From a virus, in IMG/VR virus record IMGVR_UViG_3300025072_002799, positions 47,203 to 111,202 of that record: 64,000 nt of DNA. One strand, given 5' to 3'. A program made the translations under genes and the position numbers. Position 1 is the first letter of the stretch. The number at the start of each line of letters is the position of its first letter. Below are positions 1-64,000 of this stretch, one piece after another. Under the pieces are notes generated by a model. The model did not search any database, was not told the origin of the DNA, and saw only the letters and a program-made list of their open reading frames with translations.

Positions 1-187
1 TGGTGATGTAGTTGCTAGGTTTTGGCTTTTTGGAGATGGAGAAAGTTTTGATCAAGATGACCCAAATGAACACACGGCAACTCACACTTATGCTATTCCT
101 GGGACATACGAACCATCTGTATTGGTTCTTTTTAGCGACCAATCACTTCAAAGAATATTTTTACAAGAAACAATAACGGTTACTTAA
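1..187 (+). CDS. PKD-domain virion protein, C-terminal fragment
   Basis: The reading frame from base 2 runs open to a TAA at 185-187 and encodes 61 residues with no start inside the window, so this is the 3' end of a longer gene. It carries the hallmark PKD pattern: FGDGE followed by THTYAIPGTY and a hydrophobic strand. PKD domains are beta-sandwich modules that in phages occur in surface or fibre proteins. The next gene starts one base later and also contains PKD domains, so the two are probably paralogous virion components. The exact role cannot be read from the fragment. Confidence 0.75.
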   Translation, partial: GDVVARFWLFGDGESFDQDDPNEHTATHTYAIPGTYEPSVLVLFSDQSLQRIFLQETITVT

Positions 188-188
188 T

Positions 189-2429
189 ATGGCTGAACCT
201 ACAGTAAGCAATTTCCCAACATCATTAGACAATGATGAAAATCTATATGTTGTTCACGACAGCTTAAGACTTAGATTGGCAGAAGATTACACTCCAGGGG
301 ACACAACTATAACCGTAGATTTGAACACGCTGGTTATGGAAAACTTTCCTGATTCAGGGCTGATAACATTGACAGATCAATGTAGCGATCTTGCCATAAG
401 AGCAATATCCTTTCATTATACAGCGAGGACAGAAACTACATTTACTGGCGTTACTGTAAAAGAAGGGTTTACTGATGTAGCCAAACAAAAGAAAATAACA
501 AACGTAACAATGAATGTTATGGAAGATCACCATAACAATTTAAAAGACGCTCTCATAGCCGCTGAAGAGTTCATTGGAATAAAAGGAACTATAGACGGAT
601 CTCCATTTGGCGACACAATGGAGGGGCGTATTAATTTTTTACATAAAATTGCCTTACGCCCCCATGCTTGGTTTTCCGTGAACAAAAGGGTTGGCGTCAT
701 TCCTTTAGAAATAGAGTTTACGGACTTAAGTTTAAGGACTGCCACTGGATGTGAGGTTGGCACTGTATCATATATATTTGATTTTGGTGATGGAACGACA
801 TCAACGACCTCTGTAGAGTTTCCGTCTACCACTGAAAGTACGCTTTCTGTAACTGATCTCAATGGAGGCACCGTAAGCAAGATATACGCCGCACCTGGGA
901 TTTACAATGCCTCCTTGACCGTTATAGACAACTTTGGAACAGATACGATTGTTTTCCCTAATTTAATTAACGCAAGGCTAGAGGCTCCCTCAGAGGCAAA
1001 TATAATAATTGTTCCAACTACGCAACAGACATTAGAGGATGATGTTCTTAGAACTGCCTCTGACACTCTTATAAACATTCAGATTTTAGAAGGAACAGAT
1101 CCAGGCACTTCAGATCCAGAAAGAACATATTCTGGCGAAGAGGTGGATGGCAATGGAGATCCTTTAGATCCAATTACAGTTTACACTTGGGACTTGTCTG
1201 ATGATTTAGAGCATGAAAACACGCAGAACACCTTCGCCTCTTATAGTGTTGGCGGACTGTATGACATTGCATTGAGAGCGGACACTCAATTCGGCGCATA
1301 TAGAATTACATCTGTAGATAGTTCTATTGATGTTGTTGAGAATTCTAATTTATGGGTATGGACAGCACCAAGTTCATCGTTGCCAAATACAGTCCAAGCA
1401 TATGAAATGGGACTCATAAGCGAAAGCTTCAAAGTTGGATCTGGTCAAACAGTTTCTTTAGATAGAGATGATTCATTCTTAGATGGAACAAACAATGAAA
1501 CGCAAGCAAAAAGAGAATTTAACAGGAATAATGGATTTGCTTCTAGGCAAACAACTGGTTCTAACAAGACAGGATCTACAACATTAATTTATAACGCAAC
1601 AGGACGTACAGATGCAGAGCCATCTACATCTGAGGAAGTTGCATTCTTTTCCTACAATGGATTTCTAGACTCTTACACATCAGAGTCTTCAATAACTAGA
1701 CCTTGGAACTGGGCTACATTTTCTTCAACAAGCAATGCATATTTGTTTTCTGGAACTGAATCAGGATCAATACCAGCAAACACTGCACCAACAAATCAAT
1801 TAAGGGCAGCAATTGATTTATCGACACTCTCTGCTTCAAACATAACATTTACATCTGGAAGTTACTTAAATGGTGCGGAAGAACTTGAAGAATACGTAGC
1901 AACGTTTGAAGAAGGCACAGTTCCAGATGATGGATATTTTGGAGTTCACAGAACTGCGTGGAAGGGTACGACAGGATATTTGATAAGAAACTCTGGTGTT
2001 GGTTCGTTTTTTAGACTATTGAACTTTTATCAAACAGACGGTACATTTTCAGATAACTTCACTCAAATGACAAAATTAACCGATATGCTTGGAACAGTAA
2101 AGTTAGAAGGGCAACTTGTTGACTTATCAGAGGGTGTTTATTTTTTCAATAACTCTGGAGCGATTTCTGCATACAATACAACAGATCAATCATGGCATAC
2201 TGGTGGGAATGTCAACTCGGCAGCATTTGTATCACTTCAAGACGCCACAATATCTGGGTTTAGTAGTGCAGAAAACACGCTTTTGGCTACATCAAACGGA
2301 GACAGACTTGCATATCTGAGTTTTGACTATAGCCCTTCTGCTATGACTAAATTTAATGAAGTTGATACAACATTCACATCATTGGTTTCTAGACCTAGTG
2401 GAGATCAATGGTTAATGGGTATTTACTAA
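189..2429 (+). CDS. PKD-domain virion/adsorption protein
   Basis: 746 residues. Residues about 10-130 form a module ending in EDHHNNLKDALIAAEEFIG; the next gene has a matching module (EHHNQLVKAICQVEKFVG). A PKD domain lies at about 165-265 (FDFGDGTT, then YAAPGIYNASLTV) and a second, more diverged one at about 330-380 (WDLSDD, then YSVGGLYDIAL). The C-terminal 350 residues are rich in Ser/Thr/Asn and aromatic residues and look like a beta-structured receptor-binding or propeller region without a recognised family. Composition and position beside another PKD gene support a structural virion role, inferred rather than proven. An inverted GGGGCGTA/TACGCCCC pair lies inside the gene at 623-664. 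Confidence 0.8.
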   Translation: MAEPTVSNFPTSLDNDENLYVVHDSLRLRLAEDYTPGDTTITVDLNTLVMENFPDSGLITLTDQCSDLAIRAISFHYTARTETTFTGVTVKEGFTDVAKQKKITNVTMNVMEDHHNNLKDALIAAEEFIGIKGTIDGSPFGDTMEGRINFLHKIALRPHAWFSVNKRVGVIPLEIEFTDLSLRTATGCEVGTVSYIFDFGDGTTSTTSVEFPSTTESTLSVTDLNGGTVSKIYAAPGIYNASLTVIDNFGTDTIVFPNLINARLEAPSEANIIIVPTTQQTLEDDVLRTASDTLINIQILEGTDPGTSDPERTYSGEEVDGNGDPLDPITVYTWDLSDDLEHENTQNTFASYSVGGLYDIALRADTQFGAYRITSVDSSIDVVENSNLWVWTAPSSSLPNTVQAYEMGLISESFKVGSGQTVSLDRDDSFLDGTNNETQAKREFNRNNGFASRQTTGSNKTGSTTLIYNATGRTDAEPSTSEEVAFFSYNGFLDSYTSESSITRPWNWATFSSTSNAYLFSGTESGSIPANTAPTNQLRAAIDLSTLSASNITFTSGSYLNGAEELEEYVATFEEGTVPDDGYFGVHRTAWKGTTGYLIRNSGVGSFFRLLNFYQTDGTFSDNFTQMTKLTDMLGTVKLEGQLVDLSEGVYFFNNSGAISAYNTTDQSWHTGGNVNSAAFVSLQDATISGFSSAENTLLATSNGDRLAYLSFDYSPSAMTKFNEVDTTFTSLVSRPSGDQWLMGIY

Positions 2430-2443
2430 AATTGATGGAGAAT

Positions 2444-2451
2444 CATAAATA
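2444..2451 (+). promoter_or_regulatory. Late-promoter-like CATAAATA box
   Basis: CATAAATA ends four bases before the ATG of the gene at 2456. It differs by one base from the T4 late consensus TATAAATA. Copies of the same box lie close upstream of at least seven other genes here, so it is called as a probable late promoter. If used, the transcript would be leaderless or nearly so. Confidence 0.5.
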
Positions 2452-2455
2452 AAGT

Positions 2456-4525
2456 ATGGCATCTATAGGCTTTCCACCCGAACCCGTATTCCCTAACGCA
2501 ATTGATTCAGACAGAACGTTGTTTCTTGTGTATAATAGCACAGAAAGCATTCTTGCTGTGGACAATGAGCCTTGGTGTACGGAAATTGAAATAACACCAG
2601 TATTAGAAGATGATGACGATTTTTGGGCTGATAATGGATTTGGAAACATTGACGGAGAGCTTTTCTATTACGACAGCGTAGAAAAGGACTCTAATGGAAA
2701 GGTTTCCAAGTTACTAAAATGCGCCCGTAATTTGGGTGGGATACAAACTCACTTTGTTAAATCTGGTGGTAGCAACTGCCAAGTCAGATCATTTGTTGTT
2801 GCAGAGCATCACAATCAGTTAGTAAAGGCTATTTGCCAAGTAGAGAAGTTCGTTGGATTTAATTTCGACACAGACACAGACACCCTTGACTTTAGAATCA
2901 GATGCCTAAGAGAAGTTCCAATCTGTCAAGATGACTTTAATTGCCCTGTTGTGACATTTAAGACCAGTGTTGTAGATGACGATCCTTGTGACGGAATTTT
3001 AATAGATTATGAAATAGACATAGATGGAGACTTCTCTGGCGTATTGATTAATTTTGGTGATGGAATAACCACAGATACAATTGTTGCTGGTCAGCATCGC
3101 TATCCGCCAGGAGTCTCAGTTGACCCTGTAGTGACCGTTACTAGCACAAATTGTCAGATTTGCGCTACGCCAAGTGAGAGAGAAGGTGACAATACATTAT
3201 GTGCAGTTGTTGTTCCTGAGCCGTTTACTATTCCGATACCAGAAGTGACGCTGCCAAATATAAGTTTTACAATACCTGAAATCCCAGCGCCACAAGTAGA
3301 GTTGCCTCCTGTAATTCTTCCGTGCGTAGAATTGTCCGTACCTGAGTTTCCAGAGTTTCCTGAAATTTCTATACCTGATTTTCCTGGCATAAGCATTTCT
3401 ATTCCAGATATTGACATTCAAATTCCAAGCGTAATAACCATTGTGCCTGACACGATCAGCATTGTTCCAAATGAAATAACAATCAGTCCTTCTGTAATTG
3501 AGTTTGGGAATGTCCCATTCATTCCAACTCAAATTGCATTTGTTAACAACCCAACAATTACATCTACAATTACATGGATTAACAACCCAACAATTACGTC
3601 TGTAATTTCATGGGCAGAGACACCTGTAATTCCAGACGTTTCATGGGCAACCACACCTGTAATTCCAGACGTTTCATGGGCAACCACACCTGTAATTCCA
3701 GACGTTTCATGGGCACCTACACCTACAATTCCAGACGTTGGATGGGCACCTACACCTTCAATTTCTGATGTTCAATTCGCAGATGCACCAGTAGTTTCAG
3801 TGGAGTGGGGAACGCCACCAGATTGTTCTTGTACTGTTGTCATTGAATGCCCAGCAACGAGCATTGCTGCTGGAATGAATGCAAAAAGAAACAGTGCAAG
3901 CGCTGCTTTTGACGAAGATTGGAGTAATCTCGTTGATTCTTGGGAAGACAATGATGAAGACAATTTGAAAATGCAAATGGACCTAAACAACATAGGCATA
4001 CCATCTGAAATTAAGGTCATTGCACCAGAAAGAATGCCAGATGTTAAGGTGTTTCATGATATTCCTGATGTAATTTCTGTTGAATTTCCAAAAATACCTA
4101 CTGTTATAAATGTAGAGCATGATATACCACATAAGATTGAATTGATTGACAAGCTTCCAGAATTTATAAAACTTGAGGTTCCTGGTCCGATTAAGATTGA
4201 TGCCTCTGATTTACCAGCATTAGTGTTAGAGTTGTCGGATAATTTTCCAAGTGTGTTCAAATTGGAAGCCATTGGAATACCAGACAAAATTCAAGTGGAA
4301 GGAATACCAGATACAATCGCAGTGTTGCATGATATTCCAGATGTAATTGAACTTATATTGCCTGGAGATCCAAAAGTTAGTTTGGTTATGCCAGATAATC
4401 CAAAAATAGAAATGGTGTATGAAGGTGCTCCTATAGAAATGAAAGTCAAATTAGGAGTGGACACGGCGCTAGGTGGAGATGACGATGACAATCCTTGCGT
4501 CATGATTGTTCCATGCAATAAATAA
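2456..4525 (+). CDS. Repeat-containing virion fibre-like protein
   Basis: 689 residues. The N-terminal ~140 residues match the module of the preceding gene (FPNAIDSDRTLFLVYN, later EHHNQLVKAICQVEKFVG), followed by a PKD-like strand (INFGDGITTD, near 200). Residues ~230-355 are proline-rich short strands (IPEVTLPNISFTIPE). Residues ~356-450 contain 11-residue tandem repeats of the form PVIPDVSWATT. The last ~180 residues are dense IPD/VIxVE strands (HDIPDVI recurs). Alternating short beta strands with prolines suit an elongated fibrous or beta-helical virion protein; that function is inferred. The stop overlaps the next start (TAATG), suggesting translational coupling. Confidence 0.8.
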   Translation: MASIGFPPEPVFPNAIDSDRTLFLVYNSTESILAVDNEPWCTEIEITPVLEDDDDFWADNGFGNIDGELFYYDSVEKDSNGKVSKLLKCARNLGGIQTHFVKSGGSNCQVRSFVVAEHHNQLVKAICQVEKFVGFNFDTDTDTLDFRIRCLREVPICQDDFNCPVVTFKTSVVDDDPCDGILIDYEIDIDGDFSGVLINFGDGITTDTIVAGQHRYPPGVSVDPVVTVTSTNCQICATPSEREGDNTLCAVVVPEPFTIPIPEVTLPNISFTIPEIPAPQVELPPVILPCVELSVPEFPEFPEISIPDFPGISISIPDIDIQIPSVITIVPDTISIVPNEITISPSVIEFGNVPFIPTQIAFVNNPTITSTITWINNPTITSVISWAETPVIPDVSWATTPVIPDVSWATTPVIPDVSWAPTPTIPDVGWAPTPSISDVQFADAPVVSVEWGTPPDCSCTVVIECPATSIAAGMNAKRNSASAAFDEDWSNLVDSWEDNDEDNLKMQMDLNNIGIPSEIKVIAPERMPDVKVFHDIPDVISVEFPKIPTVINVEHDIPHKIELIDKLPEFIKLEVPGPIKIDASDLPALVLELSDNFPSVFKLEAIGIPDKIQVEGIPDTIAVLHDIPDVIELILPGDPKVSLVMPDNPKIEMVYEGAPIEMKVKLGVDTALGGDDDDNPCVMIVPCNK
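3623..3787 (+). repeat. Tandem 33-bp repeats coding PxIPDVxWAxT
   Basis: Five consecutive 33-bp units begin at 3623, 3656, 3689, 3722 and 3755. Units 1 and 2 are identical and later ones drift (DVGWAPT, then DVQFADA). More diverged copies precede them from about 3524 (ITWINNPTITS). Near-identity at the DNA level means recent expansion, or slippage-prone sequence in a fibre shaft. Confidence 0.85.
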
Positions 4526-5385
4526 TGAGAATTAGAAAACACGAAAACAAAAACCATTACATACGAACTCCTGAAGGCGTATGGGTGAGAGACTTTACGA
4601 AAGTCGGTGTCGTTCCAAAAGACATAAACAGCTTATCTAATCTTGACGATAAGAGAATTCTTCTGAAAAATGAGTTTGAAAACATAAGAAAAAAACTCAA
4701 CATTGTAGAAGACATTAGACAAGTCTATAATAATGTAGTCATTGTTTCTGATGGAAACAAATTCAAAGAAAGACATCGCATAATTTCAGATATGCCTACA
4801 GCAGTTCCAATAGGAGTCAATGGATCTCTCAGAAAATGGGAACTAGCTGGCGATGATTGCCCAGCAGAAAAGCAACGCAACATGTTTTATGTTGTAAACA
4901 ACCCATATGATGAATGCAATAAATATCTTCCTAACGATTCATTCTATCCAAACTGTTTGGCATCTTTAAGAACTAATCCAGATTTCATAAAAGCATACAG
5001 AGGAGAAGTTTATAGATACTCAACAACGCCAGAAGTGAAGTTTCACAATCCATACAATGATGCAGAGTACACAATAGACGATTACAGAAACTCAATTTGT
5101 GCCGCCATTTGTTTTGCAAATGTGTTCAAAGTTAAAAAATTATTATTACTGTGTTGCGATGATTCATTCGAACAAGAAAGACCAGGATCTATCGAGACTG
5201 GCAAAGGAACGTGGATGTATCCACAACAAAAAGAATTGCATAACATCATTGACGCTAATCTATTTTGGCTAAAACAAAACGATGTTGAAATTGCAGAATA
5301 TTCTGACGGACCTCATTATAATAACGCTACATACATACAGTCAGATGACGAAGCTATTCAATTTTTTAAGGATGACAATGAATAA
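4525..5385 (+). CDS. Conserved hypothetical, DUF115-like Rossmann candidate
   Basis: 286 residues, overlapping the upstream stop by one base. The centre has a Rossmann-like strand-loop (VVIVSDGNKFKERHR, then TAVPIGVNGSL). Near residues 195-215 there is NSICAAICFANVFKVKKLLLLCCDD, read as an alanine-rich helix followed by a hydrophobic strand ending in acidic residues. This arrangement resembles DUF115/MptE-like or sialyltransferase-like proteins, but no catalytic signature is decisive. It sits between fibre genes and a small ORF, so a role in virion or host-surface modification is only a guess. Confidence 0.55.
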   Translation: MRIRKHENKNHYIRTPEGVWVRDFTKVGVVPKDINSLSNLDDKRILLKNEFENIRKKLNIVEDIRQVYNNVVIVSDGNKFKERHRIISDMPTAVPIGVNGSLRKWELAGDDCPAEKQRNMFYVVNNPYDECNKYLPNDSFYPNCLASLRTNPDFIKAYRGEVYRYSTTPEVKFHNPYNDAEYTIDDYRNSICAAICFANVFKVKKLLLLCCDDSFEQERPGSIETGKGTWMYPQQKELHNIIDANLFWLKQNDVEIAEYSDGPHYNNATYIQSDDEAIQFFKDDNE

Positions 5386-5671
5386 TAATAACAACGAAGG
5401 ATTTTTTGACATTAATGAATTCAAGAAGTGGATGGAAGAAGATCCATCCAACAAACAAAAGAGATCTAAGTTCATTGGAATCCAAGTTGAGTCTAAAATA
5501 TCGTCAAGCAAGCTTGTAAACAAAATAGAAACCGAAAATGAAATTGATGAAGTAGTTGAAGACTTTATTGAAAACGGTGGTTTCATCACAAATGTTGAAG
5601 GCAATTGGTTTACAGTTGAAGTAAACTCTGGTGATTTTATTGTTCCAAGAAAATACGTTCGCCGTTCTTAA
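5378..5671 (+). CDS. Small hypothetical protein, possible head-targeting N-terminus
   Basis: 97 residues from the ATG at 5378, chosen because AAGG lies about six bases upstream and the start overlaps the end of the previous gene. After an Asn run, the N-terminus reads FFDINEFKKWMEED, which resembles the hydrophobic/aromatic-L-x-E motif shared by many proteins in this window. The C-terminus is compact and alternating (NWFTVEVNSGDFIVPRKYV), consistent with a small beta domain. No family is recognised. Confidence 0.65.
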   Translation: MNNNNNEGFFDINEFKKWMEEDPSNKQKRSKFIGIQVESKISSSKLVNKIETENEIDEVVEDFIENGGFITNVEGNWFTVEVNSGDFIVPRKYVRRS

Positions 5672-6030
5672 CGACCCTTTCTTATCATAGTTTTTTGATG
5701 TGGAAGCTTGTCCGTTTTAATGGATGGTGCTTCCATAATCTTTTTCAAATTCATTATAGACGCAGGCGACATAGGGATTTGCTTGTACCCTCTAGACGCA
5801 ACAGCCTTTCTAAATTCTTGGTAAGACGAAGCACTCTCTGCCCACACTTCCCACATCATTCTGTTTTTGTGAATTATTGCTTCCATCTCTGACTCTAAAT
5901 CTTGAGGAAGTCCAAGAACCTTAGGGCTTTCCATCTTTGTTGGATTCACCTTTTGAGGAGCGTTTAATATCGCTACCACCTTCACTGCCTTCTTGTCTCT
6001 CCTCGCCAGATAAACGTATATCTTTTCCAT
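5668..6030 (-). CDS. Hypothetical protein
   Basis: 120 residues. GAGG lies about ten bases upstream of the ATG. The N-terminus is a beta strand plus basic turn (MEKIYVYLARRDKKAVKVVAIL); the middle is helical with KNRMMWEVWAESASSYQEFRKAVASRGY; the tail is Lys-rich. It overlaps the upstream minus-strand gene (5921-6154) by 110 bases in another frame, unusually long for a real pair. Its 3' end overlaps the plus-strand gene by four bases. No family recognised. Confidence 0.6.
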   Translation of the reverse strand: MEKIYVYLARRDKKAVKVVAILNAPQKVNPTKMESPKVLGLPQDLESEMEAIIHKNRMMWEVWAESASSYQEFRKAVASRGYKQIPMSPASIMNLKKIMEAPSIKTDKLPHQKTMIRKGR

Positions 6031-6154
6031 TTAATATTTCCTCTAAAAAGACTTCTAATACCACTCTTTTATAAACAGAGTTTTCTTTGCCAAGTAAATC
6101 AAAGAAATTGACCAATCCCTCTGATGCTTCTACTTCTTTTTTTTGTTTTTTCAT
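5921..6154 (-). CDS. Small hypothetical protein
   Basis: 77 residues starting MKKQKKEVEASEGLVNFFDLLGKENSVYKRVVLEVFLEEIL, an amphipathic helical segment, then a Ser/Gly/Lys/Glu low-complexity tail. Its start codon overlaps the start of the plus-strand gene at 6153 (CATG read both ways). The long overlap with the downstream gene makes the C-terminal half less certain. Confidence 0.5.
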   Translation of the reverse strand: MKKQKKEVEASEGLVNFFDLLGKENSVYKRVVLEVFLEEILNGKDIRLSGEERQEGSEGGSDIKRSSKGESNKDGKP

Positions 6155-6470
6155 GTTTATTACCGATTACATAAAAGTCAAAGACAAATACCTGCTATGC
6201 TACTTTGGATCTGATGAAAAGTGCATAAACCAATTAATATATTTACGCCCACTGATTGAAAAAGAATTCCCAGGCATTACAATATTCCTATCATTCTCTG
6301 ACAGGATACTAGAAAGCAATTTCATCAAAAGATCAAAAATAGATAAGTACGAATGCAAAAAATATGCTTATGTTAGATCTCTAAAAGGAGAAGATCCAAT
6401 AAGACAATTGTTGGAAGAGTCTCATTTATGCCATTTGAATAAAGAATTGCCAACTGAATTGCGTATATAA
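6153..6470 (+). CDS. Hypothetical protein
   Basis: 105 residues from the ATG at 6153; longer in-frame extensions upstream would read through the opposite-strand gene. It has an alternating strand-helix pattern (YLLCYFGSDEKCINQLIYLRPLIEKEFPGITIFLSFSD), as in small Rossmann-like domains, and ends in a charged helix. It may be related to the glycan-type proteins nearby, but no motif proves this. Confidence 0.6.
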   Translation: MFITDYIKVKDKYLLCYFGSDEKCINQLIYLRPLIEKEFPGITIFLSFSDRILESNFIKRSKIDKYECKKYAYVRSLKGEDPIRQLLEESHLCHLNKELPTELRI

Positions 6471-6522
6471 ACTTGTAAGCTGGAGTATTAGTAAGGCTCA
6501 ATTATTCACAGGGAGTATACAA

Positions 6523-7143
6523 ATGAGCGTATTTAGAGTAAAATTAAACAACACCGACCAGGGAGTAATGGATCTTGATCCAAGCACCGCATCTGCTGAC
6601 GTGTTGGGAAGTCAAATGGACCCTTCGATTCAACGTAGCGTATACGTAATGGGACCAAATCTAATCAATCGTCTTTTGGTTGATGGTTCAACTTTCACCG
6701 ACTGCAATTACTGGAAGCGTTTTGCGTATCCACAAGTTGCTTTGAATGAAGCAATTGTTGAAGTTGTAACCGATGACGGAAGCGTATATTCTGACGTTGC
6801 ATCAGAAAACACCTTCCCAGTTGTGTATGATCGTAGCATTGCTGCGGCTGACACCTATGGTGACAACGAAATTGACATCGTAACTGATCATGGCGGATAT
6901 GCTGTCTTCACCCAGATCACCAATCAGGAAACTGCTGGTGGCGGATTGGACATCAAGGTTGGTCTTAATGGTAGCGTTGGTACGCCAGCAGCCATCTTCG
7001 ACCTAGTAGCTGGCGACACTCAGATTTTCAACGCTGGTGACTTGAGCGTAAGCTTGATCCAGTTTGATAATAGTGTTTCTGGTGCCGGTGGCCCAGTTGA
7101 TGTTCAGGTTCTTCTATCTGTTCGTTCGGTATGCAATAGCTAA
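6523..7143 (+). CDS. Virion structural protein, highly expressed type
   Basis: 206 residues with a strong ribosome site (CAGGGAG upstream). Codon use is more GC-rich and uniform than the neighbours, as also seen for the capsid gene at 43032 and the gene at 60227, which suggests high expression. The sequence is beta-rich with Asp/Gly/Thr/Ser (FRVKLNNTDQGVMD, later GGGLDIKVGLNGSVGTPAAIFDLVAGDTQIF). It is followed by a good terminator. A major or decoration-type virion protein is likely; the family is not recognised. Confidence 0.7.
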   Translation: MSVFRVKLNNTDQGVMDLDPSTASADVLGSQMDPSIQRSVYVMGPNLINRLLVDGSTFTDCNYWKRFAYPQVALNEAIVEVVTDDGSVYSDVASENTFPVVYDRSIAAADTYGDNEIDIVTDHGGYAVFTQITNQETAGGGLDIKVGLNGSVGTPAAIFDLVAGDTQIFNAGDLSVSLIQFDNSVSGAGGPVDVQVLLSVRSVCNS

Positions 7144-7167
7144 ACCAAGCTATAAAACCAAAATAAG

Positions 7168-7197
7168 AAAGCTCAGCGAAAGCTGGGCTTTTTTTAT
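7168..7197 (+). terminator. Rho-independent terminator
   Basis: AAAGCTCAGC / GCTGGGCTTT form a ten-base-pair stem (one G-U pair) with a GAAA loop, followed by a T run. It lies 25 bases after the structural gene ending at 7143. Confidence 0.9.
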
Positions 7198-7204
7198 GCA
7201 CCAA

Positions 7205-7212
7205 CATAAATA
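7205..7212 (+). promoter_or_regulatory. Late-promoter-like CATAAATA box
   Basis: CATAAATA lies between the terminator at 7168-7197 and the ATG at 7219. A fresh promoter is expected exactly there, which supports the call. Confidence 0.6.
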
Positions 7213-7218
7213 ACTTTA

Positions 7219-7716
7219 ATGCATTATTATAAAATACTAGAAGTTCCAATTACGGCGACAACAGAAGAAATAAATGTTGCTTACAGAAATCTTGCAATCA
7301 AATACCACCCAGATTCAAGCAAAGACCCAAATAGCGTTAAAAAATTCAAAGAAATAGCTGCCGCTCATGAAACCTTAAGTGACAAAGGAAAGCGTGCGCA
7401 ATACAATCTGAGATATTCAATATTAATATCACCGCCTCCAAAACAAAGACCAGTTCAAAAACCTTCGTCCAAGCCAAAGCCAACTCCTAAGCCAACTCCT
7501 AAGCCAAAATCTGACCCTCAAAAACAGTATCCTCACAATGTCCATACAATTAATGATGCAAATAAACCAATACCACCGGATTTGAGAGGGACATCATTAA
7601 ATGGAGATGTTGGAACTGTAGATTTATGGAAACAATCTGGGCTTGAGGAATATGAAAAGCCTGCCTTTCAATATTATAAAAAACAACCACGACAATCAAA
7701 TTTCATTGATCCATAA
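7219..7716 (+). CDS. J-domain (DnaJ-like) protein
   Basis: 165 residues. Residues 1-65 form a J domain: YYKILEVPITATTEEINVAYRNLAIKYHPD with the invariant HPD at 30-32, then the helix III/IV pattern FKEIAAAHETLSD and RAQYN. J domains stimulate Hsp70 ATPases. The rest is a Pro/Lys linker with PKPTPKPTPKPK repeats and a short tail; there is no zinc or client-binding domain. An actin/Hsp70-fold ATPase is encoded 1.2 kb downstream (8961). A role in host chaperone recruitment for assembly is inference. Confidence 0.85.
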   Translation: MHYYKILEVPITATTEEINVAYRNLAIKYHPDSSKDPNSVKKFKEIAAAHETLSDKGKRAQYNLRYSILISPPPKQRPVQKPSSKPKPTPKPTPKPKSDPQKQYPHNVHTINDANKPIPPDLRGTSLNGDVGTVDLWKQSGLEEYEKPAFQYYKKQPRQSNFIDP

Positions 7717-7730
7717 ACTCTTTTAATTAC

Positions 7731-8687
7731 ATGATAATTAAGAGATCTCTGAAACAATCAAATAAACCAGAAGATTTATCTATAAAAGACTTTTACCAAA
7801 TGAGAAACAAGGTATTGGTCTTAAGACAAACTGGTGGCATAGGAGACATTCTTATGCAAAGAATGATGTTTGAGGATTTTAAACGTATATTCCCAGAGTC
7901 GCACATAACTTATTCATGCCCAAGCAAGTACAAATCACTAGCAATGAATCACCCGTTCATTGATGAATGGCTTCCATCTGAAGATATTGACCTGTCAAAG
8001 TATCTACTGTATTTCAACATCACAACTGCATGTAATCGTCACGAAATGAGAGTTGCACCATTAAGCGATAAACATAGAAGCGATATATGGGCAAATAATT
8101 GTGGAGCCATTCTATCTAACCACAATATGCACATTACAATTGAAGAAGAAAATAAAAAATACGCCCAAGAAAGGCTAAAAGAATTAAACACTGAAGGAAA
8201 ACCAACCGTATGTTTTTGCCCAATATCTGCGATGTTGGGCAAAAACCTGCAAAGCGAGCAAATAACAGACACAGTTAAAGGTCTTTGGGATATGGGTCTT
8301 TTTGTTTATTCAACTCACATCAGAGATATTCCAGAACTTACTAAACTAAAAGTGCCAGTAATCAAGGATATATCCGTATCTCAGTGGATGGGAGTCATTG
8401 ATGCTGCTGACCATGTTGTTAGTGTTGATACTGGAGCATTTCATTTAAGTGGGGGACTCGGAAAGCCATTAGTTGGGGTTTTTGGATGGACTGATGGAAA
8501 GGTGTATGGGCGTTATTATAAATTCGCTTTGGTACAAAGACACAGAGATGATGGCGATTGGGATTGCGGACCTTGCTACAGTTGGCATGGATGTCCTAAG
8601 GAAAGGCAAAACAGAAGAAAACCCTGCATTACCAGCATTACGGCAGATAACATACTAAAAGCGACAGAGCAAATACTGGATAAATAG
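7731..8687 (+). CDS. Glycosyltransferase family 9 (heptosyltransferase-like)
   Basis: 318 residues. The N-terminal Rossmann signature (VLVLRQTGGIGDILMQRMMFEDF, about 28-50) and the C-terminal VSVDTGAFHLSGGLGKPLVGVFGWTD are the classic GT9 motifs of ADP-heptose:LPS heptosyltransferases. The C-terminus adds CGPCYSWHGCP, also common in these enzymes. It would transfer a sugar from a nucleotide-activated donor; the acceptor could be host LPS (superinfection exclusion) or a virion protein. The acceptor cannot be read from sequence. Confidence 0.85.
   Translation: MIIKRSLKQSNKPEDLSIKDFYQMRNKVLVLRQTGGIGDILMQRMMFEDFKRIFPESHITYSCPSKYKSLAMNHPFIDEWLPSEDIDLSKYLLYFNITTACNRHEMRVAPLSDKHRSDIWANNCGAILSNHNMHITIEEENKKYAQERLKELNTEGKPTVCFCPISAMLGKNLQSEQITDTVKGLWDMGLFVYSTHIRDIPELTKLKVPVIKDISVSQWMGVIDAADHVVSVDTGAFHLSGGLGKPLVGVFGWTDGKVYGRYYKFALVQRHRDDGDWDCGPCYSWHGCPKERQNRRKPCITSITADNILKATEQILDK
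8679..8686 (+). promoter_or_regulatory. Late-promoter-like GATAAATA box
   Basis: GATAAATA overlaps the stop region of the GT9 gene, 15 bases before the ATG at 8702. It is followed by a second AT box (GCATATATAAG). Weaker than the CATAAATA copies. Confidence 0.35.
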
Positions 8688-8701
8688 CATATATAAGAAT
8701 T

Positions 8702-8944
8702 ATGGCTCAATTAGTAAAATCACAACAAGTACAGGTCACTACGTCTAAGGGCGAGTGTCACATCACTTTGGATATAAACATCACTCTTAACCACCAAGGA
8801 TTAATCCAACAGGTTGGCGTAGATGCTACGGAAGCTACTATGATAGATAAGAAGGAAAAAAAGGACCCAGAAGAAGAGAAGTTCAAATGGGAAATACCCG
8901 ATTTTGAAGATGGTCCATCAGAAAAAATTGATTTTGGTAAATGA
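8702..8944 (+). CDS. Small acidic hypothetical protein
   Basis: 80 residues. The N-terminal half is beta-like (SQQVQVTTSKGECHITLDINITLN); the C-terminal half is charged and acidic (KKEKKDPEEEKFKWEIPDFEDG). It lies directly before the actin-like gene in the same direction with a 16-base gap, so it may work with it. No family recognised. Confidence 0.65.
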   Translation: MAQLVKSQQVQVTTSKGECHITLDINITLNHQGLIQQVGVDATEATMIDKKEKKDPEEEKFKWEIPDFEDGPSEKIDFGK

Positions 8945-8960
8945 TTAAAAGGAGATAGTT

Positions 8961-9971
8961 ATGAGTGCTCGCGGAATGGACATGGGGACGTACAATTTAA
9001 TTGCTTGTCATCGTGATGATAATGGAGATTTCGTACACAAGAGGGAAATCAATGCTTTTTTGGAATTGCCACTAGAAGAAAGATTTGTTTTCAACATGAT
9101 GAAAAAGTCTGGCGTCCCTCTCATTGAACGTGAAAAGGTTGCATACGCTTTGGGCGAAGCTGCCGTAAAGATGGCTTATACAATGCCTAATATAGATTTA
9201 AAACGCCCAATGAAAGATGGGTGTTTGAATCCTCAAGAAAAAGATGCTATGAATATCATAAAAGTTATGATTCACAGTTTGATAGGCGAAATTGAAGAAG
9301 ATGGAACATTAATTTATTACTCTATTCCGGCTAACGCCATCAACGAGGAAACCGATGCCGATTATCATTCAGAAGTTTTGGCTTCCATATTGAGATCTTA
9401 TAGTTCATCAGATGGTTACAAACTAGATCCAAGACCAATCAATGAAGGTTTGGCTTTGGTGTTTTCTGAGTTGGGAGAAAAGCAATTTACGGGAATTGGA
9501 ATTAGTTGTGGCGCAGGAATGGTGAACGTATGCTTTTCCGTATTTTCCCACCCAGTGTTTAGCTTCTCAATTGTCAATAGTGGAGACTGGATTGACAAGA
9601 TGGCTGCTAAAGCGGCTGGAGAGAATGCAACATATATAAATCAAAGAAAAATGACTGTTGCCCTGGATAAAGAGCCAGAAGATATTGTTGAAAGAGCCAT
9701 TCAAACCCAATACAGATTGATGATTATGAATACAGTCAAACACATAAAGGAAGGTTTGTCCGATGCAGGCAAAAAGGCTCGTACTGGCGCACCAATAGAT
9801 ATTGTTATCGCTGGTGGAACGTCTTCTCCTCAAGGATTCGACACATTGTTTGCAGAAGTCCTTAAAGAGATGGACCTGCCAATTGATGTAGGAAATATAA
9901 TTCGCCCCAAAGATCCGCTTTACAGTGTAGCGAAAGGTTGCTTAATTGCAGCAGAAAACTCTGTGTCTTAA
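8961..9971 (+). CDS. Actin-like / Hsp70-fold ATPase
   Basis: 336 residues behind an AAGGAGATAG ribosome site. Three actin-superfamily motifs are visible in order: phosphate 1 (GMDMGTYNLIAC, near 5-16), phosphate 2 (GIGISCGAGMVNVCFSV, ~175-190) and adenosine (IDIVIAGGTSSPQGF, ~275-290). The length suits ParM/MreB-type filament proteins; there is no Hsp70 substrate-binding domain. Phage actin homologues can position DNA or replication sites. Here it is co-directional with small acidic genes; the cellular target is unknown. Confidence 0.8.
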   Translation: MSARGMDMGTYNLIACHRDDNGDFVHKREINAFLELPLEERFVFNMMKKSGVPLIEREKVAYALGEAAVKMAYTMPNIDLKRPMKDGCLNPQEKDAMNIIKVMIHSLIGEIEEDGTLIYYSIPANAINEETDADYHSEVLASILRSYSSSDGYKLDPRPINEGLALVFSELGEKQFTGIGISCGAGMVNVCFSVFSHPVFSFSIVNSGDWIDKMAAKAAGENATYINQRKMTVALDKEPEDIVERAIQTQYRLMIMNTVKHIKEGLSDAGKKARTGAPIDIVIAGGTSSPQGFDTLFAEVLKEMDLPIDVGNIIRPKDPLYSVAKGCLIAAENSVS

Positions 9972-9997
9972 AGTCAATTAGAAAAGTAGGAGATAAG

Positions 9998-10849
9998 ATG
10001 GGAAATGAGAAAAAGGTGTATGTCGATGACATAAGTTGCATGCAGCCAAAGTTAAGAAAGTCATCAGTGATTTCTACAAGGGAATTCAATGATACCTTAA
10101 GTGATGAAGATGTTGACTATAACGAAAGGTTGGTTAAAGCATCATTGGAATTTAAGGTAACGCCAGAAAAAATAAAAAAAGTAATTTGTCCTGAGTTGTC
10201 GGCTAAAAAGATGTGTGAAAGTCCAGCTTATGAAAATTTTGGAGATTCGGAAAAGGATTTTGGAAAAGATGGTGTAATCGACTTAAACAAAGGCATTCCA
10301 ATAACAGGTCACGATGGAGTGCCATCTCGTGATCCTGGCGGAGTATTGCCAGGAACGGGTGGAGGAACCACAGTAGATGAGTACGTCCATCTTAGAAATT
10401 TGATTAAACATGCTTATGGACATAATTCAGCAACTATCATACCTGATAAAAAGCCAGAAATGTACGAATTCAAAGAATGGACTGAGGAAGAGTTGAATTC
10501 ACTTAAAGAAAAGGAGGGATATTTCGAATTGTCGATGACATATGAAAATGATGATGATTTATCAATGCATGAAATATTTGAAATTGCAAATGGTCCAGAA
10601 GACAGTGAATGTTACAAAAATTTGATTTCAGACTTAAATGAAGAGTTTCCAAAAATGGACTTTACGTGGATCTGCGCAGATCTATCAATTGAATGGAAGT
10701 CTGGGATATTGAATGGGAACAAAGTAATAACGGCTATCAATAAGCCTATTGTTGACGAACTAAAACAAACGCTTGAAAAGATAATGGATGATGAAACAAA
10801 AGTATACGATATTGTAAAGCGATCCATTATAGAAGCACTAGATTTTTAA
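9998..10849 (+). CDS. Hypothetical protein
   Basis: 283 residues from the ATG at 9998, preferred over an upstream in-frame ATG because TAGGAGATA lies seven bases before it. It is acidic; a Gly-rich linker (VPSRDPGGVLPGTGGGTT, ~110-127) separates a charged N-terminal part from an alpha/beta C-terminal domain (DFTWICADLSIEWKSGILNGNKVITAIN). It follows the actin-like gene by 26 bases and probably shares its transcript. No family recognised. Confidence 0.7.
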   Translation: MGNEKKVYVDDISCMQPKLRKSSVISTREFNDTLSDEDVDYNERLVKASLEFKVTPEKIKKVICPELSAKKMCESPAYENFGDSEKDFGKDGVIDLNKGIPITGHDGVPSRDPGGVLPGTGGGTTVDEYVHLRNLIKHAYGHNSATIIPDKKPEMYEFKEWTEEELNSLKEKEGYFELSMTYENDDDLSMHEIFEIANGPEDSECYKNLISDLNEEFPKMDFTWICADLSIEWKSGILNGNKVITAINKPIVDELKQTLEKIMDDETKVYDIVKRSIIEALDF

Positions 10850-10867
10850 AGAAAGAAAGAGAAAGAA

Positions 10868-11323
10868 ATGGGAAAAGTTTATAAACACGTTAGCGACTTG
10901 GGAATGGCTGCTTATTTGTTGATGCATGGCTACGATGTGGCTGGCAAGAAAGGCAGATCATATTACTTCAATATCAATGAAGATGATGTAAAAGCATTAG
11001 ATGATTTAACATTGGATTATTTCAATGAGAGAAACTATCATCTATTTGATCACTGCATCATGTCTATGAAGAAAGTCCTTGAAGTTAAAATGTCATCCAA
11101 TTCACTTAAGTCTGTAAATGACTTAGGATTGGCTGCTTATATCTTTATGCATGATTTTGATATTGCTGGAAGACAGGGAGGGAGCTTCTTTTTCAAGGTA
11201 GAAGATAATGAATTAGAAGAAAAATTCAATAAATTGACAATGGAATATTTGTCGAGTCAATTTCATAGATTTGATCATTGCATCATGGCACTGAAAAAAG
11301 TCCCTGAGTATTCTCCTAAATAA
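10868..11323 (+). CDS. Tandem DUF5659-like protein
   Basis: 151 residues made of two copies of the same ~65-residue unit. Copy 1 is DLGMAAYLLMHGYDVAGKKG ... YHLFDHCIMSMKKV; copy 2 is DLGLAAYIFMHDFDIAGRQG ... HRFDHCIMALKKV. The pattern (D-LAAYL-hydrophobic-G, aromatic strand, then helix) resembles DUF5659, a small phage family of unknown function. The internal duplication is plain to see. Confidence 0.75.
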   Translation: MGKVYKHVSDLGMAAYLLMHGYDVAGKKGRSYYFNINEDDVKALDDLTLDYFNERNYHLFDHCIMSMKKVLEVKMSSNSLKSVNDLGLAAYIFMHDFDIAGRQGGSFFFKVEDNELEEKFNKLTMEYLSSQFHRFDHCIMALKKVPEYSPK

Positions 11324-11361
11324 AGAATATGCGACTCATATATAAATGAAAAGGGACAATT

Positions 11362-12852
11362 ATGAGAACTTTCGGACAATATCTTGAAGAAAATGCACCT
11401 GAAGAACCAGTTATGGCCACTGCTGTGGAGCCAGTTGACTTAGATGCAAGCTTGGATGCAATGGTAAACTCTTTAGTAGTAGACCTTAAAAAACGCATTA
11501 AATCCGCAATTCCACAAAGGGAAAAGAAGAAAAACCTTTTTGACCGATTTGGGAAGTGGTGGAAAGATATGAACGACCCAAATTATGAGACGCCCTACAC
11601 ACCTGGACATCGCATGAATCAAAATCGTGCTGCTGGGCTTCATACTGGGCAAGCCAGCGATTTGGGAGAGTCCGTGATCCCTATTGAGGTTTATAATTTC
11701 TTTAAGGAGTCTGCCGAGAAGATTTGCGAAGCAGAAGCTCATGACATAGATTCGCCAAATTTGCATGGAGATCCAAGCAGATATGGAACTTATGAATTTA
11801 GCCCAAATCCAGAAGTTGCAGCAGCAGCTAGAGCGGGAAGACAGCCTCCACAATCATCTCAGCACTTAGGTCCTGGCATGACTCATGTTGGAGGGAATTA
11901 TTATCACAATCAAGAAACAGGGAAGACTCAACAGATCAATCCAGTGGCTCAGTTGGGAATTTATTTAGATGGTGAATTTAAGAAAAAATTGAAGGGAATA
12001 TTAAGCGCCCATATGAAAAACGCACAAAGCAACAAAGACATAGAAGCTGGAAACATACCTGCCGCACCAAAAGCGCCTCAGGCTGCTGGTCCAAATGATC
12101 CACCGACAGCACCAACAGCACCAAAGTTTTCTGATGGACCCGCTTCTGAAAGACCTCCTGTTGGACCTGGACCTTCATTAACAGATGACAAAGCAACTTC
12201 CGCTTCTTCTGCAAAGCCAGTTTTAAGTCCAAATGACGATCACAAAAAACTAGTGGCTTCTGCCGACAGCAAAAAAACAGACGAAGAAAAGGCTGAAGTG
12301 TATTTGCCAAATTACAAACAAAATCACACTGCACAAGAAGTAATGGATGCTGTAGATAAACTTATGGATGGTGGAAAAGCTTTTGATGATACAATTGTAA
12401 GTGTGCAAGATTTTAGAGATGACTTAAAAACTGTGTTAGGTGTCAAAATAAAACCTAAATCAACCCCATCTGACTTCAATCAAGTTGATGAAGATGAAAG
12501 TAGCAGTAAGTTAATCAACATGCTTGGGAACAAAAGTGATGAACAACAGGCTGAATTGCTTTCTCCTGGTTATGAAGAAAAAGGTTATAAAGTTGATGAT
12601 ATTTTGCAAGGCGCTAAGAGTCTTCAACAACATGACAAGAAGAAGAAAACTGTTAAGCAATTCCGTGATGGACTTGATCAATATCTTGGATTGACAATTG
12701 GACACGCTGAATCCAATATGGTTGACAGATACAAGCAAATGTTGAGAGAGCAAGATCTAAAAGGCTACATGACACCAGTGGTAAGATGGAAAGTGGACGA
12801 TTTGCCCGTTTCTGAACGAGCAAATTATTACCGTCAACTAATGCGTAATTAA
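11362..12852 (+). CDS. Putative internal head protein with capsid-targeting-like N-terminus
   Basis: 496 residues. The N-terminus MRTFGQYLEENAPEE fits the shared hydrophobic-x-x-aromatic-L-x-E motif, and YLEE offers an (I/L)xE site of the kind cut by gp21-type proteases. The middle is Pro/Ala-rich linker (~215-285). The C-terminal part repeats a ~60-residue unit twice (AEVYLPNYKQNHTAQEVMDAVDKLM ... FRDDLKTVLG; AELLSPGYEEKGYKVDDILQGAKSL ... FRDGLDQYLG). Packaging into the head is inferred. It converges on and overlaps the GlpX gene by four bases. Confidence 0.7.
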   Translation: MRTFGQYLEENAPEEPVMATAVEPVDLDASLDAMVNSLVVDLKKRIKSAIPQREKKKNLFDRFGKWWKDMNDPNYETPYTPGHRMNQNRAAGLHTGQASDLGESVIPIEVYNFFKESAEKICEAEAHDIDSPNLHGDPSRYGTYEFSPNPEVAAAARAGRQPPQSSQHLGPGMTHVGGNYYHNQETGKTQQINPVAQLGIYLDGEFKKKLKGILSAHMKNAQSNKDIEAGNIPAAPKAPQAAGPNDPPTAPTAPKFSDGPASERPPVGPGPSLTDDKATSASSAKPVLSPNDDHKKLVASADSKKTDEEKAEVYLPNYKQNHTAQEVMDAVDKLMDGGKAFDDTIVSVQDFRDDLKTVLGVKIKPKSTPSDFNQVDEDESSSKLINMLGNKSDEQQAELLSPGYEEKGYKVDDILQGAKSLQQHDKKKKTVKQFRDGLDQYLGLTIGHAESNMVDRYKQMLREQDLKGYMTPVVRWKVDDLPVSERANYYRQLMRN

Positions 12853-13775
12853 TTTCCGTGTTCTGCCGTAACCCATCTGATAGTTTTGCTTTCAGATCTC
12901 ATGAACACTGAGTTAGTGGTCGGTTTCGCTCTATTCCACTTAACACCTCTCAACAGACTGCCATCGGTGATTCCCGTTCCAGCAAACGCACACTCTCCTT
13001 TAACTAATTCATTTTCATCCAAAATAGGCTCAGAAGACTCTCCTTCTTTAGTGCATTCTTGACCTTGTAGCCCTCCACCCAAGCATTTGATCGCACAAGC
13101 GGACAGAATAGCCTCTGGCGAGCCTCCAATGCCATAAAGGATGTCTATGTCACTATCTGGAAGGCAAGCCGCAACAGCCCCAGAAACGTCACAATCTTGA
13201 ATTAATTTAATTCTGCACCCTAGTTCTCTTAATTCTTTGATTGCCTCATGATGTCGTGGTCGATCTAAAATGCATACCAACACCTGTTCTGGCTCCTTTC
13301 CTGTTGCCGAACAAACCAATTCTATGGTTCTTTCTAGTGGGTCGTTTAATTTTAATTCTACTTTACTTGCTATTTCAGGTCCGTATGCCAACTTTCTCAT
13401 ATAATACGAAGACGGACTAAACATAGCTCCTTCTAGTGCGACAGAAATGACGCTCATAGCTTCTGGTCCAGAAGTTACAGTTGGAGTTGTTCCTTCAATT
13501 GGATCTATTGCTATATCATTGAATTTTCCGTGGTATCCATCGCATGACCCCCACCTACTTCCGATTTTCTCTCCTGCGAACAAGCCATATGACTTATCCT
13601 TTTCTCCTTCGCCTATTACAATCTTTCCAGCAAAGTCCATTCCATTAAGACGATCTCTCATTGCATCAGTAGCGGCTTTATCTGATTCTAGTTTATTTCC
13701 GCTTCCGACCCACTTTGAGCCTGCTATTGCTCCTGCTTCTGTAACTCTAATTAAATCAAGGCTTATATGTTTCAT
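12849..13775 (-). CDS. glpX: Class II fructose-1,6-bisphosphatase (GlpX-type)
   Basis: 308 residues, slightly shorter than typical bacterial GlpX (about 320-340). Family motifs are seen in order: KIVIGEGEKDKSYGLFAGE (metal-binding IGEGE), DIAIDPIEGTTPTVTSGP (substrate DPxEGT), ILYGIGGSPEAILSACAIKCLGG and the closing GVKW ... TNSVFMRS. The family hydrolyses fructose-1,6-bisphosphate, and in cyanobacteria also sedoheptulose-1,7-bisphosphate. It ends an operon with 13772 and 13990 (ATGA overlap). All key motifs are intact, so activity is plausible. A central-carbon enzyme of this type in a phage would count as an auxiliary metabolic gene. Confidence 0.88.
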   Translation of the reverse strand: MKHISLDLIRVTEAGAIAGSKWVGSGNKLESDKAATDAMRDRLNGMDFAGKIVIGEGEKDKSYGLFAGEKIGSRWGSCDGYHGKFNDIAIDPIEGTTPTVTSGPEAMSVISVALEGAMFSPSSYYMRKLAYGPEIASKVELKLNDPLERTIELVCSATGKEPEQVLVCILDRPRHHEAIKELRELGCRIKLIQDCDVSGAVAACLPDSDIDILYGIGGSPEAILSACAIKCLGGGLQGQECTKEGESSEPILDENELVKGECAFAGTGITDGSLLRGVKWNRAKPTTNSVFMRSESKTIRWVTAEHGN

Positions 13776-13990
13776 TGTTGTTCCGTTAATGAGTATGTTT
13801 TATTTCTAAATCGGTCACATGAAACCCAAAAGTTTCTAACGCCATCAACAACAGGAAGATGACCAGAACTTGGATGTATCCAATATTTTATTCCTGGCTT
13901 AGGATTAGACCAACATGTGTGTGGATAACCAGGAAGTATTATGCCGGGACTTGTTGTGTTTGAAGGTGGAAACCCTTTCAGAATTGCCAT
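13772..13990 (-). CDS. Small hypothetical protein
   Basis: 72 residues, Pro/Ser/Trp-rich (MAILKGFPPSNTTSPGIILPGYPHTCW). It overlaps the GlpX start by ATGA and touches the upstream stop, so it is in a tight operon. No family recognised. Confidence 0.6.
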   Translation of the reverse strand: MAILKGFPPSNTTSPGIILPGYPHTCWSNPKPGIKYWIHPSSGHLPVVDGVRNFWVSCDRFRNKTYSLTEQQ

Positions 13991-14454
13991 TAATCCTCCT
14001 CTTTGAATTTCTTAGCCAGATTAGATAGTTGATTAACATCTACAAATGGACTTTTATTTTCTGGTTCTTCTTCATCCAGCCAAGTTGGTTCTTTTTCTAT
14101 CTTTGGCATTTCAGGCTTTTGTTCTTCACGATGTGCGAATTTAGCGCCTTTCTTTTCTTCCATTTTCTTTTCATATTCATCCATGATTGCATCATAATTG
14201 GGGTCATCTTTTTTAAGAACTTGTTCCTCTGCGAATCCGATGAGATGCGTCCAGGTGTAGAAATTCTTGCTCAAAGTTGTTGGGTGCGTAAGCCAAATTC
14301 CCAATTCACAAATATAGTCCACTCTTCCAACGAAGTAGTCTGTCATTTGTGAATCTTTGAAGTCCCAATTTATATTAGCAACAAACATTGTTACAACTTT
14401 TCCAACAAAATAGTTGGATAAGCGATTTAGTTCTGTTTCGTTTGGTGTTTCCAT
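13990..14454 (-). CDS. Hypothetical protein
   Basis: 154 residues. The N-terminal ~90 residues form a compact alpha/beta domain (LNRLSNYFVGKVVTMFVANINWDFKDSQMTDYF), seemingly beta-barrel-like. The C-terminal 60 residues are highly charged helix and linker. It lies between the primase and the GlpX operon on one strand, so a replication-related accessory role is possible. Confidence 0.65.
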   Translation of the reverse strand: METPNETELNRLSNYFVGKVVTMFVANINWDFKDSQMTDYFVGRVDYICELGIWLTHPTTLSKNFYTWTHLIGFAEEQVLKKDDPNYDAIMDEYEKKMEEKKGAKFAHREEQKPEMPKIEKEPTWLDEEEPENKSPFVDVNQLSNLAKKFKEED

Positions 14455-14461
14455 AATTTCC

Positions 14462-15484
14462 TTATCTAGGATTTGGCCATTTAGTGAACGGCACTGTTGT
14501 CTTGTTGATGTATTGTTTTATTGTTTCTGGATTTATGACCTGCAACATAGCATTCCAATCTTTGAATCCTTCTGGTGGCGAAACCTGTCTAACTTCTATT
14601 CCATTGGAATTCAAAGAATCACCAATAACCTTTAGAGCACTTTTGCCAGCACTGTCATTGTCTAATGCAATGCATACATTGAACCCACGCAACATCTCTA
14701 GCTGCTTAGGAGTTAATGTTTTGCCTCCACAGGCAACAGAGGCACGCCCACAAGCTATTGTCAGGCTAATGGAGTCCAATTCTCCTTCGGTCAAGAATAC
14801 CCAACCATCATTCGGCCAATAAGTAAAAAATAAAACGTCTCTTTTTCCAACTCCATAGACCTCTTCTTCTGGACCGAGGTACTTTGGCTTGGCACTATCT
14901 GAAAGATGTCTTCCATTCCAATAAATTAAATTTCCATCTTTATCGTAATATGGAATGATGATTCTATTTCTGTACTTGTCTTGAGTGCAGAATTCTATAT
15001 TAAACTTTTCGTAATCTATTTTCCTAGATTCAAGATAGGCAATTGCTTCTGAACCTTTATAGTGTTGTGTCAATTGAGACAAAGGATATGTGAATGGAGG
15101 AAGCCTCATGTGTGGAGGCTTTTCTGGATCAATCTCTATCTTCGCTGGCTTTTTGTCAGACTTTTTATTCGCATTAAAAAAATCGTCTAGATCGCTGTAG
15201 ACTTTTGACATTTCTGTTTCGCCACGGATTTGATAAACAGCCTCTTCGTAAGGCAATCCATCAACCTTCATGACTAAACCAACTAAGGTTCCTCTCTTGT
15301 CACTCTTCCAGCACCTAAACACGCCGTCTTCTCTGCCATTCTTTCCCCCATCGACATTACACCAGAGGTGATTTTTATTGTCGTCCGCAAAGGGGCTATT
15401 AACCATGATCTCTCGACCATTGGTTTTTACATTGTCAAAACGGCTCTCAGCCCATGACAGAAAAGCATCGTAATCTATTGACAT
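14462..15484 (-). CDS. DNA primase with TOPRIM domain
   Basis: 340 residues. The N-terminus resembles the zinc-type primase module in layout (NSPFADDNKNHLWCNVDGG, VFRCWKSDKRGTLVGLVMKVDG), though the metal set is reduced. The TOPRIM core follows: FLTEGELDSISL (~228-239, E-x-x-D), VACGGKTLTPKQLEML, then CIALDNDSAGKSAL (DxD). DnaG-type primases synthesise RNA primers at the fork. At 340 residues it is close in size to phage T4 gp61. No helicase is fused. Confidence 0.85.
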   Translation of the reverse strand: MSIDYDAFLSWAESRFDNVKTNGREIMVNSPFADDNKNHLWCNVDGGKNGREDGVFRCWKSDKRGTLVGLVMKVDGLPYEEAVYQIRGETEMSKVYSDLDDFFNANKKSDKKPAKIEIDPEKPPHMRLPPFTYPLSQLTQHYKGSEAIAYLESRKIDYEKFNIEFCTQDKYRNRIIIPYYDKDGNLIYWNGRHLSDSAKPKYLGPEEEVYGVGKRDVLFFTYWPNDGWVFLTEGELDSISLTIACGRASVACGGKTLTPKQLEMLRGFNVCIALDNDSAGKSALKVIGDSLNSNGIEVRQVSPPEGFKDWNAMLQVINPETIKQYINKTTVPFTKWPNPR

Positions 15485-15489
15485 AATTT

Positions 15490-15855
15490 TTACTCTGTGA
15501 AGCCAGATTCCAAACTTATGAAATTGATGTCTGAACTAGAAGCCCTAACTGGGAGCAAAAATATAGCAATATCGTCAGGAAGTTTTTTGTTTGCTTTTTC
15601 TAGATCTCCAAGCAATTTATCTTTCATTCTCTCCGCAAGATTAATACCCTTTTCTGAAGAAAGTGTACCAATATTTACATTCATTGCTAAAATGCCTCTG
15701 ATCTCTGTTGGATTTGCGGCATAGGGTTTGTCGTCTTCGTGCATATTTGCATCCATCTTTGCCTCCTCTTGACAATATCCGTCTGGTCTGCAATTAAATT
15801 CTTCACCCACATATAATTCGCCACCAACGCCATTATTCAAATTTTCTGCTGCCAT
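15490..15855 (-). CDS. Hypothetical protein
   Basis: 121 residues. The N-terminal part carries two cysteines (FNCRPDGYCQEE); the rest has NPTEIRGILAMNVNIGTLSSEKGINLAERMKDKLLGDLEKAN, a helix-rich segment. It overlaps the methyltransferase upstream by 19 bases and precedes the primase by five, so it is in the same operon. No family recognised. Confidence 0.65.
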   Translation of the reverse strand: MAAENLNNGVGGELYVGEEFNCRPDGYCQEEAKMDANMHEDDKPYAANPTEIRGILAMNVNIGTLSSEKGINLAERMKDKLLGDLEKANKKLPDDIAIFLLPVRASSSDINFISLESGFTE

Positions 15856-16820
15856 AATCTTTCCTCTATTTGTTTGATATAATCTTCGTATAGCTCAAAT
15901 CCAGTATACAATCTTTTTAAGCCAATGCAAGCCAATGCTGTAGTTCCTGAACCCATAAATGGATCAAGAACCAAGTCTCCTTCGTCTGTGGTTAAAAGTA
16001 TTAATTTCTCCACAATTTCAAGGGGATAAATTGCTGGATGCTTGGTTCCTTTAATGCTCTCAACGGGGCATTCTATTATATCTTTTAACATAGTCTTGCC
16101 AGATAATCTAATTACAGAAAAGCCGTTGTTTTTTATCTGGTTATTGCGACCGCCCTCCTGTCCACCAAACGCCAAAGCGTGAATGCCTCTGACTTTCATC
16201 CTAAACCCACTGATTTTGCCACTTTTGACTTCATCTATGACAGCACCTAACTCATTAATAGCATTGCACTTCTCTTCTTCAGATAAATCAGAATTTTCTA
16301 TAATTTTAAAATATTTACGCCCCACTTTAGTATCGGGATTTGGCTTATTTTCTTTAACCTTAGTCAACCTATCTCCGTAATACTTGTATTTGTTAGATTT
16401 CACAAAATGAAAGAATGGTTCATGTGATGACACCATTCTTCGATTGAATTGACGTGGAACAGGGTTTGATTTAGACCAAGATATGTTGTTAATTAAAATG
16501 GCGTCAGTTTCGTCTACCACTTTGGCTGCGAATCTATAAGGTGCCAATTGTAGCGAACTATTCAAATATTTATCGCCCATATTCCATATGATGCTTCCAT
16601 CTTCTTTTGTGACTCTAAGACACTCTCTGAACACTTCCAATAAAACATCAAGATATTCATCTAAATCACCCTCTTGACCTATCTCTTCTTTGTCTCCATA
16701 TTCTCTTTGTAAAAAATATGGTGGACTGGTAATTGTCAAATCAACTGTGTTGGTCGTTAAATTTTTAATTAGTTGACGGCAATCGCCTTGGATTATTTTA
16801 TTTTTCACTATAGATTTCAC
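15837..16820 (-). CDS. DNA methyltransferase (N4-cytosine/N6-adenine, SPPY type)
   Basis: 327 residues. Catalytic motif IV is TSPPYF (near residues 30-35) and the SAM-binding motif is DPFMGSGTTALACIGL near the C-terminus (~285-300). That order (IV first, I last) marks the beta class of amino methyltransferases; SPPY is frequent in N4-cytosine enzymes. No restriction endonuclease is adjacent, so this looks like a solitary phage methylase that could shield the phage genome. Specificity cannot be read. Confidence 0.88.
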   Translation of the reverse strand: MKSIVKNKIIQGDCRQLIKNLTTNTVDLTITSPPYFLQREYGDKEEIGQEGDLDEYLDVLLEVFRECLRVTKEDGSIIWNMGDKYLNSSLQLAPYRFAAKVVDETDAILINNISWSKSNPVPRQFNRRMVSSHEPFFHFVKSNKYKYYGDRLTKVKENKPNPDTKVGRKYFKIIENSDLSEEEKCNAINELGAVIDEVKSGKISGFRMKVRGIHALAFGGQEGGRNNQIKNNGFSVIRLSGKTMLKDIIECPVESIKGTKHPAIYPLEIVEKLILLTTDEGDLVLDPFMGSGTTALACIGLKRLYTGFELYEDYIKQIEERLWQQKI

Positions 16821-16834
16821 TTTTTAATTACGAT

Positions 16835-17617
16835 ATGATTGACAACATGAATATAAATCACATATCTGTTTCAAGAGATTCTACTTGGAAACAATGCCAA
16901 TATCAATATAAATTTAGATACCATGAAAAAATTCCTCGTCCTGGTGAAGAACCATTTTATTTCGTGTTTGGAAAACTTGTTCATAAGATATTAGAATTGT
17001 ACGTAGAAGGCAAAGGTGAAGTTTCATCTGAGGAATGCACTCGTATGGTTTTAGAGGGGGAAGCAGAGCTTGAGCCAAATAAATTTGCGCCCCCTCTTAA
17101 CGAATGGGCAAAAGGATACAAACCAAGACTTCCTCGTTGTGTTGCAAATGGAGTAAAACTAGCTGACAAAATGGGTTTTGGAAATGACATTCTAGAACAC
17201 AAATTCCATTATGACCTAGATGGCGAAGGTCGTCACGTTATGGGATTCATTGATTGGCTAAAAGATCATGGAGATGGAAAATACACAGTCATTGATTACA
17301 AAACCACAAAAAAAGGTCCGTTTAGGGAAACTGCTCAAACAGTGACCAAGAATCTTCAGCTTCGCACATACGCTCGCGTGGTACAAAAGGAATTTGGTGC
17401 CAAACCCGAAGATATACGTTGTGCTTTGTATTATCTTGAAGACGCTTCATTAATTGCTGCCAAGTTCAATGAAGAGTCGTTAGAGTTTGCAGAAAAGCAA
17501 CTTTTGGAAGCATACAAGCAAATTGAACAAACTACCGCTGAAAAGGCTTGGCCAAATGTAGGTCGTCATTGCTCAAGATGCGATTACAAAACTTTATGCA
17601 TGCATTACAATGTGTAA
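16835..17617 (+). CDS. Cas4/RecB-like PD-(D/E)XK nuclease with Fe-S cysteines
   Basis: 260 residues. The nuclease core shows GKLVH (H50), GFID (D140), VIDYKT (D154, K156) and QLRTYA (Q-x-x-x-Y, ~175-179), the RecB-family exonuclease pattern. C21 together with C246, C249 and C255 gives the four-cysteine cluster layout seen in Cas4 and AddB, where it binds a 4Fe-4S cluster. Phages commonly carry such exonucleases for recombination. The CRISPR array is 44 kb away, so a role in spacer acquisition is not supported by position. Confidence 0.8.
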   Translation: MIDNMNINHISVSRDSTWKQCQYQYKFRYHEKIPRPGEEPFYFVFGKLVHKILELYVEGKGEVSSEECTRMVLEGEAELEPNKFAPPLNEWAKGYKPRLPRCVANGVKLADKMGFGNDILEHKFHYDLDGEGRHVMGFIDWLKDHGDGKYTVIDYKTTKKGPFRETAQTVTKNLQLRTYARVVQKEFGAKPEDIRCALYYLEDASLIAAKFNEESLEFAEKQLLEAYKQIEQTTAEKAWPNVGRHCSRCDYKTLCMHYNV

Positions 17618-18016
17618 TTACATGCCTTGTTGCATTGGTGGCAACTGAGCGTTCTGCGTAGGAATTTGTCCAGGCTGTTGCTGACCTTGCTGCTGTTGGT
17701 TTGGCTGCTGTTGCTGTTGCTGCTGTTGCTGCTGTTGTTGCTGTTGCTTCATCATTGCTTCAACTTCATGTTTTGGAAAGACAGCTTTGAATATATCATC
17801 ATAAACTGCTTTGTCCCCATATTGTTGAATCTGGCTCTGGAGAAAACCCTCTCTTTCTCTTCTAGCGACTTCATTGCTGAATAGGCTGTATTTGTTTGAC
17901 TGCGTGATCATCTGCTGTTGAGCGGGCGGCAATCCTTCAAATGCAGTCTTGGAGCTTTGTCCTATCTGACTTCCAGATAATTCTTGTTCTGTTAGAAATG
18001 TTTTCCAGTTTAGCAT
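17618..18016 (-). CDS. PolyQ protein with capsid-targeting-like N-terminus
   Basis: 132 residues. MLNWKTFLTEQE fits the shared head-targeting motif, and FLTE is an (I/L)xE cleavage candidate. The middle is helical; the C-terminus carries about 14 consecutive glutamines, followed by more Gln/Pro/Gly. The polyQ run makes DNA triplet repeats at 17684-17755, which are prone to slippage. A small internal head protein is likely by inference. Confidence 0.7.
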   Translation of the reverse strand: MLNWKTFLTEQELSGSQIGQSSKTAFEGLPPAQQQMITQSNKYSLFSNEVARREREGFLQSQIQQYGDKAVYDDIFKAVFPKHEVEAMMKQQQQQQQQQQQQQQPNQQQQGQQQPGQIPTQNAQLPPMQQGM

Positions 18017-18041
18017 GTTTTAGTCCTTTTGCAGAATCCTT

Positions 18042-18049
18042 TATTTATG
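18042..18049 (-). promoter_or_regulatory. Late-promoter-like CATAAATA box
   Basis: Read on the minus strand, CATAAATA lies 25 bases before the ATG at 18016, followed by AAAGGA close to the gene. It fits a late promoter for the polyQ gene. Confidence 0.5.
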
Positions 18050-18068
18050 CATCTAACTACATTATTGC

Positions 18069-18938
18069 ATGGCTAAAAATAACAGAACTATAATCCTAAC
18101 AGATGAAGACAGAAAACGTCTAAAGCCCCAAATTGGGCGTAATATTTTTAATTATGATTGCATGGAAATGGAATGGGAGAAAGATTCCATAGACATGTTG
18201 TTTTTGGACCCTCCCTACAATATGTCCAAAGACTTTGGGAAGATTAAATTCAAAAAACGAACTATAAATGATTATGGTGATTACACACATGCCATTATAA
18301 ATCATTTTTATCCTGCCATCAAAGAAGGCGGTTCAATCTTCTTTTGTGGAGATTGGCAAATGAGTTATAATATTTTCGAGGCGATGAACTCCCGTTTTGA
18401 AGTCAGAAATCGTCTTACGTGGCAACGTGAAAAAGGCAGAGGAAGCAAAACTAACTGGAAGGCTGGATGCGAAGACATTTGGTGGGCGACCAAAGGAAAA
18501 GATTATAAGTTTTATCCAGACCGCATAAAAGTTAGAAAACAAGTCATAGCTCCTTACAAAGAAGATGGGAAAGCCAAGGATTGGGATGAAAAAACAGGAT
18601 TCAGGGATACTGGGGCGTCAAATTTTTTAAATATATTTTCCGTCCCATTTTGGTCGATGCCAGAGAATACGCCACACAAAACCCAAAAACCTGAAAAACT
18701 TTTGGCAATGCTTATGTTGGCTGTTACAGATGAGGGTGATACGGTTGTAGATCCATTTTTAGGGTCTGGAACCACTGCTGTCGTCTCTCAGAAACTTAAT
18801 CGCAATTTCTCAGGGTGTGACATTGATGAAGATTGGTGTCTTTATGCTCTAAAGCGCATGGAGTCTGAAGATAAATCCATTCAAGGATACAATGATGGCG
18901 TGTTTTGGGAAAGAAATACTTTAAAGTATCAAAAATAA
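18069..18938 (+). CDS. DNA adenine methyltransferase (DPPY type)
   Basis: 289 residues. Motif IV is DPPYNM (near 46-51) and the SAM motif DPFLGSGTTAVVSQKLNRNFSGCDID lies near 230-255; again the beta order. The central target-recognition part is short. DPPY favours N6-adenine methylation. It is the second orphan methylase within 3 kb and is unlike the first outside the motifs, so the two probably have different targets. Confidence 0.88.
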   Translation: MAKNNRTIILTDEDRKRLKPQIGRNIFNYDCMEMEWEKDSIDMLFLDPPYNMSKDFGKIKFKKRTINDYGDYTHAIINHFYPAIKEGGSIFFCGDWQMSYNIFEAMNSRFEVRNRLTWQREKGRGSKTNWKAGCEDIWWATKGKDYKFYPDRIKVRKQVIAPYKEDGKAKDWDEKTGFRDTGASNFLNIFSVPFWSMPENTPHKTQKPEKLLAMLMLAVTDEGDTVVDPFLGSGTTAVVSQKLNRNFSGCDIDEDWCLYALKRMESEDKSIQGYNDGVFWERNTLKYQK

Positions 18939-18940
18939 AA

Positions 18941-19096
18941 CTACTTTGGCGTTTTATTTTTAGCTATTCTTGCCTTATGCTCTAAAAGCTTCTTTTTTGA
19001 GGTTGGCTTCTTAGTTTTCCTACTTCTTCCTCTTCCGCCTCCTCCGCCTTTGCCACAACACATATATTTGCCATTCCTTATCTCTGAGCGTCCCAT
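18941..19096 (-). CDS. Small basic Gly/Lys-rich protein
   Basis: 51 residues beginning MGRSEIRNGKYMCCGKGGGGGRGR and ending in a Lys/Arg helix (TSKKKLLEHKARIAKNKTPK). The start codon sits inside a near-palindrome (ACGCCCCATATGGGACGC). High positive charge suggests nucleic-acid binding. No family is recognised; the gene is supported by its continuous composition and lack of any other gene in the gap. Confidence 0.5.
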   Translation of the reverse strand: MGRSEIRNGKYMCCGKGGGGGRGRSRKTKKPTSKKKLLEHKARIAKNKTPK

Positions 19097-19168
19097 ATGG
19101 GGCGTTTAATTAATTATTTGGAATCCTAGAGGTAAATTAGCCGAATCGCTCATATGGGGCTTCTGGGG

Positions 19169-19369
19169 TCATTTTTTGCTTTGTTTCTTCTTTTGCTTCT
19201 TTTTCATTGCTTTTTCGTTCCCTGGCAATGGTTCCATGTCATATTGGGGCATTGCTCCCGTTCCTTTCTTGGCTTGATCTCTAACTATGCGATCTGGTCT
19301 TTGCTGCGGTGGAGCAAGCCCATAGTTATCACCAATTTCCAACTTAATTAGCCATTTTTTGAATTCCAT
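19169..19369 (-). CDS. Small basic protein with capsid-targeting-like N-terminus
   Basis: 66 residues: MEFKKWLIKLEIGDNYG, then a Pro/Gln/Arg stretch and a Lys-rich tail (KAMKKKQKKKQSKK). The N-terminus matches the shared hydrophobic-x-x-W-L motif, with KLE as a possible (I/L)xE site. A small cationic head protein that neutralises DNA would fit, by analogy with T4 internal proteins. Confidence 0.6.
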   Translation of the reverse strand: MEFKKWLIKLEIGDNYGLAPPQQRPDRIVRDQAKKGTGAMPQYDMEPLPGNEKAMKKKQKKKQSKK

Positions 19370-19385
19370 AACTTTATATATAATT

Positions 19386-19889
19386 ATGGCAGACTTTCAC
19401 TTAATGACAATTTTGGAAATAGAGCAGATCCGTGATGGCAAAGTCATCTGGCAAGCTCAAAATTTAAAAAACGTTCTTCATGACTTGGGCGAAAAATATA
19501 TTTTAGATGCAGCATTTACAGACACCACTGTTGTGCCAACTAATTTCTATTTTGGTTTAGACAATCGCACATCTGTAGATGCATCAGATACTATGGCTGA
19601 TTTGACTGATGAGCCAAGCACTAATGGATATGCAAGACAGTCTATTAGTTCCGATGGAGAATTCACTGTTGCCCTGAATGACAGCAGCATTTATGAGGCA
19701 ACCAGTCCCATAATTAACTTTTCCGCTTCAGGAGGTTCGTGGGGTCCAGTTAATGCTTTGTTTTTAACTACGTCCGCTACTGGTAGTGGGATTTTAATTG
19801 CGACCGTAAGTTTAACTTCATCGTTAACTGCGAACAGTGGAGATTCTTTCAATATGAGATTAGGCTTAGCCCTTAGTGGCGGATCTTAA
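19386..19889 (+). CDS. Virion structural protein, paralogue of 52996
   Basis: 167 residues from the ATG at 19386 (the upstream in-frame ATG lies in the divergent gene's start region). The core NGYARQS ... INFSASGGSWGPVNALFL ... SGDSFNMRLGLAL matches, piece by piece, the minus-strand protein at 52996-53436 (NSYARQT ... AFPQASGSWGTIVAIAI ... SGDTFKFAIGDL). Both are likely small beta-rich virion or fibre-accessory proteins. The function is not known. Confidence 0.7.
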   Translation: MADFHLMTILEIEQIRDGKVIWQAQNLKNVLHDLGEKYILDAAFTDTTVVPTNFYFGLDNRTSVDASDTMADLTDEPSTNGYARQSISSDGEFTVALNDSSIYEATSPIINFSASGGSWGPVNALFLTTSATGSGILIATVSLTSSLTANSGDSFNMRLGLALSGGS

Positions 19890-20389
19890 AAGCAAAGCGA
19901 CTCTTCTAGATCTGTTACATCTTTGATTTCTACATAATTCTTAATCATAAGCATCTTTTCACTTTTGATTCTTTTATTATGCTGAGTCCAATGTAGATGT
20001 TTTCCTCCTCCATCAATTGGATCAAGAAGGAATTCGCTATTAAGTGGTATTTTGTTATCTGTATACCATTCGCTTCTCTCTTCCTCTGACATACTCCTCC
20101 ACTTATCTAAGGGGACTTGATCTCTTTTGAAATTTTCTGGGAGTTGCGGAAGATTGAATTGATAGCCATCTTTTATTGTGTAAATGATAGGATCGTCTTC
20201 TTTTTTGTTTTCTATAATATATCTACAAAAAACTTCCGTGGCTGGTTCAGAAGTGTTGCCACGATAAAACCAAACAGGCAGTGAAACTCCTGTAGCTTCA
20301 ACTCTTACGCCTTTGTGCAACGCATAGCGATCTTGTTTTGTAAGATATATGTAATGAGACAGTGATAATACTATTTGCTTTCTTGCCAT
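19886..20389 (-). CDS. Hypothetical protein
   Basis: 167 residues, ending four bases inside the previous gene. It contains WFYRGNTSEPATEVFCRYIIENKK, a Pro/Trp-containing middle and a charged C-terminus. A CATAAATA box precedes it. No family recognised. Confidence 0.65.
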   Translation of the reverse strand: MARKQIVLSLSHYIYLTKQDRYALHKGVRVEATGVSLPVWFYRGNTSEPATEVFCRYIIENKKEDDPIIYTIKDGYQFNLPQLPENFKRDQVPLDKWRSMSEEERSEWYTDNKIPLNSEFLLDPIDGGGKHLHWTQHNKRIKSEKMLMIKNYVEIKDVTDLEESLCF

Positions 20390-20402
20390 TATCTAATGTA
20401 GT

Positions 20403-20410
20403 TATTTATG
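20403..20410 (-). promoter_or_regulatory. Late-promoter-like CATAAATA box
   Basis: On the minus strand CATAAATA lies 13 bases before the ATG at 20389. It is one of the best-placed copies. Confidence 0.55.
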
Positions 20411-20494
20411 CTTCATTCATAAAATAAACAGCGCACACATATGCCAAAATACATATATACTATGTTATTATGGCAATTAAAGAGGTGGTAGAAT

Positions 20495-21412
20495 ATGAAG
20501 AAATATAAAGAATGGACTCTAGGCGTTATTTCTATTTTAGGTCTTATTATTTTAAGCGTTGCATTTGCACCTGATGAAAACAAAATACTTTACAATCACC
20601 CTCTTGACAACATGCCAGTTGTTGACGGTCCTGTCTACAAAACAAACACTGTTGCCCCACAGGAAGATAGAGGAGAAGAATATCGCACATGGCTTGCAGC
20701 CAGTGTAAGAGTTAAGGTTGGCAAATTTTATGGCTCTGGAACAATCTGTTATTACGATGCAGAAAAAAAGGAAGCGTGGGTCATTTCATGTGGTCACTTA
20801 TGGAGTGGAACAAAAAATGCTGGCGCTTTAAATATGGGTACGGCAGAAATATCTGCTTGGTATCACAATGAAAAAAAGCTTGCTTTTCCAAAAAAGTATA
20901 AAGCGAAAGTAATCTTTTACAGTAACACAAAAGGATATGATGTATCGTTGCTGAAATTCACTCCAGATTGGGAACCCGAATATTTTACAATTGCTCAATC
21001 AGATTATAAAATTGAAGTCGGCAAAACATATCATTCTACAGGATGTGATTCAAGCAAAGAGGTCGCAAGATATGAAGTTGAAATTTTAACAGTTGGATCT
21101 CGACCTGGAGTTGACACAAGAGCAAAAAAAAATAGCCCACGACCTGGAAGATCAGGAGGGGGGCTACTTACAAATGATGGATATTACATTGGCACATGTT
21201 GGGGAACAACGGATAAAGTAAATGGAAACGGACAAGGAATATTCACATCAATACCTTCGATTAGGAAACATTTCAAAAGTCAGGGATATGAATGGTTATT
21301 GAATTTAACGCCACCTAATGGCGCTAGAACAATTCCTATAATAGACAGGAACAATCCTGGCGCAAGGTTTCCAATAGATTATATTCCATTTCCATTCAGG
21401 AATATGTTTTAG
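20495..21412 (+). CDS. Trypsin-like serine protease, membrane-anchored or secreted
   Basis: 305 residues behind AGAGGTGG. Residues 8-25 form one hydrophobic segment after MKKYKEW, a signal anchor or signal peptide. The chymotrypsin-fold triad is visible: H101 in ISCGHLW, D149 in GYDVSLLKF and S220 in RPGRSGGGLLTNDG. The product would act outside the cytoplasm, on envelope or extracellular proteins. It heads a region rich in envelope genes (lipoprotein, MscL, M28 peptidase). Such proteases are rare in phages; the target is unknown. Confidence 0.85.
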   Translation: MKKYKEWTLGVISILGLIILSVAFAPDENKILYNHPLDNMPVVDGPVYKTNTVAPQEDRGEEYRTWLAASVRVKVGKFYGSGTICYYDAEKKEAWVISCGHLWSGTKNAGALNMGTAEISAWYHNEKKLAFPKKYKAKVIFYSNTKGYDVSLLKFTPDWEPEYFTIAQSDYKIEVGKTYHSTGCDSSKEVARYEVEILTVGSRPGVDTRAKKNSPRPGRSGGGLLTNDGYYIGTCWGTTDKVNGNGQGIFTSIPSIRKHFKSQGYEWLLNLTPPNGARTIPIIDRNNPGARFPIDYIPFPFRNMF

Positions 21413-21636
21413 TCCCAGTTGTCGGTATCATCGCCGTGCCAATATATATCTTCGTCAAAATCGTCATCATCATCGTCGTCGTCGTTCCAATCGTCCTCTG
21501 ATTCATCGTCTAAATCGTCTTCGTCTTCATCTTCGTCATCTTCTAGATCCTCATCATCTTCCTCAATCCAATCATCGTCATCTGAGCAACGAATTGCACC
21601 TTTTTGCCAATTACCAAATTCTTCTTCATACTTCAT
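21409..21636 (-). CDS. Extremely acidic protein, possible DNA mimic
   Basis: 75 residues, of which I count 44 Asp or Glu. After MKYEEEFGNWQKGAIRCS, the rest is nearly continuous acidic residues with spaced Trp/Phe/Tyr. A ribosome site (AGGATAC) is weak but present. Strong acidity with scattered aromatics is a feature of DNA-mimic inhibitors such as Ocr or some anti-CRISPRs, and also of histone-like chaperones. The other strand reads only as a serine run and is rejected. Confidence 0.65.
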   Translation of the reverse strand: MKYEEEFGNWQKGAIRCSDDDDWIEEDDEDLEDDEDEDEDDLDDESEDDWNDDDDDDDDFDEDIYWHGDDTDNWD

Positions 21637-21689
21637 AGTTTTGTATCCTAAATATCACGAGACGCTAATTTTACATATAGGGAGTTTTT

Positions 21690-22115
21690 ATGAAAAATTT
21701 TTCAACAATTTTTATACTTTTTTTAGCCTTAACCGTATCAGGATGCGGCTTTGAATTCATTGCAGCGCCTATAATTAGCGGTGTAATCATGTGGTATGAG
21801 GGCGAAGCAAATAAATATTATAACTATGAGTCTGAGGTAATGTACAGGGCTGTTAAGAGAACTGCGGAAGAATTAAATTTCGAAATACATGAGAATAGAT
21901 CGCCTGATTCTGATGGAGATTCTTATGTTGCTGTAGGAGAAAATGACAGATTCAAGATAACAATTAGTAAAATTGAATCAAACATAACACTTGTTGCAAT
22001 TAGAATAAATTTTATGGGTGACAAACCTTATGCAGAGTTGTTTTACGAAAGATTAGACAATCAGGTTAATACTATTGCATTCGAAAATGGAGTTCCAGTT
22101 GCTAATAAACATTAA
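21690..22115 (+). CDS. Lipoprotein, DUF3568-like
   Basis: 141 residues. MKNFSTIFILFLALTVSGC is a lipoprotein signal peptide with lipobox TVSGC, so the mature protein would be lipid-anchored at C19. The rest (YRAVKRTAEELNFEIHEN ... VAVGENDRFKITISKIESNITLVAIRINFMGDK) follows the DUF3568 layout of a small alpha/beta domain. GGGAG precedes the start. An envelope location argues for a Gram-negative host and perhaps superinfection exclusion. Confidence 0.8.
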   Translation: MKNFSTIFILFLALTVSGCGFEFIAAPIISGVIMWYEGEANKYYNYESEVMYRAVKRTAEELNFEIHENRSPDSDGDSYVAVGENDRFKITISKIESNITLVAIRINFMGDKPYAELFYERLDNQVNTIAFENGVPVANKH

Positions 22116-22121
22116 TGTTTA

Positions 22122-22328
22122 TTAGCAACCTCTGATTCTAGCATTGCAGCAAGACTTGATTGTTTTGCCACAACAAGATTTAATGCTAATAGAACATCCT
22201 CGTTTAACTGGGGATGAATCAGTTTCTTCTTTTTCGTCTGTCTTTCCGCAACAACCAGTGTTGTTTGCTGATTTGTATTCTCCCTCAGACATCCCTTTTC
22301 CAACGCCAGTAATTGATGTTGCACCCAT
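22122..22328 (-). CDS. Cysteine-rich small protein
   Basis: 68 residues from the ATG at 22328, whose A overlaps the upstream gene's stop (TAATG). It has about ten cysteines as CC pairs (NTGCCGKT, KSCCGKTIKSCCNARIRGC), which suggests a metal-binding or disulphide-stabilised peptide. The N-terminus MGATSITGVGKG matches MGATSVTGTGHG of the gene at 60227, the only other gene here with that start. An overlapping frame on the same strand is rejected because it lacks this match. Confidence 0.65.
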   Translation of the reverse strand: MGATSITGVGKGMSEGEYKSANNTGCCGKTDEKEETDSSPVKRGCSISIKSCCGKTIKSCCNARIRGC

Positions 22329-23773
22329 TAGTGTCCTCCGCAATTGCAAACAATTAAATTTCTGTTTATTTTATTTTCTACAATCTCAAACATTGAATCT
22401 TCGCCATTAACTAGATCATGCTGAGATATGAAGTTTAAGCAGTTTGATGCATCACTGACAATTTCTCTGTCTGAACTTTGCAAGTGATGAATTAATTGTC
22501 CATTCTCGTCAACATCATAATAAATGTCTCCAGCCACTTCTATTTCACAATCATATAAAGGATTATGAACCATGGCTGATATTCCCAACTTGTCGGACAA
22601 CCTAATTGTTGTGTTTCTCTGACATCTAACGATCTTTCCATGCTCGCCTTCAATAACATCTGTTCCTTGAGCAAGAAGGTATTCCATTTTTTGTCCATCT
22701 ATTTTTTTTGCCAACATCTTTATTTGTGGGCGTAAAATTTTTCTTTTTATAAACACACCCTGCAATATATTTTTGTGTTCCCCGCCTTCGATACGAGAAA
22801 CTGAAACCATCGCATTTGCAATTGCATTATAAAATTTTGTAGTTCTTGGAGCAACTTTTAACCCCTCTACAACATACCCATATGCTGCACTTACGGCAAC
22901 TTTCATGGCTTCCTTTTGCGACATTCTTTTTGACTCAAATTCATAAATCCCTACCATAATGTCGTACCACGCCGCAACAAACAATCTTCCGAAGTTATGG
23001 CATTCGCCACCAAGCTTGTCTTGTCCAGGGTTATGTGGCAACTTGTGTGGAGGTGCATAAGTGAAATTGTTGATTGCATTTCGCAACGCTCCTGGCTTGA
23101 AGCCCCTTCTGGAATATGCTATAGCATTTCCCATTTCTTCTGCGATTCTAGATATGACATTGTGTTTTCTCAAATCTCCTTTAGTTTCTTTAAGAGCATG
23201 TTCTAGAACGCCATCATAAAGCATGACGGTTGCAATCGCATTAATATCTCCAAATGCTTCGTGGAATGCCCATATTTCACTTGCTTGCACGTTCCAAAAA
23301 TCGGGGCGCATTGAATCCAATAAAGCGTGACCCAATTCATGTGCAACAACATCAACTGAATCTGCCGTAAACACATCTTTCCCATTGACTTTCTTATGAA
23401 AGAATTTCAAGTTTTTTCGATCATAAAATGCATTCAATTGCTTTCCTGCGGTTGGGTGAACTTTAAGCAGTTTGGTTGCTGCCCATTTTTTAGTTTTTTC
23501 TCTATAGCTAGAAAAATGATCAATAGAGTTTACCATTGTTGCGTAAACATTCGCCGCTCTACCATGCGAAGTTCCAGCCTCTAGGTGCTTCGGATTGAAT
23601 CCATTAACTTTGAAATTTAGTATATTTGGCTTCTTTGGAACTGGAATTTCAACCGTTAGTCCTGGGGTTGTTGGGTCATTTAATTGATAATTAATCATAT
23701 CTTTGTTGACATGAGCCGCAACATCTGTCTTGTTTTCGCAACAAGAGAACATATTTTTAAAAATTTCTAGCAT
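22328..23773 (-). CDS. Thermolysin-like (M4-type) zinc metalloprotease
   Basis: 481 residues. The zinc site is H145-E146-x-x-H149 in VVAHELGHALLDSM; the third ligand candidate is E172 in AFHEAFGDINAI, the spacing and local sequence of the M4/M36 gluzincins. No export signal is obvious; the first residues are FKNMFSCCENK. The C-terminal ~150 residues form a separate beta-rich domain. It could be a cytoplasmic or virion-associated protease. It is coupled by TAATG to the Cys-rich peptide. Confidence 0.8.
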   Translation of the reverse strand: MLEIFKNMFSCCENKTDVAAHVNKDMINYQLNDPTTPGLTVEIPVPKKPNILNFKVNGFNPKHLEAGTSHGRAANVYATMVNSIDHFSSYREKTKKWAATKLLKVHPTAGKQLNAFYDRKNLKFFHKKVNGKDVFTADSVDVVAHELGHALLDSMRPDFWNVQASEIWAFHEAFGDINAIATVMLYDGVLEHALKETKGDLRKHNVISRIAEEMGNAIAYSRRGFKPGALRNAINNFTYAPPHKLPHNPGQDKLGGECHNFGRLFVAAWYDIMVGIYEFESKRMSQKEAMKVAVSAAYGYVVEGLKVAPRTTKFYNAIANAMVSVSRIEGGEHKNILQGVFIKRKILRPQIKMLAKKIDGQKMEYLLAQGTDVIEGEHGKIVRCQRNTTIRLSDKLGISAMVHNPLYDCEIEVAGDIYYDVDENGQLIHHLQSSDREIVSDASNCLNFISQHDLVNGEDSMFEIVENKINRNLIVCNCGGH

Positions 23774-23818
23774 AATTACCTCGATAAGTGATCTATTTTA
23801 TATGTAGGGGTAATAAGA

Positions 23819-24340
23819 GTGTTTGAGTGGCTTAGAGTCAGAAGAAAAAAACAAATCAATTCAATAGGTCGTGCTAAGAATGAGTTTGAGAGAGAGATAG
23901 AAAATCTAATAGGCAAAAAAGAATACGATGAATTCAAAAAATTTGCCTTCAAAAAAAGCATGACAGAGATGGCAATTGCCTTCATGTTAGGCGCTGCTTT
24001 TAAGAAGCTGATAACTTCTCTCTCCGACAACTTGGTAATGCCCCTTGTGAATTTTATAATCGCCGCAACTGGAGAAGATTGGAGATTATGGGAGTTTGCT
24101 CCAATAGAAGGTCTGACATTTGAGACAGGGCAGTTTTTAGGATCTTTTGTTGATTTCATTCTTTTATCAATAATTCTATATTTACTTTATAGAAAATTTA
24201 TCGCCCCAATATTGGCAGAGGAAGAGAAAAACGAAATAACTGTAGTGGACACAATTGAATGTCCCAACTGTTACGAGAGAGTTTTCTACAAATCAAAAGT
24301 ATGCAAATTTTGCACTAGAGAAATCAAGTTGTTTGATTAG
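23819..24340 (+). CDS. mscL: Large-conductance mechanosensitive channel (MscL) with zinc-ribbon tail
   Basis: 173 residues from a GTG at 23819 after TAGGGG. Residues ~40-75 (FAFKKSMTEMAIAFMLGAAFKKLITSLSDNLVMPLVNFII) are the MscL first helix and pore region, and LGSFVDFILLSIILYLLYRKFIAP is TM2. Unlike textbook MscL it has a ~38-residue N-terminal extension and a C-terminal zinc ribbon (CPNC ... CKFC), as in some bacterial MscL-like proteins. MscL gates under membrane tension to release solutes. In a phage it could protect against turgor changes or help lysis; either is inference. Confidence 0.88.
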   Translation: MFEWLRVRRKKQINSIGRAKNEFEREIENLIGKKEYDEFKKFAFKKSMTEMAIAFMLGAAFKKLITSLSDNLVMPLVNFIIAATGEDWRLWEFAPIEGLTFETGQFLGSFVDFILLSIILYLLYRKFIAPILAEEEKNEITVVDTIECPNCYERVFYKSKVCKFCTREIKLFD

Positions 24341-24348
24341 GTAATAAT

Positions 24349-24906
24349 ATGAGTCAGTACGAAGAACAAATACGTAAGGAAAGGACTTTTGAGGCCATTA
24401 GAAAGAATTTAATGGGCAAAAGTGGCAAAGTAAGTGCCATCGCAATGATTATGGGATCTCCGATGATTGCAGATGGAGGATCTGACATGACGTTTATGGA
24501 TAAGCCTTGGGAGGACATGGACGACAATGCCATCCCATACTTTGGGGATTCATCGTCTTATTTAAGAGGATGGATATGGGATGGACTAAGAGAAGGAATT
24601 CACATGGAGATAAAAGTGGACGGATATTGCGATGAATTTGACCGACCAGACAAATTCATACTAAGCGAAATAAAAGTATCATTTGAGGGATACCCTGTAT
24701 ATCACGAAAGTAGTGGAACGCTACAACTCTACACGCCTAAGCATCCCATAGTTGGATTGTGGGAAGGAAATATTGATCGACTTTATGAAAGGGCTTTGAC
24801 AATGCGAAAAAGAAATGTCAAACTTAGCGAAACTGAAGAGAAGGCGAAAGAAAAAAGTTTCGCTGCCAAGATGTTGGAAAAGCTTACAATGAAGTGGGGC
24901 GATTAA
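24349..24906 (+). CDS. Hypothetical protein
   Basis: 185 residues, eight bases after the MscL gene and followed by a terminator, so the two form a short operon. It contains FGDSSSYLRGWIWDGLREGIHMEIKVDGYCDEFDRPDKFILSEIKVSFEGYPVY, a mixed alpha/beta domain, and a Lys-rich C-terminal helix. No family recognised. Confidence 0.65.
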   Translation: MSQYEEQIRKERTFEAIRKNLMGKSGKVSAIAMIMGSPMIADGGSDMTFMDKPWEDMDDNAIPYFGDSSSYLRGWIWDGLREGIHMEIKVDGYCDEFDRPDKFILSEIKVSFEGYPVYHESSGTLQLYTPKHPIVGLWEGNIDRLYERALTMRKRNVKLSETEEKAKEKSFAAKMLEKLTMKWGD

Positions 24907-24935
24907 AAAACCCTATTGTTTCCAATAGGGTTTTT
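24905..24935. terminator. Bidirectional terminator
   Basis: CCCTATTG / CAATAGGG, a perfect eight-base-pair stem with loop TTTC, is flanked by A and T runs. It serves the gene ending at 24906 and, on the other strand, the gene ending at 25035. Confidence 0.9.
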
Positions 24936-25034
24936 GCATCAAATATCTGCTTTTCTTAAAGTGTGTGACTTTTGCAGATTTACTTACATAGACGATAAAT
25001 TTATCAAAGTTGTGAAGTTTATATTCTCCCCAAT

Positions 25035-25562
25035 CTAGATACACATCCAAACAAATATCGCTGCTTCTACGACAATCAGTACGGCCAATGTCCATGTGAA
25101 CCACTTGCCTCCACCTGTGGAATTGTCTTGTGTTGCACAATGTTGTGCTATTTTAGCCTGTGGTCTAACCCTAGTATCGTTGTTTGCATTGTTTGCATTG
25201 ATTGCATGCATCAATTCTTCTCTGGTTACACAATTGCAGTCAGAAGACTTGGCTTCTTCTACGATTGGCTTGCTGTTAATGTGTTCAACCATTTTCATCC
25301 TTGAATCCATTGGGTCAACGGATTCAACTCTGCGGTCTACTACATTGCCGCTTTCATCTACTACGTCAATTGTTCTTTCGTAGACTTCTGCACGATAATG
25401 CTCAGTAACGACTTCTTCCAACTTCAAGTCACTTTTTGGCTCAATGTATAGTTTGGTAACTACAGTTTTGTTGCCTTTGTCGTCCAATGAAGTGGTTACG
25501 TGTCTCTCGCCACAACGATCATCTTCGGTCTTTATTTTTTTAATATGTCCATTATCTGTCAT
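25035..25562 (-). CDS. Tail-anchored membrane protein
   Basis: 175 residues. A soluble, charged N-terminal part (beta-like: HYRAEVYERTIDVVDESGNVVDRRVESVD) is followed by a single C-terminal transmembrane helix (WFTWTLAVLIVVEAAIFVWMC). It has two close cysteines (CNC) at ~109-111. It could be displayed on the inner membrane, facing the cytoplasm. No family recognised. Confidence 0.7.
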   Translation of the reverse strand: MTDNGHIKKIKTEDDRCGERHVTTSLDDKGNKTVVTKLYIEPKSDLKLEEVVTEHYRAEVYERTIDVVDESGNVVDRRVESVDPMDSRMKMVEHINSKPIVEEAKSSDCNCVTREELMHAINANNANNDTRVRPQAKIAQHCATQDNSTGGGKWFTWTLAVLIVVEAAIFVWMCI

Positions 25563-25639
25563 AATTGCTCCCTATGTTTAGAAGTCCAGTCTTCTATTAT
25601 ATATGGAAAACAATTATTTTAAATAAAGGTTTCAGAAAC

Positions 25640-26548
25640 TTATGGAGTGACTAAATCGCCACTTGCTAGTGTGTATGGTATTTCTGTAGTTTGGTCTGGA
25701 AACGTGTTTGTGCTTGTGTAGGTGTTTGTTGTCTTGCGAGCCAAGTCACCAACGCCAGCCCCAGCCTGATATTCAATGATCTCTGTGATTCTGTCGCTTC
25801 CATCAACCGTTATTTTCTTGAATGTATATAAGCCAGATCTTCCATTCAATAATTGGTAATCGGCTTGCACCGTGGTAGAATCAAGTCCCAACGAAGATCC
25901 ATTTTTGTCTGTCGCCTCATCAACTACATCATCATCTACGTTTGAATTGGAATTATCTAATCCAATTATTAAAGAGGCACAGTCTGTGTACTCAAACCTA
26001 TCGTTTGTCAACACAAGTTCGCCATCAGATGAATTATATGCGCCGATTCTATGACGATCAAAATATGTTGGAATCTCTTTGACGCCAGCACGAGCATTGA
26101 ATTTGAGCAATGTTTCTGCTTTACCATTGTGAATAAAGAACTTAATCTTGGTTGAATCAAGATCAGTCGTTATCATCAGACGATCTACTCCATTGTTGAA
26201 TTTAGCGACAGAAGCGGTGAAGTAGCTCGCAAATACCGAGTCTGCGTTTAGGTCAGTAACAATTTCACGAACCGTAACAGCAGAGCTTGACGATGGGGTT
26301 ATTGTAACCGTATGTGTAGCCCATCTTTGGAACTCAGCATCAATAGCCCAACTATAGGTTAGATCTAACTCGCTGTTGCTGTCGCCATCATTGCCACTCA
26401 TGTCATATGGCCCTTCAGCATATGATACAACAATAGTCTCACTACGACCAGTGTTTGGTGGTACATCGAAAACTAAACTCTGGCTTCTGTCGCCAAGAAC
26501 CCAGTTTCCTCTAAATTCTACGCTGAATGGATTTTGAAAGAAGGTCAT
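25640..26548 (-). CDS. Virion structural protein, beta-rich
   Basis: 302 residues, Ser/Thr/Asp/Asn-rich and almost all strand (MTFFQNPFSVEFRGNWVLGDRSQSLVFDVPP). No cysteine pattern or catalytic motif. GAGG precedes the start, and a CTAAATAC box lies about 30 bases upstream. A tail or fibre role is inferred from composition. Confidence 0.65.
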   Translation of the reverse strand: MTFFQNPFSVEFRGNWVLGDRSQSLVFDVPPNTGRSETIVVSYAEGPYDMSGNDGDSNSELDLTYSWAIDAEFQRWATHTVTITPSSSSAVTVREIVTDLNADSVFASYFTASVAKFNNGVDRLMITTDLDSTKIKFFIHNGKAETLLKFNARAGVKEIPTYFDRHRIGAYNSSDGELVLTNDRFEYTDCASLIIGLDNSNSNVDDDVVDEATDKNGSSLGLDSTTVQADYQLLNGRSGLYTFKKITVDGSDRITEIIEYQAGAGVGDLARKTTNTYTSTNTFPDQTTEIPYTLASGDLVTP

Positions 26549-26584
26549 ATTTCCTCACTGAACCGTTAAAACTTGATCTTGTAT

Positions 26585-27247
26585 TTAGTCTTTTTTAGGC
26601 AATTTAGGAGGAGGCAGTTCATAAAACTGTATATCGCCAGGGATTTTATAGTTATAACTCCCACTTCCTTGCCCTTGCCCATCGCCTTTTCCGTCGCCTT
26701 TGCCCTCTCCATCGCCATCTCCATCGCCATCTCCTTCTCCTTCCATGCCACCATCTTTGCCACGCTTGCCATAAAATTTCTTGCCCTTAGCAATTCCTTT
26801 CTTCAACTTATTTATTTGCTCTCTAGCCTCTTTGGAATAAGGGAGTTTATGCAATCTTGGCTCATTTCTTGATTTGGGAGAAAAATTAATTAGATATTTT
26901 TCTAGAAAAGAGTCTTCTTCATAAGACTCGTCTGGAGTTTCATCGTCTTTGTCTTTTTCAATCTTTATTTCCTTGACCCAAACATAAACCGCTCCTGGCG
27001 TTCCATTTCTCTTATTTGGCTCTTTAACTTCTGCCCAATAAATTCTAAATGTTTGGGGAAGAGGACTATCTGAAGGCCACCCAAACAAATTGCCAACCGA
27101 GTTAAATACGGCGAAACTAAAATATAGAGAAAGAACAATGAATGCACACTTCAACCACCACCATCCCCTTGCGCCAATGATTAGCCATAAAGCCATTACC
27201 ACCAAAACTACAAAAGAAAGCGGTATTCCAACTGTATCAAAATTCAT
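26585..27247 (-). CDS. Membrane protein, third gene of the ExbB/ExbD-like operon
   Basis: 220 residues. Two N-terminal transmembrane segments (IPLSFVVLVVMALWLIIG, then WWWLKCAFIVLSLYFSFAVF) are followed by a periplasmic or cytoplasmic domain. A Gly/Asp/Glu/Lys repeat (GEGDGDGDGDGEGKGDG, ~170-190) sits near the Pro-rich C-terminus. The start lies four bases after the ExbD-like gene. It has no recognised family. Position suggests it forms a complex with the two upstream proteins. Confidence 0.65.
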   Translation of the reverse strand: MNFDTVGIPLSFVVLVVMALWLIIGARGWWWLKCAFIVLSLYFSFAVFNSVGNLFGWPSDSPLPQTFRIYWAEVKEPNKRNGTPGAVYVWVKEIKIEKDKDDETPDESYEEDSFLEKYLINFSPKSRNEPRLHKLPYSKEAREQINKLKKGIAKGKKFYGKRGKDGGMEGEGDGDGDGDGEGKGDGKGDGQGQGSGSYNYKIPGDIQFYELPPPKLPKKD

Positions 27248-27251
27248 CTTA

Positions 27252-27947
27252 CTATCCTTCTAAATTGTTGTATTCTTCATATTCTTCACTTTCTTCACTT
27301 TCTTCACCCTCTTCAATTGATGGCGGCTCTATACCTCCGTCGAAGTCTTCGCCATTGTTCTGAGATCGTTGTATTATATTTTTGGGATCTTCATTCACAT
27401 CAGTTATATTCCCATCTTTATCTACACTAAAACGAAACGCAGTTCTTGAATCACCATTTTTGGCTAAAGTAACAGTCCTAGATGCAATCAAAGACAGGCT
27501 TGGATTTATTTTCTCCGCGATTATTGTGACCTCCACCGGCCTCTTGTCACGCTTGGTGTAGGCATGAACGTTGACGACATACTCTCCAGGGACGACTCCA
27601 CGTAATGTTATTATTTCCCTGTTCTCTTTATATTCAACTACGGTTCCATGAGGAGTATAGACCCTATCATTCCTGTTTCCTAAATCATCTCTATCCAAGT
27701 GCATTAGACCAGCTTCTCTACTATTGAAGTAAACAATTTCGCCATTTGGATCTTCCATGTAAATATCAATGTCATCATTGAATTCAACTGGCCATGTCAT
27801 GCTGATTATGAAATCGGCAAATACATTGACTTTTTTATCATCCTCAGATGGATTGATGAGCAAAAAGGAAATTAAAAATAACGCCCCAAACACCAATATA
27901 GTTCCAAACAAAAGATCAATTAGGGGCGTATTATTTTGATTATTCAT
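27252..27947 (-). CDS. ExbD/TolR-like protein with DUF2135-like domain
   Basis: 231 residues. The N-terminus TPLIDLLFGTILVFGALFLISFLL has the one-helix layout of ExbD/TolR/MotB, with the aspartate (D11) in the helix that carries the proton path in that family. After it comes a ~120-residue domain (DIDIYMEDPNGEIVYFNSREAG, then VVPGEYVVNVHAYTKRDKRPVEVTI) like DUF2135/YfaP-type beta sandwiches, rather than the usual ExbD domain. The tail is acidic. It is three bases downstream of the ExbB-like gene. Confidence 0.75.
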   Translation of the reverse strand: MNNQNNTPLIDLLFGTILVFGALFLISFLLINPSEDDKKVNVFADFIISMTWPVEFNDDIDIYMEDPNGEIVYFNSREAGLMHLDRDDLGNRNDRVYTPHGTVVEYKENREIITLRGVVPGEYVVNVHAYTKRDKRPVEVTIIAEKINPSLSLIASRTVTLAKNGDSRTAFRFSVDKDGNITDVNEDPKNIIQRSQNNGEDFDGGIEPPSIEEGEESEESEEYEEYNNLEG

Positions 27948-27950
27948 GAA

Positions 27951-28463
27951 TTAAATATCTTTGTTTAATGACTTGTGTGTTTTGATAGATTGTCCCAAGA
28001 TGAAATATTGTAGTTGCAACAACATTCCACAAATTAGACCACTTGCAGTCGTATAAAATGCGGTAGAAGCACCAAGCCCAATTGTTTGCAACAAATTGAT
28101 TTTGGCTTCTGCCGTAGTCAAATCCATTTCATCAAAAGATGAGAACATGATGGTAAGTCCAATGATGGTTCCTAACATTCCCAACTGGAAAAAGGCACCA
28201 CACACAAAATTGCCCACCTCCTCCAGCCTCTCAAATTTAACTACCATCTCATCTTCAATATAAATGTCTTGTCTTCCCCACACCCAAACTTTCCATCCAC
28301 ACCAAGTTGTCATAAGACCAAATATTGCTGCAATTGCAAAGCTTATTTTAGTGGCATCTTTTTCCCAAACAATTTCTGCCAATCCAGACTGCCAAAAAGC
28401 AATTGCACCAATCGAAATAAGTACAACTAACAACCACCATTTTAAAAATAAAGCGTATTTCAT
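27951..28463 (-). CDS. ExbB/TolQ/MotA-like proton channel protein
   Basis: 170 residues from the ATG at 28463, with GGAG seven bases before; a longer TTG start would read through the terminator hairpin. Four hydrophobic segments are present. The core LGMLGTIIGLTIMFSSF ... IGLGASTAFYTTASGLICGMLL is the MotA/TolQ/ExbB signature (GLLGTVxGM ... A-L-TTxxGL). Partner proteins of this family use the proton gradient to drive work across the envelope. The first gene of a three-gene operon. Confidence 0.82.
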   Translation of the reverse strand: MKYALFLKWWLLVVLISIGAIAFWQSGLAEIVWEKDATKISFAIAAIFGLMTTWCGWKVWVWGRQDIYIEDEMVVKFERLEEVGNFVCGAFFQLGMLGTIIGLTIMFSSFDEMDLTTAEAKINLLQTIGLGASTAFYTTASGLICGMLLQLQYFILGQSIKTHKSLNKDI

Positions 28464-28474
28464 AAGTTTTCTCC

Positions 28475-28508
28475 AAAAAAAAAGCCTGCCCAATAGTGGG
28501 CAGGCTTT
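28475..28508 (-). terminator. Rho-independent terminator
   Basis: AAAGCCTGCCCA / TGGGCAGGCTTT, twelve base pairs with a four-base loop, is followed on the minus strand by nine T. It ends the transcript of 28533-28853 and separates it from the ExbB-like operon. Confidence 0.92.
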
Positions 28509-28532
28509 ACGTAAATGACTGGTAGGGGGTGA

Positions 28533-28853
28533 CTATACGCCGCTCACTACAAGGTCTATCAGTCCACTACGAGTTAATGTAGTATTGGCATTACGATTTT
28601 GTCGCTTGGATCTAGATTTGTTGTCCATGCGAAGTTCACCGTAGGTGGCAATATTTTCTCTTGAGAAAGACCGAATTGGTGCATTCTCTGCTTTCAAGAC
28701 TTTCGATCCACTACGCAATTCATATCCCTTAATGATCTTAGATGTTTGTTCAACAACTAAAACAGTTCTACGAATTGGATGGCTGTGATTGCCTTTGTAA
28801 TAAAATCTTGCGACTGGAAGATTTCTAACAGGGTTGTAACGAAGGTTCGTCAT
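28533..28853 (-). CDS. Hypothetical protein, SH3-like candidate
   Basis: 106 residues from the ATG at 28853; GGAG lies ten bases upstream. Beta-rich (ARFYYKGNHSHPIRRTVLVVEQTSKIIKGYELRSG), then a basic segment (NKSRSKRQNRNAN). This looks like a small beta-barrel with a basic tail. The gene has its own strong terminator. No family recognised. Confidence 0.65.
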   Translation of the reverse strand: MTNLRYNPVRNLPVARFYYKGNHSHPIRRTVLVVEQTSKIIKGYELRSGSKVLKAENAPIRSFSRENIATYGELRMDNKSRSKRQNRNANTTLTRSGLIDLVVSGV

Positions 28854-28935
28854 TTTTAATGTCTCCACGTTTAATAAAGGTTGTTTTTGTTACTCTTTCA
28901 ATTATCTACATTTTCTAATCGAAAGCAATATCAAT

Positions 28936-29232
28936 TTATTGAATTTCATCATTTTTTTCTACTTCATAAAATAATGTTTCACCATCATCTGAAACATTCA
29001 ACTTAATCCGTCCAGCTAATACGCCTTGCAGTAGCAGGTGATTTGTTCTAGCCATAGTTGCCCATTTGACAACAGAGCAAACATCTTCTGCGCTAATATC
29101 TTTAGGCATTTCATCTTTGTCTAAGATGGCAGCAGTTATTACTTTTTCAATTTCTTCGTCACTTAAAGCAACGTATTTATTTTCGTCTTCATTCCAGTAC
29201 AAATCGTCTATTTTTAAGCATTCGTTAATCAT
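28936..29232 (-). CDS. Hypothetical protein
   Basis: 98 residues from the ATG at 29232. It is acidic and helical (MINECLKIDDLYWNEDENKYVALSDEEIEKVITAAIL) with a C-terminal strand. It follows the M28 peptidase gene by 13 bases. No family recognised. Confidence 0.6.
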   Translation of the reverse strand: MINECLKIDDLYWNEDENKYVALSDEEIEKVITAAILDKDEMPKDISAEDVCSVVKWATMARTNHLLLQGVLAGRIKLNVSDDGETLFYEVEKNDEIQ

Positions 29233-29245
29233 TTTCCACACCTAT

Positions 29246-30418
29246 TTAATTATGGTTGTGTTCCTCGCCACCAAAAGGAGATTCTGGGTGGCCGTGATCA
29301 TGCGTGTATTCCATTTCTTCGAATGAAGCATGGTCAAATACAGGAGTTTTTTCTGATTGACATATTTGCCAAATCAAATCAAAGCAATATTTAGAAACTT
29401 GCTCTACTCCCTGATAATCTATCTTATCAGCAGTATCATCTGGCGTGTGGTAATATCGGTGAAGCCCCGTATGCAAAAAAGCCACTGGGACTCTTTTATT
29501 ATAGAAGGAGGCATGGTCCGATCCTCCACCCTTTCTGCTGGTGATCTGTTTTGCAAAAGCGTACTTGCTGTTGAGTCCATCAATTATACGACTTATATCA
29601 ACAGAACTATCTCCTCCATGAAACCCTGCAAAGTAAGCTCCCTTACCAAGATAACCAACCATGTCTAGATTAACCATCGCAACATGCTTTGTCATACTAG
29701 GTGAGTTTATCGGAAATTTAGGATTGTTGCAATAAAATCTAGAACCATGTAATCCCATTTCTTCGGCTGAGTACCACTGAAACACAATGGTTCTTTTGTT
29801 TTTGCCTTTAAGGATTGAAACCGCTTTTGCCATTGCAAGCAAAGCCGTAGATCCTGATGCATTATCGTCCGCACCATGATGAACTTCTGTGGTTCTTCCG
29901 CGAGACATGGACGGACCATATCCTACGTGATCTAGATGAGCGCCAACAACAACGATTTCGTCTTTTAATTCTGGGTCGTTTCCTTCAACCCACGCATATA
30001 CGTTATTGCACCAATCGTCGCCCACTTCTCTGTTCGGTCCAGGGTTTATTCCGCTAATCCTACGTCCAATATCTTTGGATGTGAATTTGTGGAACATAAC
30101 ATTCAGTCCCCATTCTTCGCACTTTTTCTTTACGAAGTCTTCTGCTTTCCTATGACCCCTCTTTCCAGTCATTCGACCTTCAAGATCATCTGATGCTAAG
30201 TAATAAAGATTTTTCTTTATTTCATCTTCTTTGATAGAATCTAAAGCATCGGAAAAGGTCTTTGGCTTAGGAACTTCAACCTCAACTTCAGGAGTAACCT
30301 CTGGAGTGACTTGAGGAGGATCAACAACATCAACCCTATTCATTAAAGCCATGCCAACAATGCCGATTGCTAGTAAAACAACTACCAATAACAACTGATT
30401 TTTATTTACGCCCATCAT
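29246..30418 (-). CDS. M28-family zinc peptidase, membrane-anchored
   Basis: 390 residues. Residues 8-26 form an N-terminal hydrophobic anchor, followed by a Pro/Glu/Val linker. All M28 metal motifs are present: GAHLDHVG (H161), HHGADDNASG (D184), SAEEMGLHGS (E219, E220), VNLDMVG (D252) and HTPDDT (H324). M28 enzymes are co-catalytic di-zinc aminopeptidases or carboxypeptidases, usually exported. The C-terminus is His-rich (HDHGHPESPFGGEEHNHN). An intact exported M28 peptidase is exceptional in a phage; peptide scavenging or envelope processing are guesses. Confidence 0.88.
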   Translation of the reverse strand: MMGVNKNQLLLVVVLLAIGIVGMALMNRVDVVDPPQVTPEVTPEVEVEVPKPKTFSDALDSIKEDEIKKNLYYLASDDLEGRMTGKRGHRKAEDFVKKKCEEWGLNVMFHKFTSKDIGRRISGINPGPNREVGDDWCNNVYAWVEGNDPELKDEIVVVGAHLDHVGYGPSMSRGRTTEVHHGADDNASGSTALLAMAKAVSILKGKNKRTIVFQWYSAEEMGLHGSRFYCNNPKFPINSPSMTKHVAMVNLDMVGYLGKGAYFAGFHGGDSSVDISRIIDGLNSKYAFAKQITSRKGGGSDHASFYNKRVPVAFLHTGLHRYYHTPDDTADKIDYQGVEQVSKYCFDLIWQICQSEKTPVFDHASFEEMEYTHDHGHPESPFGGEEHNHN

Positions 30419-30480
30419 TACTCCGTTTCTGTTGTGGATTTAGGAGTAAATTCTATCGAGCGCAGGATAGAGAATCAATG

Positions 30481-30669
30481 CTATTTTTCTTTTTTCCATA
30501 AGTTTTTTAAAATATTCCATCCTTTCTTAAAGATGTTCACCGCAATAAAGCTAATTACTGCTTTAATTCCTTCTAAAAAAATGAAAGTAATAACCGCAAT
30601 TGTTGTTGGAGATGAAATAAATTCCTTCTTTTCCAATTCATTTTCTTCGTTTAAGTGTTCGTCTGCCAT
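30481..30669 (-). CDS. Small single-TM protein, holin-like candidate
   Basis: 62 residues with a strong AAGGAGG site. An acidic N-terminus (MADEHLNEENELEKKEF) is followed by one hydrophobic segment (TTIAVITFIFLEGIKAVISFIAVNIF) and a basic C-terminus (KKGWNILKNLWKKEK). Size and charge pattern fit small phage membrane proteins such as holins or spanin-like factors, but no endolysin is adjacent. Confidence 0.6.
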   Translation of the reverse strand: MADEHLNEENELEKKEFISSPTTIAVITFIFLEGIKAVISFIAVNIFKKGWNILKNLWKKEK

Positions 30670-30736
30670 TTGTCCTCCTTAAAAGTGGCTTTACATACGC
30701 ATATATAAGTATTAACGTTTATGAAAGGACGATAGC

Positions 30737-32668
30737 ATGACAAATGAGAAAATTGAAAATAATGACGATGGGCATATCCCACGTCATGCGCCACCCGTAG
30801 ATAACGGCAAAGACTGGGCAAAATTAGGATTTCGTAGATTCGAGTCTTTTGCGGAGAAGTGGGAAGACTATTACGACTCTTTAGAAGATTTCTATACTAG
30901 CGAATTTGATCCAAATTATTTTAAATTTGAGCAATGGGAACTAGAAATTGATCCCAAAGAAACTGAAGATGATGTTGAAGCTTACGCTGATTATGACAGA
31001 CATGGAGAAGTCATTGAAACTGATAAAACAAGGGAAGAATGGCAAAAGTGCGCACAAAGCTTTCCTTACTTTTGTCATAAGTACGTAAAGATTGGGCACC
31101 CTAAAAGGGGGTTAGTTCCATTTAGGCTGTACAATTATCAGCGTCGAGTAATTGGAGAATACGACCAGCATCAGTTTAATATCATCTCAAAATTCCGACA
31201 AGGTGGATTAACGACAGTATCTTCTCTGTGGGGACTGTGGAGATGCATGTTTCGATTAGACCAAAATATTATGGTCTTATCAAAAACAGATCGTGAAGCT
31301 ATTGCTGCTGGAGAAATTGCTGCTAGAGCTTTGGAACACCTTCCGAAGTGGCTGAAGCCAAAATTTGGAAAAAACAATGACCACCAGCGACAATTTAAGG
31401 AAACTGGTTGCTGGCTTTATTTCTACACGCCCGAAGCTGCTCGTGGTAAATCTATTACATATTTGATCATTGACGAAGCTGCGTTCATTAACGATATGCA
31501 TAGACACTGGAAATCCATGTATCCAACGCTCTCGACTGGGGGTAACTGTATTGTTGTCTCAACGGTTAATGGTATTGGTAATTGGTATGAAGACACCTAC
31601 ACAAGAGCAAAAGAGGGTCGAAATGAATTTAATATTATCGACCTTGATTATTACGAACATCCTGACTATCACGATGATGACTGGGTTCGAAAGACAAAGG
31701 CAAACTTAGGAGAAAAAGGTTGGAAGCAGGAAGTCCTTAGACACTTCCTTGGATCTGGTGAAACCTATATCAATAGCGAAATCATTGGCGAGTTGATGCA
31801 ATTAACTCAGAAAACGCCACCATCGAGAAAATTATTTACTAAATTCACCAATGCCGACAAAGACATTGATTACATGGATGAATTCAATCGTGGAGCATTA
31901 TGGGTGTGGAAGGAGCCAATAGATGGTCATGAATATATAATGGGAGTAGATTGCGCAGAGGGAATTGGAGAAGATAATGACAATAGCACATTTCAAATAC
32001 TTGATATGTCAACATTGGAACAAGTAGCAGAATTTTATTCAAATGTTACACCTCCTCATGTATTTGCACAAATAGTTAATGAAGTTGGAGTTATGTACAA
32101 TACAGCAATTGTTGTTGTTGAAGCTGCTGCCCCTGCTGGTGGTGCCGTACTAAATAGCCTTCACCATAAATTATATTATGAAAACCTTTATTGGGACACC
32201 GGAAAAACAAGAGCTTCCGGTCCTGGCTTAAAGTCAAACCAAGCTGTACGACCAGTTATTTTGGAATGCATGTCATCTAGACTTCTTGACAAAACTCTAA
32301 AACTATATAGCACGCGATTAGTTGATGAAATAAAGACATTTATCTACAATGGTCAAAAAAGAAGGGCTGAGGCTTTGGCTGGTAAGCACGATGATGCAAT
32401 TATGGCTTTATGCATTGCATTGTATGCTAGAGAGTCCATGTCAAGGGACGTTCCAGTTGGATCAGAGATGCCAGATGAACTTCAAAGTGTTTTGGACTCG
32501 TCAGTTTACAAAGAAATTAAAGAAGAGTTGAAACGTGGCGCTCCTATAAATTGGCTAGAAGATGATGGATCGGACGAAGATTTACTCGGATATAATGAAG
32601 ATCAGAACGCACTTTGGGATTATAAGCCTAAATATCATAAACTACTTAGAGAATTTGGATGGTGGTAA
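30737..32668 (+). CDS. Terminase large subunit (TerL, T4 gp17-like)
   Basis: 643 residues. The packaging ATPase has a variant Walker A (SKFRQGGLTT, ~151-160, the lysine shifted to the start as in many TerL) and Walker B YLIIDEAAF (~243-250). The C-terminal RNase H-like nuclease shows GVDCAEG (D405), a mid acidic site and KHDDAIMALCIAL near 575. It cuts concatemers and powers DNA packaging at the portal. It heads the head module and overlaps the next start (TAATG). Confidence 0.92.
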   Translation: MTNEKIENNDDGHIPRHAPPVDNGKDWAKLGFRRFESFAEKWEDYYDSLEDFYTSEFDPNYFKFEQWELEIDPKETEDDVEAYADYDRHGEVIETDKTREEWQKCAQSFPYFCHKYVKIGHPKRGLVPFRLYNYQRRVIGEYDQHQFNIISKFRQGGLTTVSSLWGLWRCMFRLDQNIMVLSKTDREAIAAGEIAARALEHLPKWLKPKFGKNNDHQRQFKETGCWLYFYTPEAARGKSITYLIIDEAAFINDMHRHWKSMYPTLSTGGNCIVVSTVNGIGNWYEDTYTRAKEGRNEFNIIDLDYYEHPDYHDDDWVRKTKANLGEKGWKQEVLRHFLGSGETYINSEIIGELMQLTQKTPPSRKLFTKFTNADKDIDYMDEFNRGALWVWKEPIDGHEYIMGVDCAEGIGEDNDNSTFQILDMSTLEQVAEFYSNVTPPHVFAQIVNEVGVMYNTAIVVVEAAAPAGGAVLNSLHHKLYYENLYWDTGKTRASGPGLKSNQAVRPVILECMSSRLLDKTLKLYSTRLVDEIKTFIYNGQKRRAEALAGKHDDAIMALCIALYARESMSRDVPVGSEMPDELQSVLDSSVYKEIKEELKRGAPINWLEDDGSDEDLLGYNEDQNALWDYKPKYHKLLREFGWW

Positions 32669-32853
32669 TGAGATCATATGACGAATGGATTAATGAAAAT
32701 ACAGAAATTGGGGGCGTAAATTTATCTTTAAATAATGTCCATAGAGCCATTTCAAACATATCTAATCCTGGGTTAAAATCAGAGGTTACGGAAGAGTTGA
32801 ACAAATTTCAAGAATCGCTCAACAGACTGATGGAGAAATATTCCCAACAATGA
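32668..32853 (+). CDS. Small protein with capsid-targeting-like N-terminus
   Basis: 61 residues from the ATG overlapping the TerL stop. MRSYDEWINENTEI fits the shared motif with WINE as the (I/L)xE site; the rest is one helical stretch (LNKFQESLNRLMEKYSQQ). It overlaps the next gene by four bases. A small internal or assembly protein is likely. Confidence 0.65.
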   Translation: MRSYDEWINENTEIGGVNLSLNNVHRAISNISNPGLKSEVTEELNKFQESLNRLMEKYSQQ

Positions 32854-33179
32854 AAAATAACACAGAATCCTCTAAATCTAAACTTTTGAGTGCAATACAG
32901 TCATTGCCACAAGACTTCGCATTGACTGAAGCAAGACAGTTAATGAACTCGGCGCTTCAAAAGATTGAGATTGTAGAACAAAAAAGATCAAAAAGAGAAT
33001 TAAAAAATACGCCCCACGCAGAGTGGCAGGGGTCTATTTCTAACGGCATAACCAATCCTCTTGACTACAATCAAACTGTTCAAACAATTGACCAGATGAT
33101 TGCAGAAGAGAAGGCTAAATTAGAAACTCTGAAAGAGAACAGAAAGAATGTTGGTGATGAAGGGCAAATCAATGATTAA
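32850..33179 (+). CDS. Hypothetical helical protein
   Basis: 109 residues. Two helical segments (TEARQLMNSALQKIEIVEQKRSKREL and QTIDQMIAEEKAKLETLKENRK) flank a polar linker. It is coupled to the previous gene by ATGA and lies between TerL and portal, where T4-type phages place small assembly factors. No family recognised. Confidence 0.65.
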   Translation: MKNNTESSKSKLLSAIQSLPQDFALTEARQLMNSALQKIEIVEQKRSKRELKNTPHAEWQGSISNGITNPLDYNQTVQTIDQMIAEEKAKLETLKENRKNVGDEGQIND

Positions 33180-33181
33180 TC

Positions 33182-33496
33182 CTACAGTTCATGATATGTT
33201 GTATGATGTCTAATTTCTAGAAACTTAATTCCTTCTTCTTTTAGCAACTTATTCAACTCAATTACTTCTTCTCTTTGGATGAAAATAAAACTTATACAAA
33301 TGGCGTCTATTACTTTAATGTCAGTATCTAAATGTTCGCAAAATTCATCAGATTTGATTCGTGAATCTAACCATCCTTCTTTAGAACCAAATGTAGTTAG
33401 TTTATACCCAGTTCTTAGGTCGCTTAACCCTTTGATATGATCTCTGTTCAATTTGCTTATTGTTAAAGCCAATTTGTTAATATTCATTTCATTCAT
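33182..33496 (-). CDS. Hypothetical protein
   Basis: 104 residues, alpha/beta (KVIDAICISFIFIQREEVIELNKLLKEEGIKFLEIR). It overlaps the phosphatase gene by eight bases, so it is in that operon. No family recognised. Confidence 0.6.
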   Translation of the reverse strand: MNEMNINKLALTISKLNRDHIKGLSDLRTGYKLTTFGSKEGWLDSRIKSDEFCEHLDTDIKVIDAICISFIFIQREEVIELNKLLKEEGIKFLEIRHHTTYHEL

Positions 33497-34043
33497 TTTG
33501 CGCCTTTTTCATAATTCCATGAACTAATATGTTGGGCGAATAAAGTTTATCGAAGAATTTAGAAAACTCTGGCTGTAATTCTTCAGACATCGCCTTTCCC
33601 ACTGCTGTGGACCTAGAAACTCCAGCATTGCAGTGAATCATCAGCAAATCAACTGAATCCCAATTCTTGCGTACAAATGATACGATCTCATTGGCTTGTT
33701 CATCTGAAATTTGTTGCATATTAGGTCGCGGCAAATCTATGTCATCAAATTCCAACCTAAGAAGATCTATACGATTTTCTTCGCTAATGGGCAATTTATT
33801 GTGAGGCATATCACCTCCTGGGTCTGAAATACTTATGCAAGCCCATGGCTTATCGTATTTGAACTTTGTTGCTGAACGTCTATTTAAAATTAAAATTTTG
33901 CCTAGAACACGCCTTTCAAAAAAGACTGGGGCGTTAATTAATTTCTTTTCCAATTCCTTTTCAGCTTCTTCCATAAGAACTAATTTCCTTTCTGCCTTTT
34001 CTGACAGTTGTTTAATTATATCCAACTCTTCTTCTGAAAACAT
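33489..34043 (-). CDS. Tyrosine/dual-specificity phosphatase-like protein
   Basis: 184 residues from the ATG at 34043 (overlapping the upstream stop as TGATG). The P-loop IHCNAGVSRSTAVG matches HCxxGxxRS with catalytic C138 and R144. Upstream, ACISISDPGG and LRLEFDDID give the strand and general-acid aspartate region of cysteine-based phosphatases. The N-terminal ~45 residues form a charged helix. It may act on host phosphoproteins or nucleotides. Rare but known in large phages. Confidence 0.8.
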   Translation of the reverse strand: MFSEEELDIIKQLSEKAERKLVLMEEAEKELEKKLINAPVFFERRVLGKILILNRRSATKFKYDKPWACISISDPGGDMPHNKLPISEENRIDLLRLEFDDIDLPRPNMQQISDEQANEIVSFVRKNWDSVDLLMIHCNAGVSRSTAVGKAMSEELQPEFSKFFDKLYSPNILVHGIMKKAQNE

Positions 34044-34633
34044 CACACCATCCTCAAATCTAATTTTCTCATATAGCCATAATATTTTTCATAAGCCTTT
34101 TGTGCTTTGTCTATAAAGGACTTATGAATAGTGCCACTCATTTCTCTTGGCTCAAGATCCATATATTCCAATGGTTCTTCAAGTTCCAAATATTCTTCAA
34201 CAAGATTTAATCCTTCTTTCTTTACTAGATTATTCCATGTGAGAAACACGGCACCAGGAGTCATTTCTGCTAGTTGAGCAATTCTTCTCATGCGAAACAG
34301 ATAGTGATTTAATGCTGACGTTGGCGTATGTGTGCCAAAATCCACCATTTCATGCAATGAATTCAATGGTGGACGTATGAAGTAGACGAATTTTGAAAAA
34401 TCGACAACACCTTTATGAGAAAGCATTGAATTCATCAAAAGAGGGGTCATATAAGTTGCCAATGGGCTGTCACTTTTGTGTTCATTCATCATTAGAAGTC
34501 CCATAATTTCGTTGGGGTGTGAGAATGTATATTCAGTGATAATTGTTTGAACTAATGGGTTCCTATCCATTAGCTCAAATATAGCCTCATAGCCCGATCC
34601 GAAGTGGCTGGTAATAAATAAAAGTCTTTTCAT
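34043..34633 (-). CDS. Sulfotransferase-like candidate
   Basis: 196 residues. The start KRLLFITSHFGSGYEAIFELMDRNPLVQ resembles the strand-loop-helix of sulfotransferases, where a short P-loop-like turn precedes L..L..hP. The rest is mainly helical, with TPGAVFLTWNNLVKKEGLNLVEEYLEL. A conserved PAPS 3' site is not obvious, so the assignment is weak. It is coupled to the phosphatase downstream. Confidence 0.5.
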   Translation of the reverse strand: MKRLLFITSHFGSGYEAIFELMDRNPLVQTIITEYTFSHPNEIMGLLMMNEHKSDSPLATYMTPLLMNSMLSHKGVVDFSKFVYFIRPPLNSLHEMVDFGTHTPTSALNHYLFRMRRIAQLAEMTPGAVFLTWNNLVKKEGLNLVEEYLELEEPLEYMDLEPREMSGTIHKSFIDKAQKAYEKYYGYMRKLDLRMV

Positions 34634-34689
34634 CAAAATAAAGGAGTATTTTAATAACTATATTAGTCAATTAGAAAAAGGAAAATATT

Positions 34690-37335
34690 ATGGCTTGGTG
34701 GGATTTCTACAAATTATGGTCTTATACTAGAAGACAAGACCCGTTTTCACAAAAACTTCAAAACATAAACATTAGCGGTGCAGGCGTAACACAGCCTGAC
34801 GCTATACCAGATGTTCGTCAAGGTGGCGAATTCTGGAGTGGTTCAAAAGGAGTCATCCGTATGCGGGACTCCAATGATTTTGTTGATTTATCTACGGTTC
34901 AGAATCGCGTTTCTAGATATAAAGAATACGAACGATTAAGAGCAATGCCTGAAATAGAGACTGTAATGCAGATCTTTTCAGACGAAGCATGTGTGGCTGG
35001 CAATACTAAAATTGCCACCCTTGAGCATGGACTCAAGACAATTGCATGGCTTGAAGAACACAAAAGAGGCGAAAGATTCCCTGTTTACTGCTGGGATTTC
35101 TCAAAAGGAGATTACACAATCGGTTGGGCTTCCGAACCTCGTGTTGTAAAAGAAGCGGAGACAGTAAGAGTTAAATTTGATAATGGAGATGCAATTGTCT
35201 GTACCAAAGACCACAGATTCCTCTTAAGAGATGGAACATGGGCAGAGGCAGGCGATTTGGGCTTGGGATCTGAAACCATGCCATTCTACAGACTCAAGGC
35301 TGATACGTTCCTAACAGAAAATAAAAGAAGACAATTTCCTCGCATCTTTACATTCAAAGATGGATGGAAGCATGAGAGATGGTTTGTAAATCAGTGGAGA
35401 GATGGAGAGGTTGACCCACATACTCAAAAGTTGATGGAAATCATACAGATGATTGGTGCTGGGCTTAATACCCGTCAAATAGAAGCAAAGACAAGTCACC
35501 AATGGTGTACAATTAAAAAATGGCTAGAAAAAGAAGGCTTTAATTGGAAAGACCTACAGATCCTTTACAAAAAGAAGGACCGTCGTAGAGTTATAGATGT
35601 AGAGCCTTGGACAACTCAAAAGGTTTATGATCTCTCAGTTGAAAAGCATGAAAACTTCTGTACTGACTCTTGCGTTTTGCACAATTGCCAGAAAAATGAT
35701 GAAGGACATGTAATTGACATACACTGTTCGAATAAGAAAATAAAAGATGAACTAGAGTTCCTTTTCTACCATCGAGACATGTTGAACATCAATCGAAGGT
35801 TGTGGAGTTGGGCGAAAAATTTATTTATCTTTGGCGATTTCTTTATTGAATGCATATTGAATCCAGACAACCCTAAGGCTGGAATATTAAAGGTTCTGCC
35901 CTTACCTCCTGAAAGTGTATTCAGAATTGAAACCACAAAAGGAAAGTTGATTGAATTTCAACAAGGAAAAGAAGGTCCAGACTTCCAAGCGTTAACAAGA
36001 GCGCCTATTACGCAATCTACGGAGGCAGAACTTCAACAGTCAACAGCATTAAGATTCCATCCAGACCAAATCATCCATATGAAAATTGGCGAAGATAGAA
36101 ACGCATTTTATCCATACGGAGTGTCTTTGGTCGAATCCGCAAGGGGTCCAGCACATCAATTGAGATTGATGGAAGATGCTATGGTCGTATATCGCCTCAC
36201 GAGAGCGCCTGAAAGACGTGTATTTTACGTTGATGTCGGTCAATTGCCTCCATTTAAAGCAGAAGCTTTCATGGAACGCATGAAAGACATGTATCGTAAA
36301 AAGAAGGTTACTGGAAGAGGAAACAGAGAAGGTGGAAATGCTGTCGAAGAAAGATGGCACGCACCCGCTCAAGATGAAGATTTCTGGATTCCAATTAGAC
36401 CAAATACAAACACTCGTGTTGAAACTCTCCCAGGTGCTCAAAACTTAGGAGAAATTGACGATGCAGTTTACTTTAGAAATAAATTATTCACCGCTTTGCA
36501 ATTCCCAAAAAATTACTTAACTCAGGAAGACCCTGGACAGACAAGAATTACACTTTCTGCGCAAGATGTTAAATTTGCTCGAACTGTGGAAAGATTGCAA
36601 GATCCTATGACTGATGGACTAGTAGAAATTGCTCACAGACACTTGAGTTTGCGCGGGTTCCCAGAAGAAATGTTCGATGATTTGAAAATTAAAATGACGC
36701 CCCCATCTGATTGGCGAGAGCTAAGTAGAGCGGAAGTTATTACAAATCGTTTGAACAATGCAAGTAATCTCAAGGGATCTCAATTAATGCCTGACTATGA
36801 TATTTATATCGACTGGCTTAAGTTAGCACCTGAGGAAGCAGAAGAAAAATTGTCTCGTCTTAAGATCCAAAAACTTGAAGATCTAAAACTTCAAGTTCTG
36901 GCTTCTAATCCAGCACTATTAGGTGTTGGACAGCCTGGACAAAGCGATATGGAAGTTGGGGCTGATGGAGCAGGACCAAACCCAATGATGGGACCAGAAG
37001 GGGGAATGCCACCAGGAGGAGAAATGGGTGGGATGCCAGGAATGCCACCAGGAGGAGGAGGAATGCCACCTGGAGGACCGCCGCCTACAATGGCTATGTC
37101 TGATGGTGGACCACCTCCTGTGCCAGGAGCAGAGGGACAAGATCCTAATCAAATGCCGCCTGATCCTAATATGCAAGATCCAAACCAGCAAATGCCACAA
37201 GGACCTGGAACAATGCCAGCACAGCCAATAGCTTTGCCTGATGTCGAAAAAGAAGACATAAAGAAATATGATCTTGAAATTCAAGATTATGAGTCTGAGC
37301 AGGATGCTGAAGATGTTGATTATAGCGAAATGTAA
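34690..37335 (+). CDS. Portal protein (T4 gp20-like) with in-frame intein
   Basis: 881 residues, of which residues 101-332 are an intein, leaving a ~649-residue portal. The extein has T4-type portal features: MAWWDFYKLWSY at the start, RYKEYERLRAMPEIETVMQIFSDEA, then after the intein NDEGHVIDIHCSNKKIKDELEFLFYHRDMLNINRRLWSWAKNLFIFGD. The C-terminus has a long Gly/Pro/Met/Gln tail (~760-850) followed by an acidic end. The portal forms the dodecameric ring for DNA entry. GGAAAATATT precedes the ATG. It ends at a strong terminator. Confidence 0.9.
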   Translation: MAWWDFYKLWSYTRRQDPFSQKLQNINISGAGVTQPDAIPDVRQGGEFWSGSKGVIRMRDSNDFVDLSTVQNRVSRYKEYERLRAMPEIETVMQIFSDEACVAGNTKIATLEHGLKTIAWLEEHKRGERFPVYCWDFSKGDYTIGWASEPRVVKEAETVRVKFDNGDAIVCTKDHRFLLRDGTWAEAGDLGLGSETMPFYRLKADTFLTENKRRQFPRIFTFKDGWKHERWFVNQWRDGEVDPHTQKLMEIIQMIGAGLNTRQIEAKTSHQWCTIKKWLEKEGFNWKDLQILYKKKDRRRVIDVEPWTTQKVYDLSVEKHENFCTDSCVLHNCQKNDEGHVIDIHCSNKKIKDELEFLFYHRDMLNINRRLWSWAKNLFIFGDFFIECILNPDNPKAGILKVLPLPPESVFRIETTKGKLIEFQQGKEGPDFQALTRAPITQSTEAELQQSTALRFHPDQIIHMKIGEDRNAFYPYGVSLVESARGPAHQLRLMEDAMVVYRLTRAPERRVFYVDVGQLPPFKAEAFMERMKDMYRKKKVTGRGNREGGNAVEERWHAPAQDEDFWIPIRPNTNTRVETLPGAQNLGEIDDAVYFRNKLFTALQFPKNYLTQEDPGQTRITLSAQDVKFARTVERLQDPMTDGLVEIAHRHLSLRGFPEEMFDDLKIKMTPPSDWRELSRAEVITNRLNNASNLKGSQLMPDYDIYIDWLKLAPEEAEEKLSRLKIQKLEDLKLQVLASNPALLGVGQPGQSDMEVGADGAGPNPMMGPEGGMPPGGEMGGMPGMPPGGGGMPPGGPPPTMAMSDGGPPPVPGAEGQDPNQMPPDPNMQDPNQQMPQGPGTMPAQPIALPDVEKEDIKKYDLEIQDYESEQDAEDVDYSEM
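34990..35685 (+). other. Intein in the portal protein, endonuclease core not obvious
   Basis: 232 residues from C101 (block A, CVAGNTKIAT) to N332 (block G, VLHN followed by Cys+1). Block B is IVCTKDHRFLLRDG with TxxH; block F is QKVYDLSVEKHENFCTDSC. Splicing would join SDEA to CQKN. Between blocks B and F, no LAGLIDADG pair is seen. Instead there is a helix-turn-helix (MIGAGLNTRQIEAKTSHQWCTIKKWLEKEG, residues ~254-283), a likely DNA-binding remnant of a homing module. The splicing residues are intact. Confidence 0.9.
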
Positions 37336-37382
37336 AAAAAAATTGGGGGGCGTAAAATTAAAATTAAAACGCCCCCCTTTTG
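37334..37382. terminator. Bidirectional terminator with GGGGGGCGT stem
   Basis: GGGGGGCGT (37345-37353) pairs with ACGCCCCCC (37369-37377) around an AT-only loop, flanked by A and T runs. It lies between the convergent portal and PcfJ-like genes. The stem is the same GGGGCG-plus-AT motif that recurs across the window. Confidence 0.85.
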
Positions 37383-37385
37383 ATT

Positions 37386-39020
37386 TTAAAGATTAATTCC
37401 TCTCCAACTAGCTTGTTCTATAACTTCGTCATTGAAGTGTTCTTCGTCGAATTCATAATGTTCACGATCATCGAACGAAAATTTCATCGTACTTGCCACA
37501 TCGTGTTCATCTGCGTCGAAATTAGGGCTGTTATAAATTTCTTTCAATGAATCTACATTTACACAAAGCTCGAAAGGATATTCTCGCCCCTTCTTCGTAA
37601 CTTGGTATCCATCTTTGAAAATTCTAACATAAAAATGTCCATCTAAATCTTCCAATTGCTTAACTGCATCACTATATTCAGCCGCTTGTGACCCCCATTC
37701 CCATCCACGATAGGCAGCATCTTTTATGGCAGATTCAAGATCATCATCTTCCGCTATCTTCTCTTCTAAGCTTATATCATCATTCCAGAACTCTATATCT
37801 CCATCTTTCTCTTTTTGATCTAGGTAAGATTCAATTTTCTTTATATTTTCTTTGCTCAAATTTCCAATAGCTTCACTCATGTCAACATCATACCGTCTGT
37901 CAAAATTCGGGTTATCAAGATTGCTTAAATTAGATCTAAAATTAGCCCCATGACCTTCAAGACCTTTTTGGGTGTCTTCCCAATCCGACCAACTATCAAG
38001 CACAACAAATCTTTCTTTTCCTACAGTCCTAACGTTTTCCATAGATGTGCCTGGGAACAGATTTTGTATCCTGCCCATAAGATCTTCATCATTTTTTGAA
38101 GATCCCATCAAATAATCAAAAGGCTGATCCATATAAGGCTTTGCTTTAATAATTTTGTTTCTAATGACTTCATCTAAATCATTCATTCCAAAATTAGCCT
38201 CTGGCATATATCCTCCACCTTTAATAGATTCCACATATTTCGACATTAACAATGGAACAATCGCTGGGTGAAATTGGGGTGATGGCTTGTGGTTTCCATG
38301 CCCTTTCATCTCTCCAAGGACTTTATTATTCACAATAAAGGTCAAATGAACTCTATTTCCTTCATCCCTCAAAGAAAGTATGTTATCTCCTTCTCTTTCG
38401 CCAGCATTTCCGCAATGACCTCCTGCGTCAGCTTCATATCTGCAAGAGCCTCTACCTAAAGACAGCCATTTCCAACCTTTGAAGCCGGGGACTTTATCGA
38501 GGTTTATGATTGTATTCCCTTCACCGCCGGGAATTCTTTTTTTGGACGCCAACAATTCGTGCCAATGCTTGGAATCAGCACTCAGCATTTCTGGGGCGTA
38601 TGATGGGTCGTTTAATTTTGATAGTGCCGCAGCGTTCCCTGTATTGATTGCGTTAATAAGATAGTCCCCACTTTCTTCCATCCAACGCCTTGCACTATTG
38701 TAGCCTACAGCAGAGATAGCTCGAAACATCTCTTCTATCTTGGAGGGGTCTTTCTCTTGTTGAAGAGACTGTAAAAATTCATTATTATTTAAAGAAAAAT
38801 AGTGCAAAGACCAATACACGTAATAATTTACAAGTTTATCAAGCTGTTTTATGGCTGCTGGCTGCTTTAGAGCAGGGTATGCTGCCATTAAGTTGTTCCT
38901 ATATTCCTTCCTAAGAACCTTAACTCCTGCAACTGGCCACTGTTTAGATGTTTTAAGAAGTTGCGAAATAGCCTGAGATTCTATTAAAAATTGTTTAAAA
39001 TTAAGCTCAAGGGAAAACAT
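37386..39020 (-). CDS. PcfJ-like domain protein with capsid-targeting-like N-terminus
   Basis: 544 residues from the ATG at 39020, behind GGAGAA. LNFKQFLIES near the start fits the head-targeting motif (FLIE site). The centre (GRGSCRYEADAGGHCGNAGEREGDNILSLRDE, then LTFIVNNKVLGEMKGHGNHKPSPQ) resembles the PcfJ-like pattern of a HCG step, an ILSLR strand and a final KG-x-x-N-x-x-P. PcfJ-like proteins are widespread in phages and plasmids, with unknown function. The C-terminal third is acidic. Confidence 0.7.
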   Translation of the reverse strand: MFSLELNFKQFLIESQAISQLLKTSKQWPVAGVKVLRKEYRNNLMAAYPALKQPAAIKQLDKLVNYYVYWSLHYFSLNNNEFLQSLQQEKDPSKIEEMFRAISAVGYNSARRWMEESGDYLINAINTGNAAALSKLNDPSYAPEMLSADSKHWHELLASKKRIPGGEGNTIINLDKVPGFKGWKWLSLGRGSCRYEADAGGHCGNAGEREGDNILSLRDEGNRVHLTFIVNNKVLGEMKGHGNHKPSPQFHPAIVPLLMSKYVESIKGGGYMPEANFGMNDLDEVIRNKIIKAKPYMDQPFDYLMGSSKNDEDLMGRIQNLFPGTSMENVRTVGKERFVVLDSWSDWEDTQKGLEGHGANFRSNLSNLDNPNFDRRYDVDMSEAIGNLSKENIKKIESYLDQKEKDGDIEFWNDDISLEEKIAEDDDLESAIKDAAYRGWEWGSQAAEYSDAVKQLEDLDGHFYVRIFKDGYQVTKKGREYPFELCVNVDSLKEIYNSPNFDADEHDVASTMKFSFDDREHYEFDEEHFNDEVIEQASWRGINL

Positions 39021-39021
39021 T

Positions 39022-39363
39022 TTATTCTCCTTCTCCTCCGCCATCTCCTTGATCCCCAGCATTGTCAACCGAAGATGGTACTATCTCATCATCGGGTGGT
39101 CCGTTTTCTTTGTTGTTTGCTCCAGAGACATCGCCTAATCCCTTCTCAGAATCTTCTAATTCCCTATTTATTTCCTCATCTCCAAGGCTTTTAAGAAAGT
39201 CAACAGTCTTGTTTTTATATCCCTTTTTGACCGCCAATTCTATAACACTATTGAGACAATCTGAATTTTCATTCGCTGTCTCTATTCTCTGATCATTGTT
39301 CTGGAACTCGTCATTTTCATATAAACAGTCCATTGAGACAACGTATTGCGTAAAGGATTTCAT
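39022..39363 (-). CDS. Small protein with capsid-targeting-like N-terminus
   Basis: 113 residues from the ATG at 39363. MKSFTQYVVSMDC fits the aromatic part of the shared motif, although the L-x-E step is missing. The middle is an ankyrin-like helix (DCLNSVIELAVKKGYKNKTVDFLKSLG); the C-terminus is disordered and acidic. It ends one base before the PcfJ-like gene. Confidence 0.6.
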   Translation of the reverse strand: MKSFTQYVVSMDCLYENDEFQNNDQRIETANENSDCLNSVIELAVKKGYKNKTVDFLKSLGDEEINRELEDSEKGLGDVSGANNKENGPPDDEIVPSSVDNAGDQGDGGGEGE

Positions 39364-39510
39364 AGTATTTCCGTTCGTTTTTGGGCTTACATGCATACTA
39401 TATATGTAGCGAAAGTTTTGGTATTAAATTAATATTCATAAAAACACGCACAAATTAAAACACAGTTGCTTTAATATATTGAAAACAATCCGGCGAGGAG
39501 TTAAAAAGCT

Positions 39511-41364
39511 ATGAAAAGAACGCTTATAAATTTTGACGTGCTGAAGCGCATGGAAGAGGACTCCTTATCATCAGCAGAGGCAGAATTGGCCTTAGCCGAA
39601 GATATTGTAAGTTCCGCCCTAGATCAGGACATTTCTGGTCTGCACAGTTTCACTCGTGAAGAAGTCATTTACGAAACAAGAGATGGTAACTTCATACACG
39701 CAAATTACAAAATCGACAACGATAGCATTTTGCTTGAGAATATCGAAGAACTTGTAATTGATGAAGAATCAGAAAAACAAGAGGCAAGACAAGCACTTGC
39801 TAAAATGGTTGAAATGATATTAGACGGAAAGGATGAAGAAGCAAGCGAAGCGTTTGCTGAATACATCAACCTACCTTTCGTTGAAAGATCTTTCAACGAA
39901 GGCTTTAAGGTCGTAAAGTCCAATCCAACAGGAGGTCGAAGCAAGCTTTTCGGCAAGAAGCAATCTACTTCATTGATTAATGCCAGAACAAGAGGCAGAA
40001 AGAAGTCTTTGGCAAAAAGAAGCCCAGGTCAAAAAGCTGCTGCAAAGCGTGCAAGAGACAGAGTTAAGGGCAGTCTTGGCGGAAACAAGAGAGCAAGAGC
40101 TATCTTGCGTTGGGACAAGCCAAAGAAGAAAAAGATGGTCAGCGAATGTTTGAACCTGTGTGAAAGCGTTACAGATTACATCAACTATCGCGAGTTTGGA
40201 CCTGTATTGGACATTGTTCAATCAAGACTTGATGAAAGCAGTAATGTCGAAGCGTTGAAAATTCCTACTTACAAAGTAAGAAACGAAGCTAGAATTCTTA
40301 GCTTCAACTGGAAAACTTTGGATCACAAAGTTAAAAGACATCGCAGTGCTGGCAAAAACCTATCTGAAGACAACAACTTCTGCAAAGCAGTTGCCGATCT
40401 AAAGAGAAGTAATGCAATTTCCGACATGGACGCAATCGAAGAATCCATTGACACAATCGTGGCACAATGGGCAAACGTTCTTTACTTAACTCAAAATGAG
40501 TTGTCCAACATCATCGGTGAAGCACTTCACACGACTGGTGCTAAAAATTATGACGACGACATGTGCAACTTCATGGCTGAGGGAATCCTCAGAAAAGCTC
40601 ACGAAGCTTATACCGAAAAAGTTGACACAATCACAAAGTTGTCTGGGACTACTCTTAAGTCAGAAGAAAATCAAGACGCTTACGAACAATTCCGTGGTTT
40701 GGTAGATGGTTTTTATCCGACCCTTGACGAAAACGCTTCTAACGAAATGCAGGTCTTTGTTGACCTTTATAATGCAGTTCGTGACGTACACGAAGAAGCA
40801 GTAAGTCAACGAAACGATTTTGTTGCAGAGGAAGCCGAAGATCATCTAAGAGAACTTGGTGCAGTTGTTTCACAACAAATAAATCCTGATATTGAGCTTG
40901 CTGAAGAAGTAAGCGATTGGCTTTATGACTTGCTAGAAACCAACTTGGGAAGTAGCGACTGGAATGTGAGCAATAAGCCTCATATGACAGTAAGTGGCGA
41001 CCACCCAGATATGGCTAAGAAAGCTTCTCAAGGATACTCTCCTAAGGGCGACTTCTCTGGCGACTGGGGAGATTCTGCTCCTGTAAGCGATGGCAAGAGT
41101 TACAAAAATGGTCTTGCTGACCAAATGAGAAATAGATCATGGGGAAATGTTGGCGACAACACAGACCCAGGAATCAGCAATCCATACATCCCAGCAGGTG
41201 GAGATTTCACCATGAAGGGAGAGCCTGGAGTTGACAAGTCTCAAGACGGACTTGTTTACAAGTCTGGCAACACTTGGCCAGAACTTCAAAACCCATACAG
41301 TCCTTCAGCACCGGGTGCAGATGGATGGAGAATGAAGTCCGACAACTTAGTTATTGATCAATAA
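39511..41364 (+). CDS. Large head core/assembly protein
   Basis: 617 residues behind CGAGGAG. An acidic N-terminal region (1-120) is followed by a strongly basic stretch (INARTRGRKKSLAKRSPGQKAAAKRARDRVKG ... KKKK, ~160-215), a helical middle and a Gly/Asp/Ser/Asn C-terminus with NPYIPAGGD and NPYSPSAPG. It lies directly before the prohead protease, where T4 has gp67/gp68 core proteins. The basic block suits DNA or core binding. A role in the prohead core is inferred from position. Confidence 0.7.
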   Translation: MKRTLINFDVLKRMEEDSLSSAEAELALAEDIVSSALDQDISGLHSFTREEVIYETRDGNFIHANYKIDNDSILLENIEELVIDEESEKQEARQALAKMVEMILDGKDEEASEAFAEYINLPFVERSFNEGFKVVKSNPTGGRSKLFGKKQSTSLINARTRGRKKSLAKRSPGQKAAAKRARDRVKGSLGGNKRARAILRWDKPKKKKMVSECLNLCESVTDYINYREFGPVLDIVQSRLDESSNVEALKIPTYKVRNEARILSFNWKTLDHKVKRHRSAGKNLSEDNNFCKAVADLKRSNAISDMDAIEESIDTIVAQWANVLYLTQNELSNIIGEALHTTGAKNYDDDMCNFMAEGILRKAHEAYTEKVDTITKLSGTTLKSEENQDAYEQFRGLVDGFYPTLDENASNEMQVFVDLYNAVRDVHEEAVSQRNDFVAEEAEDHLRELGAVVSQQINPDIELAEEVSDWLYDLLETNLGSSDWNVSNKPHMTVSGDHPDMAKKASQGYSPKGDFSGDWGDSAPVSDGKSYKNGLADQMRNRSWGNVGDNTDPGISNPYIPAGGDFTMKGEPGVDKSQDGLVYKSGNTWPELQNPYSPSAPGADGWRMKSDNLVIDQ

Positions 41365-41372
41365 GGAGTAGC

Positions 41373-42074
41373 ATGAATCACTTGCTAGAATATGGCGTTG
41401 GTGAAAGCTCAATGCTACTCGTTGACTGTTGTGCCAGTGGAACTGACTTTCAATATGAACTTATTGAAAGTAATAGTTCCAACGGAAACTCAAAGTTCCG
41501 TGGAAAATTGCAAGAGGCAGACGCAGTTAACAAAAACAAAAGAATGTATCCTTTTGACGTGCTTAACAGCAATGTTTCAAGGTTGAATGAAGTGGTTGAT
41601 GCAAGGGGTTTGATTGGTGAGTTAGATCATCCGTCAGATTCCATCATCCACTTTGAAAAAGCTTCTCACTTAATTACTAAGTTATGGTGGGAAAACAAAG
41701 TCTTGATGGGTGAAGGAGAAATCCTTAATACCCCTCATGGAAAGGTTTTGAAAAGCCTCATGGAAAGCGGTGTCCGTATTGGCATGAGCAGCAGAGGCGT
41801 AGGAAACGGAACTTCAAATGAAAGTGGAGTTTTCGTTATTGGAGAAAGTTATAAGTTGATAACTTTCGATGCTGTAGCAGACCCAAGTACGTTTGCTGCT
41901 TTCCAAGAAAAGGTGGTAAAAGGCAAGCAAGAGAGTATTGCTTCGCAAAATATCACAGTTGAGTCGCCCAAAAATGAAGCCACGCGCATAGATATTAACA
42001 AAGATGTAGTTAAGGCTTTACTAGGCGGAATAATTAAAGAACATACCAAAGAAGCAAAAGCGAGGTTAGGTTAA
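41373..42074 (+). CDS. Prohead core protease (T4 gp21-like)
   Basis: 233 residues. The family pattern FRGKLQEADAVNKNKRMYP, then GLIGELDHP (H86) and VRIGMSSRG (catalytic serine at 139 or 140), and a following aspartate in ITFDAVADPST, match T4 gp21-type serine proteases. They mature the head by cleaving after (I/L)xE motifs and remove capsid-targeting peptides. It lies between the core protein and the scaffold and overlaps the scaffold start by TAATG. Confidence 0.92.
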   Translation: MNHLLEYGVGESSMLLVDCCASGTDFQYELIESNSSNGNSKFRGKLQEADAVNKNKRMYPFDVLNSNVSRLNEVVDARGLIGELDHPSDSIIHFEKASHLITKLWWENKVLMGEGEILNTPHGKVLKSLMESGVRIGMSSRGVGNGTSNESGVFVIGESYKLITFDAVADPSTFAAFQEKVVKGKQESIASQNITVESPKNEATRIDINKDVVKALLGGIIKEHTKEAKARLG

Positions 42075-43006
42075 TGGACAAAATCATTGAGGCTCTTACA
42101 AAGTTGCTTCCTGAAGATCAAGTGAGTGAAGTTTCCGAAGCTGTTACTGACATGATTGATGAATCAAAAGAGGAGCTTAACAAAGAGTACAACGATAAGC
42201 TAGAAGAAGCTTACGCTCAGCTTTCCAAAGAGCTAAAAGACGCCGAATCTGTCGCGGTTCAGGGCTATGAAGAAGCTTACGGAATCATCAATGATTTGCG
42301 TAATCGCCTTGAAATGCAGCGAGAGGAATACGAGGCCGCTCTTAAAGAAGGCTACCAAGAAGCATACGATATGCTTGTTGATGAGCGTGGCAAAAATGAA
42401 AATCTTGAAGTTGGTGTTTACGAAGAATACGAAGAAAAGCTTGGCGAAATGAAAGGCTACATCGTTGACAAAGTAGACCAATTTCTACACTACAAAGGTC
42501 AGGAAATTTACGAGAACGCTAAGCGAGATGTGCTAAGCGACCCACGTATGGCTGAACACAAAGTCGTGCTTGATAAAATCGTAGACTTGACTTCAGGTTA
42601 CTTGTCTGAAGAAGAAGCAGTCTTGGCAACTAGCGCTAAGCTAGATAATGCAAACAAGATTGTTGAAGAACTAAAAGGACACAAGAAAATTCTTGAATCC
42701 AAAGTTGTCAGACTAGACAGAGAAAGAAAAGAGCTTACGGAAGCTGTTGCTGTTGGTTCAAAGTTGTTGGCTGAAGCTAATGACAACCAAGAGTCAGTTG
42801 TTCTTGAGCAAAAAGAAAGAATACAGAAAGCTAAGGACATAGAAGGAAAAGGTAGTGGACACAATGGTCCGGTAGAAGTTATTGCCGAACACAATGAAGC
42901 CACTTCAGATAATGCCGACCAGAACGAAGACACTATCGTAGAAAGTGTTGGAGGAATTGATCTAGATCAACTCGCCGTACTTTCTGGTCTTAAAAAAGAA
43001 AACTAA
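42074..43006 (+). CDS. Scaffold / prohead core protein (T4 gp22-like)
   Basis: 310 residues, almost all charged helix with Glu/Lys/Ala (ELNKEYNDKLEEAYAQLSKELKDAE), typical of phage scaffolds, and ending in a small hydrophobic motif (GGIDLDQLAVLSGLKKEN) that usually contacts the capsid protein. Position between the protease and capsid genes matches T4 gene 22. It should be degraded by the protease during maturation. Confidence 0.9.
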   Translation: MDKIIEALTKLLPEDQVSEVSEAVTDMIDESKEELNKEYNDKLEEAYAQLSKELKDAESVAVQGYEEAYGIINDLRNRLEMQREEYEAALKEGYQEAYDMLVDERGKNENLEVGVYEEYEEKLGEMKGYIVDKVDQFLHYKGQEIYENAKRDVLSDPRMAEHKVVLDKIVDLTSGYLSEEEAVLATSAKLDNANKIVEELKGHKKILESKVVRLDRERKELTEAVAVGSKLLAEANDNQESVVLEQKERIQKAKDIEGKGSGHNGPVEVIAEHNEATSDNADQNEDTIVESVGGIDLDQLAVLSGLKKEN

Positions 43007-43031
43007 ATTAGATTCATAGAGGTATATTATT

Positions 43032-44486
43032 ATGATGAGTGCTAACTCCGCGTTCCTAAACGAAGCAAAGGAACTAGAGAAGCGCTGGGCGAAGACGAAT
43101 CTTCTTGAGGGCATTGACAACACATATGTTCGCAAGACGGCTTCTGTTCTTCTAGAAAATCAGCGTTTAATGAACGAGGTTTCCACCGATACTGGAGACG
43201 TTGCTCAATTTAAGAGAATCAGCATCCCGTTGGTTCGCAGAATTTATCCCCAGTTGATCGCAAACAAGATCGTATCAGTTCAGCCACTACTTGGCCCAAC
43301 TGGCTTGGTCTACTACTTGCGTTTCCGCTACTCCAGCAACAAGGGTGCCATCCGTGGTGCAGATAACAATGCTGGATTCCCAGGTGATGACGCTAACTCC
43401 TTGCAGCAACTTGCAAGTGGTGACGCTAACTTGGACATTTTCTACAGTCATCAGTTCGTACAGAACGAAACCAGCAGCACTGATGCTGGTGGAACCGCTT
43501 CTGGTCACGTTTCTGTGTTTGCTCCCCTAGAGCATACTCCAGTTTTGGCTGGAACAATGACTGGAACTTTGTTCCGTGGTGCTACTGCTGTTCAGACTTT
43601 CGTAGTCGCCAGCGATGGAACCTACACCTTTACCGACATCGGTGCCCCAACCATTCAGGCTGTTAGCGGTACTCTTGATGTCAACACTGGCGAAATGACT
43701 TTGACTTGGGACACCGATGGTGATCCAACTGCAAACCATGTTGTCGTGTCTTACGAATACAATCTTGAATGTCAGCAAGACCTTCCTGAAATCAACCTAG
43801 TTGTTGAAAGTGAAGAGATTGCAGCCAAGACTCGTAAGCTAAAGGCTGTTTGGTCATACGAAGCTCAACAAGACCTTCGTTCACAGCACAACCTCGATGC
43901 CGAAGCTGAATTGACTGCCGTACTCGCGCAGGAAATCAACCTTGAAATCGACCGTGAAGTCTTGACTGACTTGCGTAACAATGCTGGAACCGTGGCGACA
44001 TGGGACTTCAACACCGCTTTGGGTGACACAATCAAAGAAAAGTATGAAGCTCTTTACGTGAAAATCGTAGAAGTTTCAAACGTCGTACACCGTAAGACTC
44101 TACGTGGTGGTTGTAACTGGATCGTAACTTCTCCTGAAGTTGCTTCGATCTTCGAAACAGCAACCGCAGGTTTTGCTCCTGCTTCAAGTGAAACTTTCAC
44201 TTCCAGCTTGGGTATCCAGTACGTCGGTACTATCAACAACCGTTGGAGATTGTACAAAGATCCATTGTTCCCAACCGGACAATTGCTAATGGGTTACAAG
44301 GGCGACTCTTACATGGATAGTGGATACTTCTACTGCCCATACGTGCCGCTAACACAAACCCCAGTAGTCTTGGACCCAGAATCCTTTTGCCCACGCAAAG
44401 GAATTTTGACGCGCTATGGCAAGAAATTGCTTAGAGAAGGTGCCAAATTCTACGCGAGAGTCACGATTGCTAATTTTGTTATATGA
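43032..44486 (+). CDS. Major capsid protein (T4 gp23-like)
   Basis: 484 residues. The N-terminal part (LLENQRLMNEVS, then QFKRISIPLVRRIYPQLIANKIVSVQPLLGPTGLVYYLRFRYS) is the T4 gp23 signature, in which IVSVQPLLGPTG is diagnostic. The N-terminal ~60 residues hold several candidate gp21 cleavage points. The C-terminus (YCPYVPLTQTPVVLDPESFCPRKGILTRYGK) matches the family's end. Codon use is GC-rich and constrained, as expected for the most highly expressed gene. A terminator follows. Confidence 0.95.
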   Translation: MMSANSAFLNEAKELEKRWAKTNLLEGIDNTYVRKTASVLLENQRLMNEVSTDTGDVAQFKRISIPLVRRIYPQLIANKIVSVQPLLGPTGLVYYLRFRYSSNKGAIRGADNNAGFPGDDANSLQQLASGDANLDIFYSHQFVQNETSSTDAGGTASGHVSVFAPLEHTPVLAGTMTGTLFRGATAVQTFVVASDGTYTFTDIGAPTIQAVSGTLDVNTGEMTLTWDTDGDPTANHVVVSYEYNLECQQDLPEINLVVESEEIAAKTRKLKAVWSYEAQQDLRSQHNLDAEAELTAVLAQEINLEIDREVLTDLRNNAGTVATWDFNTALGDTIKEKYEALYVKIVEVSNVVHRKTLRGGCNWIVTSPEVASIFETATAGFAPASSETFTSSLGIQYVGTINNRWRLYKDPLFPTGQLLMGYKGDSYMDSGYFYCPYVPLTQTPVVLDPESFCPRKGILTRYGKKLLREGAKFYARVTIANFVI

Positions 44487-44530
44487 TTTTTACCATACAA
44501 AAGTAAAGCAAGCGTAAGATTTTTTGAAAC

Positions 44531-44563
44531 AAAAACGTCCTCAGAAATGGGGGCGTTTTTTTT
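44531..44563 (+). terminator. Rho-independent terminator after the capsid gene
   Basis: AACGTCCTC / GGGGGCGTT pair over nine bases with a six-base loop and a run of eight T. It lies 45 bases after the capsid stop. Confidence 0.9.
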
Positions 44564-44638
44564 ATTTAAACAAAAATCAACGCTTGACTTACTAACTAAG
44601 GTATGCTAAGCTACAATGTTCAATAAAAAGGAAATATT

Positions 44639-45826
44639 ATGTATTTGCAAAGTCAAGAAGGCATTTTGCCAAGTCAAAAAATAAAGATAAAATATGATTG
44701 CAGTAGTGGATTTGAACGTTGTGGAAAAGAGTGGGAAATAAAATTAAAAGATGCATTAAAAAATGAGCAAAAAAATAAAGGAAAGCACATTTGTAGAAAA
44801 TGCACATTAAAATGTAACAACCCCATGAAGAATAAAGAAAACATTGAAAAAATAAAGAGGACAAATTTGAAAAAATATGGAATGGAACATCCATTAAATT
44901 CAAAAAAAGAAATTGATAAGCGAAAAGAATTAATGAAAGATCCAGAATTTAAAAAGAAATGGATAGAAAGTAAAAAGCAAGGATCTATTAAAAAGTATGG
45001 AGTAGATCATCCTATGAAAAGTGATATATGCAAAAAGAATTTAGTTAACACCATGCAAAAAAGATATGGCGTTGATCATATGTTGCAAGATCCTGAAGCT
45101 GTCAAAAGGATGCAGGAGACTAACGTTAAGAAGTATGGCGTTAAAAATGTGGCATCTTTGCCAGAAGTTCGTGATAAAATGAAAAAAACAATGTCGGAAA
45201 GATATGGAGTTAATCATTACAATCAACTTCCAGAAATGAAAAAATACTTACGAGAAAATTGCCGTGAGTGGTTGTCAGAAAGTTACAAAAACCCTTGGGC
45301 AAAAGGAATTACAAGACCAAAGGAATGGAATGAAAAGCAAAGTGTATCCATGAACAATTTGATTGAGAGCGGACAATGGAAAGGAGGCGGAAATAACACT
45401 TACAAAGGAACTTATGATTCCACAAAATGCATAAGAGGAAAGTCCATTTACAGGTCAGGGTATGAACTACAAACGCATGTTCATTTAGATAATGATGAAA
45501 ACGTAGAATTTTATGATTATGAGCCATTTCAAATTCCATATTATGACACGGAAGATCACAAAAGATATTACACCATTGATTTTATAATCAAGTATAAATC
45601 AGGAGGTTTATTAGCAGTTGAAGTTAAAAACAACTACACTAAAGAAGAATTTCTTAATCACAACAAGTATAAAGCAGCTAAGTCTTTGTTCGAAGAGGAA
45701 AAAATTGAATTTGAAATTTGGACAAATGATAAAATAGAAAGTTTAGGTTTAACTTTATCAGATTTATTGGAAGATGATCGAGTGAATTCAATAAGCGTTC
45801 CAAAGACTAAAACTGAAATAACTTAA
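44639..45826 (+). CDS. Homing endonuclease candidate: KYGV repeats plus PD-(D/E)XK domain
   Basis: 395 residues. A zinc-ribbon-like start (CGKEW ... HICRKCTLKC) is followed by five or more repeats of the form (K/R)YG(V/M)xH(P/M), spaced ~30 residues (KKYGMEHP, KKYGVDHP, KRYGVDHM, KKYGVKNV, ERYGVNHY), each with a helix. These look like short DNA-binding repeats. The C-terminus (SIYRSGYELQTHVHLD ... YTIDFIIKYKSGGLLAVEVKNNY) has D-(x)n-E-V-K, a PD-(D/E)XK nuclease core. Placed directly after the capsid terminator, it fits a free-standing homing endonuclease. Confidence 0.75.
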   Translation: MYLQSQEGILPSQKIKIKYDCSSGFERCGKEWEIKLKDALKNEQKNKGKHICRKCTLKCNNPMKNKENIEKIKRTNLKKYGMEHPLNSKKEIDKRKELMKDPEFKKKWIESKKQGSIKKYGVDHPMKSDICKKNLVNTMQKRYGVDHMLQDPEAVKRMQETNVKKYGVKNVASLPEVRDKMKKTMSERYGVNHYNQLPEMKKYLRENCREWLSESYKNPWAKGITRPKEWNEKQSVSMNNLIESGQWKGGGNNTYKGTYDSTKCIRGKSIYRSGYELQTHVHLDNDENVEFYDYEPFQIPYYDTEDHKRYYTIDFIIKYKSGGLLAVEVKNNYTKEEFLNHNKYKAAKSLFEEEKIEFEIWTNDKIESLGLTLSDLLEDDRVNSISVPKTKTEIT

Positions 45827-46629
45827 AAATCAAACTCTTTCTGTTTAAGCTTAGGTTCTTCGCCTTCTGGTGTATCTACATCAAAAGCTATTTTCTTTAA
45901 TCTATTCAATGCTGGCCAAGCGGCATGTTTGAACTGTGCGATTATTTTTTTAAGATCTAATGATGGATGCGCATAATACGTGTATCTTTTCCCGTTTATC
46001 ACAACGACAATAGAGTACACGCCTGCATATTGTGATTTGCTAACAATAAATGGTTTATTATTTTCTGTGTTTTCATTTAGATCTGGGAATTGCTGTTTTA
46101 TCTTATCAATGTTTTGATGAACCCATGACATGAATTTTCTTTCTTCACCTTCTGGTCCTTGCTCAAAAGTTTGACCCTTTGTTTCTCTTTCTATTTCATG
46201 AGTAGCTTCATGAATAATTGTGGAAGCGATCTGAATAACTGCCTCCCAATCACTCTTTGCCTGCGACAGTATCCTATTTACGTTAACGTGAATGGTATCA
46301 CCACGCCTGATTGTTCTTTCATCTATGTCTGGGAAGTATTGTTTAATTACAGAAGTTGGGACATTGCCTATATTGTCTTTTGTTACATTTCCACGATATA
46401 TTAAATTCTGTTCTACGTCAGGAGGCATAATTTTTTTATTCTCTCCTGAGTTATACATCCCATAAGCCCCAGATGCTAGATTGGCAATTGTAGAGATATT
46501 TTCCAAAAACTTAGGATCATACATTCTAACAACATTTATAGCAATTTTTGCTTTGTCGTATAGATGCTCTATTTCATGAGAATCCACGTTTTGATCTTGT
46601 TGTGTTACAAATTCTTTAAAATTAATCAT
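45823..46629 (-). CDS. Zinc metalloprotease with capsid-targeting-like N-terminus
   Basis: 268 residues. MINFKEFVTQQDQN fits the shared N-terminal pattern. HEATH at 140-144 (IIHEATHEIERETKG) is an HExxH zincin site, preceded by a hydrophobic helix; downstream glutamates (~154-162) offer a third ligand. The C-terminus is a separate domain (YAGVYSIVVVINGKRYTYYAHPSLDLKKI). Head-packaged and injected protease is the inference; the substrate is unknown. Confidence 0.75.
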   Translation of the reverse strand: MINFKEFVTQQDQNVDSHEIEHLYDKAKIAINVVRMYDPKFLENISTIANLASGAYGMYNSGENKKIMPPDVEQNLIYRGNVTKDNIGNVPTSVIKQYFPDIDERTIRRGDTIHVNVNRILSQAKSDWEAVIQIASTIIHEATHEIERETKGQTFEQGPEGEERKFMSWVHQNIDKIKQQFPDLNENTENNKPFIVSKSQYAGVYSIVVVINGKRYTYYAHPSLDLKKIIAQFKHAAWPALNRLKKIAFDVDTPEGEEPKLKQKEFDF

Positions 46630-46634
46630 AAATA
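46627..46634 (+). promoter_or_regulatory. Late-promoter-like CATAAATA box
   Basis: CATAAATA lies six bases before the ATG at 46641 and overlaps the start codon of the divergent metalloprotease gene. It would serve the plus-strand gene. Confidence 0.5.
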
Positions 46635-46640
46635 TCTTTT

Positions 46641-46883
46641 ATGGATTACGGTGAAAAACTACAAGTTTATATACCCAATGAACGAACAGAAATTTTAATG
46701 AAAGAGTGTGGGTACAAGGATTGCTCAAAGTTCCTTGATGACTCTTTATCAATCATAGAGTGGTTGGTGTCACACAAGCGTCAAGGAATGTGTGTTGGTG
46801 CGTTTACGCATGAGAACAAGAGATATTCTAAGATGTATCATCCAATGCTAGAAACAGTGTCAGCAAAAGCCTCAGAGGACTAG
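46641..46883 (+). CDS. Small hypothetical protein
   Basis: 80 residues (MDYGEKLQVYIPNERTEILMKECGYKDCSKFLDDSLSIIEWLV). Helical with two cysteines. It lies alone between two minus-strand genes, with its own CATAAATA box. No family recognised. Confidence 0.6.
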   Translation: MDYGEKLQVYIPNERTEILMKECGYKDCSKFLDDSLSIIEWLVSHKRQGMCVGAFTHENKRYSKMYHPMLETVSAKASED

Positions 46884-47266
46884 TCCCAATCAGGTCGCCA
46901 ATACATTGAGGAAGCAAAAGCTTTTGCAAGAGAATAATCTTGGTAACGACCCTTATTGTTTACAAATCCTGCGTTTTTGTAAAACCTTTGCAAAGCGGCC
47001 TTTTTTCGCGGCTCGGCTTCTGGTGCTAAAACTATTGGCTTTCCCACAGAAGCGGCATATTTTTTGAATCTATTCAAGACTTCAGACCCAACTCCTTTGC
47101 CTTGCACATCTGGGTATACCTTAATCGCACTAATTTCTATGCGACTGTCTGTTTCCCAAGCATATAGATCTTCAAGTTGAGGAAACTCTTTCTTGAGAGA
47201 ATCAACAAGCTGATCTAATGCCCCAGTGTTTTCAAGCCAAATTCTAAATTCCATAATTTTATTCAT
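46880..47266 (-). CDS. GNAT acetyltransferase with capsid-targeting-like N-terminus
   Basis: 128 residues from the ATG at 47266, chosen because AAGGGCGG lies just before it; an ATG four codons in is also possible. MEFRIWLENTG fits the shared head motif. The acetyl-CoA motif A is ISAIKVYPDVQGKGVGSEVLNRFKKYA (QGKGVG), and the C-terminal ALQRFYKNAGF is the usual GNAT motif B. GNATs move acetyl from acetyl-CoA to an amine. Injection to modify a host protein is inferred from the N-terminus. Confidence 0.78.
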   Translation of the reverse strand: MNKIMEFRIWLENTGALDQLVDSLKKEFPQLEDLYAWETDSRIEISAIKVYPDVQGKGVGSEVLNRFKKYAASVGKPIVLAPEAEPRKKAALQRFYKNAGFVNNKGRYQDYSLAKAFASSMYWRPDWD

Positions 47267-47318
47267 ACCGCCCTTGAAATCCATACTGTATTTAGGCAAA
47301 ATGAGCAAAGACTTACGG

Positions 47319-47346
47319 TTGACATATCAATTTTGTAGTCTACAAT
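47319..47346 (+). promoter_or_regulatory. Sigma70-type promoter
   Basis: TTGACA (47319-47324) and TACAAT (47341-47346) are separated by 16 bases, near the bacterial consensus. It lies upstream of the signal-peptide gene at 47399. It is the best host-type promoter I found here, so that gene is probably expressed early or independent of phage sigma. Confidence 0.75.
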
Positions 47347-47352
47347 TGTTTG

Positions 47353-47370
47353 ATCGGGCATTTTCCCGAT
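47353..47370 (+). promoter_or_regulatory. 5'-UTR hairpin
   Basis: ATCGGG / CCCGAT, six base pairs with loop CATTTT, lies right where transcription from the 47319 promoter should begin. A 5'-terminal hairpin often stabilises mRNA. A good ribosome site (CCAGGAG) follows before the ATG. Confidence 0.6.
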
Positions 47371-47398
47371 AATTCTCGTTATTACCAGGAGTTAAAAG

Positions 47399-47743
47399 AT
47401 GAAAGCTTTTGTATTGTTTTGTGCTGTTGTTGGATGTTCGATGTTTGCAATGCCATCACAGGCTGATGCTGGATGTGTAGTACGCAGACCAGTCGTAAAC
47501 ACTGTTAGGTTCTTTAAGAACAAGAAGCCAGTTCGCACAGTAGCCAAGAATGTTGGCGTTAAAGTGAAGAATGTTGGCGTTAAAGTGAAGAATGTTGGCG
47601 TTAAAGTGAAGAATGTTGGCGTTAAAGTGAAGAATGTTGGCGTTAAAGTGAAGAATGTTGGCGTTAAAGTGAAGAATGTCGCTAAAGCAGCTAAGAAGGT
47701 CGTCTTCCGTAAGGTTGTCTTCCGTGGTTGTGGTTGTCGCTAA
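47399..47743 (+). CDS. Secreted cationic repeat protein
   Basis: 114 residues. MKAFVLFCAVVGCSMFAMPSQADA is a signal peptide (cleavage near ADA-G). The mature part is very basic and holds six tandem NVGVKVK heptads, then KAAKKVVFRKVVFRGCGCR. The pattern of alternating valine and lysine would give an amphipathic strand or helix with membrane- or nucleic-acid-binding potential. It has its own sigma70 promoter, 5' hairpin and strong terminator, so it is an independent transcription unit. It is unlike its neighbours; no family recognised. Confidence 0.75.
   Translation: MKAFVLFCAVVGCSMFAMPSQADAGCVVRRPVVNTVRFFKNKKPVRTVAKNVGVKVKNVGVKVKNVGVKVKNVGVKVKNVGVKVKNVGVKVKNVAKAAKKVVFRKVVFRGCGCR
47549..47674 (+). 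repeat. Six perfect 21-bp tandem repeats
   Basis: Units of 21 bp (starting AATGTTGGCG, ending TTAAAGTGAAG) begin at 47549, 47570, 47591, 47612, 47633 and 47654. A seventh, diverged unit (AATGTCGCTAAAG) follows. All six are identical in DNA, so the array expanded recently. Confidence 0.95.
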
Positions 47744-47748
47744 ACTTT

Positions 47749-47780
47749 AAAAAAACGCCCCTTCGGGGGCGTTTTTTTTT
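47749..47780 (+). terminator. Strong terminator with TTCG tetraloop
   Basis: AAAAAACGCCCC and GGGGCGTTTTTT form a perfect stem around TTCG, followed by more T. Confidence 0.95.
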
Positions 47781-47830
47781 ATCTTTTTCAGATACATATC
47801 GTGTACTTATTTTTTAGCAAAGATCAAGCA

Positions 47831-48079
47831 ATGATTGAAAACCCTTCTGAGAATCACAGGATTATAATGGATAGAATTGAACAAAATGAGCGAAAGTCAA
47901 ATTGGGCAATGTTCAAAATCGCCCTATGTCTTTGGAGTTGTTGGTGCATCAGTGCTTTGTTTCTAAACCCAGTGTTATTGATATATCCTGCCGCTTGGCT
48001 GACAATCCTTAGTGGCTTCTTCATTTTCAATGCTGTTTACAACAAAGTGTCCAAGATAAGAAGCAGACCTACTTCTTAG
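47831..48079 (+). CDS. Two-TM small membrane protein
   Basis: 82 residues from the ATG at 47831 (a GTG further upstream is possible). Charged N-terminus (ENHRIIMDRIEQNERKSN), two hydrophobic helices (WAMFKIALCLWSCWCISALFL and VLLIYPAAWLTILSGFFIF), then a basic tail. Holin-like layout, but no lysis gene is next to it. Confidence 0.6.
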   Translation: MIENPSENHRIIMDRIEQNERKSNWAMFKIALCLWSCWCISALFLNPVLLIYPAAWLTILSGFFIFNAVYNKVSKIRSRPTS

Positions 48080-48200
48080 GTTTTTTCTTCTTTTTCTTCT
48101 TTTTCTTTTTATCTTTACTTCCAAACGCCAACTCCCAGTTAGATGCGTACTTCTCATAAGAAACAAAGCTTTTTCTTGTTTTGTCGCCTTTTCCGTTCAT
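48069..48200 (-). CDS. Lysine-rich micro-protein
   Basis: 43 residues: MNGKGDKTRKSFVSYEKYASNWELAFGSK, then a run of about ten lysines. GGAGAAG lies before the start. It overlaps the end of the plus-strand gene by 11 bases. Such a tail would bind nucleic acid. Two other K-rich small genes lie at 18941 and 19169. Confidence 0.6.
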   Translation of the reverse strand: MNGKGDKTRKSFVSYEKYASNWELAFGSKDKKKKKKKKKKPKK

Positions 48201-48240
48201 TTACTTCTCCTTTTTAACGATTTATATAAAGGAGTGTTGT

Positions 48241-48453
48241 ATGGACAATCTTGACTTGCATGGCATTCGTCACCATGAAGTGGAAAGAGAAGTAGAGAAT
48301 TTTGTCCTCACATGCCACTTCCCTTCTAGGATCGTAACTGGAAACAGTATTACCATGAAACGTATTGTGGAAAATGTTCTTGAAAGGTATAATCTTGTTG
48401 GAGATCCAGAAAGCGACTGGAATTTGGGATCATTAATTATTAAGGAAAGCTAA
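48241..48453 (+). CDS. Smr-domain protein
   Basis: 70 residues from the ATG at 48241 with AAAGGAG upstream. LDLHGIRHHEVEREVENFV ... RIVTGNSITMKRIVENVLERYN ... NLGSLIIKE is the Smr pattern (LDLHG, then (I/V)VTG-x-G-like turn, then G-hydrophobic strand). Smr domains are small nucleases or RNA-binding folds linked to MutS2 and ribosome rescue. Stand-alone and minimal here; the canonical GxG of the second motif is replaced by GNS. Confidence 0.75.
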   Translation: MDNLDLHGIRHHEVEREVENFVLTCHFPSRIVTGNSITMKRIVENVLERYNLVGDPESDWNLGSLIIKES

Positions 48454-48454
48454 C

Positions 48455-49027
48455 ATGCTTCATGGTTTTGACTGGGACTTCGGACAGTTTTCTGTTGCTG
48501 ATTATAGCACATTAGACTTTTTGATAAAAATGCACGCTTCTGACTTTTCATTTTACCACACTGGTAGTAGGTTTTTGAAAAGCGATTTAGTAATGAATAA
48601 TACTGATTATGATTTTTTCATAAAGAGGGATGGTTTTATAAGTGAAATTGCCATACAAAGATTTCTTGAAAATTTAAGACATCCATCAGTTTGTCATTAT
48701 TCATTTAGGGAGCTAAGATTTCACCGCACCAACAATAATGGTGGATACTATATGGGAATAAGATTTAGAGCAGACACACACCCTTCAATAGATGTTTTCG
48801 TTTTGGAAGATGCTGAATTTGAACTTTACAAGGCTGCAAACGACGAGCTTAAAAATGACGAGAAAAGGGCGAAAGAAATATCGAAAGAAGAGAGGGTTCG
48901 ATTCTACGAAGAAAAGACGGGGATTAGAACCAGAGCTAGGAGGGGCGTCAGAAGAGGACAGCTACCAGGAGAAGGAATGCGATTGCATCAATGGCCTGTT
49001 TGGGACCACCCCGAAGAAATATTTTAA
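48455..49027 (+). CDS. Nucleotidyltransferase-like protein
   Basis: 190 residues, one base after the Smr gene. FYHTGSRFLKSDLVMNNTDYDFFIK resembles the GS-x(10-13)-DxD core of minimal nucleotidyltransferases, and HPSIDVFVLED adds the third acid. The C-terminal part is charged helix. These enzymes transfer nucleotides to RNA or protein, often as antitoxin/toxin or tRNA modifiers. The fold call is moderate. Confidence 0.6.
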   Translation: MLHGFDWDFGQFSVADYSTLDFLIKMHASDFSFYHTGSRFLKSDLVMNNTDYDFFIKRDGFISEIAIQRFLENLRHPSVCHYSFRELRFHRTNNNGGYYMGIRFRADTHPSIDVFVLEDAEFELYKAANDELKNDEKRAKEISKEERVRFYEEKTGIRTRARRGVRRGQLPGEGMRLHQWPVWDHPEEIF

Positions 49028-49049
49028 CGAAGTCGTACTAGAATATAGA

Positions 49050-49439
49050 ATGGCTTGGAAATTAAAATTACATAGCGAACAGCCCACATTGCCTCAAATT
49101 GGTGATGTTTGGCCCTGTCGCAAGGCATTGTCGCCCGAACATTCTCGATATTACTCTGAAAAAGTATTATCTGCCCGTTATTTCGTAGAATGGAGGTCAC
49201 ACAGACCTCCTCTGTACGTTCTTTTGCCAGATGGCACTGAGTTCTGCTTAGATGGCAGAGCGGCTTGTGATGGCACTGGGTGGACTGTGAGGGGCATGCC
49301 TCACAACATGAATGTTTCTCCTTCAATCCACATACGAGGCAGTTATCACGGCTTCATACGCAATGGGATACTCACAGATGATTGTGATGGGCGTAAATTT
49401 TTAAAAGAAAGTGATAATTCTATAGAGGTATTGAAATGA
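49050..49439 (+). CDS. Hypothetical protein
   Basis: 129 residues from the ATG at 49050; an upstream extension would overlap the NTase gene heavily. ARYFVEWRSHRPPLYVLLPDGTEFCLD, then a Gly/Trp-rich middle and NGILTDDCDGR near the end. This is a beta-rich small domain. No family recognised. Confidence 0.6.
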   Translation: MAWKLKLHSEQPTLPQIGDVWPCRKALSPEHSRYYSEKVLSARYFVEWRSHRPPLYVLLPDGTEFCLDGRAACDGTGWTVRGMPHNMNVSPSIHIRGSYHGFIRNGILTDDCDGRKFLKESDNSIEVLK

Positions 49440-49591
49440 AATTAGCAATATTCAATTCAACTGTTGCCACATTTTGCTTTACAGTTGGCTTGTATTCCAA
49501 TTCATGTTATGTGATGTCACTGCTTTTTTTTCTGGCTGGGCTAAATATTGTTAGTGCATATCTTAATTACACGGAGTCAAATGATGTGTGA
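49436..49591 (+). CDS. Two-TM micro-membrane protein
   Basis: 51 residues, start overlapping the previous stop (ATGA). Two hydrophobic stretches (LAIFNSTVATFCFTVGLY and CYVMSLLFFLAGLNIVSAYL). The position and size suggest a small membrane effector; the function is unknown. Confidence 0.55.
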   Translation: MKLAIFNSTVATFCFTVGLYSNSCYVMSLLFFLAGLNIVSAYLNYTESNDV

Positions 49592-49790
49592 AAATTTCAA
49601 ACTACCTCTTTGCCCTAAATGCAAAGACACAAAATACGCGCATGCAAATCAAATACAGCTTTTGATTCCAACTTCTCCACAAATGCATTGTGACAAATGC
49701 AACATCTCTTGGTGGACCAGTGGTTTTCTTGGGCGTCATCTTCGTGGAACTATAAGAGATGACGAAACTGGGGAATATTATCATACATAA
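49581..49790 (+). CDS. Zinc-ribbon small protein
   Basis: 69 residues from the ATG at 49581 with GGAG upstream, overlapping the previous gene by 11 bases. CPKC ... CDKC at ~11-14 and ~38-41 form a zinc ribbon. The rest is short and polar. Possible transcription or nucleic-acid adaptor. Confidence 0.65.
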   Translation: MMCENFKLPLCPKCKDTKYAHANQIQLLIPTSPQMHCDKCNISWWTSGFLGRHLRGTIRDDETGEYYHT

Positions 49791-49796
49791 TTCAGA

Positions 49797-50468
49797 TTAA
49801 CGCCTATTGATGGTTTGCTTGTAAGTTCTGAATTGACCATCATCACTCAACCTTCTAAAGTTTTCTGTTCCTTTAGATTTGCCTGTGTGTTTTTGAACTT
49901 CTGCTCTAACTTCAACAGTCACTAAGCCAGAGGCTTCTTTCCCATCACGCACAACAAATCTTCCAATGGCTGCTTCGCCTCCTGTGGTGATTTGGTCTTT
50001 TTCAATTTTGTCATTTTTGACCACAGTATCGGAACTTACTCTCATCCCTATTTTCCCTGCTGCTGATTGCAGAGCGTCAGATATAGCCTCTTCTTTAGTT
50101 GTTCCCCTACCTGTAACTGACACAACAGTATATTTCCCTGTGACACTTGTTGGAACAAAATCAACTTTATTGTCAGTCAAAGAATCTCTACTGACATTTG
50201 TGTTGTGTTTGACTAAAACGCCATTACCTCTAGCAGGCGTATAAACACCTCCACTTTCACGCCAAAACCTATTAATTGATGATGGAGAATGCATAGATTG
50301 AGTAACGCTTGGTGCGGCACGACCAGGGAATGATGTATTGATTGCGGCGTTGGCATTTGGTCCACCACCCATAAGACTTCCAGCCGCCAAAGTGCCTGCT
50401 AATGCCCAATCTTTCCATCCCTCTTCTAGGGACATTTCTTCATTCTCTAGCCACATCTTAAAATCCAT
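49797..50468 (-). CDS. Putative injected protein with capsid-targeting-like N-terminus
   Basis: 223 residues. MDFKMWLENEEMSLEEGW has the shared motif. A hydrophobic Gly/Ala stretch follows (ALAGTLAAGSLMGGG), then a polar linker and a C-terminal domain (GKYTVVSVTGRGTTKEEAISDALQSAAGKIGMRV ... VTVEVRAEVQKHT) like the SIMPL/LPP20-type alpha-beta folds. Function unknown. Confidence 0.65.
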   Translation of the reverse strand: MDFKMWLENEEMSLEEGWKDWALAGTLAAGSLMGGGPNANAAINTSFPGRAAPSVTQSMHSPSSINRFWRESGGVYTPARGNGVLVKHNTNVSRDSLTDNKVDFVPTSVTGKYTVVSVTGRGTTKEEAISDALQSAAGKIGMRVSSDTVVKNDKIEKDQITTGGEAAIGRFVVRDGKEASGLVTVEVRAEVQKHTGKSKGTENFRRLSDDGQFRTYKQTINRR

Positions 50469-50498
50469 ACTTTATATAGTGTAATTCATACATAACGT

Positions 50499-51374
50499 AT
50501 GGATTTCTCTAAATGGCTAACAATAACAGAAGCTAAGTCTGACAAGATAATCGTATATCACGGAACGGTTTACGACAATCTAAGCGGTATAATGTCTCAA
50601 GGTCTTATCCCAGCGCCACCAAAAAGAGCTTGGGGGAAAGATGATGATACAAGTTATTATTCTGCCAGCAGAAAATCATTAGAAGGTATCTACGTAACAA
50701 CAAACCTTATGACTGCTGTAAGTTCCACAAGCAATGCCGCTAATCGTGGAAAAGATGGAATAATTGTCATTGCTGAAGTGCAACCAAAGACTGGATTTGT
50801 AGACGAAGATGACATGAACATGTTCGTTTCTGCTGCCCCAAATGAATACATTGTTAAACTTATTCATGTTGCCATTCAATCAAAGTCAAAAGATCCAATA
50901 GTAGAAAAATATTTTGACAAATACAAAGACAATCTAAAACATAAATTATCTGAATTAGTCAAAGACCCTCATCCAAGTATGATGAAAAGGCTTAGTCCTC
51001 TATTCTGGCAACTTTTTGTTAAATCCATAGCTAGACAAATGGTGTATGTTGATAAACGTACTTTCAAATATGATTATCCAGGCATACGAATACCAGACAA
51101 GGCTACAGCAGAAAAAGACTTCCTTAGAATAAAAGAAGAACTTACAAAAACATTAAAAATGTTTGCAAATCCTGCAAATCTAAAGGATGAAGGATTTAAT
51201 TTTACGACCCGTATTATGGAGCCAATAAGGTTCTCTGGGGCGAATAAAATTATTGCAATTGTGTCATATCCAAGAAGCGACGATCCACCAGAAGTTCTAT
51301 ACGGAACAGTCCCAGGAAAGTTTATAAAAGACTATGAGCAAGTGATTGGTAAATGGAAACCTAAGACAGAATAG
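50499..51374 (+). CDS. ADP-ribosyltransferase-like protein with capsid-targeting-like N-terminus
   Basis: 291 residues. MDFSKWLTITEA fits the shared motif with ITE as the (I/L)xE site. IIVYHGTVYDNLSGIMSQGLIP is the first strand-helix of the ART fold (Y/H-G-T ... G-L), and GIYVTTNLMTAVSST the second. The catalytic glutamate is not certain. T4 injects the ART Alt with its DNA to modify host RNA polymerase; a parallel is inferred. It converges on the oxidoreductase gene by 14 bases. Confidence 0.65.
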   Translation: MDFSKWLTITEAKSDKIIVYHGTVYDNLSGIMSQGLIPAPPKRAWGKDDDTSYYSASRKSLEGIYVTTNLMTAVSSTSNAANRGKDGIIVIAEVQPKTGFVDEDDMNMFVSAAPNEYIVKLIHVAIQSKSKDPIVEKYFDKYKDNLKHKLSELVKDPHPSMMKRLSPLFWQLFVKSIARQMVYVDKRTFKYDYPGIRIPDKATAEKDFLRIKEELTKTLKMFANPANLKDEGFNFTTRIMEPIRFSGANKIIAIVSYPRSDDPPEVLYGTVPGKFIKDYEQVIGKWKPKTE

Positions 51375-52953
51375 CCTCTGCTGCATTTTTCCCACACGCT
51401 CCAACTACACCGCCACCAGGACTGGTTGCCGCTCCGCATAGATACAGCCCTTTAAGGGGCGTTTTATATTTTGATCTAAATGGACCCATTTGATGTGGTA
51501 TCATTGAACCTTGGAATATGTTTCCTCCGGTCATGCCATAAGTTCTCTCTATGTCAAGAGGTGTTAAGACGTGATGGTGAAGTATTCTCTCTCTGATGTC
51601 TGGGGCGTACTCCTCTAATGTGTCAATGCAAGTATTATAAAACGCCCTCTTGACATCATCATCATCCCAACTCATTCCGTCCAAGTGATATGGAGCATAT
51701 TGAACAAACATTTGCATCACATGATGTCCTTCTGGAGCCAAAGTTGGATCTACGACAGAAGGAGTTGTTATTTCAAGAACTGGTCTTCTGCTAAACCTTC
51801 CCATTCTTGCATCATGGTATGCTTGCTCGATGTACTTCAAATCGGGGGAAATGTGTATTGTTCCATTGTAACAGCCTTCTCTAGATTCCCGTCTTTCCAT
51901 GCCAGCAAATTTAGGCAATCCTTTAATTGCCATATTGACTTTCGCACTGGCGGAAGAGTAGTCAATGTTATTGACTCGTCTTACATATGATTCAGGGAAA
52001 TTCTCTGGGTTTGCCCATCTCATTGTGGTTGTTGCATCTACACTTGAAATTATATTTTTGGCACTCAAAGTTCTTGGAATCATTCTTTCGCCAGCATCTT
52101 TGACTCCAACTCCAACTGCCCTTCCTTTCTCGACATCTATCGCTGTTACTTCATGATTAAGTAAAATATCAACGCCCAAGTCTTTGCATGTTTTTTCAAG
52201 AGCATCGGCTAATCCTCCCATTCCTCCCTCTATGTATCCCCAAATCCCTCTCTGTCCACCAGCCTCGCCCATAACATGATGAAGCAAAATGTAAGAGGAG
52301 CCTGGATTGCTAGGGGATGTAAAAGATCCAATGATTGCATCGCCAGCCAATGATGCTTTTAATACATCACTTTTAAACCAACGATTCAAAATTGTTGCAG
52401 CATCACCAGTAAGGACTTCAATTGCCTCAGGTATTTTATCGCCCAATCTGCCGAATTTACGCAGCATATTCAAAGCTTGTATGCCAGCTTTTATTTTTTT
52501 AAAAACGCCCTTAGCCATAATATCAGGTGGTGCTTGCATAGCCATTGGCTCAATCACTTCTGCAAGATTTGTAAGTTCTTCCTCATACTTAGCATATGCA
52601 TCAGCATCAGGAGCACTATAGAATGATATTTCTTTATGGTTCTGCTCCTGATCTCCACTTAAAAGAAGACCTGGACCATTAAGATCTGGGGTAAAAGAAG
52701 ATGGATTTCTAGGAAGTATTTTAAGACCATTTTCCACAAGCCTTAAATCTTCCATTATTTCAGGAAGAAAAAGACTTATTACATAGGCTGCGGGAGATAT
52801 TTTATATCCAGGCCATAATTCCTCAGTTGAAGAACAGCCTCCTAAAATATGTCTTTTTTCAAGAACGCAGACTTTTTGACCAGATTTGGCAAGATATGCC
52901 GCAGTGACCAAACCGTTATGACCACCGCCTAAAATTATTGAATCGTATTTCAT
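51361..52953 (-). CDS. PYROXD2/phytoene-desaturase-like FAD oxidoreductase
   Basis: 530 residues, full family length. The N-terminal FAD-binding motif is IILGGGHNGLVTAAYLAKSG ... VCVLEKRHILGGCS (GxGxxG, then E and GG), and the C-terminus has GLYLCGAATSPGGGVVGACGKNAAEAI, as in NAD(P)/FAD-dependent amine-oxidase-type enzymes. The middle (GGMGGLADALEKTCKDLGVDILLNHEVTAI) matches the same family. Substrate unknown; PYROXD2-type and carotenoid desaturases are relatives. A metabolic gene of this type is highly unusual in a phage. Confidence 0.85.
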   Translation of the reverse strand: MKYDSIILGGGHNGLVTAAYLAKSGQKVCVLEKRHILGGCSSTEELWPGYKISPAAYVISLFLPEIMEDLRLVENGLKILPRNPSSFTPDLNGPGLLLSGDQEQNHKEISFYSAPDADAYAKYEEELTNLAEVIEPMAMQAPPDIMAKGVFKKIKAGIQALNMLRKFGRLGDKIPEAIEVLTGDAATILNRWFKSDVLKASLAGDAIIGSFTSPSNPGSSYILLHHVMGEAGGQRGIWGYIEGGMGGLADALEKTCKDLGVDILLNHEVTAIDVEKGRAVGVGVKDAGERMIPRTLSAKNIISSVDATTTMRWANPENFPESYVRRVNNIDYSSASAKVNMAIKGLPKFAGMERRESREGCYNGTIHISPDLKYIEQAYHDARMGRFSRRPVLEITTPSVVDPTLAPEGHHVMQMFVQYAPYHLDGMSWDDDDVKRAFYNTCIDTLEEYAPDIRERILHHHVLTPLDIERTYGMTGGNIFQGSMIPHQMGPFRSKYKTPLKGLYLCGAATSPGGGVVGACGKNAAEAILS

Positions 52954-52995
52954 ACCTTAATTATAGCAAGTCTAGGCACAAAAAAAAAGACCATT

Positions 52996-53436
52996 TTAGT
53001 CGAAGGCAATATTTAAATCACCAATGGCAAATTTGAATGTATCGCCACTTCCTACTGCTTTTGAAGCAGTCAAAGTACCGTAAAGAAGCATGTTTCCAGC
53101 ATCGTAAGTCGCACTATCGCAAATTGCAATTGCAACGATAGTTCCCCAAGATCCCGAAGCCTGTGGAAATGCTATCTCTGACAAGTTATCAGTTTCACCT
53201 TGAGTTCCAGCAGATGGATCAGACCAATTAGCGTCCAATGGATTCAAAGTCTGTCTTGCGTAAGAGTTTGAATTTGGAACTTCGACGCCAGTTCCAGTTG
53301 TAAATTGACCATCATCGGTTTCTGCTGCACCAGTAGTCAACAACGCAATAGAAAGAACTGTGGGCTTTGTGAATGAGCTTGTTCTAAAAATGTGCGTCAG
53401 CAACTCTTCTTCTAAATAATCGCTCATATCAGACAT
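52996..53436 (-). CDS. Virion structural protein, paralogue of 19386
   Basis: 146 residues. DYLEEELLTHIFRTSSFTKPTVLSIALLT at the start, then NSYARQTLNPLDANW and the shared FPQASGSWGTIVAIAI / SGDTFKFAIGDLNIAF pattern. It lies just upstream of the giant repeat protein on the opposite strand. Small beta-rich virion accessory protein by inference. Confidence 0.7.
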   Translation of the reverse strand: MSDMSDYLEEELLTHIFRTSSFTKPTVLSIALLTTGAAETDDGQFTTGTGVEVPNSNSYARQTLNPLDANWSDPSAGTQGETDNLSEIAFPQASGSWGTIVAIAICDSATYDAGNMLLYGTLTASKAVGSGDTFKFAIGDLNIAFD

Positions 53437-53508
53437 AATTAATCACCTTTGGTTATACTCTTTATACCATATATATATTGCATAAACTTATTTTTGTTTG
53501 GATAATAA

Positions 53509-56500
53509 ATGGCTGCTGGTGACTTTCTAATTCGGCGTAACAACGCAGAGACAACGAATATACCCAATGCGGGTACGAACGTTGATGTCACTTGGGATAC
53601 CGAGGTCAAGGACAAGGGCAGCACTCTTACTTATTCTGCTGGTGAGATCACGGTTCCTGATACCGGACCTTATCTCATTATCTATAATGAAGAGTTCGCT
53701 ACTACAGAAACCACCAATAATGAACGTATCGAGATGCAAGGAGAAATCCTCATCAACGGTTCGCCAATCATGGGTGGGCGTGGTCAAGATTATATCAGAA
53801 AGGGTCAACAGGGGCATCAAGAGTGTGTTGTAAGTGGAGCATCAATTACTGAGCTTACTGCCAGTGACACAATTCAAATCAGGTTCTATAGAACCGACTC
53901 TTCGCCTGATGTTGCTGTCGATAGAGTCCCGCTTAAAGGTGGTTTGCAGGTTCTACAGTTAGACGATACCCACAACTACGGCATCTACTCTAAGACTACA
54001 TCCACTGCATTTACCACCACATTCACGGACGTTGCATGGGACAACACTATTCGACAAGATACTGGATTCACTAGGACTGGCGGAAGCATCGACATCGCCA
54101 ATGCCGGACGATACGTTGTCACCATCGGCTGCGACCTTACTAGAACAGATAACAGCACAAGAGTTTTAGCAAATACCAAGTTGCAATTGGATGCCGTTAC
54201 TGTAGCTGGAACTAGATCTTCTTGTTACATGCGTGGAAGTCAGGGTGGCGACAGTTCTAACGATGGTGCTTTGAATGGGATATGGATTATAGATGTGGCG
54301 GCAGGCGAAGATTTAACCCTTCAAATATTCCACAACAGTAACACTCCCGCAACAACCGCCACAGCTAATATGGAAATCTCCATCTGGCAACTTCCAGCAG
54401 ATAGTGAAGAGATCATAGTTGAAGCTACGACTGGTGATATGAATGCTGTCGGGACATTCACATGGGACACAAATCCAGTCATCGACACAGGATCGTTCAC
54501 ACATACCGTTGCAACCGCACCAATCGAAGTCGATGAAGACAACGATTACCTATTTGTCGCAACTACTGTCAGAGTCAACACTGTTACCGTCACTCGCGTG
54601 TCACCAGAACACGCTCTAGCCGTTGATGGCACTAGAGTGCAATACGGAATGGGCGGCGTCTTTCTTAGAGAATCTGCAACATCAAGAGGATCTATAACGG
54701 CAGCGGCGATTCTGCCTCTCACAGCAGGGCAAGAAGTTACCGTTGATGTCGCTAGGTTTTCCACCACAACTACTGCCGTTGCTAATGAGCGTGGACAGTT
54801 CGCAGCTATTAATCTTGGCAAGGCATTTCCTTCTGGGGAAGAACATCTTGGAGAAGTTGATGTGGCAGGCGTTGGAGACGTTACATCAGACGCCTCAATA
54901 GATCGCTTTGTTGATATTGGCATTGATGGAACTGGAACAGTTGATGCTTCTGCTAATGTTGATTTAGGTGGCGAAATAATACTTGATGGTGCTGGCACAG
55001 TTGATGCTACTGGAACTGTGTCAACCTCTGTTGTTGTTAATGGAGAAACAACCATTGATGGCACAGGAACAATTGATGCAGGTGCTATAACTGATCTTGT
55101 TGGGGATTCAACTCTTTGTGGCATAGGCATCATTGGAGAGGTGTGTGAGTTTGACGAATCTTTCAGTAGTGCGTTTCAAATTTGCGAACTATCTGGAGTT
55201 ACTGGAAGAGTTGATCGCGGAGGAGAGACAACGCTTGAAGGAACAGGAACACTTGATGTTAGTGCTTCTGTTGACCTTGGCGCAGACATTGACTTGGATG
55301 GAACAGGCGTATTAGATGCAACCGCTTCTATTGACCGCTTTGTTGACATTGATCTTGAAGGAACAGGAACACTTGATGTTAGTGCTTCTGTTGACCGCTT
55401 TGCAGAAATAACCCTAGACGGATCTGGGACTGTAAATGCAGATGCTTTGGTGGAACTTGCTGGGGATGTTGATCTTAATGGAGTTGCATTAGTTGATCCA
55501 ACTGCTTCTATTGATCGCTTTGTAGAAATTGACATAGACGGAACAGGAACATTAGACGTTACTGCTTCCGTTGACCTTGGTGCAGATGTTGACATTAATG
55601 GAATAGGATCTATAGGAACCACAGCCTCCATTGATCGCTTTGTTGAAATTAACATTAATGGAACTGGAACAATTGTTGCAGATGCAACAGTTGATGCTGC
55701 GGCAGAGATTCTTGGCGAAGTTGATCTTGAAGGAACAGGAACATTAGACGTTACTGCTTCAATTGATCGCTTTGTTGACATTGACATTGAAGGAACAGGA
55801 ACATTAGATTCCACGGCTTCTGTTGATCGCTTTGCAGATGCAACGCTTGAAGGAACAGGAACATTAGACGTTACTGCTTCTGCTGAATTTGGTGCTGAGA
55901 TAAACCTTGATGGGACTGGCGTATTAAACGCTGATGCTTCTGTTGATCGCTTTGCTGACATTGATCTTGATGGAATTGGAACACTAAATACAACTGCCTC
56001 TGTTGATCGCTTTGCTGACATTGATCTTGAAGGAATAGGGATATTAGATGTTGTCGCTTCTGTTGATCGTTTTGCAGACACAACACTTAATGGAACAGGC
56101 GTTATAGATGCAAATGCTTCTGTTAGGTTGTGTGCCAGCACAACTCTTTCTGGTTCAGGAGTCATTAATGCAACTGCAACTTTAGATACGGCAATCCAAA
56201 ATGGAGAAATAAACCTTCTTGGAGTCGCCAACATTGTAGCTGCTGCCACGGCTGATTTTGAGGCAGACACTACGCTAAATGGAACTGCATCAATTAATGC
56301 AAATGCCACCCTCGTAAAAGACCCAACTATCCCTCCAAGCCCTCAGTTGCCTCCACAAGGGTTCCCAGGAGATTTCGCCAATAGTCTTGGTGTTGGACCT
56401 GGAATACCGCTAGGGGTTGTGTCTGGCAATCTTAGGAAAGATATATGCCGAGATCCAAATGATGCTATAACTATCAAATTTAAGTATAAAAATAATATAT

Positions 56501-56622
56501 ATTCTCAAACGAACACTAAGAACGGCTGTATAGATATTGGTATAGAGAATATTAAAATAGCACCCAAAAAGAGATCTGAGTCGGGTATTAAAATAAGAAT
56601 TAACGAATTGCAAAAGGTTTAA
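53509..56622 (+). CDS. Giant repeat virion fibre protein
   Basis: 1037 residues. Residues ~1-435 hold three related ~130-residue beta domains, each with a strand like VTWDTEV / VAWDNTI / FTWDTNP and a later G-(P/R)-YL/YV strand, similar to C1q/TNF-like jelly rolls. Residues ~445-935 are about 20 repeats of ~20-23 residues of the form DxxxxGTGTLDxxASVDRFADI. The C-terminus (935-1037) has a Pro-rich linker and a basic end. A long beta-solenoid shaft with globular heads fits a receptor fibre; this is inference. Confidence 0.85.
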   Translation: MAAGDFLIRRNNAETTNIPNAGTNVDVTWDTEVKDKGSTLTYSAGEITVPDTGPYLIIYNEEFATTETTNNERIEMQGEILINGSPIMGGRGQDYIRKGQQGHQECVVSGASITELTASDTIQIRFYRTDSSPDVAVDRVPLKGGLQVLQLDDTHNYGIYSKTTSTAFTTTFTDVAWDNTIRQDTGFTRTGGSIDIANAGRYVVTIGCDLTRTDNSTRVLANTKLQLDAVTVAGTRSSCYMRGSQGGDSSNDGALNGIWIIDVAAGEDLTLQIFHNSNTPATTATANMEISIWQLPADSEEIIVEATTGDMNAVGTFTWDTNPVIDTGSFTHTVATAPIEVDEDNDYLFVATTVRVNTVTVTRVSPEHALAVDGTRVQYGMGGVFLRESATSRGSITAAAILPLTAGQEVTVDVARFSTTTTAVANERGQFAAINLGKAFPSGEEHLGEVDVAGVGDVTSDASIDRFVDIGIDGTGTVDASANVDLGGEIILDGAGTVDATGTVSTSVVVNGETTIDGTGTIDAGAITDLVGDSTLCGIGIIGEVCEFDESFSSAFQICELSGVTGRVDRGGETTLEGTGTLDVSASVDLGADIDLDGTGVLDATASIDRFVDIDLEGTGTLDVSASVDRFAEITLDGSGTVNADALVELAGDVDLNGVALVDPTASIDRFVEIDIDGTGTLDVTASVDLGADVDINGIGSIGTTASIDRFVEININGTGTIVADATVDAAAEILGEVDLEGTGTLDVTASIDRFVDIDIEGTGTLDSTASVDRFADATLEGTGTLDVTASAEFGAEINLDGTGVLNADASVDRFADIDLDGIGTLNTTASVDRFADIDLEGIGILDVVASVDRFADTTLNGTGVIDANASVRLCASTTLSGSGVINATATLDTAIQNGEINLLGVANIVAAATADFEADTTLNGTASINANATLVKDPTIPPSPQLPPQGFPGDFANSLGVGPGIPLGVVSGNLRKDICRDPNDAITIKFKYKNNIYSQTNTKNGCIDIGIENIKIAPKKRSESGIKIRINELQKV
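54850..56310 (+). repeat. Protein repeat array, GTGTLDxxASVDRFADI-type
   Basis: About 20 imperfect units of roughly 60-69 bp code for strand-turn-strand repeats; shared DNA blocks such as GGAACAGGAACA recur. Both codon drift and near-identical stretches are present, so the array is old but still exchanging sequence. The opposite strand is open here only because of the repeat. Confidence 0.85.
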
Positions 56623-56625
56623 TCC

Positions 56626-57327
56626 GTGGACAACAACATTATTTACAAGAATAAGGGCGAAACCTTTAAATGTAATTTCGACATTGATGGAGCATCAATT
56701 GATGACATTGCTGTACGACTTTGCTTAGAGTTCGGTGACAACAAAAACATGTTTTTCTATGGAAACATAGACGAAAAAGGAAATTGCGATGTCCACATTC
56801 CTCGTCTAAGTGAATTAGAAGACAAGTCTGGCAAAATGGTAATTGAAGCTATTGTTGATTCAACATACTTCAGATTGTATGAATGTCATGTTGAGTTGAA
56901 AAATTCCGTGAATGTCAAAATGAAGCAGATGGAAGGAACTTTCTTTCAAGATCGTGGTCCAACTAAAGAAGCGAAAATTCAACTTTCTGGGCTAGAAAGA
57001 GATACGCCAGCAGCAGAAAAGAGCCAAATTGTGCAAGAAGATAATAAGGGCGAAGAAAAAGAAATTAAAAAGCCTTCTTCAGGGTATAAATGGGGATACA
57101 AAGAAGAGGACAAGCCAAAATCTAAGCCAGAGATTAAAGAAGAGGCTACTTTGACAAAAGAAGATGCTACGAATCCCTACACAAGAGCAAAACACAATGG
57201 CTATGTAAGCCCAAAGCGTGAAAAAAAGGTCGTAGAGGCGCATGATGAGGCGCATGACGAGTCGCATGATAAAAGCCAAGGTTTTAGAAAATTTGAAGAC
57301 TTCTTGACATCTAATAATTTAAAGTGA
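56626..57327 (+). CDS. Virion-associated protein with charged linker
   Basis: 233 residues from a GTG at 56626. A compact N-terminal beta domain (GETFKCNFDIDGASIDDIAVRLCLEFGDNKNMFFYGNIDEKGNCDVHIPRLSEL) is followed by a long Glu/Lys linker and EAHDEAHDESHDKSQ repeats. It ends FRKFEDFLTSNN, an aromatic-rich tail that resembles the head-targeting motif but at the C-terminus. It directly follows the fibre gene and may be its chaperone or attachment partner. Confidence 0.65.
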   Translation: MDNNIIYKNKGETFKCNFDIDGASIDDIAVRLCLEFGDNKNMFFYGNIDEKGNCDVHIPRLSELEDKSGKMVIEAIVDSTYFRLYECHVELKNSVNVKMKQMEGTFFQDRGPTKEAKIQLSGLERDTPAAEKSQIVQEDNKGEEKEIKKPSSGYKWGYKEEDKPKSKPEIKEEATLTKEDATNPYTRAKHNGYVSPKREKKVVEAHDEAHDESHDKSQGFRKFEDFLTSNNLK

Positions 57328-57330
57328 ACC

Positions 57331-57349
57331 GTCCAACTAATCGTTGAAC
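57331..57349 (-). other. Hairpin downstream of the TnpB relic
   Basis: GTTCAAC / GTTGGAC, seven pairs including a G-U, with loop GATTA, lies 82 bases past the relic's stop. TnpB elements end in such hairpins (right end and guide-RNA scaffold), so it may be a trace of the old transposon end. It could also simply be a weak terminator for the plus-strand gene. Confidence 0.3.
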
Positions 57350-57430
57350 TTCATGCTTCACAGACAATTGGTTATTGCTAACTCTTACATCGTCTCCACA
57401 TGTGTAATCGACTGTCCCAGCCGATGTGTT

Positions 57431-57583
57431 TTAGTTTAATCCTTCATCAAGAATATTTTTTGCTGCGTTCAAGTCACGATCTAATTCATGACCATTGGCG
57501 CAAGTCCATTTTCTGTCTGAAAGTTTTAACTCTTGATTTATCCAACCACAAACATTACATGTTTTTCGGCTACCTTTCAAACT
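57431..57583 (-). pseudogene. TnpB C-terminal zinc-ribbon/RuvC relic
   Basis: An open frame of 50 codons with no start reads, in the minus strand, [24 protein letters not shown], then [26 protein letters not shown] and a stop. CxxCG, the second zinc knuckle (C-A-N-G-H) and [10 protein letters not shown] are the TnpB/OrfB zinc ribbon and RuvC-III aspartate. The rest of the gene is missing; its 5' end is replaced by the HTH gene in another frame. It is a clear remnant of an IS605/IS607-type accessory gene. Confidence 0.85.
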
Positions 57584-58110
57584 TCAAACGAGCGGGCGGT
57601 TTGAGTTAATCCATCTTCCGATTCTACGGCAAATCTAAGTTTGCCTTTAATGGTATCATTGACAAACGTAACGTTTATCTTTTCCATTGGATCAAATGCG
57701 CCAAAAAGAGAATGAAACAACCCCTCCATTTGTAGAGGGGTTGTCCCATTGATTAGGATCTGTTGAGCAGCCATGCTCTGTTTACGGATTGCATTTACAT
57801 CACTTTCCTTGTATCTCCGATGATTTCCTTCAGTTCTCTCAGGGATAAGCTTCCCTTTTTCCTCCCAGTTGCGCACAGTTTGCTGTGATACGCCGAGAAT
57901 ATCAGCAACATCATTAATGGTTAGGTGACGGTCCTCGTTGCACTCGTCTTTAATGACTTGTTGGATATGAAGATTTTTATGCTTGGTGTCGGGGTCGTTA
58001 TATAAATTTTTACGCCCCTCTGCAAGCATATCTTTTCTGGCTTTAGCTGATGCTTCAGCCATTTCTGGGATAATGAGATCAATCTCATCTTCGATTTTTT
58101 TAGAAGGCAT
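57577..58110 (-). CDS. MerR-type HTH regulator
   Basis: 177 residues from the ATG at 58110 with AGGAG upstream. The winged-helix region ([46 protein letters not shown], ~67-112) is the MerR/excisionase type, in which RTEGNHRRY is the wing. The N-terminal 60 residues are helical and the C-terminal 60 residues ([22 protein letters not shown]) are a small beta domain. No recombinase domain is present. It could bind the palindrome upstream of the CRISPR nuclease, but this is untested. Confidence 0.8.
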
Positions 58111-58222
58111 TCCGCCATCTCCTATTCTAATTGACACTATTATATAGTAAGACTTTTAGAATATTTGTAAAAAAATCTACAATTTATTAAATTAATGTAA
58201 AATACTTGAAATGTAAATTACA

Positions 58223-58846
58223 TCAATCATCCATTATGGCAGCTAATGCTGGGTGAGTTGGAACTGTCCTAGTTCCCGTTTTCACTTGATGCACCTGTCT
58301 TGCTAACGGAGACTGCCTTATTTCTGGCTCTTTTTTACTTTTAAGCATTTGAGCAATTGGATCTTCAGGATCGCTAGATTCGCCTCCAGGCTTAAACATT
58401 CCCTTAAGACGACGCATTGTGTTTTTGGTAGCAAGAGCAGAACGCTCTCTGTCGGCTTGCTCTGAGTCTCGTGAAGCAGCTAATCGTCCACGTCTTCGTG
58501 ATTCACGACCAACCTTACTTGCTGGCATACTGACCCATAATCTACGCCCTTTAAGCTGCTTTTGACGATCATGAGAAATGTCAGATGGATCTTTTTCAAA
58601 GAACTGAGACAATTTAACTAATTCGTGTTTTTGGCTTCCCAAGATCTGCACAACAACATCTACTTTTCCGACTTCTTTTACTATGCCGTAATTAGATGTT
58701 TTTCGTGATGGGAATTCAACAATGTCACCTTTGTCCATTGTCATTCTAACATCATCTGCGTGATCTAAGTCTTTTCGCACTGCGTTTGTAGACGCCTCTG
58801 TAATGCTTAGCCATTCTGCAAATGACATGTTTGTTTCTTCGTTCAT
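58223..58846 (-). CDS. Putative injected basic protein with capsid-targeting-like N-terminus
   Basis: 207 residues. After MNEETN comes MSFAEWLSITEA, the shared motif with ITE as the (I/L)xE site. A small beta barrel (KGDIVEFPSRKTSNYGIVKEVGKVDVVVQILG, ~35-70) is of the KOW/SH3 type, followed by an Arg/Lys-rich region (ASKVGRESRRRGRLAASRD). DNA or RNA binding is likely. GAGG precedes the start. Confidence 0.7.
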   Translation of the reverse strand: MNEETNMSFAEWLSITEASTNAVRKDLDHADDVRMTMDKGDIVEFPSRKTSNYGIVKEVGKVDVVVQILGSQKHELVKLSQFFEKDPSDISHDRQKQLKGRRLWVSMPASKVGRESRRRGRLAASRDSEQADRERSALATKNTMRRLKGMFKPGGESSDPEDPIAQMLKSKKEPEIRQSPLARQVHQVKTGTRTVPTHPALAAIMDD

Positions 58847-58902
58847 CTCAGAACCTCAAAAAATTTAATATCACTATAGATATGCTTTTGAGTTTACAAA
58901 AA

Positions 58903-59079
58903 TCAACTAGATGCAGTCAAAAACAGCATAATTAAACTAACAGAAAACATCATAAATCCTGGCAAGAGCCACATTACAGCCATTATCGCTGGATCATGTC
59001 CTGGCACACTTTCCACAATGTATTTCCAAAAGAATAAATTGGAAATAATTATAGCAATTATTGACAACAACATCATCAT
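58903..59079 (-). CDS. Two-TM micro-membrane protein
   Basis: 58 residues: MMMLLSIIAIIISNLFFWKYIVES, then a short loop and WLLPGFMMFSVSLIMLFLTASS. The start overlaps the previous gene's stop (TAATG). The helix-loop-helix layout fits small holins, but no lysis gene is nearby. Confidence 0.6.
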   Translation of the reverse strand: MMMLLSIIAIIISNLFFWKYIVESVPGHDPAIMAVMWLLPGFMMFSVSLIMLFLTASS

Positions 59080-59459
59080 TATAATTTGCCTGACTTCTTC
59101 AAGTTTTCATGAAATCCTTCAAGCAAGTTGTCTAATTCTTTATCGTCTAGAGAAAGCCCGCTTGTCAAATCATTCATTGTTTCAACAACAATATTGCAGA
59201 GAGTTAAAAACAAATCATCATCAGATGATTCTTCATTGAAGTGCTTGAGAAGATTAAGAACGCACTCTTGAACAATGTCTTCTTTGTCATAGCCAGAAAC
59301 AAAGTCCATGCTGTATTTTGAATAAATTAAATTTATCAAATCATATAATGCATAACCCAATTCGTTTGGATCATGCCCTAACCACACACTAGTGAGCCAA
59401 CCGTTGACTTTCTTTTTGTGGTTTTTATCGCCTGCTAATTCAAGCCATCTGTTTTTCAT
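59079..59459 (-). CDS. gp55-like late sigma factor candidate
   Basis: 126 residues from the ATG at 59459 with GGAGG upstream. The stretch LGYALYDLINLIYSKYSMDFVSGYDKEDIVQECVLNLLKHFNEES resembles sigma70 region 2 (DIVQEC-hydrophobic-L-K-H-F) and lines up in layout with T4 gp55 (F-x-G-Y ... K-x-E-x-I-x-D-G-I-x-x-x-x-x-x-L-H-N-F). It is shorter than gp55 (185 residues). CATAAATA boxes near gene starts would suit such a factor. The evidence is pattern only. Confidence 0.4.
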   Translation of the reverse strand: MKNRWLELAGDKNHKKKVNGWLTSVWLGHDPNELGYALYDLINLIYSKYSMDFVSGYDKEDIVQECVLNLLKHFNEESSDDDLFLTLCNIVVETMNDLTSGLSLDDKELDNLLEGFHENLKKSGKL

Positions 59460-59503
59460 TTTTCGTCCCTCCATAATTTGAAATGGGACACCTTAGCCTA
59501 ATG

Positions 59504-59511
59504 TATTTATG
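59504..59511 (-). promoter_or_regulatory. Late-promoter-like CATAAATA box
   Basis: Read on the minus strand, CATAAATA lies about 45 bases before the ATG at 59459. It is farther than usual from the start but has the full box. Confidence 0.4.
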
Positions 59512-60102
59512 TTAAACTAAGCTCTTTTCCCAATCTTCTGCACATTTAGCTTTCATCTCTTCATAGAAAAGTTCCTTCTCTTCTAGGCGATAATACATAA
59601 AAGGGGGAGTTTCAGGGGCGATTATTTTTAAAAAATTATGCGTTCCTTCTTTGGTAAAAACTATGCGACCAGTATCTCTTTCCTTGCGTATATCACAAGG
59701 CATGTCAACCTCATTAAAAAACCTTTTTATAACTTTGTTTCCTGCCATTCCAAAAGAAGTTGTTCTCAAACATATCCTCTTTTTAGAAACGAAAAATCCT
59801 TTATCTAAAAACCATGCTGCCAGTGCTGCGCCTGTAAGTTGGTTTAAAGAATCCATGTTCATCTCATTGTAAAAACTTTTATGCAAATCAGTCCACACAG
59901 AGTTAGATTGGGATCTCCAATACCCTTGACTAACTGGCGATGGTCGGGCGTATTCTTCAAGACATTGACATTTAAAATTAAACCAATTTTCGTCTTCGAC
60001 TGGTGCCATAGTCATAAAATAATTAACGCCCGTTTTAGGCTTTGACAAGTAGGACTTCCCTAACAGAGTCCCATAGATCAATTGTTTTTGGTATATCTTC
60101 AT
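59512..60102 (-). CDS. LAGLIDADG-type homing endonuclease
   Basis: 196 residues. The first motif is LIYGTLLGKSYL (~8-19, G-x-L-L-G) and the second LTGAALAAWFLDKGFF (~88-103, W-F-L-D-K-G). The D of WFLDKG is a metal-binding position. The rest (NKVIKRFFNEVDMPCDIRKERDTGRIVFTK) is the helix-strand seen in these enzymes. Free-standing, close to a CATAAATA box and the sigma candidate. The insertion site is unknown. Confidence 0.75.
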   Translation of the reverse strand: MKIYQKQLIYGTLLGKSYLSKPKTGVNYFMTMAPVEDENWFNFKCQCLEEYARPSPVSQGYWRSQSNSVWTDLHKSFYNEMNMDSLNQLTGAALAAWFLDKGFFVSKKRICLRTTSFGMAGNKVIKRFFNEVDMPCDIRKERDTGRIVFTKEGTHNFLKIIAPETPPFMYYRLEEKELFYEEMKAKCAEDWEKSLV

Positions 60103-60107
60103 GTTCT

Positions 60108-60115
60108 TATTTATG
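60108..60115 (-). promoter_or_regulatory. Late-promoter-like CATAAATA box
   Basis: On the minus strand, CATAAATA ends five bases before the ATG at 60102. The spacing matches the copy at 2444. Confidence 0.5.
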
Positions 60116-60226
60116 CCATAAAATTATATAATTCGTCCTTATATATGCTATTTCTCCTTAATTATTGAATGTTGCAATCATATCTACTTTTGAATATCAA
60201 ACACTCTTTTTAACGAGGTAATTAAA

Positions 60227-60583
60227 ATGGGAGCAACATCCGTTACAGGAACAGGACATGGAGATGTCTCTGGACTAAATAGAGGCTCGGCTCATATGAC
60301 CCTAGCCGTAGGAAACTTGCTTGGACCAAAAGTTGTAGTCGCTGGCTATCACACTTTGACTTCTGGAAGCAACGTACTCAACATTGGAACACTTGAAGGT
60401 GATCTAGCAGACTATATGGTTTTGGTAAGTGATGACGGCGCAATTGGCGTGGCTGCTGCTGCGGGACAATTGACCGCTCTTAACCAAGTGACCATCCAAG
60501 GAACCAGCACTCATGTAATTCATTGGGCTGTAATTCACGTTGGTGATAATCCTGTCGCTGGTCATGCAGGTAGCACTGTCTAA
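60227..60583 (+). CDS. Small highly expressed virion protein
   Basis: 118 residues behind CGAGG. GC-rich constrained codon use like the capsid gene suggests high expression. MGATSVTGTGHG at the start is shared with the Cys-rich gene at 22122-22328; the rest is beta-rich (VVVAGYHTLTSGSNVLNIGTLEGDLADYMVLVSDDG). A decoration or virion surface protein is likely. A structured 3' region and a terminator follow. Confidence 0.7.
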   Translation: MGATSVTGTGHGDVSGLNRGSAHMTLAVGNLLGPKVVVAGYHTLTSGSNVLNIGTLEGDLADYMVLVSDDGAIGVAAAAGQLTALNQVTIQGTSTHVIHWAVIHVGDNPVAGHAGSTV

Positions 60584-60607
60584 CTGACAGTTTAACAATA
60601 CGTTTTT

Positions 60608-60649
60608 CACCCTTTGGGGTGGATTCCGTCTCCTTCCCCTATGGGAAGG
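60608..60649 (+). ncRNA. Structured 3'-UTR, two hairpins
   Basis: CACCC / GGGTG (loop TTTG) and CCTTCCC / GGGAAGG (loop CTAT, seven perfect pairs) follow one after the other between the gene ending at 60583 and the terminator at 60674. They may protect the mRNA end or form a separate small RNA. No known family is recognised. Confidence 0.45.
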
Positions 60650-60673
60650 TCATGTCTCCTTTCTAATTGACAG

Positions 60674-60713
60674 AAAAAACCCCTTAAGCGATGTAGCTTC
60701 TGGGGTTTTTTTC
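60674..60713 (+). terminator. Rho-independent terminator
   Basis: AAAAAACCCC / GGGGTTTTTT with an inner AAGC / GCTT stem and loop GATGTA, then T. It insulates the structural gene from the CRISPR array. Confidence 0.92.
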
Positions 60714-60714
60714 T

Positions 60715-60744
60715 TTTAAATGGAAAACATGGACTGATATGCAT
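60715..60744 (-). repeat. Decayed CRISPR repeat (outermost)
   Basis: The stretch ending AACATGGACTGATATGCAT aligns with the second half of the repeat (AACATAGGTC-ATATGCAT). It lies 25 bases before the first recognisable repeat, about one spacer length. It is read as the oldest unit, at the trailer end. Confidence 0.55.
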
Positions 60745-60769
60745 TTTTTTTGGTTTGCATTTTGTAGAT

Positions 60770-61173
60770 CTTGCACATACACCTCAAACATAGGTTATAT
60801 CATCTATTCCAGAACGCCCGTCTCACACGACCTTGCACATACACCTCAAACATAGGTCATATGCATCTAGAATAAAACTTTTGCATCATAACTTTTGCTT
60901 GCACATACACCTCAAACATAGGTCATATGCATCAAAAAAAAGAGACTGGTCAAGCCACTATAGCTTGCACATACACCTCAAACATAGGTCAGAAGAAGAA
61001 GTTGGCTTGCACATACACCTCAAACATAGGTCATATGCATCAGGCTGTCTGATAGCCCTTACGCCATCACTCTTGCACATACACCTCAAACATAGGTCAT
61101 ATGCATCAAAGGACACGGCGAATCAATCTACTCATTGCTTGCACATACACCTCAAACATAGGTCATATGCATC
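60770..61173 (-). CRISPR. CRISPR array, 7 repeats of 36 bp, mostly 30-bp spacers
   Basis: On the plus strand the repeat starts CTTGCACATACACCTC and ends GGTCATATGCATC. Repeats begin at 60770 (35 bp, two changes), 60832, 60898, 60964 (cut to 27 bp), 61006, 61072 and 61138; five are identical and full length. Spacers are 27, 30, 30, 15 (truncated unit), 30 and 30 bp and all differ. Decay is at the left, so the leader is probably at the right and transcription leftward, the same strand as the nuclease. In that direction the repeat ends TGTGCAAG, 5' of the spacer, as in type V crRNAs. An ACCT/AGGT inner stem is possible. Confidence 0.93.
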
Positions 61174-61234
61174 AGTTTGAATGTAAGTTCTTGTTTTCAA
61201 AGATCTTAGGTGTTTTCATAGGATTAAAAAACCT
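61174..61234 (-). other. Leader/tracr candidate between array and nuclease
   Basis: 61 bases separate the nuclease stop from the first repeat. It is AT-rich, with ACACCT (minus strand, 61208-61213) complementary to AGGTGT of the crRNA repeat and CCTATG (61217-61222) shared with it. The match is too short to call a tracrRNA anti-repeat. Confidence 0.3.
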
Positions 61235-62704
61235 CTACTCGGCCCTCATCAATCTTTCCAAAGGTTCGAAAAAATCACATTTTGAGTTCAAGTCCTCAGT
61301 TGATTTCACACTATTTTTACAGACTAGCCGAGACAATTCTCTGACTTCTTTTTCACTTAACGCTGCCTGTAGGATTGTACATGATCCTGACCAAGACTCT
61401 CGTGCAAGGTCCGCGTTAAGCACATTGTTTTCAACAAAAGTCATTAAGTATGCCGAGAACAAATGTCTATCGGATTCTACGCCGCATTCACAAATGTGCC
61501 AACGTTCACTTAATTCCTTCTTCTTAATATTACCACAAAAACATGTTTGACTCAAGCTTGTTTTGAATGTATTTATTTCATTAAAATTACCACCGCTTTT
61601 TGTAACTCCATATTTTAAAATCTCAATAAATTGTGATGGTGCAAACCCATTAATGCTTCGACTAAATCTCTTGTCTTTTTGCCATTGTCCATAACTATTT
61701 GTTTCTACTCTAAAATCATTGCCCATTAACATTATGTGATTTGCTAATTTGCGATGATAGTTCTTCCTTTCGGCGGATTTCTTTCTATGAAGTTCTTTAA
61801 TTAACAACTTTGTTTCTAACATTCCTTTGGAGCGTTTTATTTTTGTTCCTTTTTTATAAGTTCCATTTTCATTAAAAGAGTCTGGGTTGTGCTGTCTGGT
61901 CTGTCTATCTAACTTTCTTTGATGCACTCTTAATTGTCTGTTCAGATTTTTAGAATCTTTTGTCATTAAAGGGAATTTCATAGCCATATTTGATGAAACT
62001 ACATCAATAAACCTTGGTCCAACATCAATTCCAACCTTCCCTTCTCCAAGTTCATGATCTGTTGGTGATTGTCCATCAATGACCAGTTGTGCATAGTATT
62101 TTGTCTTTTTAAATTCTGTTCGTCTAATCATACGAACATACCTAACATTTTGCTCTGCTCCAAACATAGTGTAACTATCATTTGGATCAGCTTCTATTTT
62201 AAGCTTTTTGAATTTAACAAAATAAAGATTGAGATCCCCCTTTTTTTCTTTTTTCCACTTTGCACAAGATCCGGTACGTCCTTCGATTGCATTGAATTGT
62301 TTATAACTGCTCATCTTTGGTCTGCCCTTCTTTCCAATAGCAAATTGATTAACAGAGGAAAAGGCAAGCCCAGTTGTAGCGGAAACAGTGTTAGCTCCAA
62401 TGTGATGATTGATCCATGATTTTGTAAATTGTGTAGACCAATTTTTAAGGCAAAACTCTGTAAATTTAAATTCTGTTCTTAATTCCTTGAAAGCTTCTTT
62501 TTTTTCTTTTCCATCTTTCATCTTACAAGCACGACTGTATCTCTTTGTTCTCCTCATTTCTTTTAGCCTTTTTAAGGCTTCCCCAACAACAGCGTTTCTG
62601 ACTTGCCTATTGGCTTCAAACGCCTTATCCAACTTCAAAGCTTGATGCGGAGTTGGTCTAAGAGCTATTTCGCAGATGTATCGTTCTTTTTTTTCTTTTG
62701 CCAT
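61235..62704 (-). CDS. Compact Cas12/TnpB-like RNA-guided nuclease candidate
   Basis: 489 residues. RuvC-I is VGIDVGPRFIDVVSS (D227), RuvC-II VETNSYGQWQK (E334), and RuvC-III CGVESDRHLFSAYL (D412). The zinc ribbon is CFCG (C388, C390) and CECG (C405, C407), each CxC rather than TnpB's usual CxxC. SINGFAPSQFIEILKYGVTKSGG is the TnpB/Cas12 helix before the ribbon. The N-terminal half is basic and helical (RxxRNAVVGEALKRLKEMRR), consistent with a wedge/REC part. Size is between TnpB (~400) and Cas12f (400-550). Next to a CRISPR array and with no cas1/cas2/cas4 beside it, it is called a minimal type V effector. All catalytic acids are intact. Confidence 0.85.
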   Translation of the reverse strand: MAKEKKERYICEIALRPTPHQALKLDKAFEANRQVRNAVVGEALKRLKEMRRTKRYSRACKMKDGKEKKEAFKELRTEFKFTEFCLKNWSTQFTKSWINHHIGANTVSATTGLAFSSVNQFAIGKKGRPKMSSYKQFNAIEGRTGSCAKWKKEKKGDLNLYFVKFKKLKIEADPNDSYTMFGAEQNVRYVRMIRRTEFKKTKYYAQLVIDGQSPTDHELGEGKVGIDVGPRFIDVVSSNMAMKFPLMTKDSKNLNRQLRVHQRKLDRQTRQHNPDSFNENGTYKKGTKIKRSKGMLETKLLIKELHRKKSAERKNYHRKLANHIMLMGNDFRVETNSYGQWQKDKRFSRSINGFAPSQFIEILKYGVTKSGGNFNEINTFKTSLSQTCFCGNIKKKELSERWHICECGVESDRHLFSAYLMTFVENNVLNADLARESWSGSCTILQAALSEKEVRELSRLVCKNSVKSTEDLNSKCDFFEPLERLMRAE

Positions 62705-62709
62705 GACTT

Positions 62710-62731
62710 AAATTATGACATATCATAATTT
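62710..62731. promoter_or_regulatory. Operator-like palindrome upstream of the nuclease gene
   Basis: AAATTATGA and TCATAATTT form a perfect inverted repeat around CATA, five bases before the start codon of the nuclease. TATGAT inside it could serve as a -10. It would suit a dimeric repressor or autoregulation. Confidence 0.6.
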
Positions 62732-62758
62732 TAAAGCAATACATATTTAAGAATTAAA

Positions 62759-62852
62759 TGACACTGGCAGGATTTGAACCTGCATGGTGAGTTTCGTCAG
62801 ACGGGTACTCTTACCACACCTTCAACTTGCGTCTACATTCCGCCACAGTGTC
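62759..62852 (-). tRNA. Atypical class II tRNA, Leu-like
   Basis: 94 bases. The acceptor arm GACACTG / CAGTGTC plus discriminator A (seven pairs) and T arm GCAGG-TTCAAAT-CCTGC (five pairs) are perfect, and the D arm is GCG-GAATGTAGA-CGC, like tRNA-Leu. The 45-base segment between D and T arms does not fold canonically. The best anticodon stem, GGTGT / GTACC around loop GGTAAGA, gives UAA (Leu) but with two G-U pairs and no U33; a GGTA/TACC hairpin competes. No CCA is encoded. The 5' end abuts the stop of the upstream gene. Confidence 0.7.
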
Positions 62853-63371
62853 TTAAGAAATCATATTCTTTTTAATTGTTAAGGATTTGTTAGTTCCGAT
62901 GAACTTTTCATGTTTATAAGTCCAAAACCAACCTTCTGGCAATTCTAAGCAATGTTCAAAATAGAAACATCTGAATTTATCATTCTTAAAGGAGTCTGGT
63001 TTTATGTCTTTTGGAGCCTTCATTCCCTTTGATCCATCTTCATATGTAACTTCATCGTAATGCTTAATGCATTTAAGAGGATATGTAACCATATATTTGC
63101 CATGATCTTTGGCATATTGAATTGGGTCGTAATTATTTATGTAAATGTGAGTAAACCAGAGAAGACCTTGTTCGCTGTACTTAGGATCTAAAACGTAATC
63201 GTCTCCCTTTTTGTACAACTTATCTGTTCCATGATACAACTCTATAGAGTAAGGTTCAGATTTACGCTTTGTTGATATTATATTCTTTTTCTTAGGTCGA
63301 TCAAGCCCTGTTCCAGGTCCAAAAAGATCATCGAAATCTAAAGAATTCTCTAGGTATTTTTTAAATCTCAT
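62853..63371 (-). CDS. ART-like protein with capsid-targeting-like N-terminus
   Basis: 172 residues from the ATG at 63371, overlapping the upstream stop (TGATG). MRFKKYLENSLDFDDLFG fits the shared head motif. SIELYHGTDKLYKKGDDYVL and LLWFTHIYINNYDPIQYA resemble the first strands of an ART/Tpt1-like fold, with H and aromatic residues in the expected places; YEDGSKG is near the site where a catalytic Glu would lie. The fold assignment is moderate. Confidence 0.55.
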   Translation of the reverse strand: MRFKKYLENSLDFDDLFGPGTGLDRPKKKNIISTKRKSEPYSIELYHGTDKLYKKGDDYVLDPKYSEQGLLWFTHIYINNYDPIQYAKDHGKYMVTYPLKCIKHYDEVTYEDGSKGMKAPKDIKPDSFKNDKFRCFYFEHCLELPEGWFWTYKHEKFIGTNKSLTIKKNMIS

Positions 63372-64000
63372 CAAACCTCTTTTGGAGACATGAATGTTGC
63401 GCCAGATCTTTTATCTTGTCCAACTATTTCTAATCCAAATCGTTTTTGCAATATTGGAATAAGTCTTTGATTGCGAACATCTAATTTAATGTGTGAGTCT
63501 GGGTTCGACTCTGAAAAATCATGGAACATATCAAGACCAATCTTTATTAGATTCATTCCAACAAAATTCCCGCCCTGTTCACCAATAATATCAAAGCTGT
63601 ATTCTCCAGAATTGTCGTAAGATGTATATAATCCTCCTAAAACCTTTCCGTTTTCATGCGCAACGACAGCTAACTCTTTGTCGCTAAGAATGTTAATTCC
63701 AGATTTTCTCTCAACTTGTTGCAATTGGTCATGCCAATTTTCTGGCAATCCGTCATCATCTGTATCTCCATAATTAACAAATGCATATTGAGTAGATTCT
63801 GACAGCCATTCTTTGAATGAAAGATTGTGAAATGGGGATACATCACGATAAGGATGGTCCAGAAGCCTGTCCATCTCTTCTTTCCCCTTGTGGCTTGAGA
63901 GAGCCTTCCACGCTTTGCGGTTATCTGATCGGTTATTCTTCTTGAAAGCCTTAGAAAGGGCTTTAGCGATGTCCATTACGGCTGTTCTTGGGCTACTCAT
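63371..64000 (-). CDS. GNAT-like acetyltransferase with internal targeting motif
   Basis: At least 209 residues; the first ATG is at the window edge, so the true start may lie outside. LSFKEWLSES at ~59-68 matches the shared motif with WLSE as (I/L)xE, but here internal, so either the start is downstream or the N-terminus is removed. The GNAT part is ELAVVAHENGKVLGGLYTSYDNSGEYSFDIIGEQGGNFVGMNLIKIGLDMF, then LDVRNQRLIPILQKRFGLEIVG. Modification of a host protein after injection is inferred. Confidence 0.65.
   Translation of the reverse strand: MSSPRTAVMDIAKALSKAFKKNNRSDNRKAWKALSSHKGKEEMDRLLDHPYRDVSPFHNLSFKEWLSESTQYAFVNYGDTDDDGLPENWHDQLQQVERKSGINILSDKELAVVAHENGKVLGGLYTSYDNSGEYSFDIIGEQGGNFVGMNLIKIGLDMFHDFSESNPDSHIKLDVRNQRLIPILQKRFGLEIVGQDKRSGATFMSPKEV

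Follow-up and report, generated by a model that had tools for sequence, protein, structure and literature searches.

Why would a phage carry three tightly packed genes for membrane proteins of the kind that form ion-driven motors, and what could such a set do in an infected cell? The genes lie in a window of 64,000 nucleotides, the whole stretch of DNA analyzed here, which corresponds to positions 47203-111202 of the 111,202-base virus record IMGVR_UViG_3300025072_002799. By its sequence the virus is a T4-like phage, as the same record encodes a terminase, a portal protein, and a T4-type major head protein, and the first-pass annotation, made from the letters alone, was thus right to place the genes in a phage. 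All three are encoded on the minus strand between positions 28463 and 26585, in the order P1 (27951-28463, 170 aa, ATG start), an ExbB/TolQ/MotA-type channel subunit, P2 (27252-27947, 231 aa), a protein in the position of ExbD/TolR, and P3 (26585-27247, 220 aa), the third component. The reading frames leave 3 nt between P1 and P2 and 4 nt between P2 and P3, so that the tight packing described earlier, with gaps of 3-4 bases, holds.

Immediately upstream of the P1 start codon, a consensus scan found a terminator-like hairpin of 12 pairs followed by a T run (28481-28508, minus strand); the trio may therefore rely on read-through or on an unseen promoter. In this region the scan gave 8 terminator-like sites against 3.6 expected, while the promoter scan remained at chance level (18 found, 16 expected). 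Further upstream, a peptidase of the M28 family with an N-terminal hydrophobic helix is encoded at 29246-30418 (minus strand; Pfam Peptidase_M28, 3.9e-42); it shares the strand of the trio here, but the association is not conserved elsewhere. In other parts of the window a phytoene-desaturase-like FAD oxidoreductase was recognized by eye (51361-52953, minus strand), and there is a CRISPR-like array with seven copies of a 36-nt repeat at mostly 66-nt spacing (60769-61192). Beside the array lies a gene for a 489-aa TnpB/IS605 OrfB-like protein (61235-62704, minus strand; phrog_506 transposase, 1.6e-45), and the two together are possibly a miniature phage CRISPR-Cas12-type locus.

P1 belongs to the MotA/TolQ/ExbB family on sequence grounds. 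It matched the Pfam family MotA_ExbB with an E-value of 2.5e-7 and 30.9 bits, where the cut-off is 22.9, and so did 15 out of 15 aligned P1 members (E <= 0.1). When a P1 profile was compared with the PDB, matches were obtained to ZorA, MotA, TolQ, and ExbB, with ZorA as the best (7.7e-5). In the PDB profile alignment Thr99 and Thr139 of P1 fall on the polar-ring threonines of TolQ, and both are 100% conserved among the viral sequences. The proton path has been reported to comprise Asp23 of TolR together with Thr145 and Thr178 of TolQ (PMC12215075), and by alignment Asp11 of P2 and Thr99 and Thr139 of P1 correspond to these residues. Both the proposed ExbB/ExbD-type pair and its reading as a proton-driven motor thus found support, in the MotA_ExbB match of P1, the single helix of P2 with its conserved Asp, and the conserved threonines of P1.

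P2 is modeled by AlphaFold2 (mean pLDDT 85.4) as one ExbD/TolR-like helix (residues 7-31) that carries Asp11, followed by a periplasmic beta-sandwich (46-185) and an acidic, disordered C-terminal end. The helix Asp is invariant in an alignment of 16 rows and present in 102 of 106 rows of the larger one, where the four exceptions are all bacterial and every viral row has the Asp. The chromosomal P2 proteins of loci L179, L180, and L181 read FDPxxVMLFK, with no Asp at position 11 and a Lys at 15; judging from this missing Asp, these trios may be devoid of ion transport. In the beta-sandwich the acidic residues D59, D61, D85, D87, D88, and E111 are invariant. None of the 16 P2 members matched the ExbD/TolR Pfam family (E <= 0.1), and P2 had no Pfam match to DUF2135 (PF09906). 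The earlier description of this part as DUF2135-like consequently stands only as a remote resemblance: Pfam does not assign the family, but a comparison with a profile of DUF2135/YfaP-type proteins gave an hhalign probability of 62.8% and an E-value of 7.2e-5 over 96 columns, with a template of just four sequences, and the P2 outer domain and YfaP/DUF2135 have a W, D.D, P.G motif in common. An unusual outer domain on an ExbD-like protein, as had been proposed, is nevertheless what the model and the family searches indicate. Among phage proteins, the domain matched phrog_1735 (6.5e-7), folds within large phage proteins in BFVD and, weakly, a virion protein in the PDB. The fold search against solved structures returned no match at E <= 0.001, and low-E fold matches to coronavirus and leukocidin proteins were dropped as generic beta matches with TM-scores near 0.1.

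For P3 the AlphaFold2 model (mean pLDDT 77.8) predicts helices at 3-25 and 30-54 together with a small alpha/beta domain; the Gly/Asp tail is modeled with low confidence. This matches the earlier description of a two-helix protein with such a tail. Besides this Gly/Asp-rich arm, P3 has a conserved end of FYxLPPP type. P3 is membrane-anchored by the model and had no family match to TonB or TolA; its fold search found no PDB match at E <= 0.001.

The same three genes recur far beyond this record. A search with P2 found 223 relatives on viral contigs and another 396 in genomes of bacteria, of which the 80 most similar to the query were used from each group; a scan for close viral relatives succeeded with P2 but gave no confirmed relative with P1 alone, and a search with P3 alone recovered no phage record. 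Among these best 80 of each, the three profiles lay close together on one strand in all 79 further IMG/VR loci and in 75 of the 80 bacterial loci. Across eight pairs of related viruses, dN was well below dS for P1, P2, and P3 where dS could be estimated, and all three genes are thus under purifying selection. With this co-location and dN below dS, the trio is beyond chance. The first-pass annotation would have been refuted by relatives that lack the proton-path residues or have broken frames. For viruses this check came out in its favor: every viral P2 of the 106 rows keeps Asp11, and Thr99 and Thr139 of P1 are 100% conserved. A shortened P3 reading frame was seen in one relative, L006.

The expectation that the same trio would be found in other phages was borne out not only by the IMG/VR loci but also by phage isolates of Rhizobium and by 16-3, a classical temperate phage, where the genes are annotated as hypothetical or carry no functional annotation. 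P2 is present in all 17 Pootjesviridae-type records from Rhizobium that a gp47 marker recovered and absent from the two phiM9 records; in Pootjesviridae the trio is placed between gyrase and late sigma/recombination genes. In phage 16-3 it consists of p038, p040, and p042 with small genes interspersed, a few kb from immX and with a trypsin-like protease nearby. Trio-bearing phages include very large ones, with genomes of up to 527 kb. In Sinorhizobium phage NV1.1.1 a homing-endonuclease-like gene was seen by eye between P1 and P2 (L187, 5147-5884), and in a prophage-like locus (L178, 8211-12730) genes for an endolysin, a protease, and a small phage protein lie close to a divergent trio. A fourth constant gene was sought in the viral loci and not found; the trio alone is constant amid varying neighbors. 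Trypsin-like proteases were detected by motif in 6 of 90 viral and 1 of 80 bacterial loci, an association that is suggestive only, as the amount of sequence per locus differs and the scan misses some. In the window itself, a protein encoded at 20495-21412 (plus strand), with no PHROG match, clusters with a secreted trypsin-like protease family whose members lie near the trio elsewhere, in six viral loci, and a GlpX-like fructose-1,6-bisphosphatase recognized by eye (12849-13775, minus strand) resembles genes found close to the trio in several further viral loci. A literature search, mostly without subscription journals, found no description of an ExbBD/TolQR-type motor encoded by a phage and built from these three parts. 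Publications on phage ExbB, jumbo phages, cyanophages, and superinfection exclusion contained nothing about the trio, and a paper on a relative of phage 16-3 does not mention its genes.

On a tree of 112 P2 sequences the viral/bacterial label changes 3 times, as compared to 35 in shuffles, and a single clade with an SH-aLRT of 99 unites 43 bacterial sequences. This indicates that the viruses did not acquire their copies recently and separately, each from its own host. The Rhizobium phages are deepest at the midpoint root, which serves for drawing only. The tree would allow bacteria to be nested within the viral lineages, bearing in mind that it is unrooted by outgroup and that the samples were picked by similarity to the query. 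It is conceivable, if rather doubtful, that the motor family arose or diversified in viruses and that one bacterial clade was then taken into PQQ/lanthanide alcohol-oxidation sets. If so, the trio would represent a distinct family of phage-encoded envelope motors driven by ions, set apart by its outer domain and by its third component.

The strongest link to other genes, one that the first-pass annotation had not anticipated, is the tie of the bacterial copies to PQQ/lanthanide alcohol oxidation. Their neighbors, assigned by NCBIfam, include PqqB, PqqE, PQQ methanol/ethanol dehydrogenase, PQQ_ABC components, and the PedC permease, and a PQQ-system neighbor was present in 42 of 74 bacterial trio loci, counted inside the fetched flanks, many of which end at contig edges. 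P2 is carried by 16 out of 398 Pseudomonadota genomes, 14 strongly and 2 weakly. All 14 strong carriers have a PQQ alcohol dehydrogenase, which occurs in 110 of the 398 overall (hypergeometric P 8e-9, a figure inflated by related genomes), and all 14 have the PedC permease, found in 56 of the 398 (P 2.5e-13 if the genomes were independent). As the genomes in this test are related, both P values overstate independence. The two weak carriers, the prophage-like L178 and L177 with a chromosomal divergent trio, are without PQQ alcohol dehydrogenase. In a second bacterial context the trio stands with YkuD, DUF302, and a VWA-FHA protein; together with the L177 genome, this shows that the module can occur independently of PQQ. 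Genes for PQQ alcohol dehydrogenase, PQQ_2, and PedC were found in no virus tested, and the phage copy is thus cut off from the partners that define the setting of the host copy.

A published account of the lut cluster assigns it a role in the transport of lanthanides (PMC7391723) and does not describe the trio. Sinorhizobium meliloti, which uses the lanthanide-dependent XoxF (PMC12628762), is the host of the trio-bearing phage NV1.1.1. The MotA/TolQ/ExbB genes MEALZ_3990/3991 are reported to go down together with the mxa genes upon replacement of calcium by lanthanum (PMC6277846); as a putative counterpart of the trio, they fit an energized part beside PQQ dehydrogenases. For the bacterial side, these data point to an energized component beside a Ped/Lut-type transporter and PQQ dehydrogenases. 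As the trio is intact in many different phages and near chromosomal relatives accompany PQQ/lanthanide genes, the set is real, old, and unstudied.

Our preferred, still tentative, reading is that the phage and host trios form an ExbBD/TolQR/MotAB-type ion motor in the inner membrane, in which the third component is peculiar to the set. In such a motor, five P1 subunits would encircle two P2 helices, and protons or another ion would flow past the P2 residue Asp11 and the ring formed by Thr99 and Thr139 in P1. The resulting motion would be relayed to P3 and to the beta-sandwich that P2 places in the periplasm; P3, in the place that TonB or TolA takes, could then reach an envelope partner with its flexible arm and LPPP end. 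The bacterial trio belongs with the genes for PQQ/lanthanide alcohol oxidation and Ped/Lut-type transport, and the job of the phage trio would most likely be to support, in the infected cell, the envelope task that the chromosomal copy performs. Against this job speaks that every PQQ partner looked for was absent from the viruses tested. Should it work as a motor, phages would be investing genes in energizing the host envelope during infection, and what they need there would become testable.

The first-pass annotation had suggested, by analogy with Zorya defense, a role in superinfection exclusion or membrane-potential sensing. Here the motor would sense an incoming phage at the envelope or alter the membrane potential and so block competitors. 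Of the PDB entries matched by the P1 profile, ZorA is indeed the best, P1 matches several ZorA models, and the position of the cassette differs between phages, with immX a few kb away in 16-3. The ZorA likeness, however, is that of a common motor core also matched by MotA, TolQ, and ExbB. Furthermore, P2 and P3 match no defense model, no nuclease or other effector constantly adjoins the trio in the viral loci, and the chromosomal copies have metabolic rather than defense surroundings. We regard superinfection exclusion by the trio as possible but doubtful. A phage motor that replaces energy transfer of the general Ton/Tol type and sustains nutrient uptake or outer-membrane upkeep during infection would explain the three-part layout, shared with ExbB-ExbD-TonB and TolQ-TolR-TolA, and could suit the very large phages among the carriers. 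It is unlikely, though, given that by family search P2 is without the ExbD/TolR periplasmic domain and P3 without TonB or TolA similarity, and that no TonB-dependent receptor is a constant neighbor in the viral loci.

The trio could also act late, weakening the envelope together with periplasmic proteases. The endolysin and protease near the prophage-like L178 trio and the trypsin-like protease near the trio in 16-3 and some other loci would agree with this, but lysis genes are not constant neighbors, the Pootjesviridae trio lies between gyrase and late sigma/recombination genes, and the motif scan, which misses some, places such proteases in just the 6 of 90 viral loci, all of which makes a lytic role improbable. 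Finally, the MotA/ExbB core could form an ion channel or sensor rather than a force-transmitting motor. The few bacterial copies without Asp11 (4 of 106 rows, and likewise L179-L181) suggest that some members may have lost motor function. Since the viral copies all keep Asp11 and the Thr positions, and the periplasmic parts of P2 and P3 are conserved along with the channel, we consider this explanation very improbable.

The proposed inner-membrane motor can be set against the known systems. With Zorya ZorAB it shares the MotA/TolQ/ExbB-type core. Zorya is defined by a long ZorA tail, ZorB, and effectors (PMC11890865), and P1, with 170 aa, has no long cytoplasmic tail. Its best score against the ZorA models of PADLOC is a weak 23.6 bits, covering 61-86 residues of models with 420-699 positions; no PADLOC model is matched by P2 or P3, which leaves no ZorB match, and no ZorC/D or ZorE effector accompanies the trio, the sole constant set in the viral loci. 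Membership in Zorya was rejected on these grounds, and the suggested link to defense was not upheld. The MotAB flagellar stator is alike in its motor core and in the Asp of the B-subunit helix, whereas P2 has no OmpA-type peptidoglycan-binding domain by family search and the flagellar context is absent. TolQ is the best-aligned E. coli relative, with threonines that match Thr99 and Thr139 of P1, but the trio set has no TolA, TolB, or Pal homologue and the outer domain of P2 differs. ExbB-ExbD-TonB has the same Pfam channel family, a single-helix partner with a proton-carrying Asp, and a third membrane-anchored periplasmic protein. In the trio, by contrast, the ExbD domain is replaced by a beta-sandwich that remotely resembles YfaP/DUF2135, P3 is predicted to have two helices and does not match TonB, and P1 is shorter. 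Chromosomal homologues of the trio adjoin and co-occur with the Ped/Lut-type ABC and PQQ alcohol dehydrogenase set, while viruses have the trio without the rest. In YfaP/DUF2135 and phage virion proteins a similar domain is found, and here that domain is joined to a motor helix. From its sequence, the trio would work like a member of the wider 5:2 ion-motor kind.
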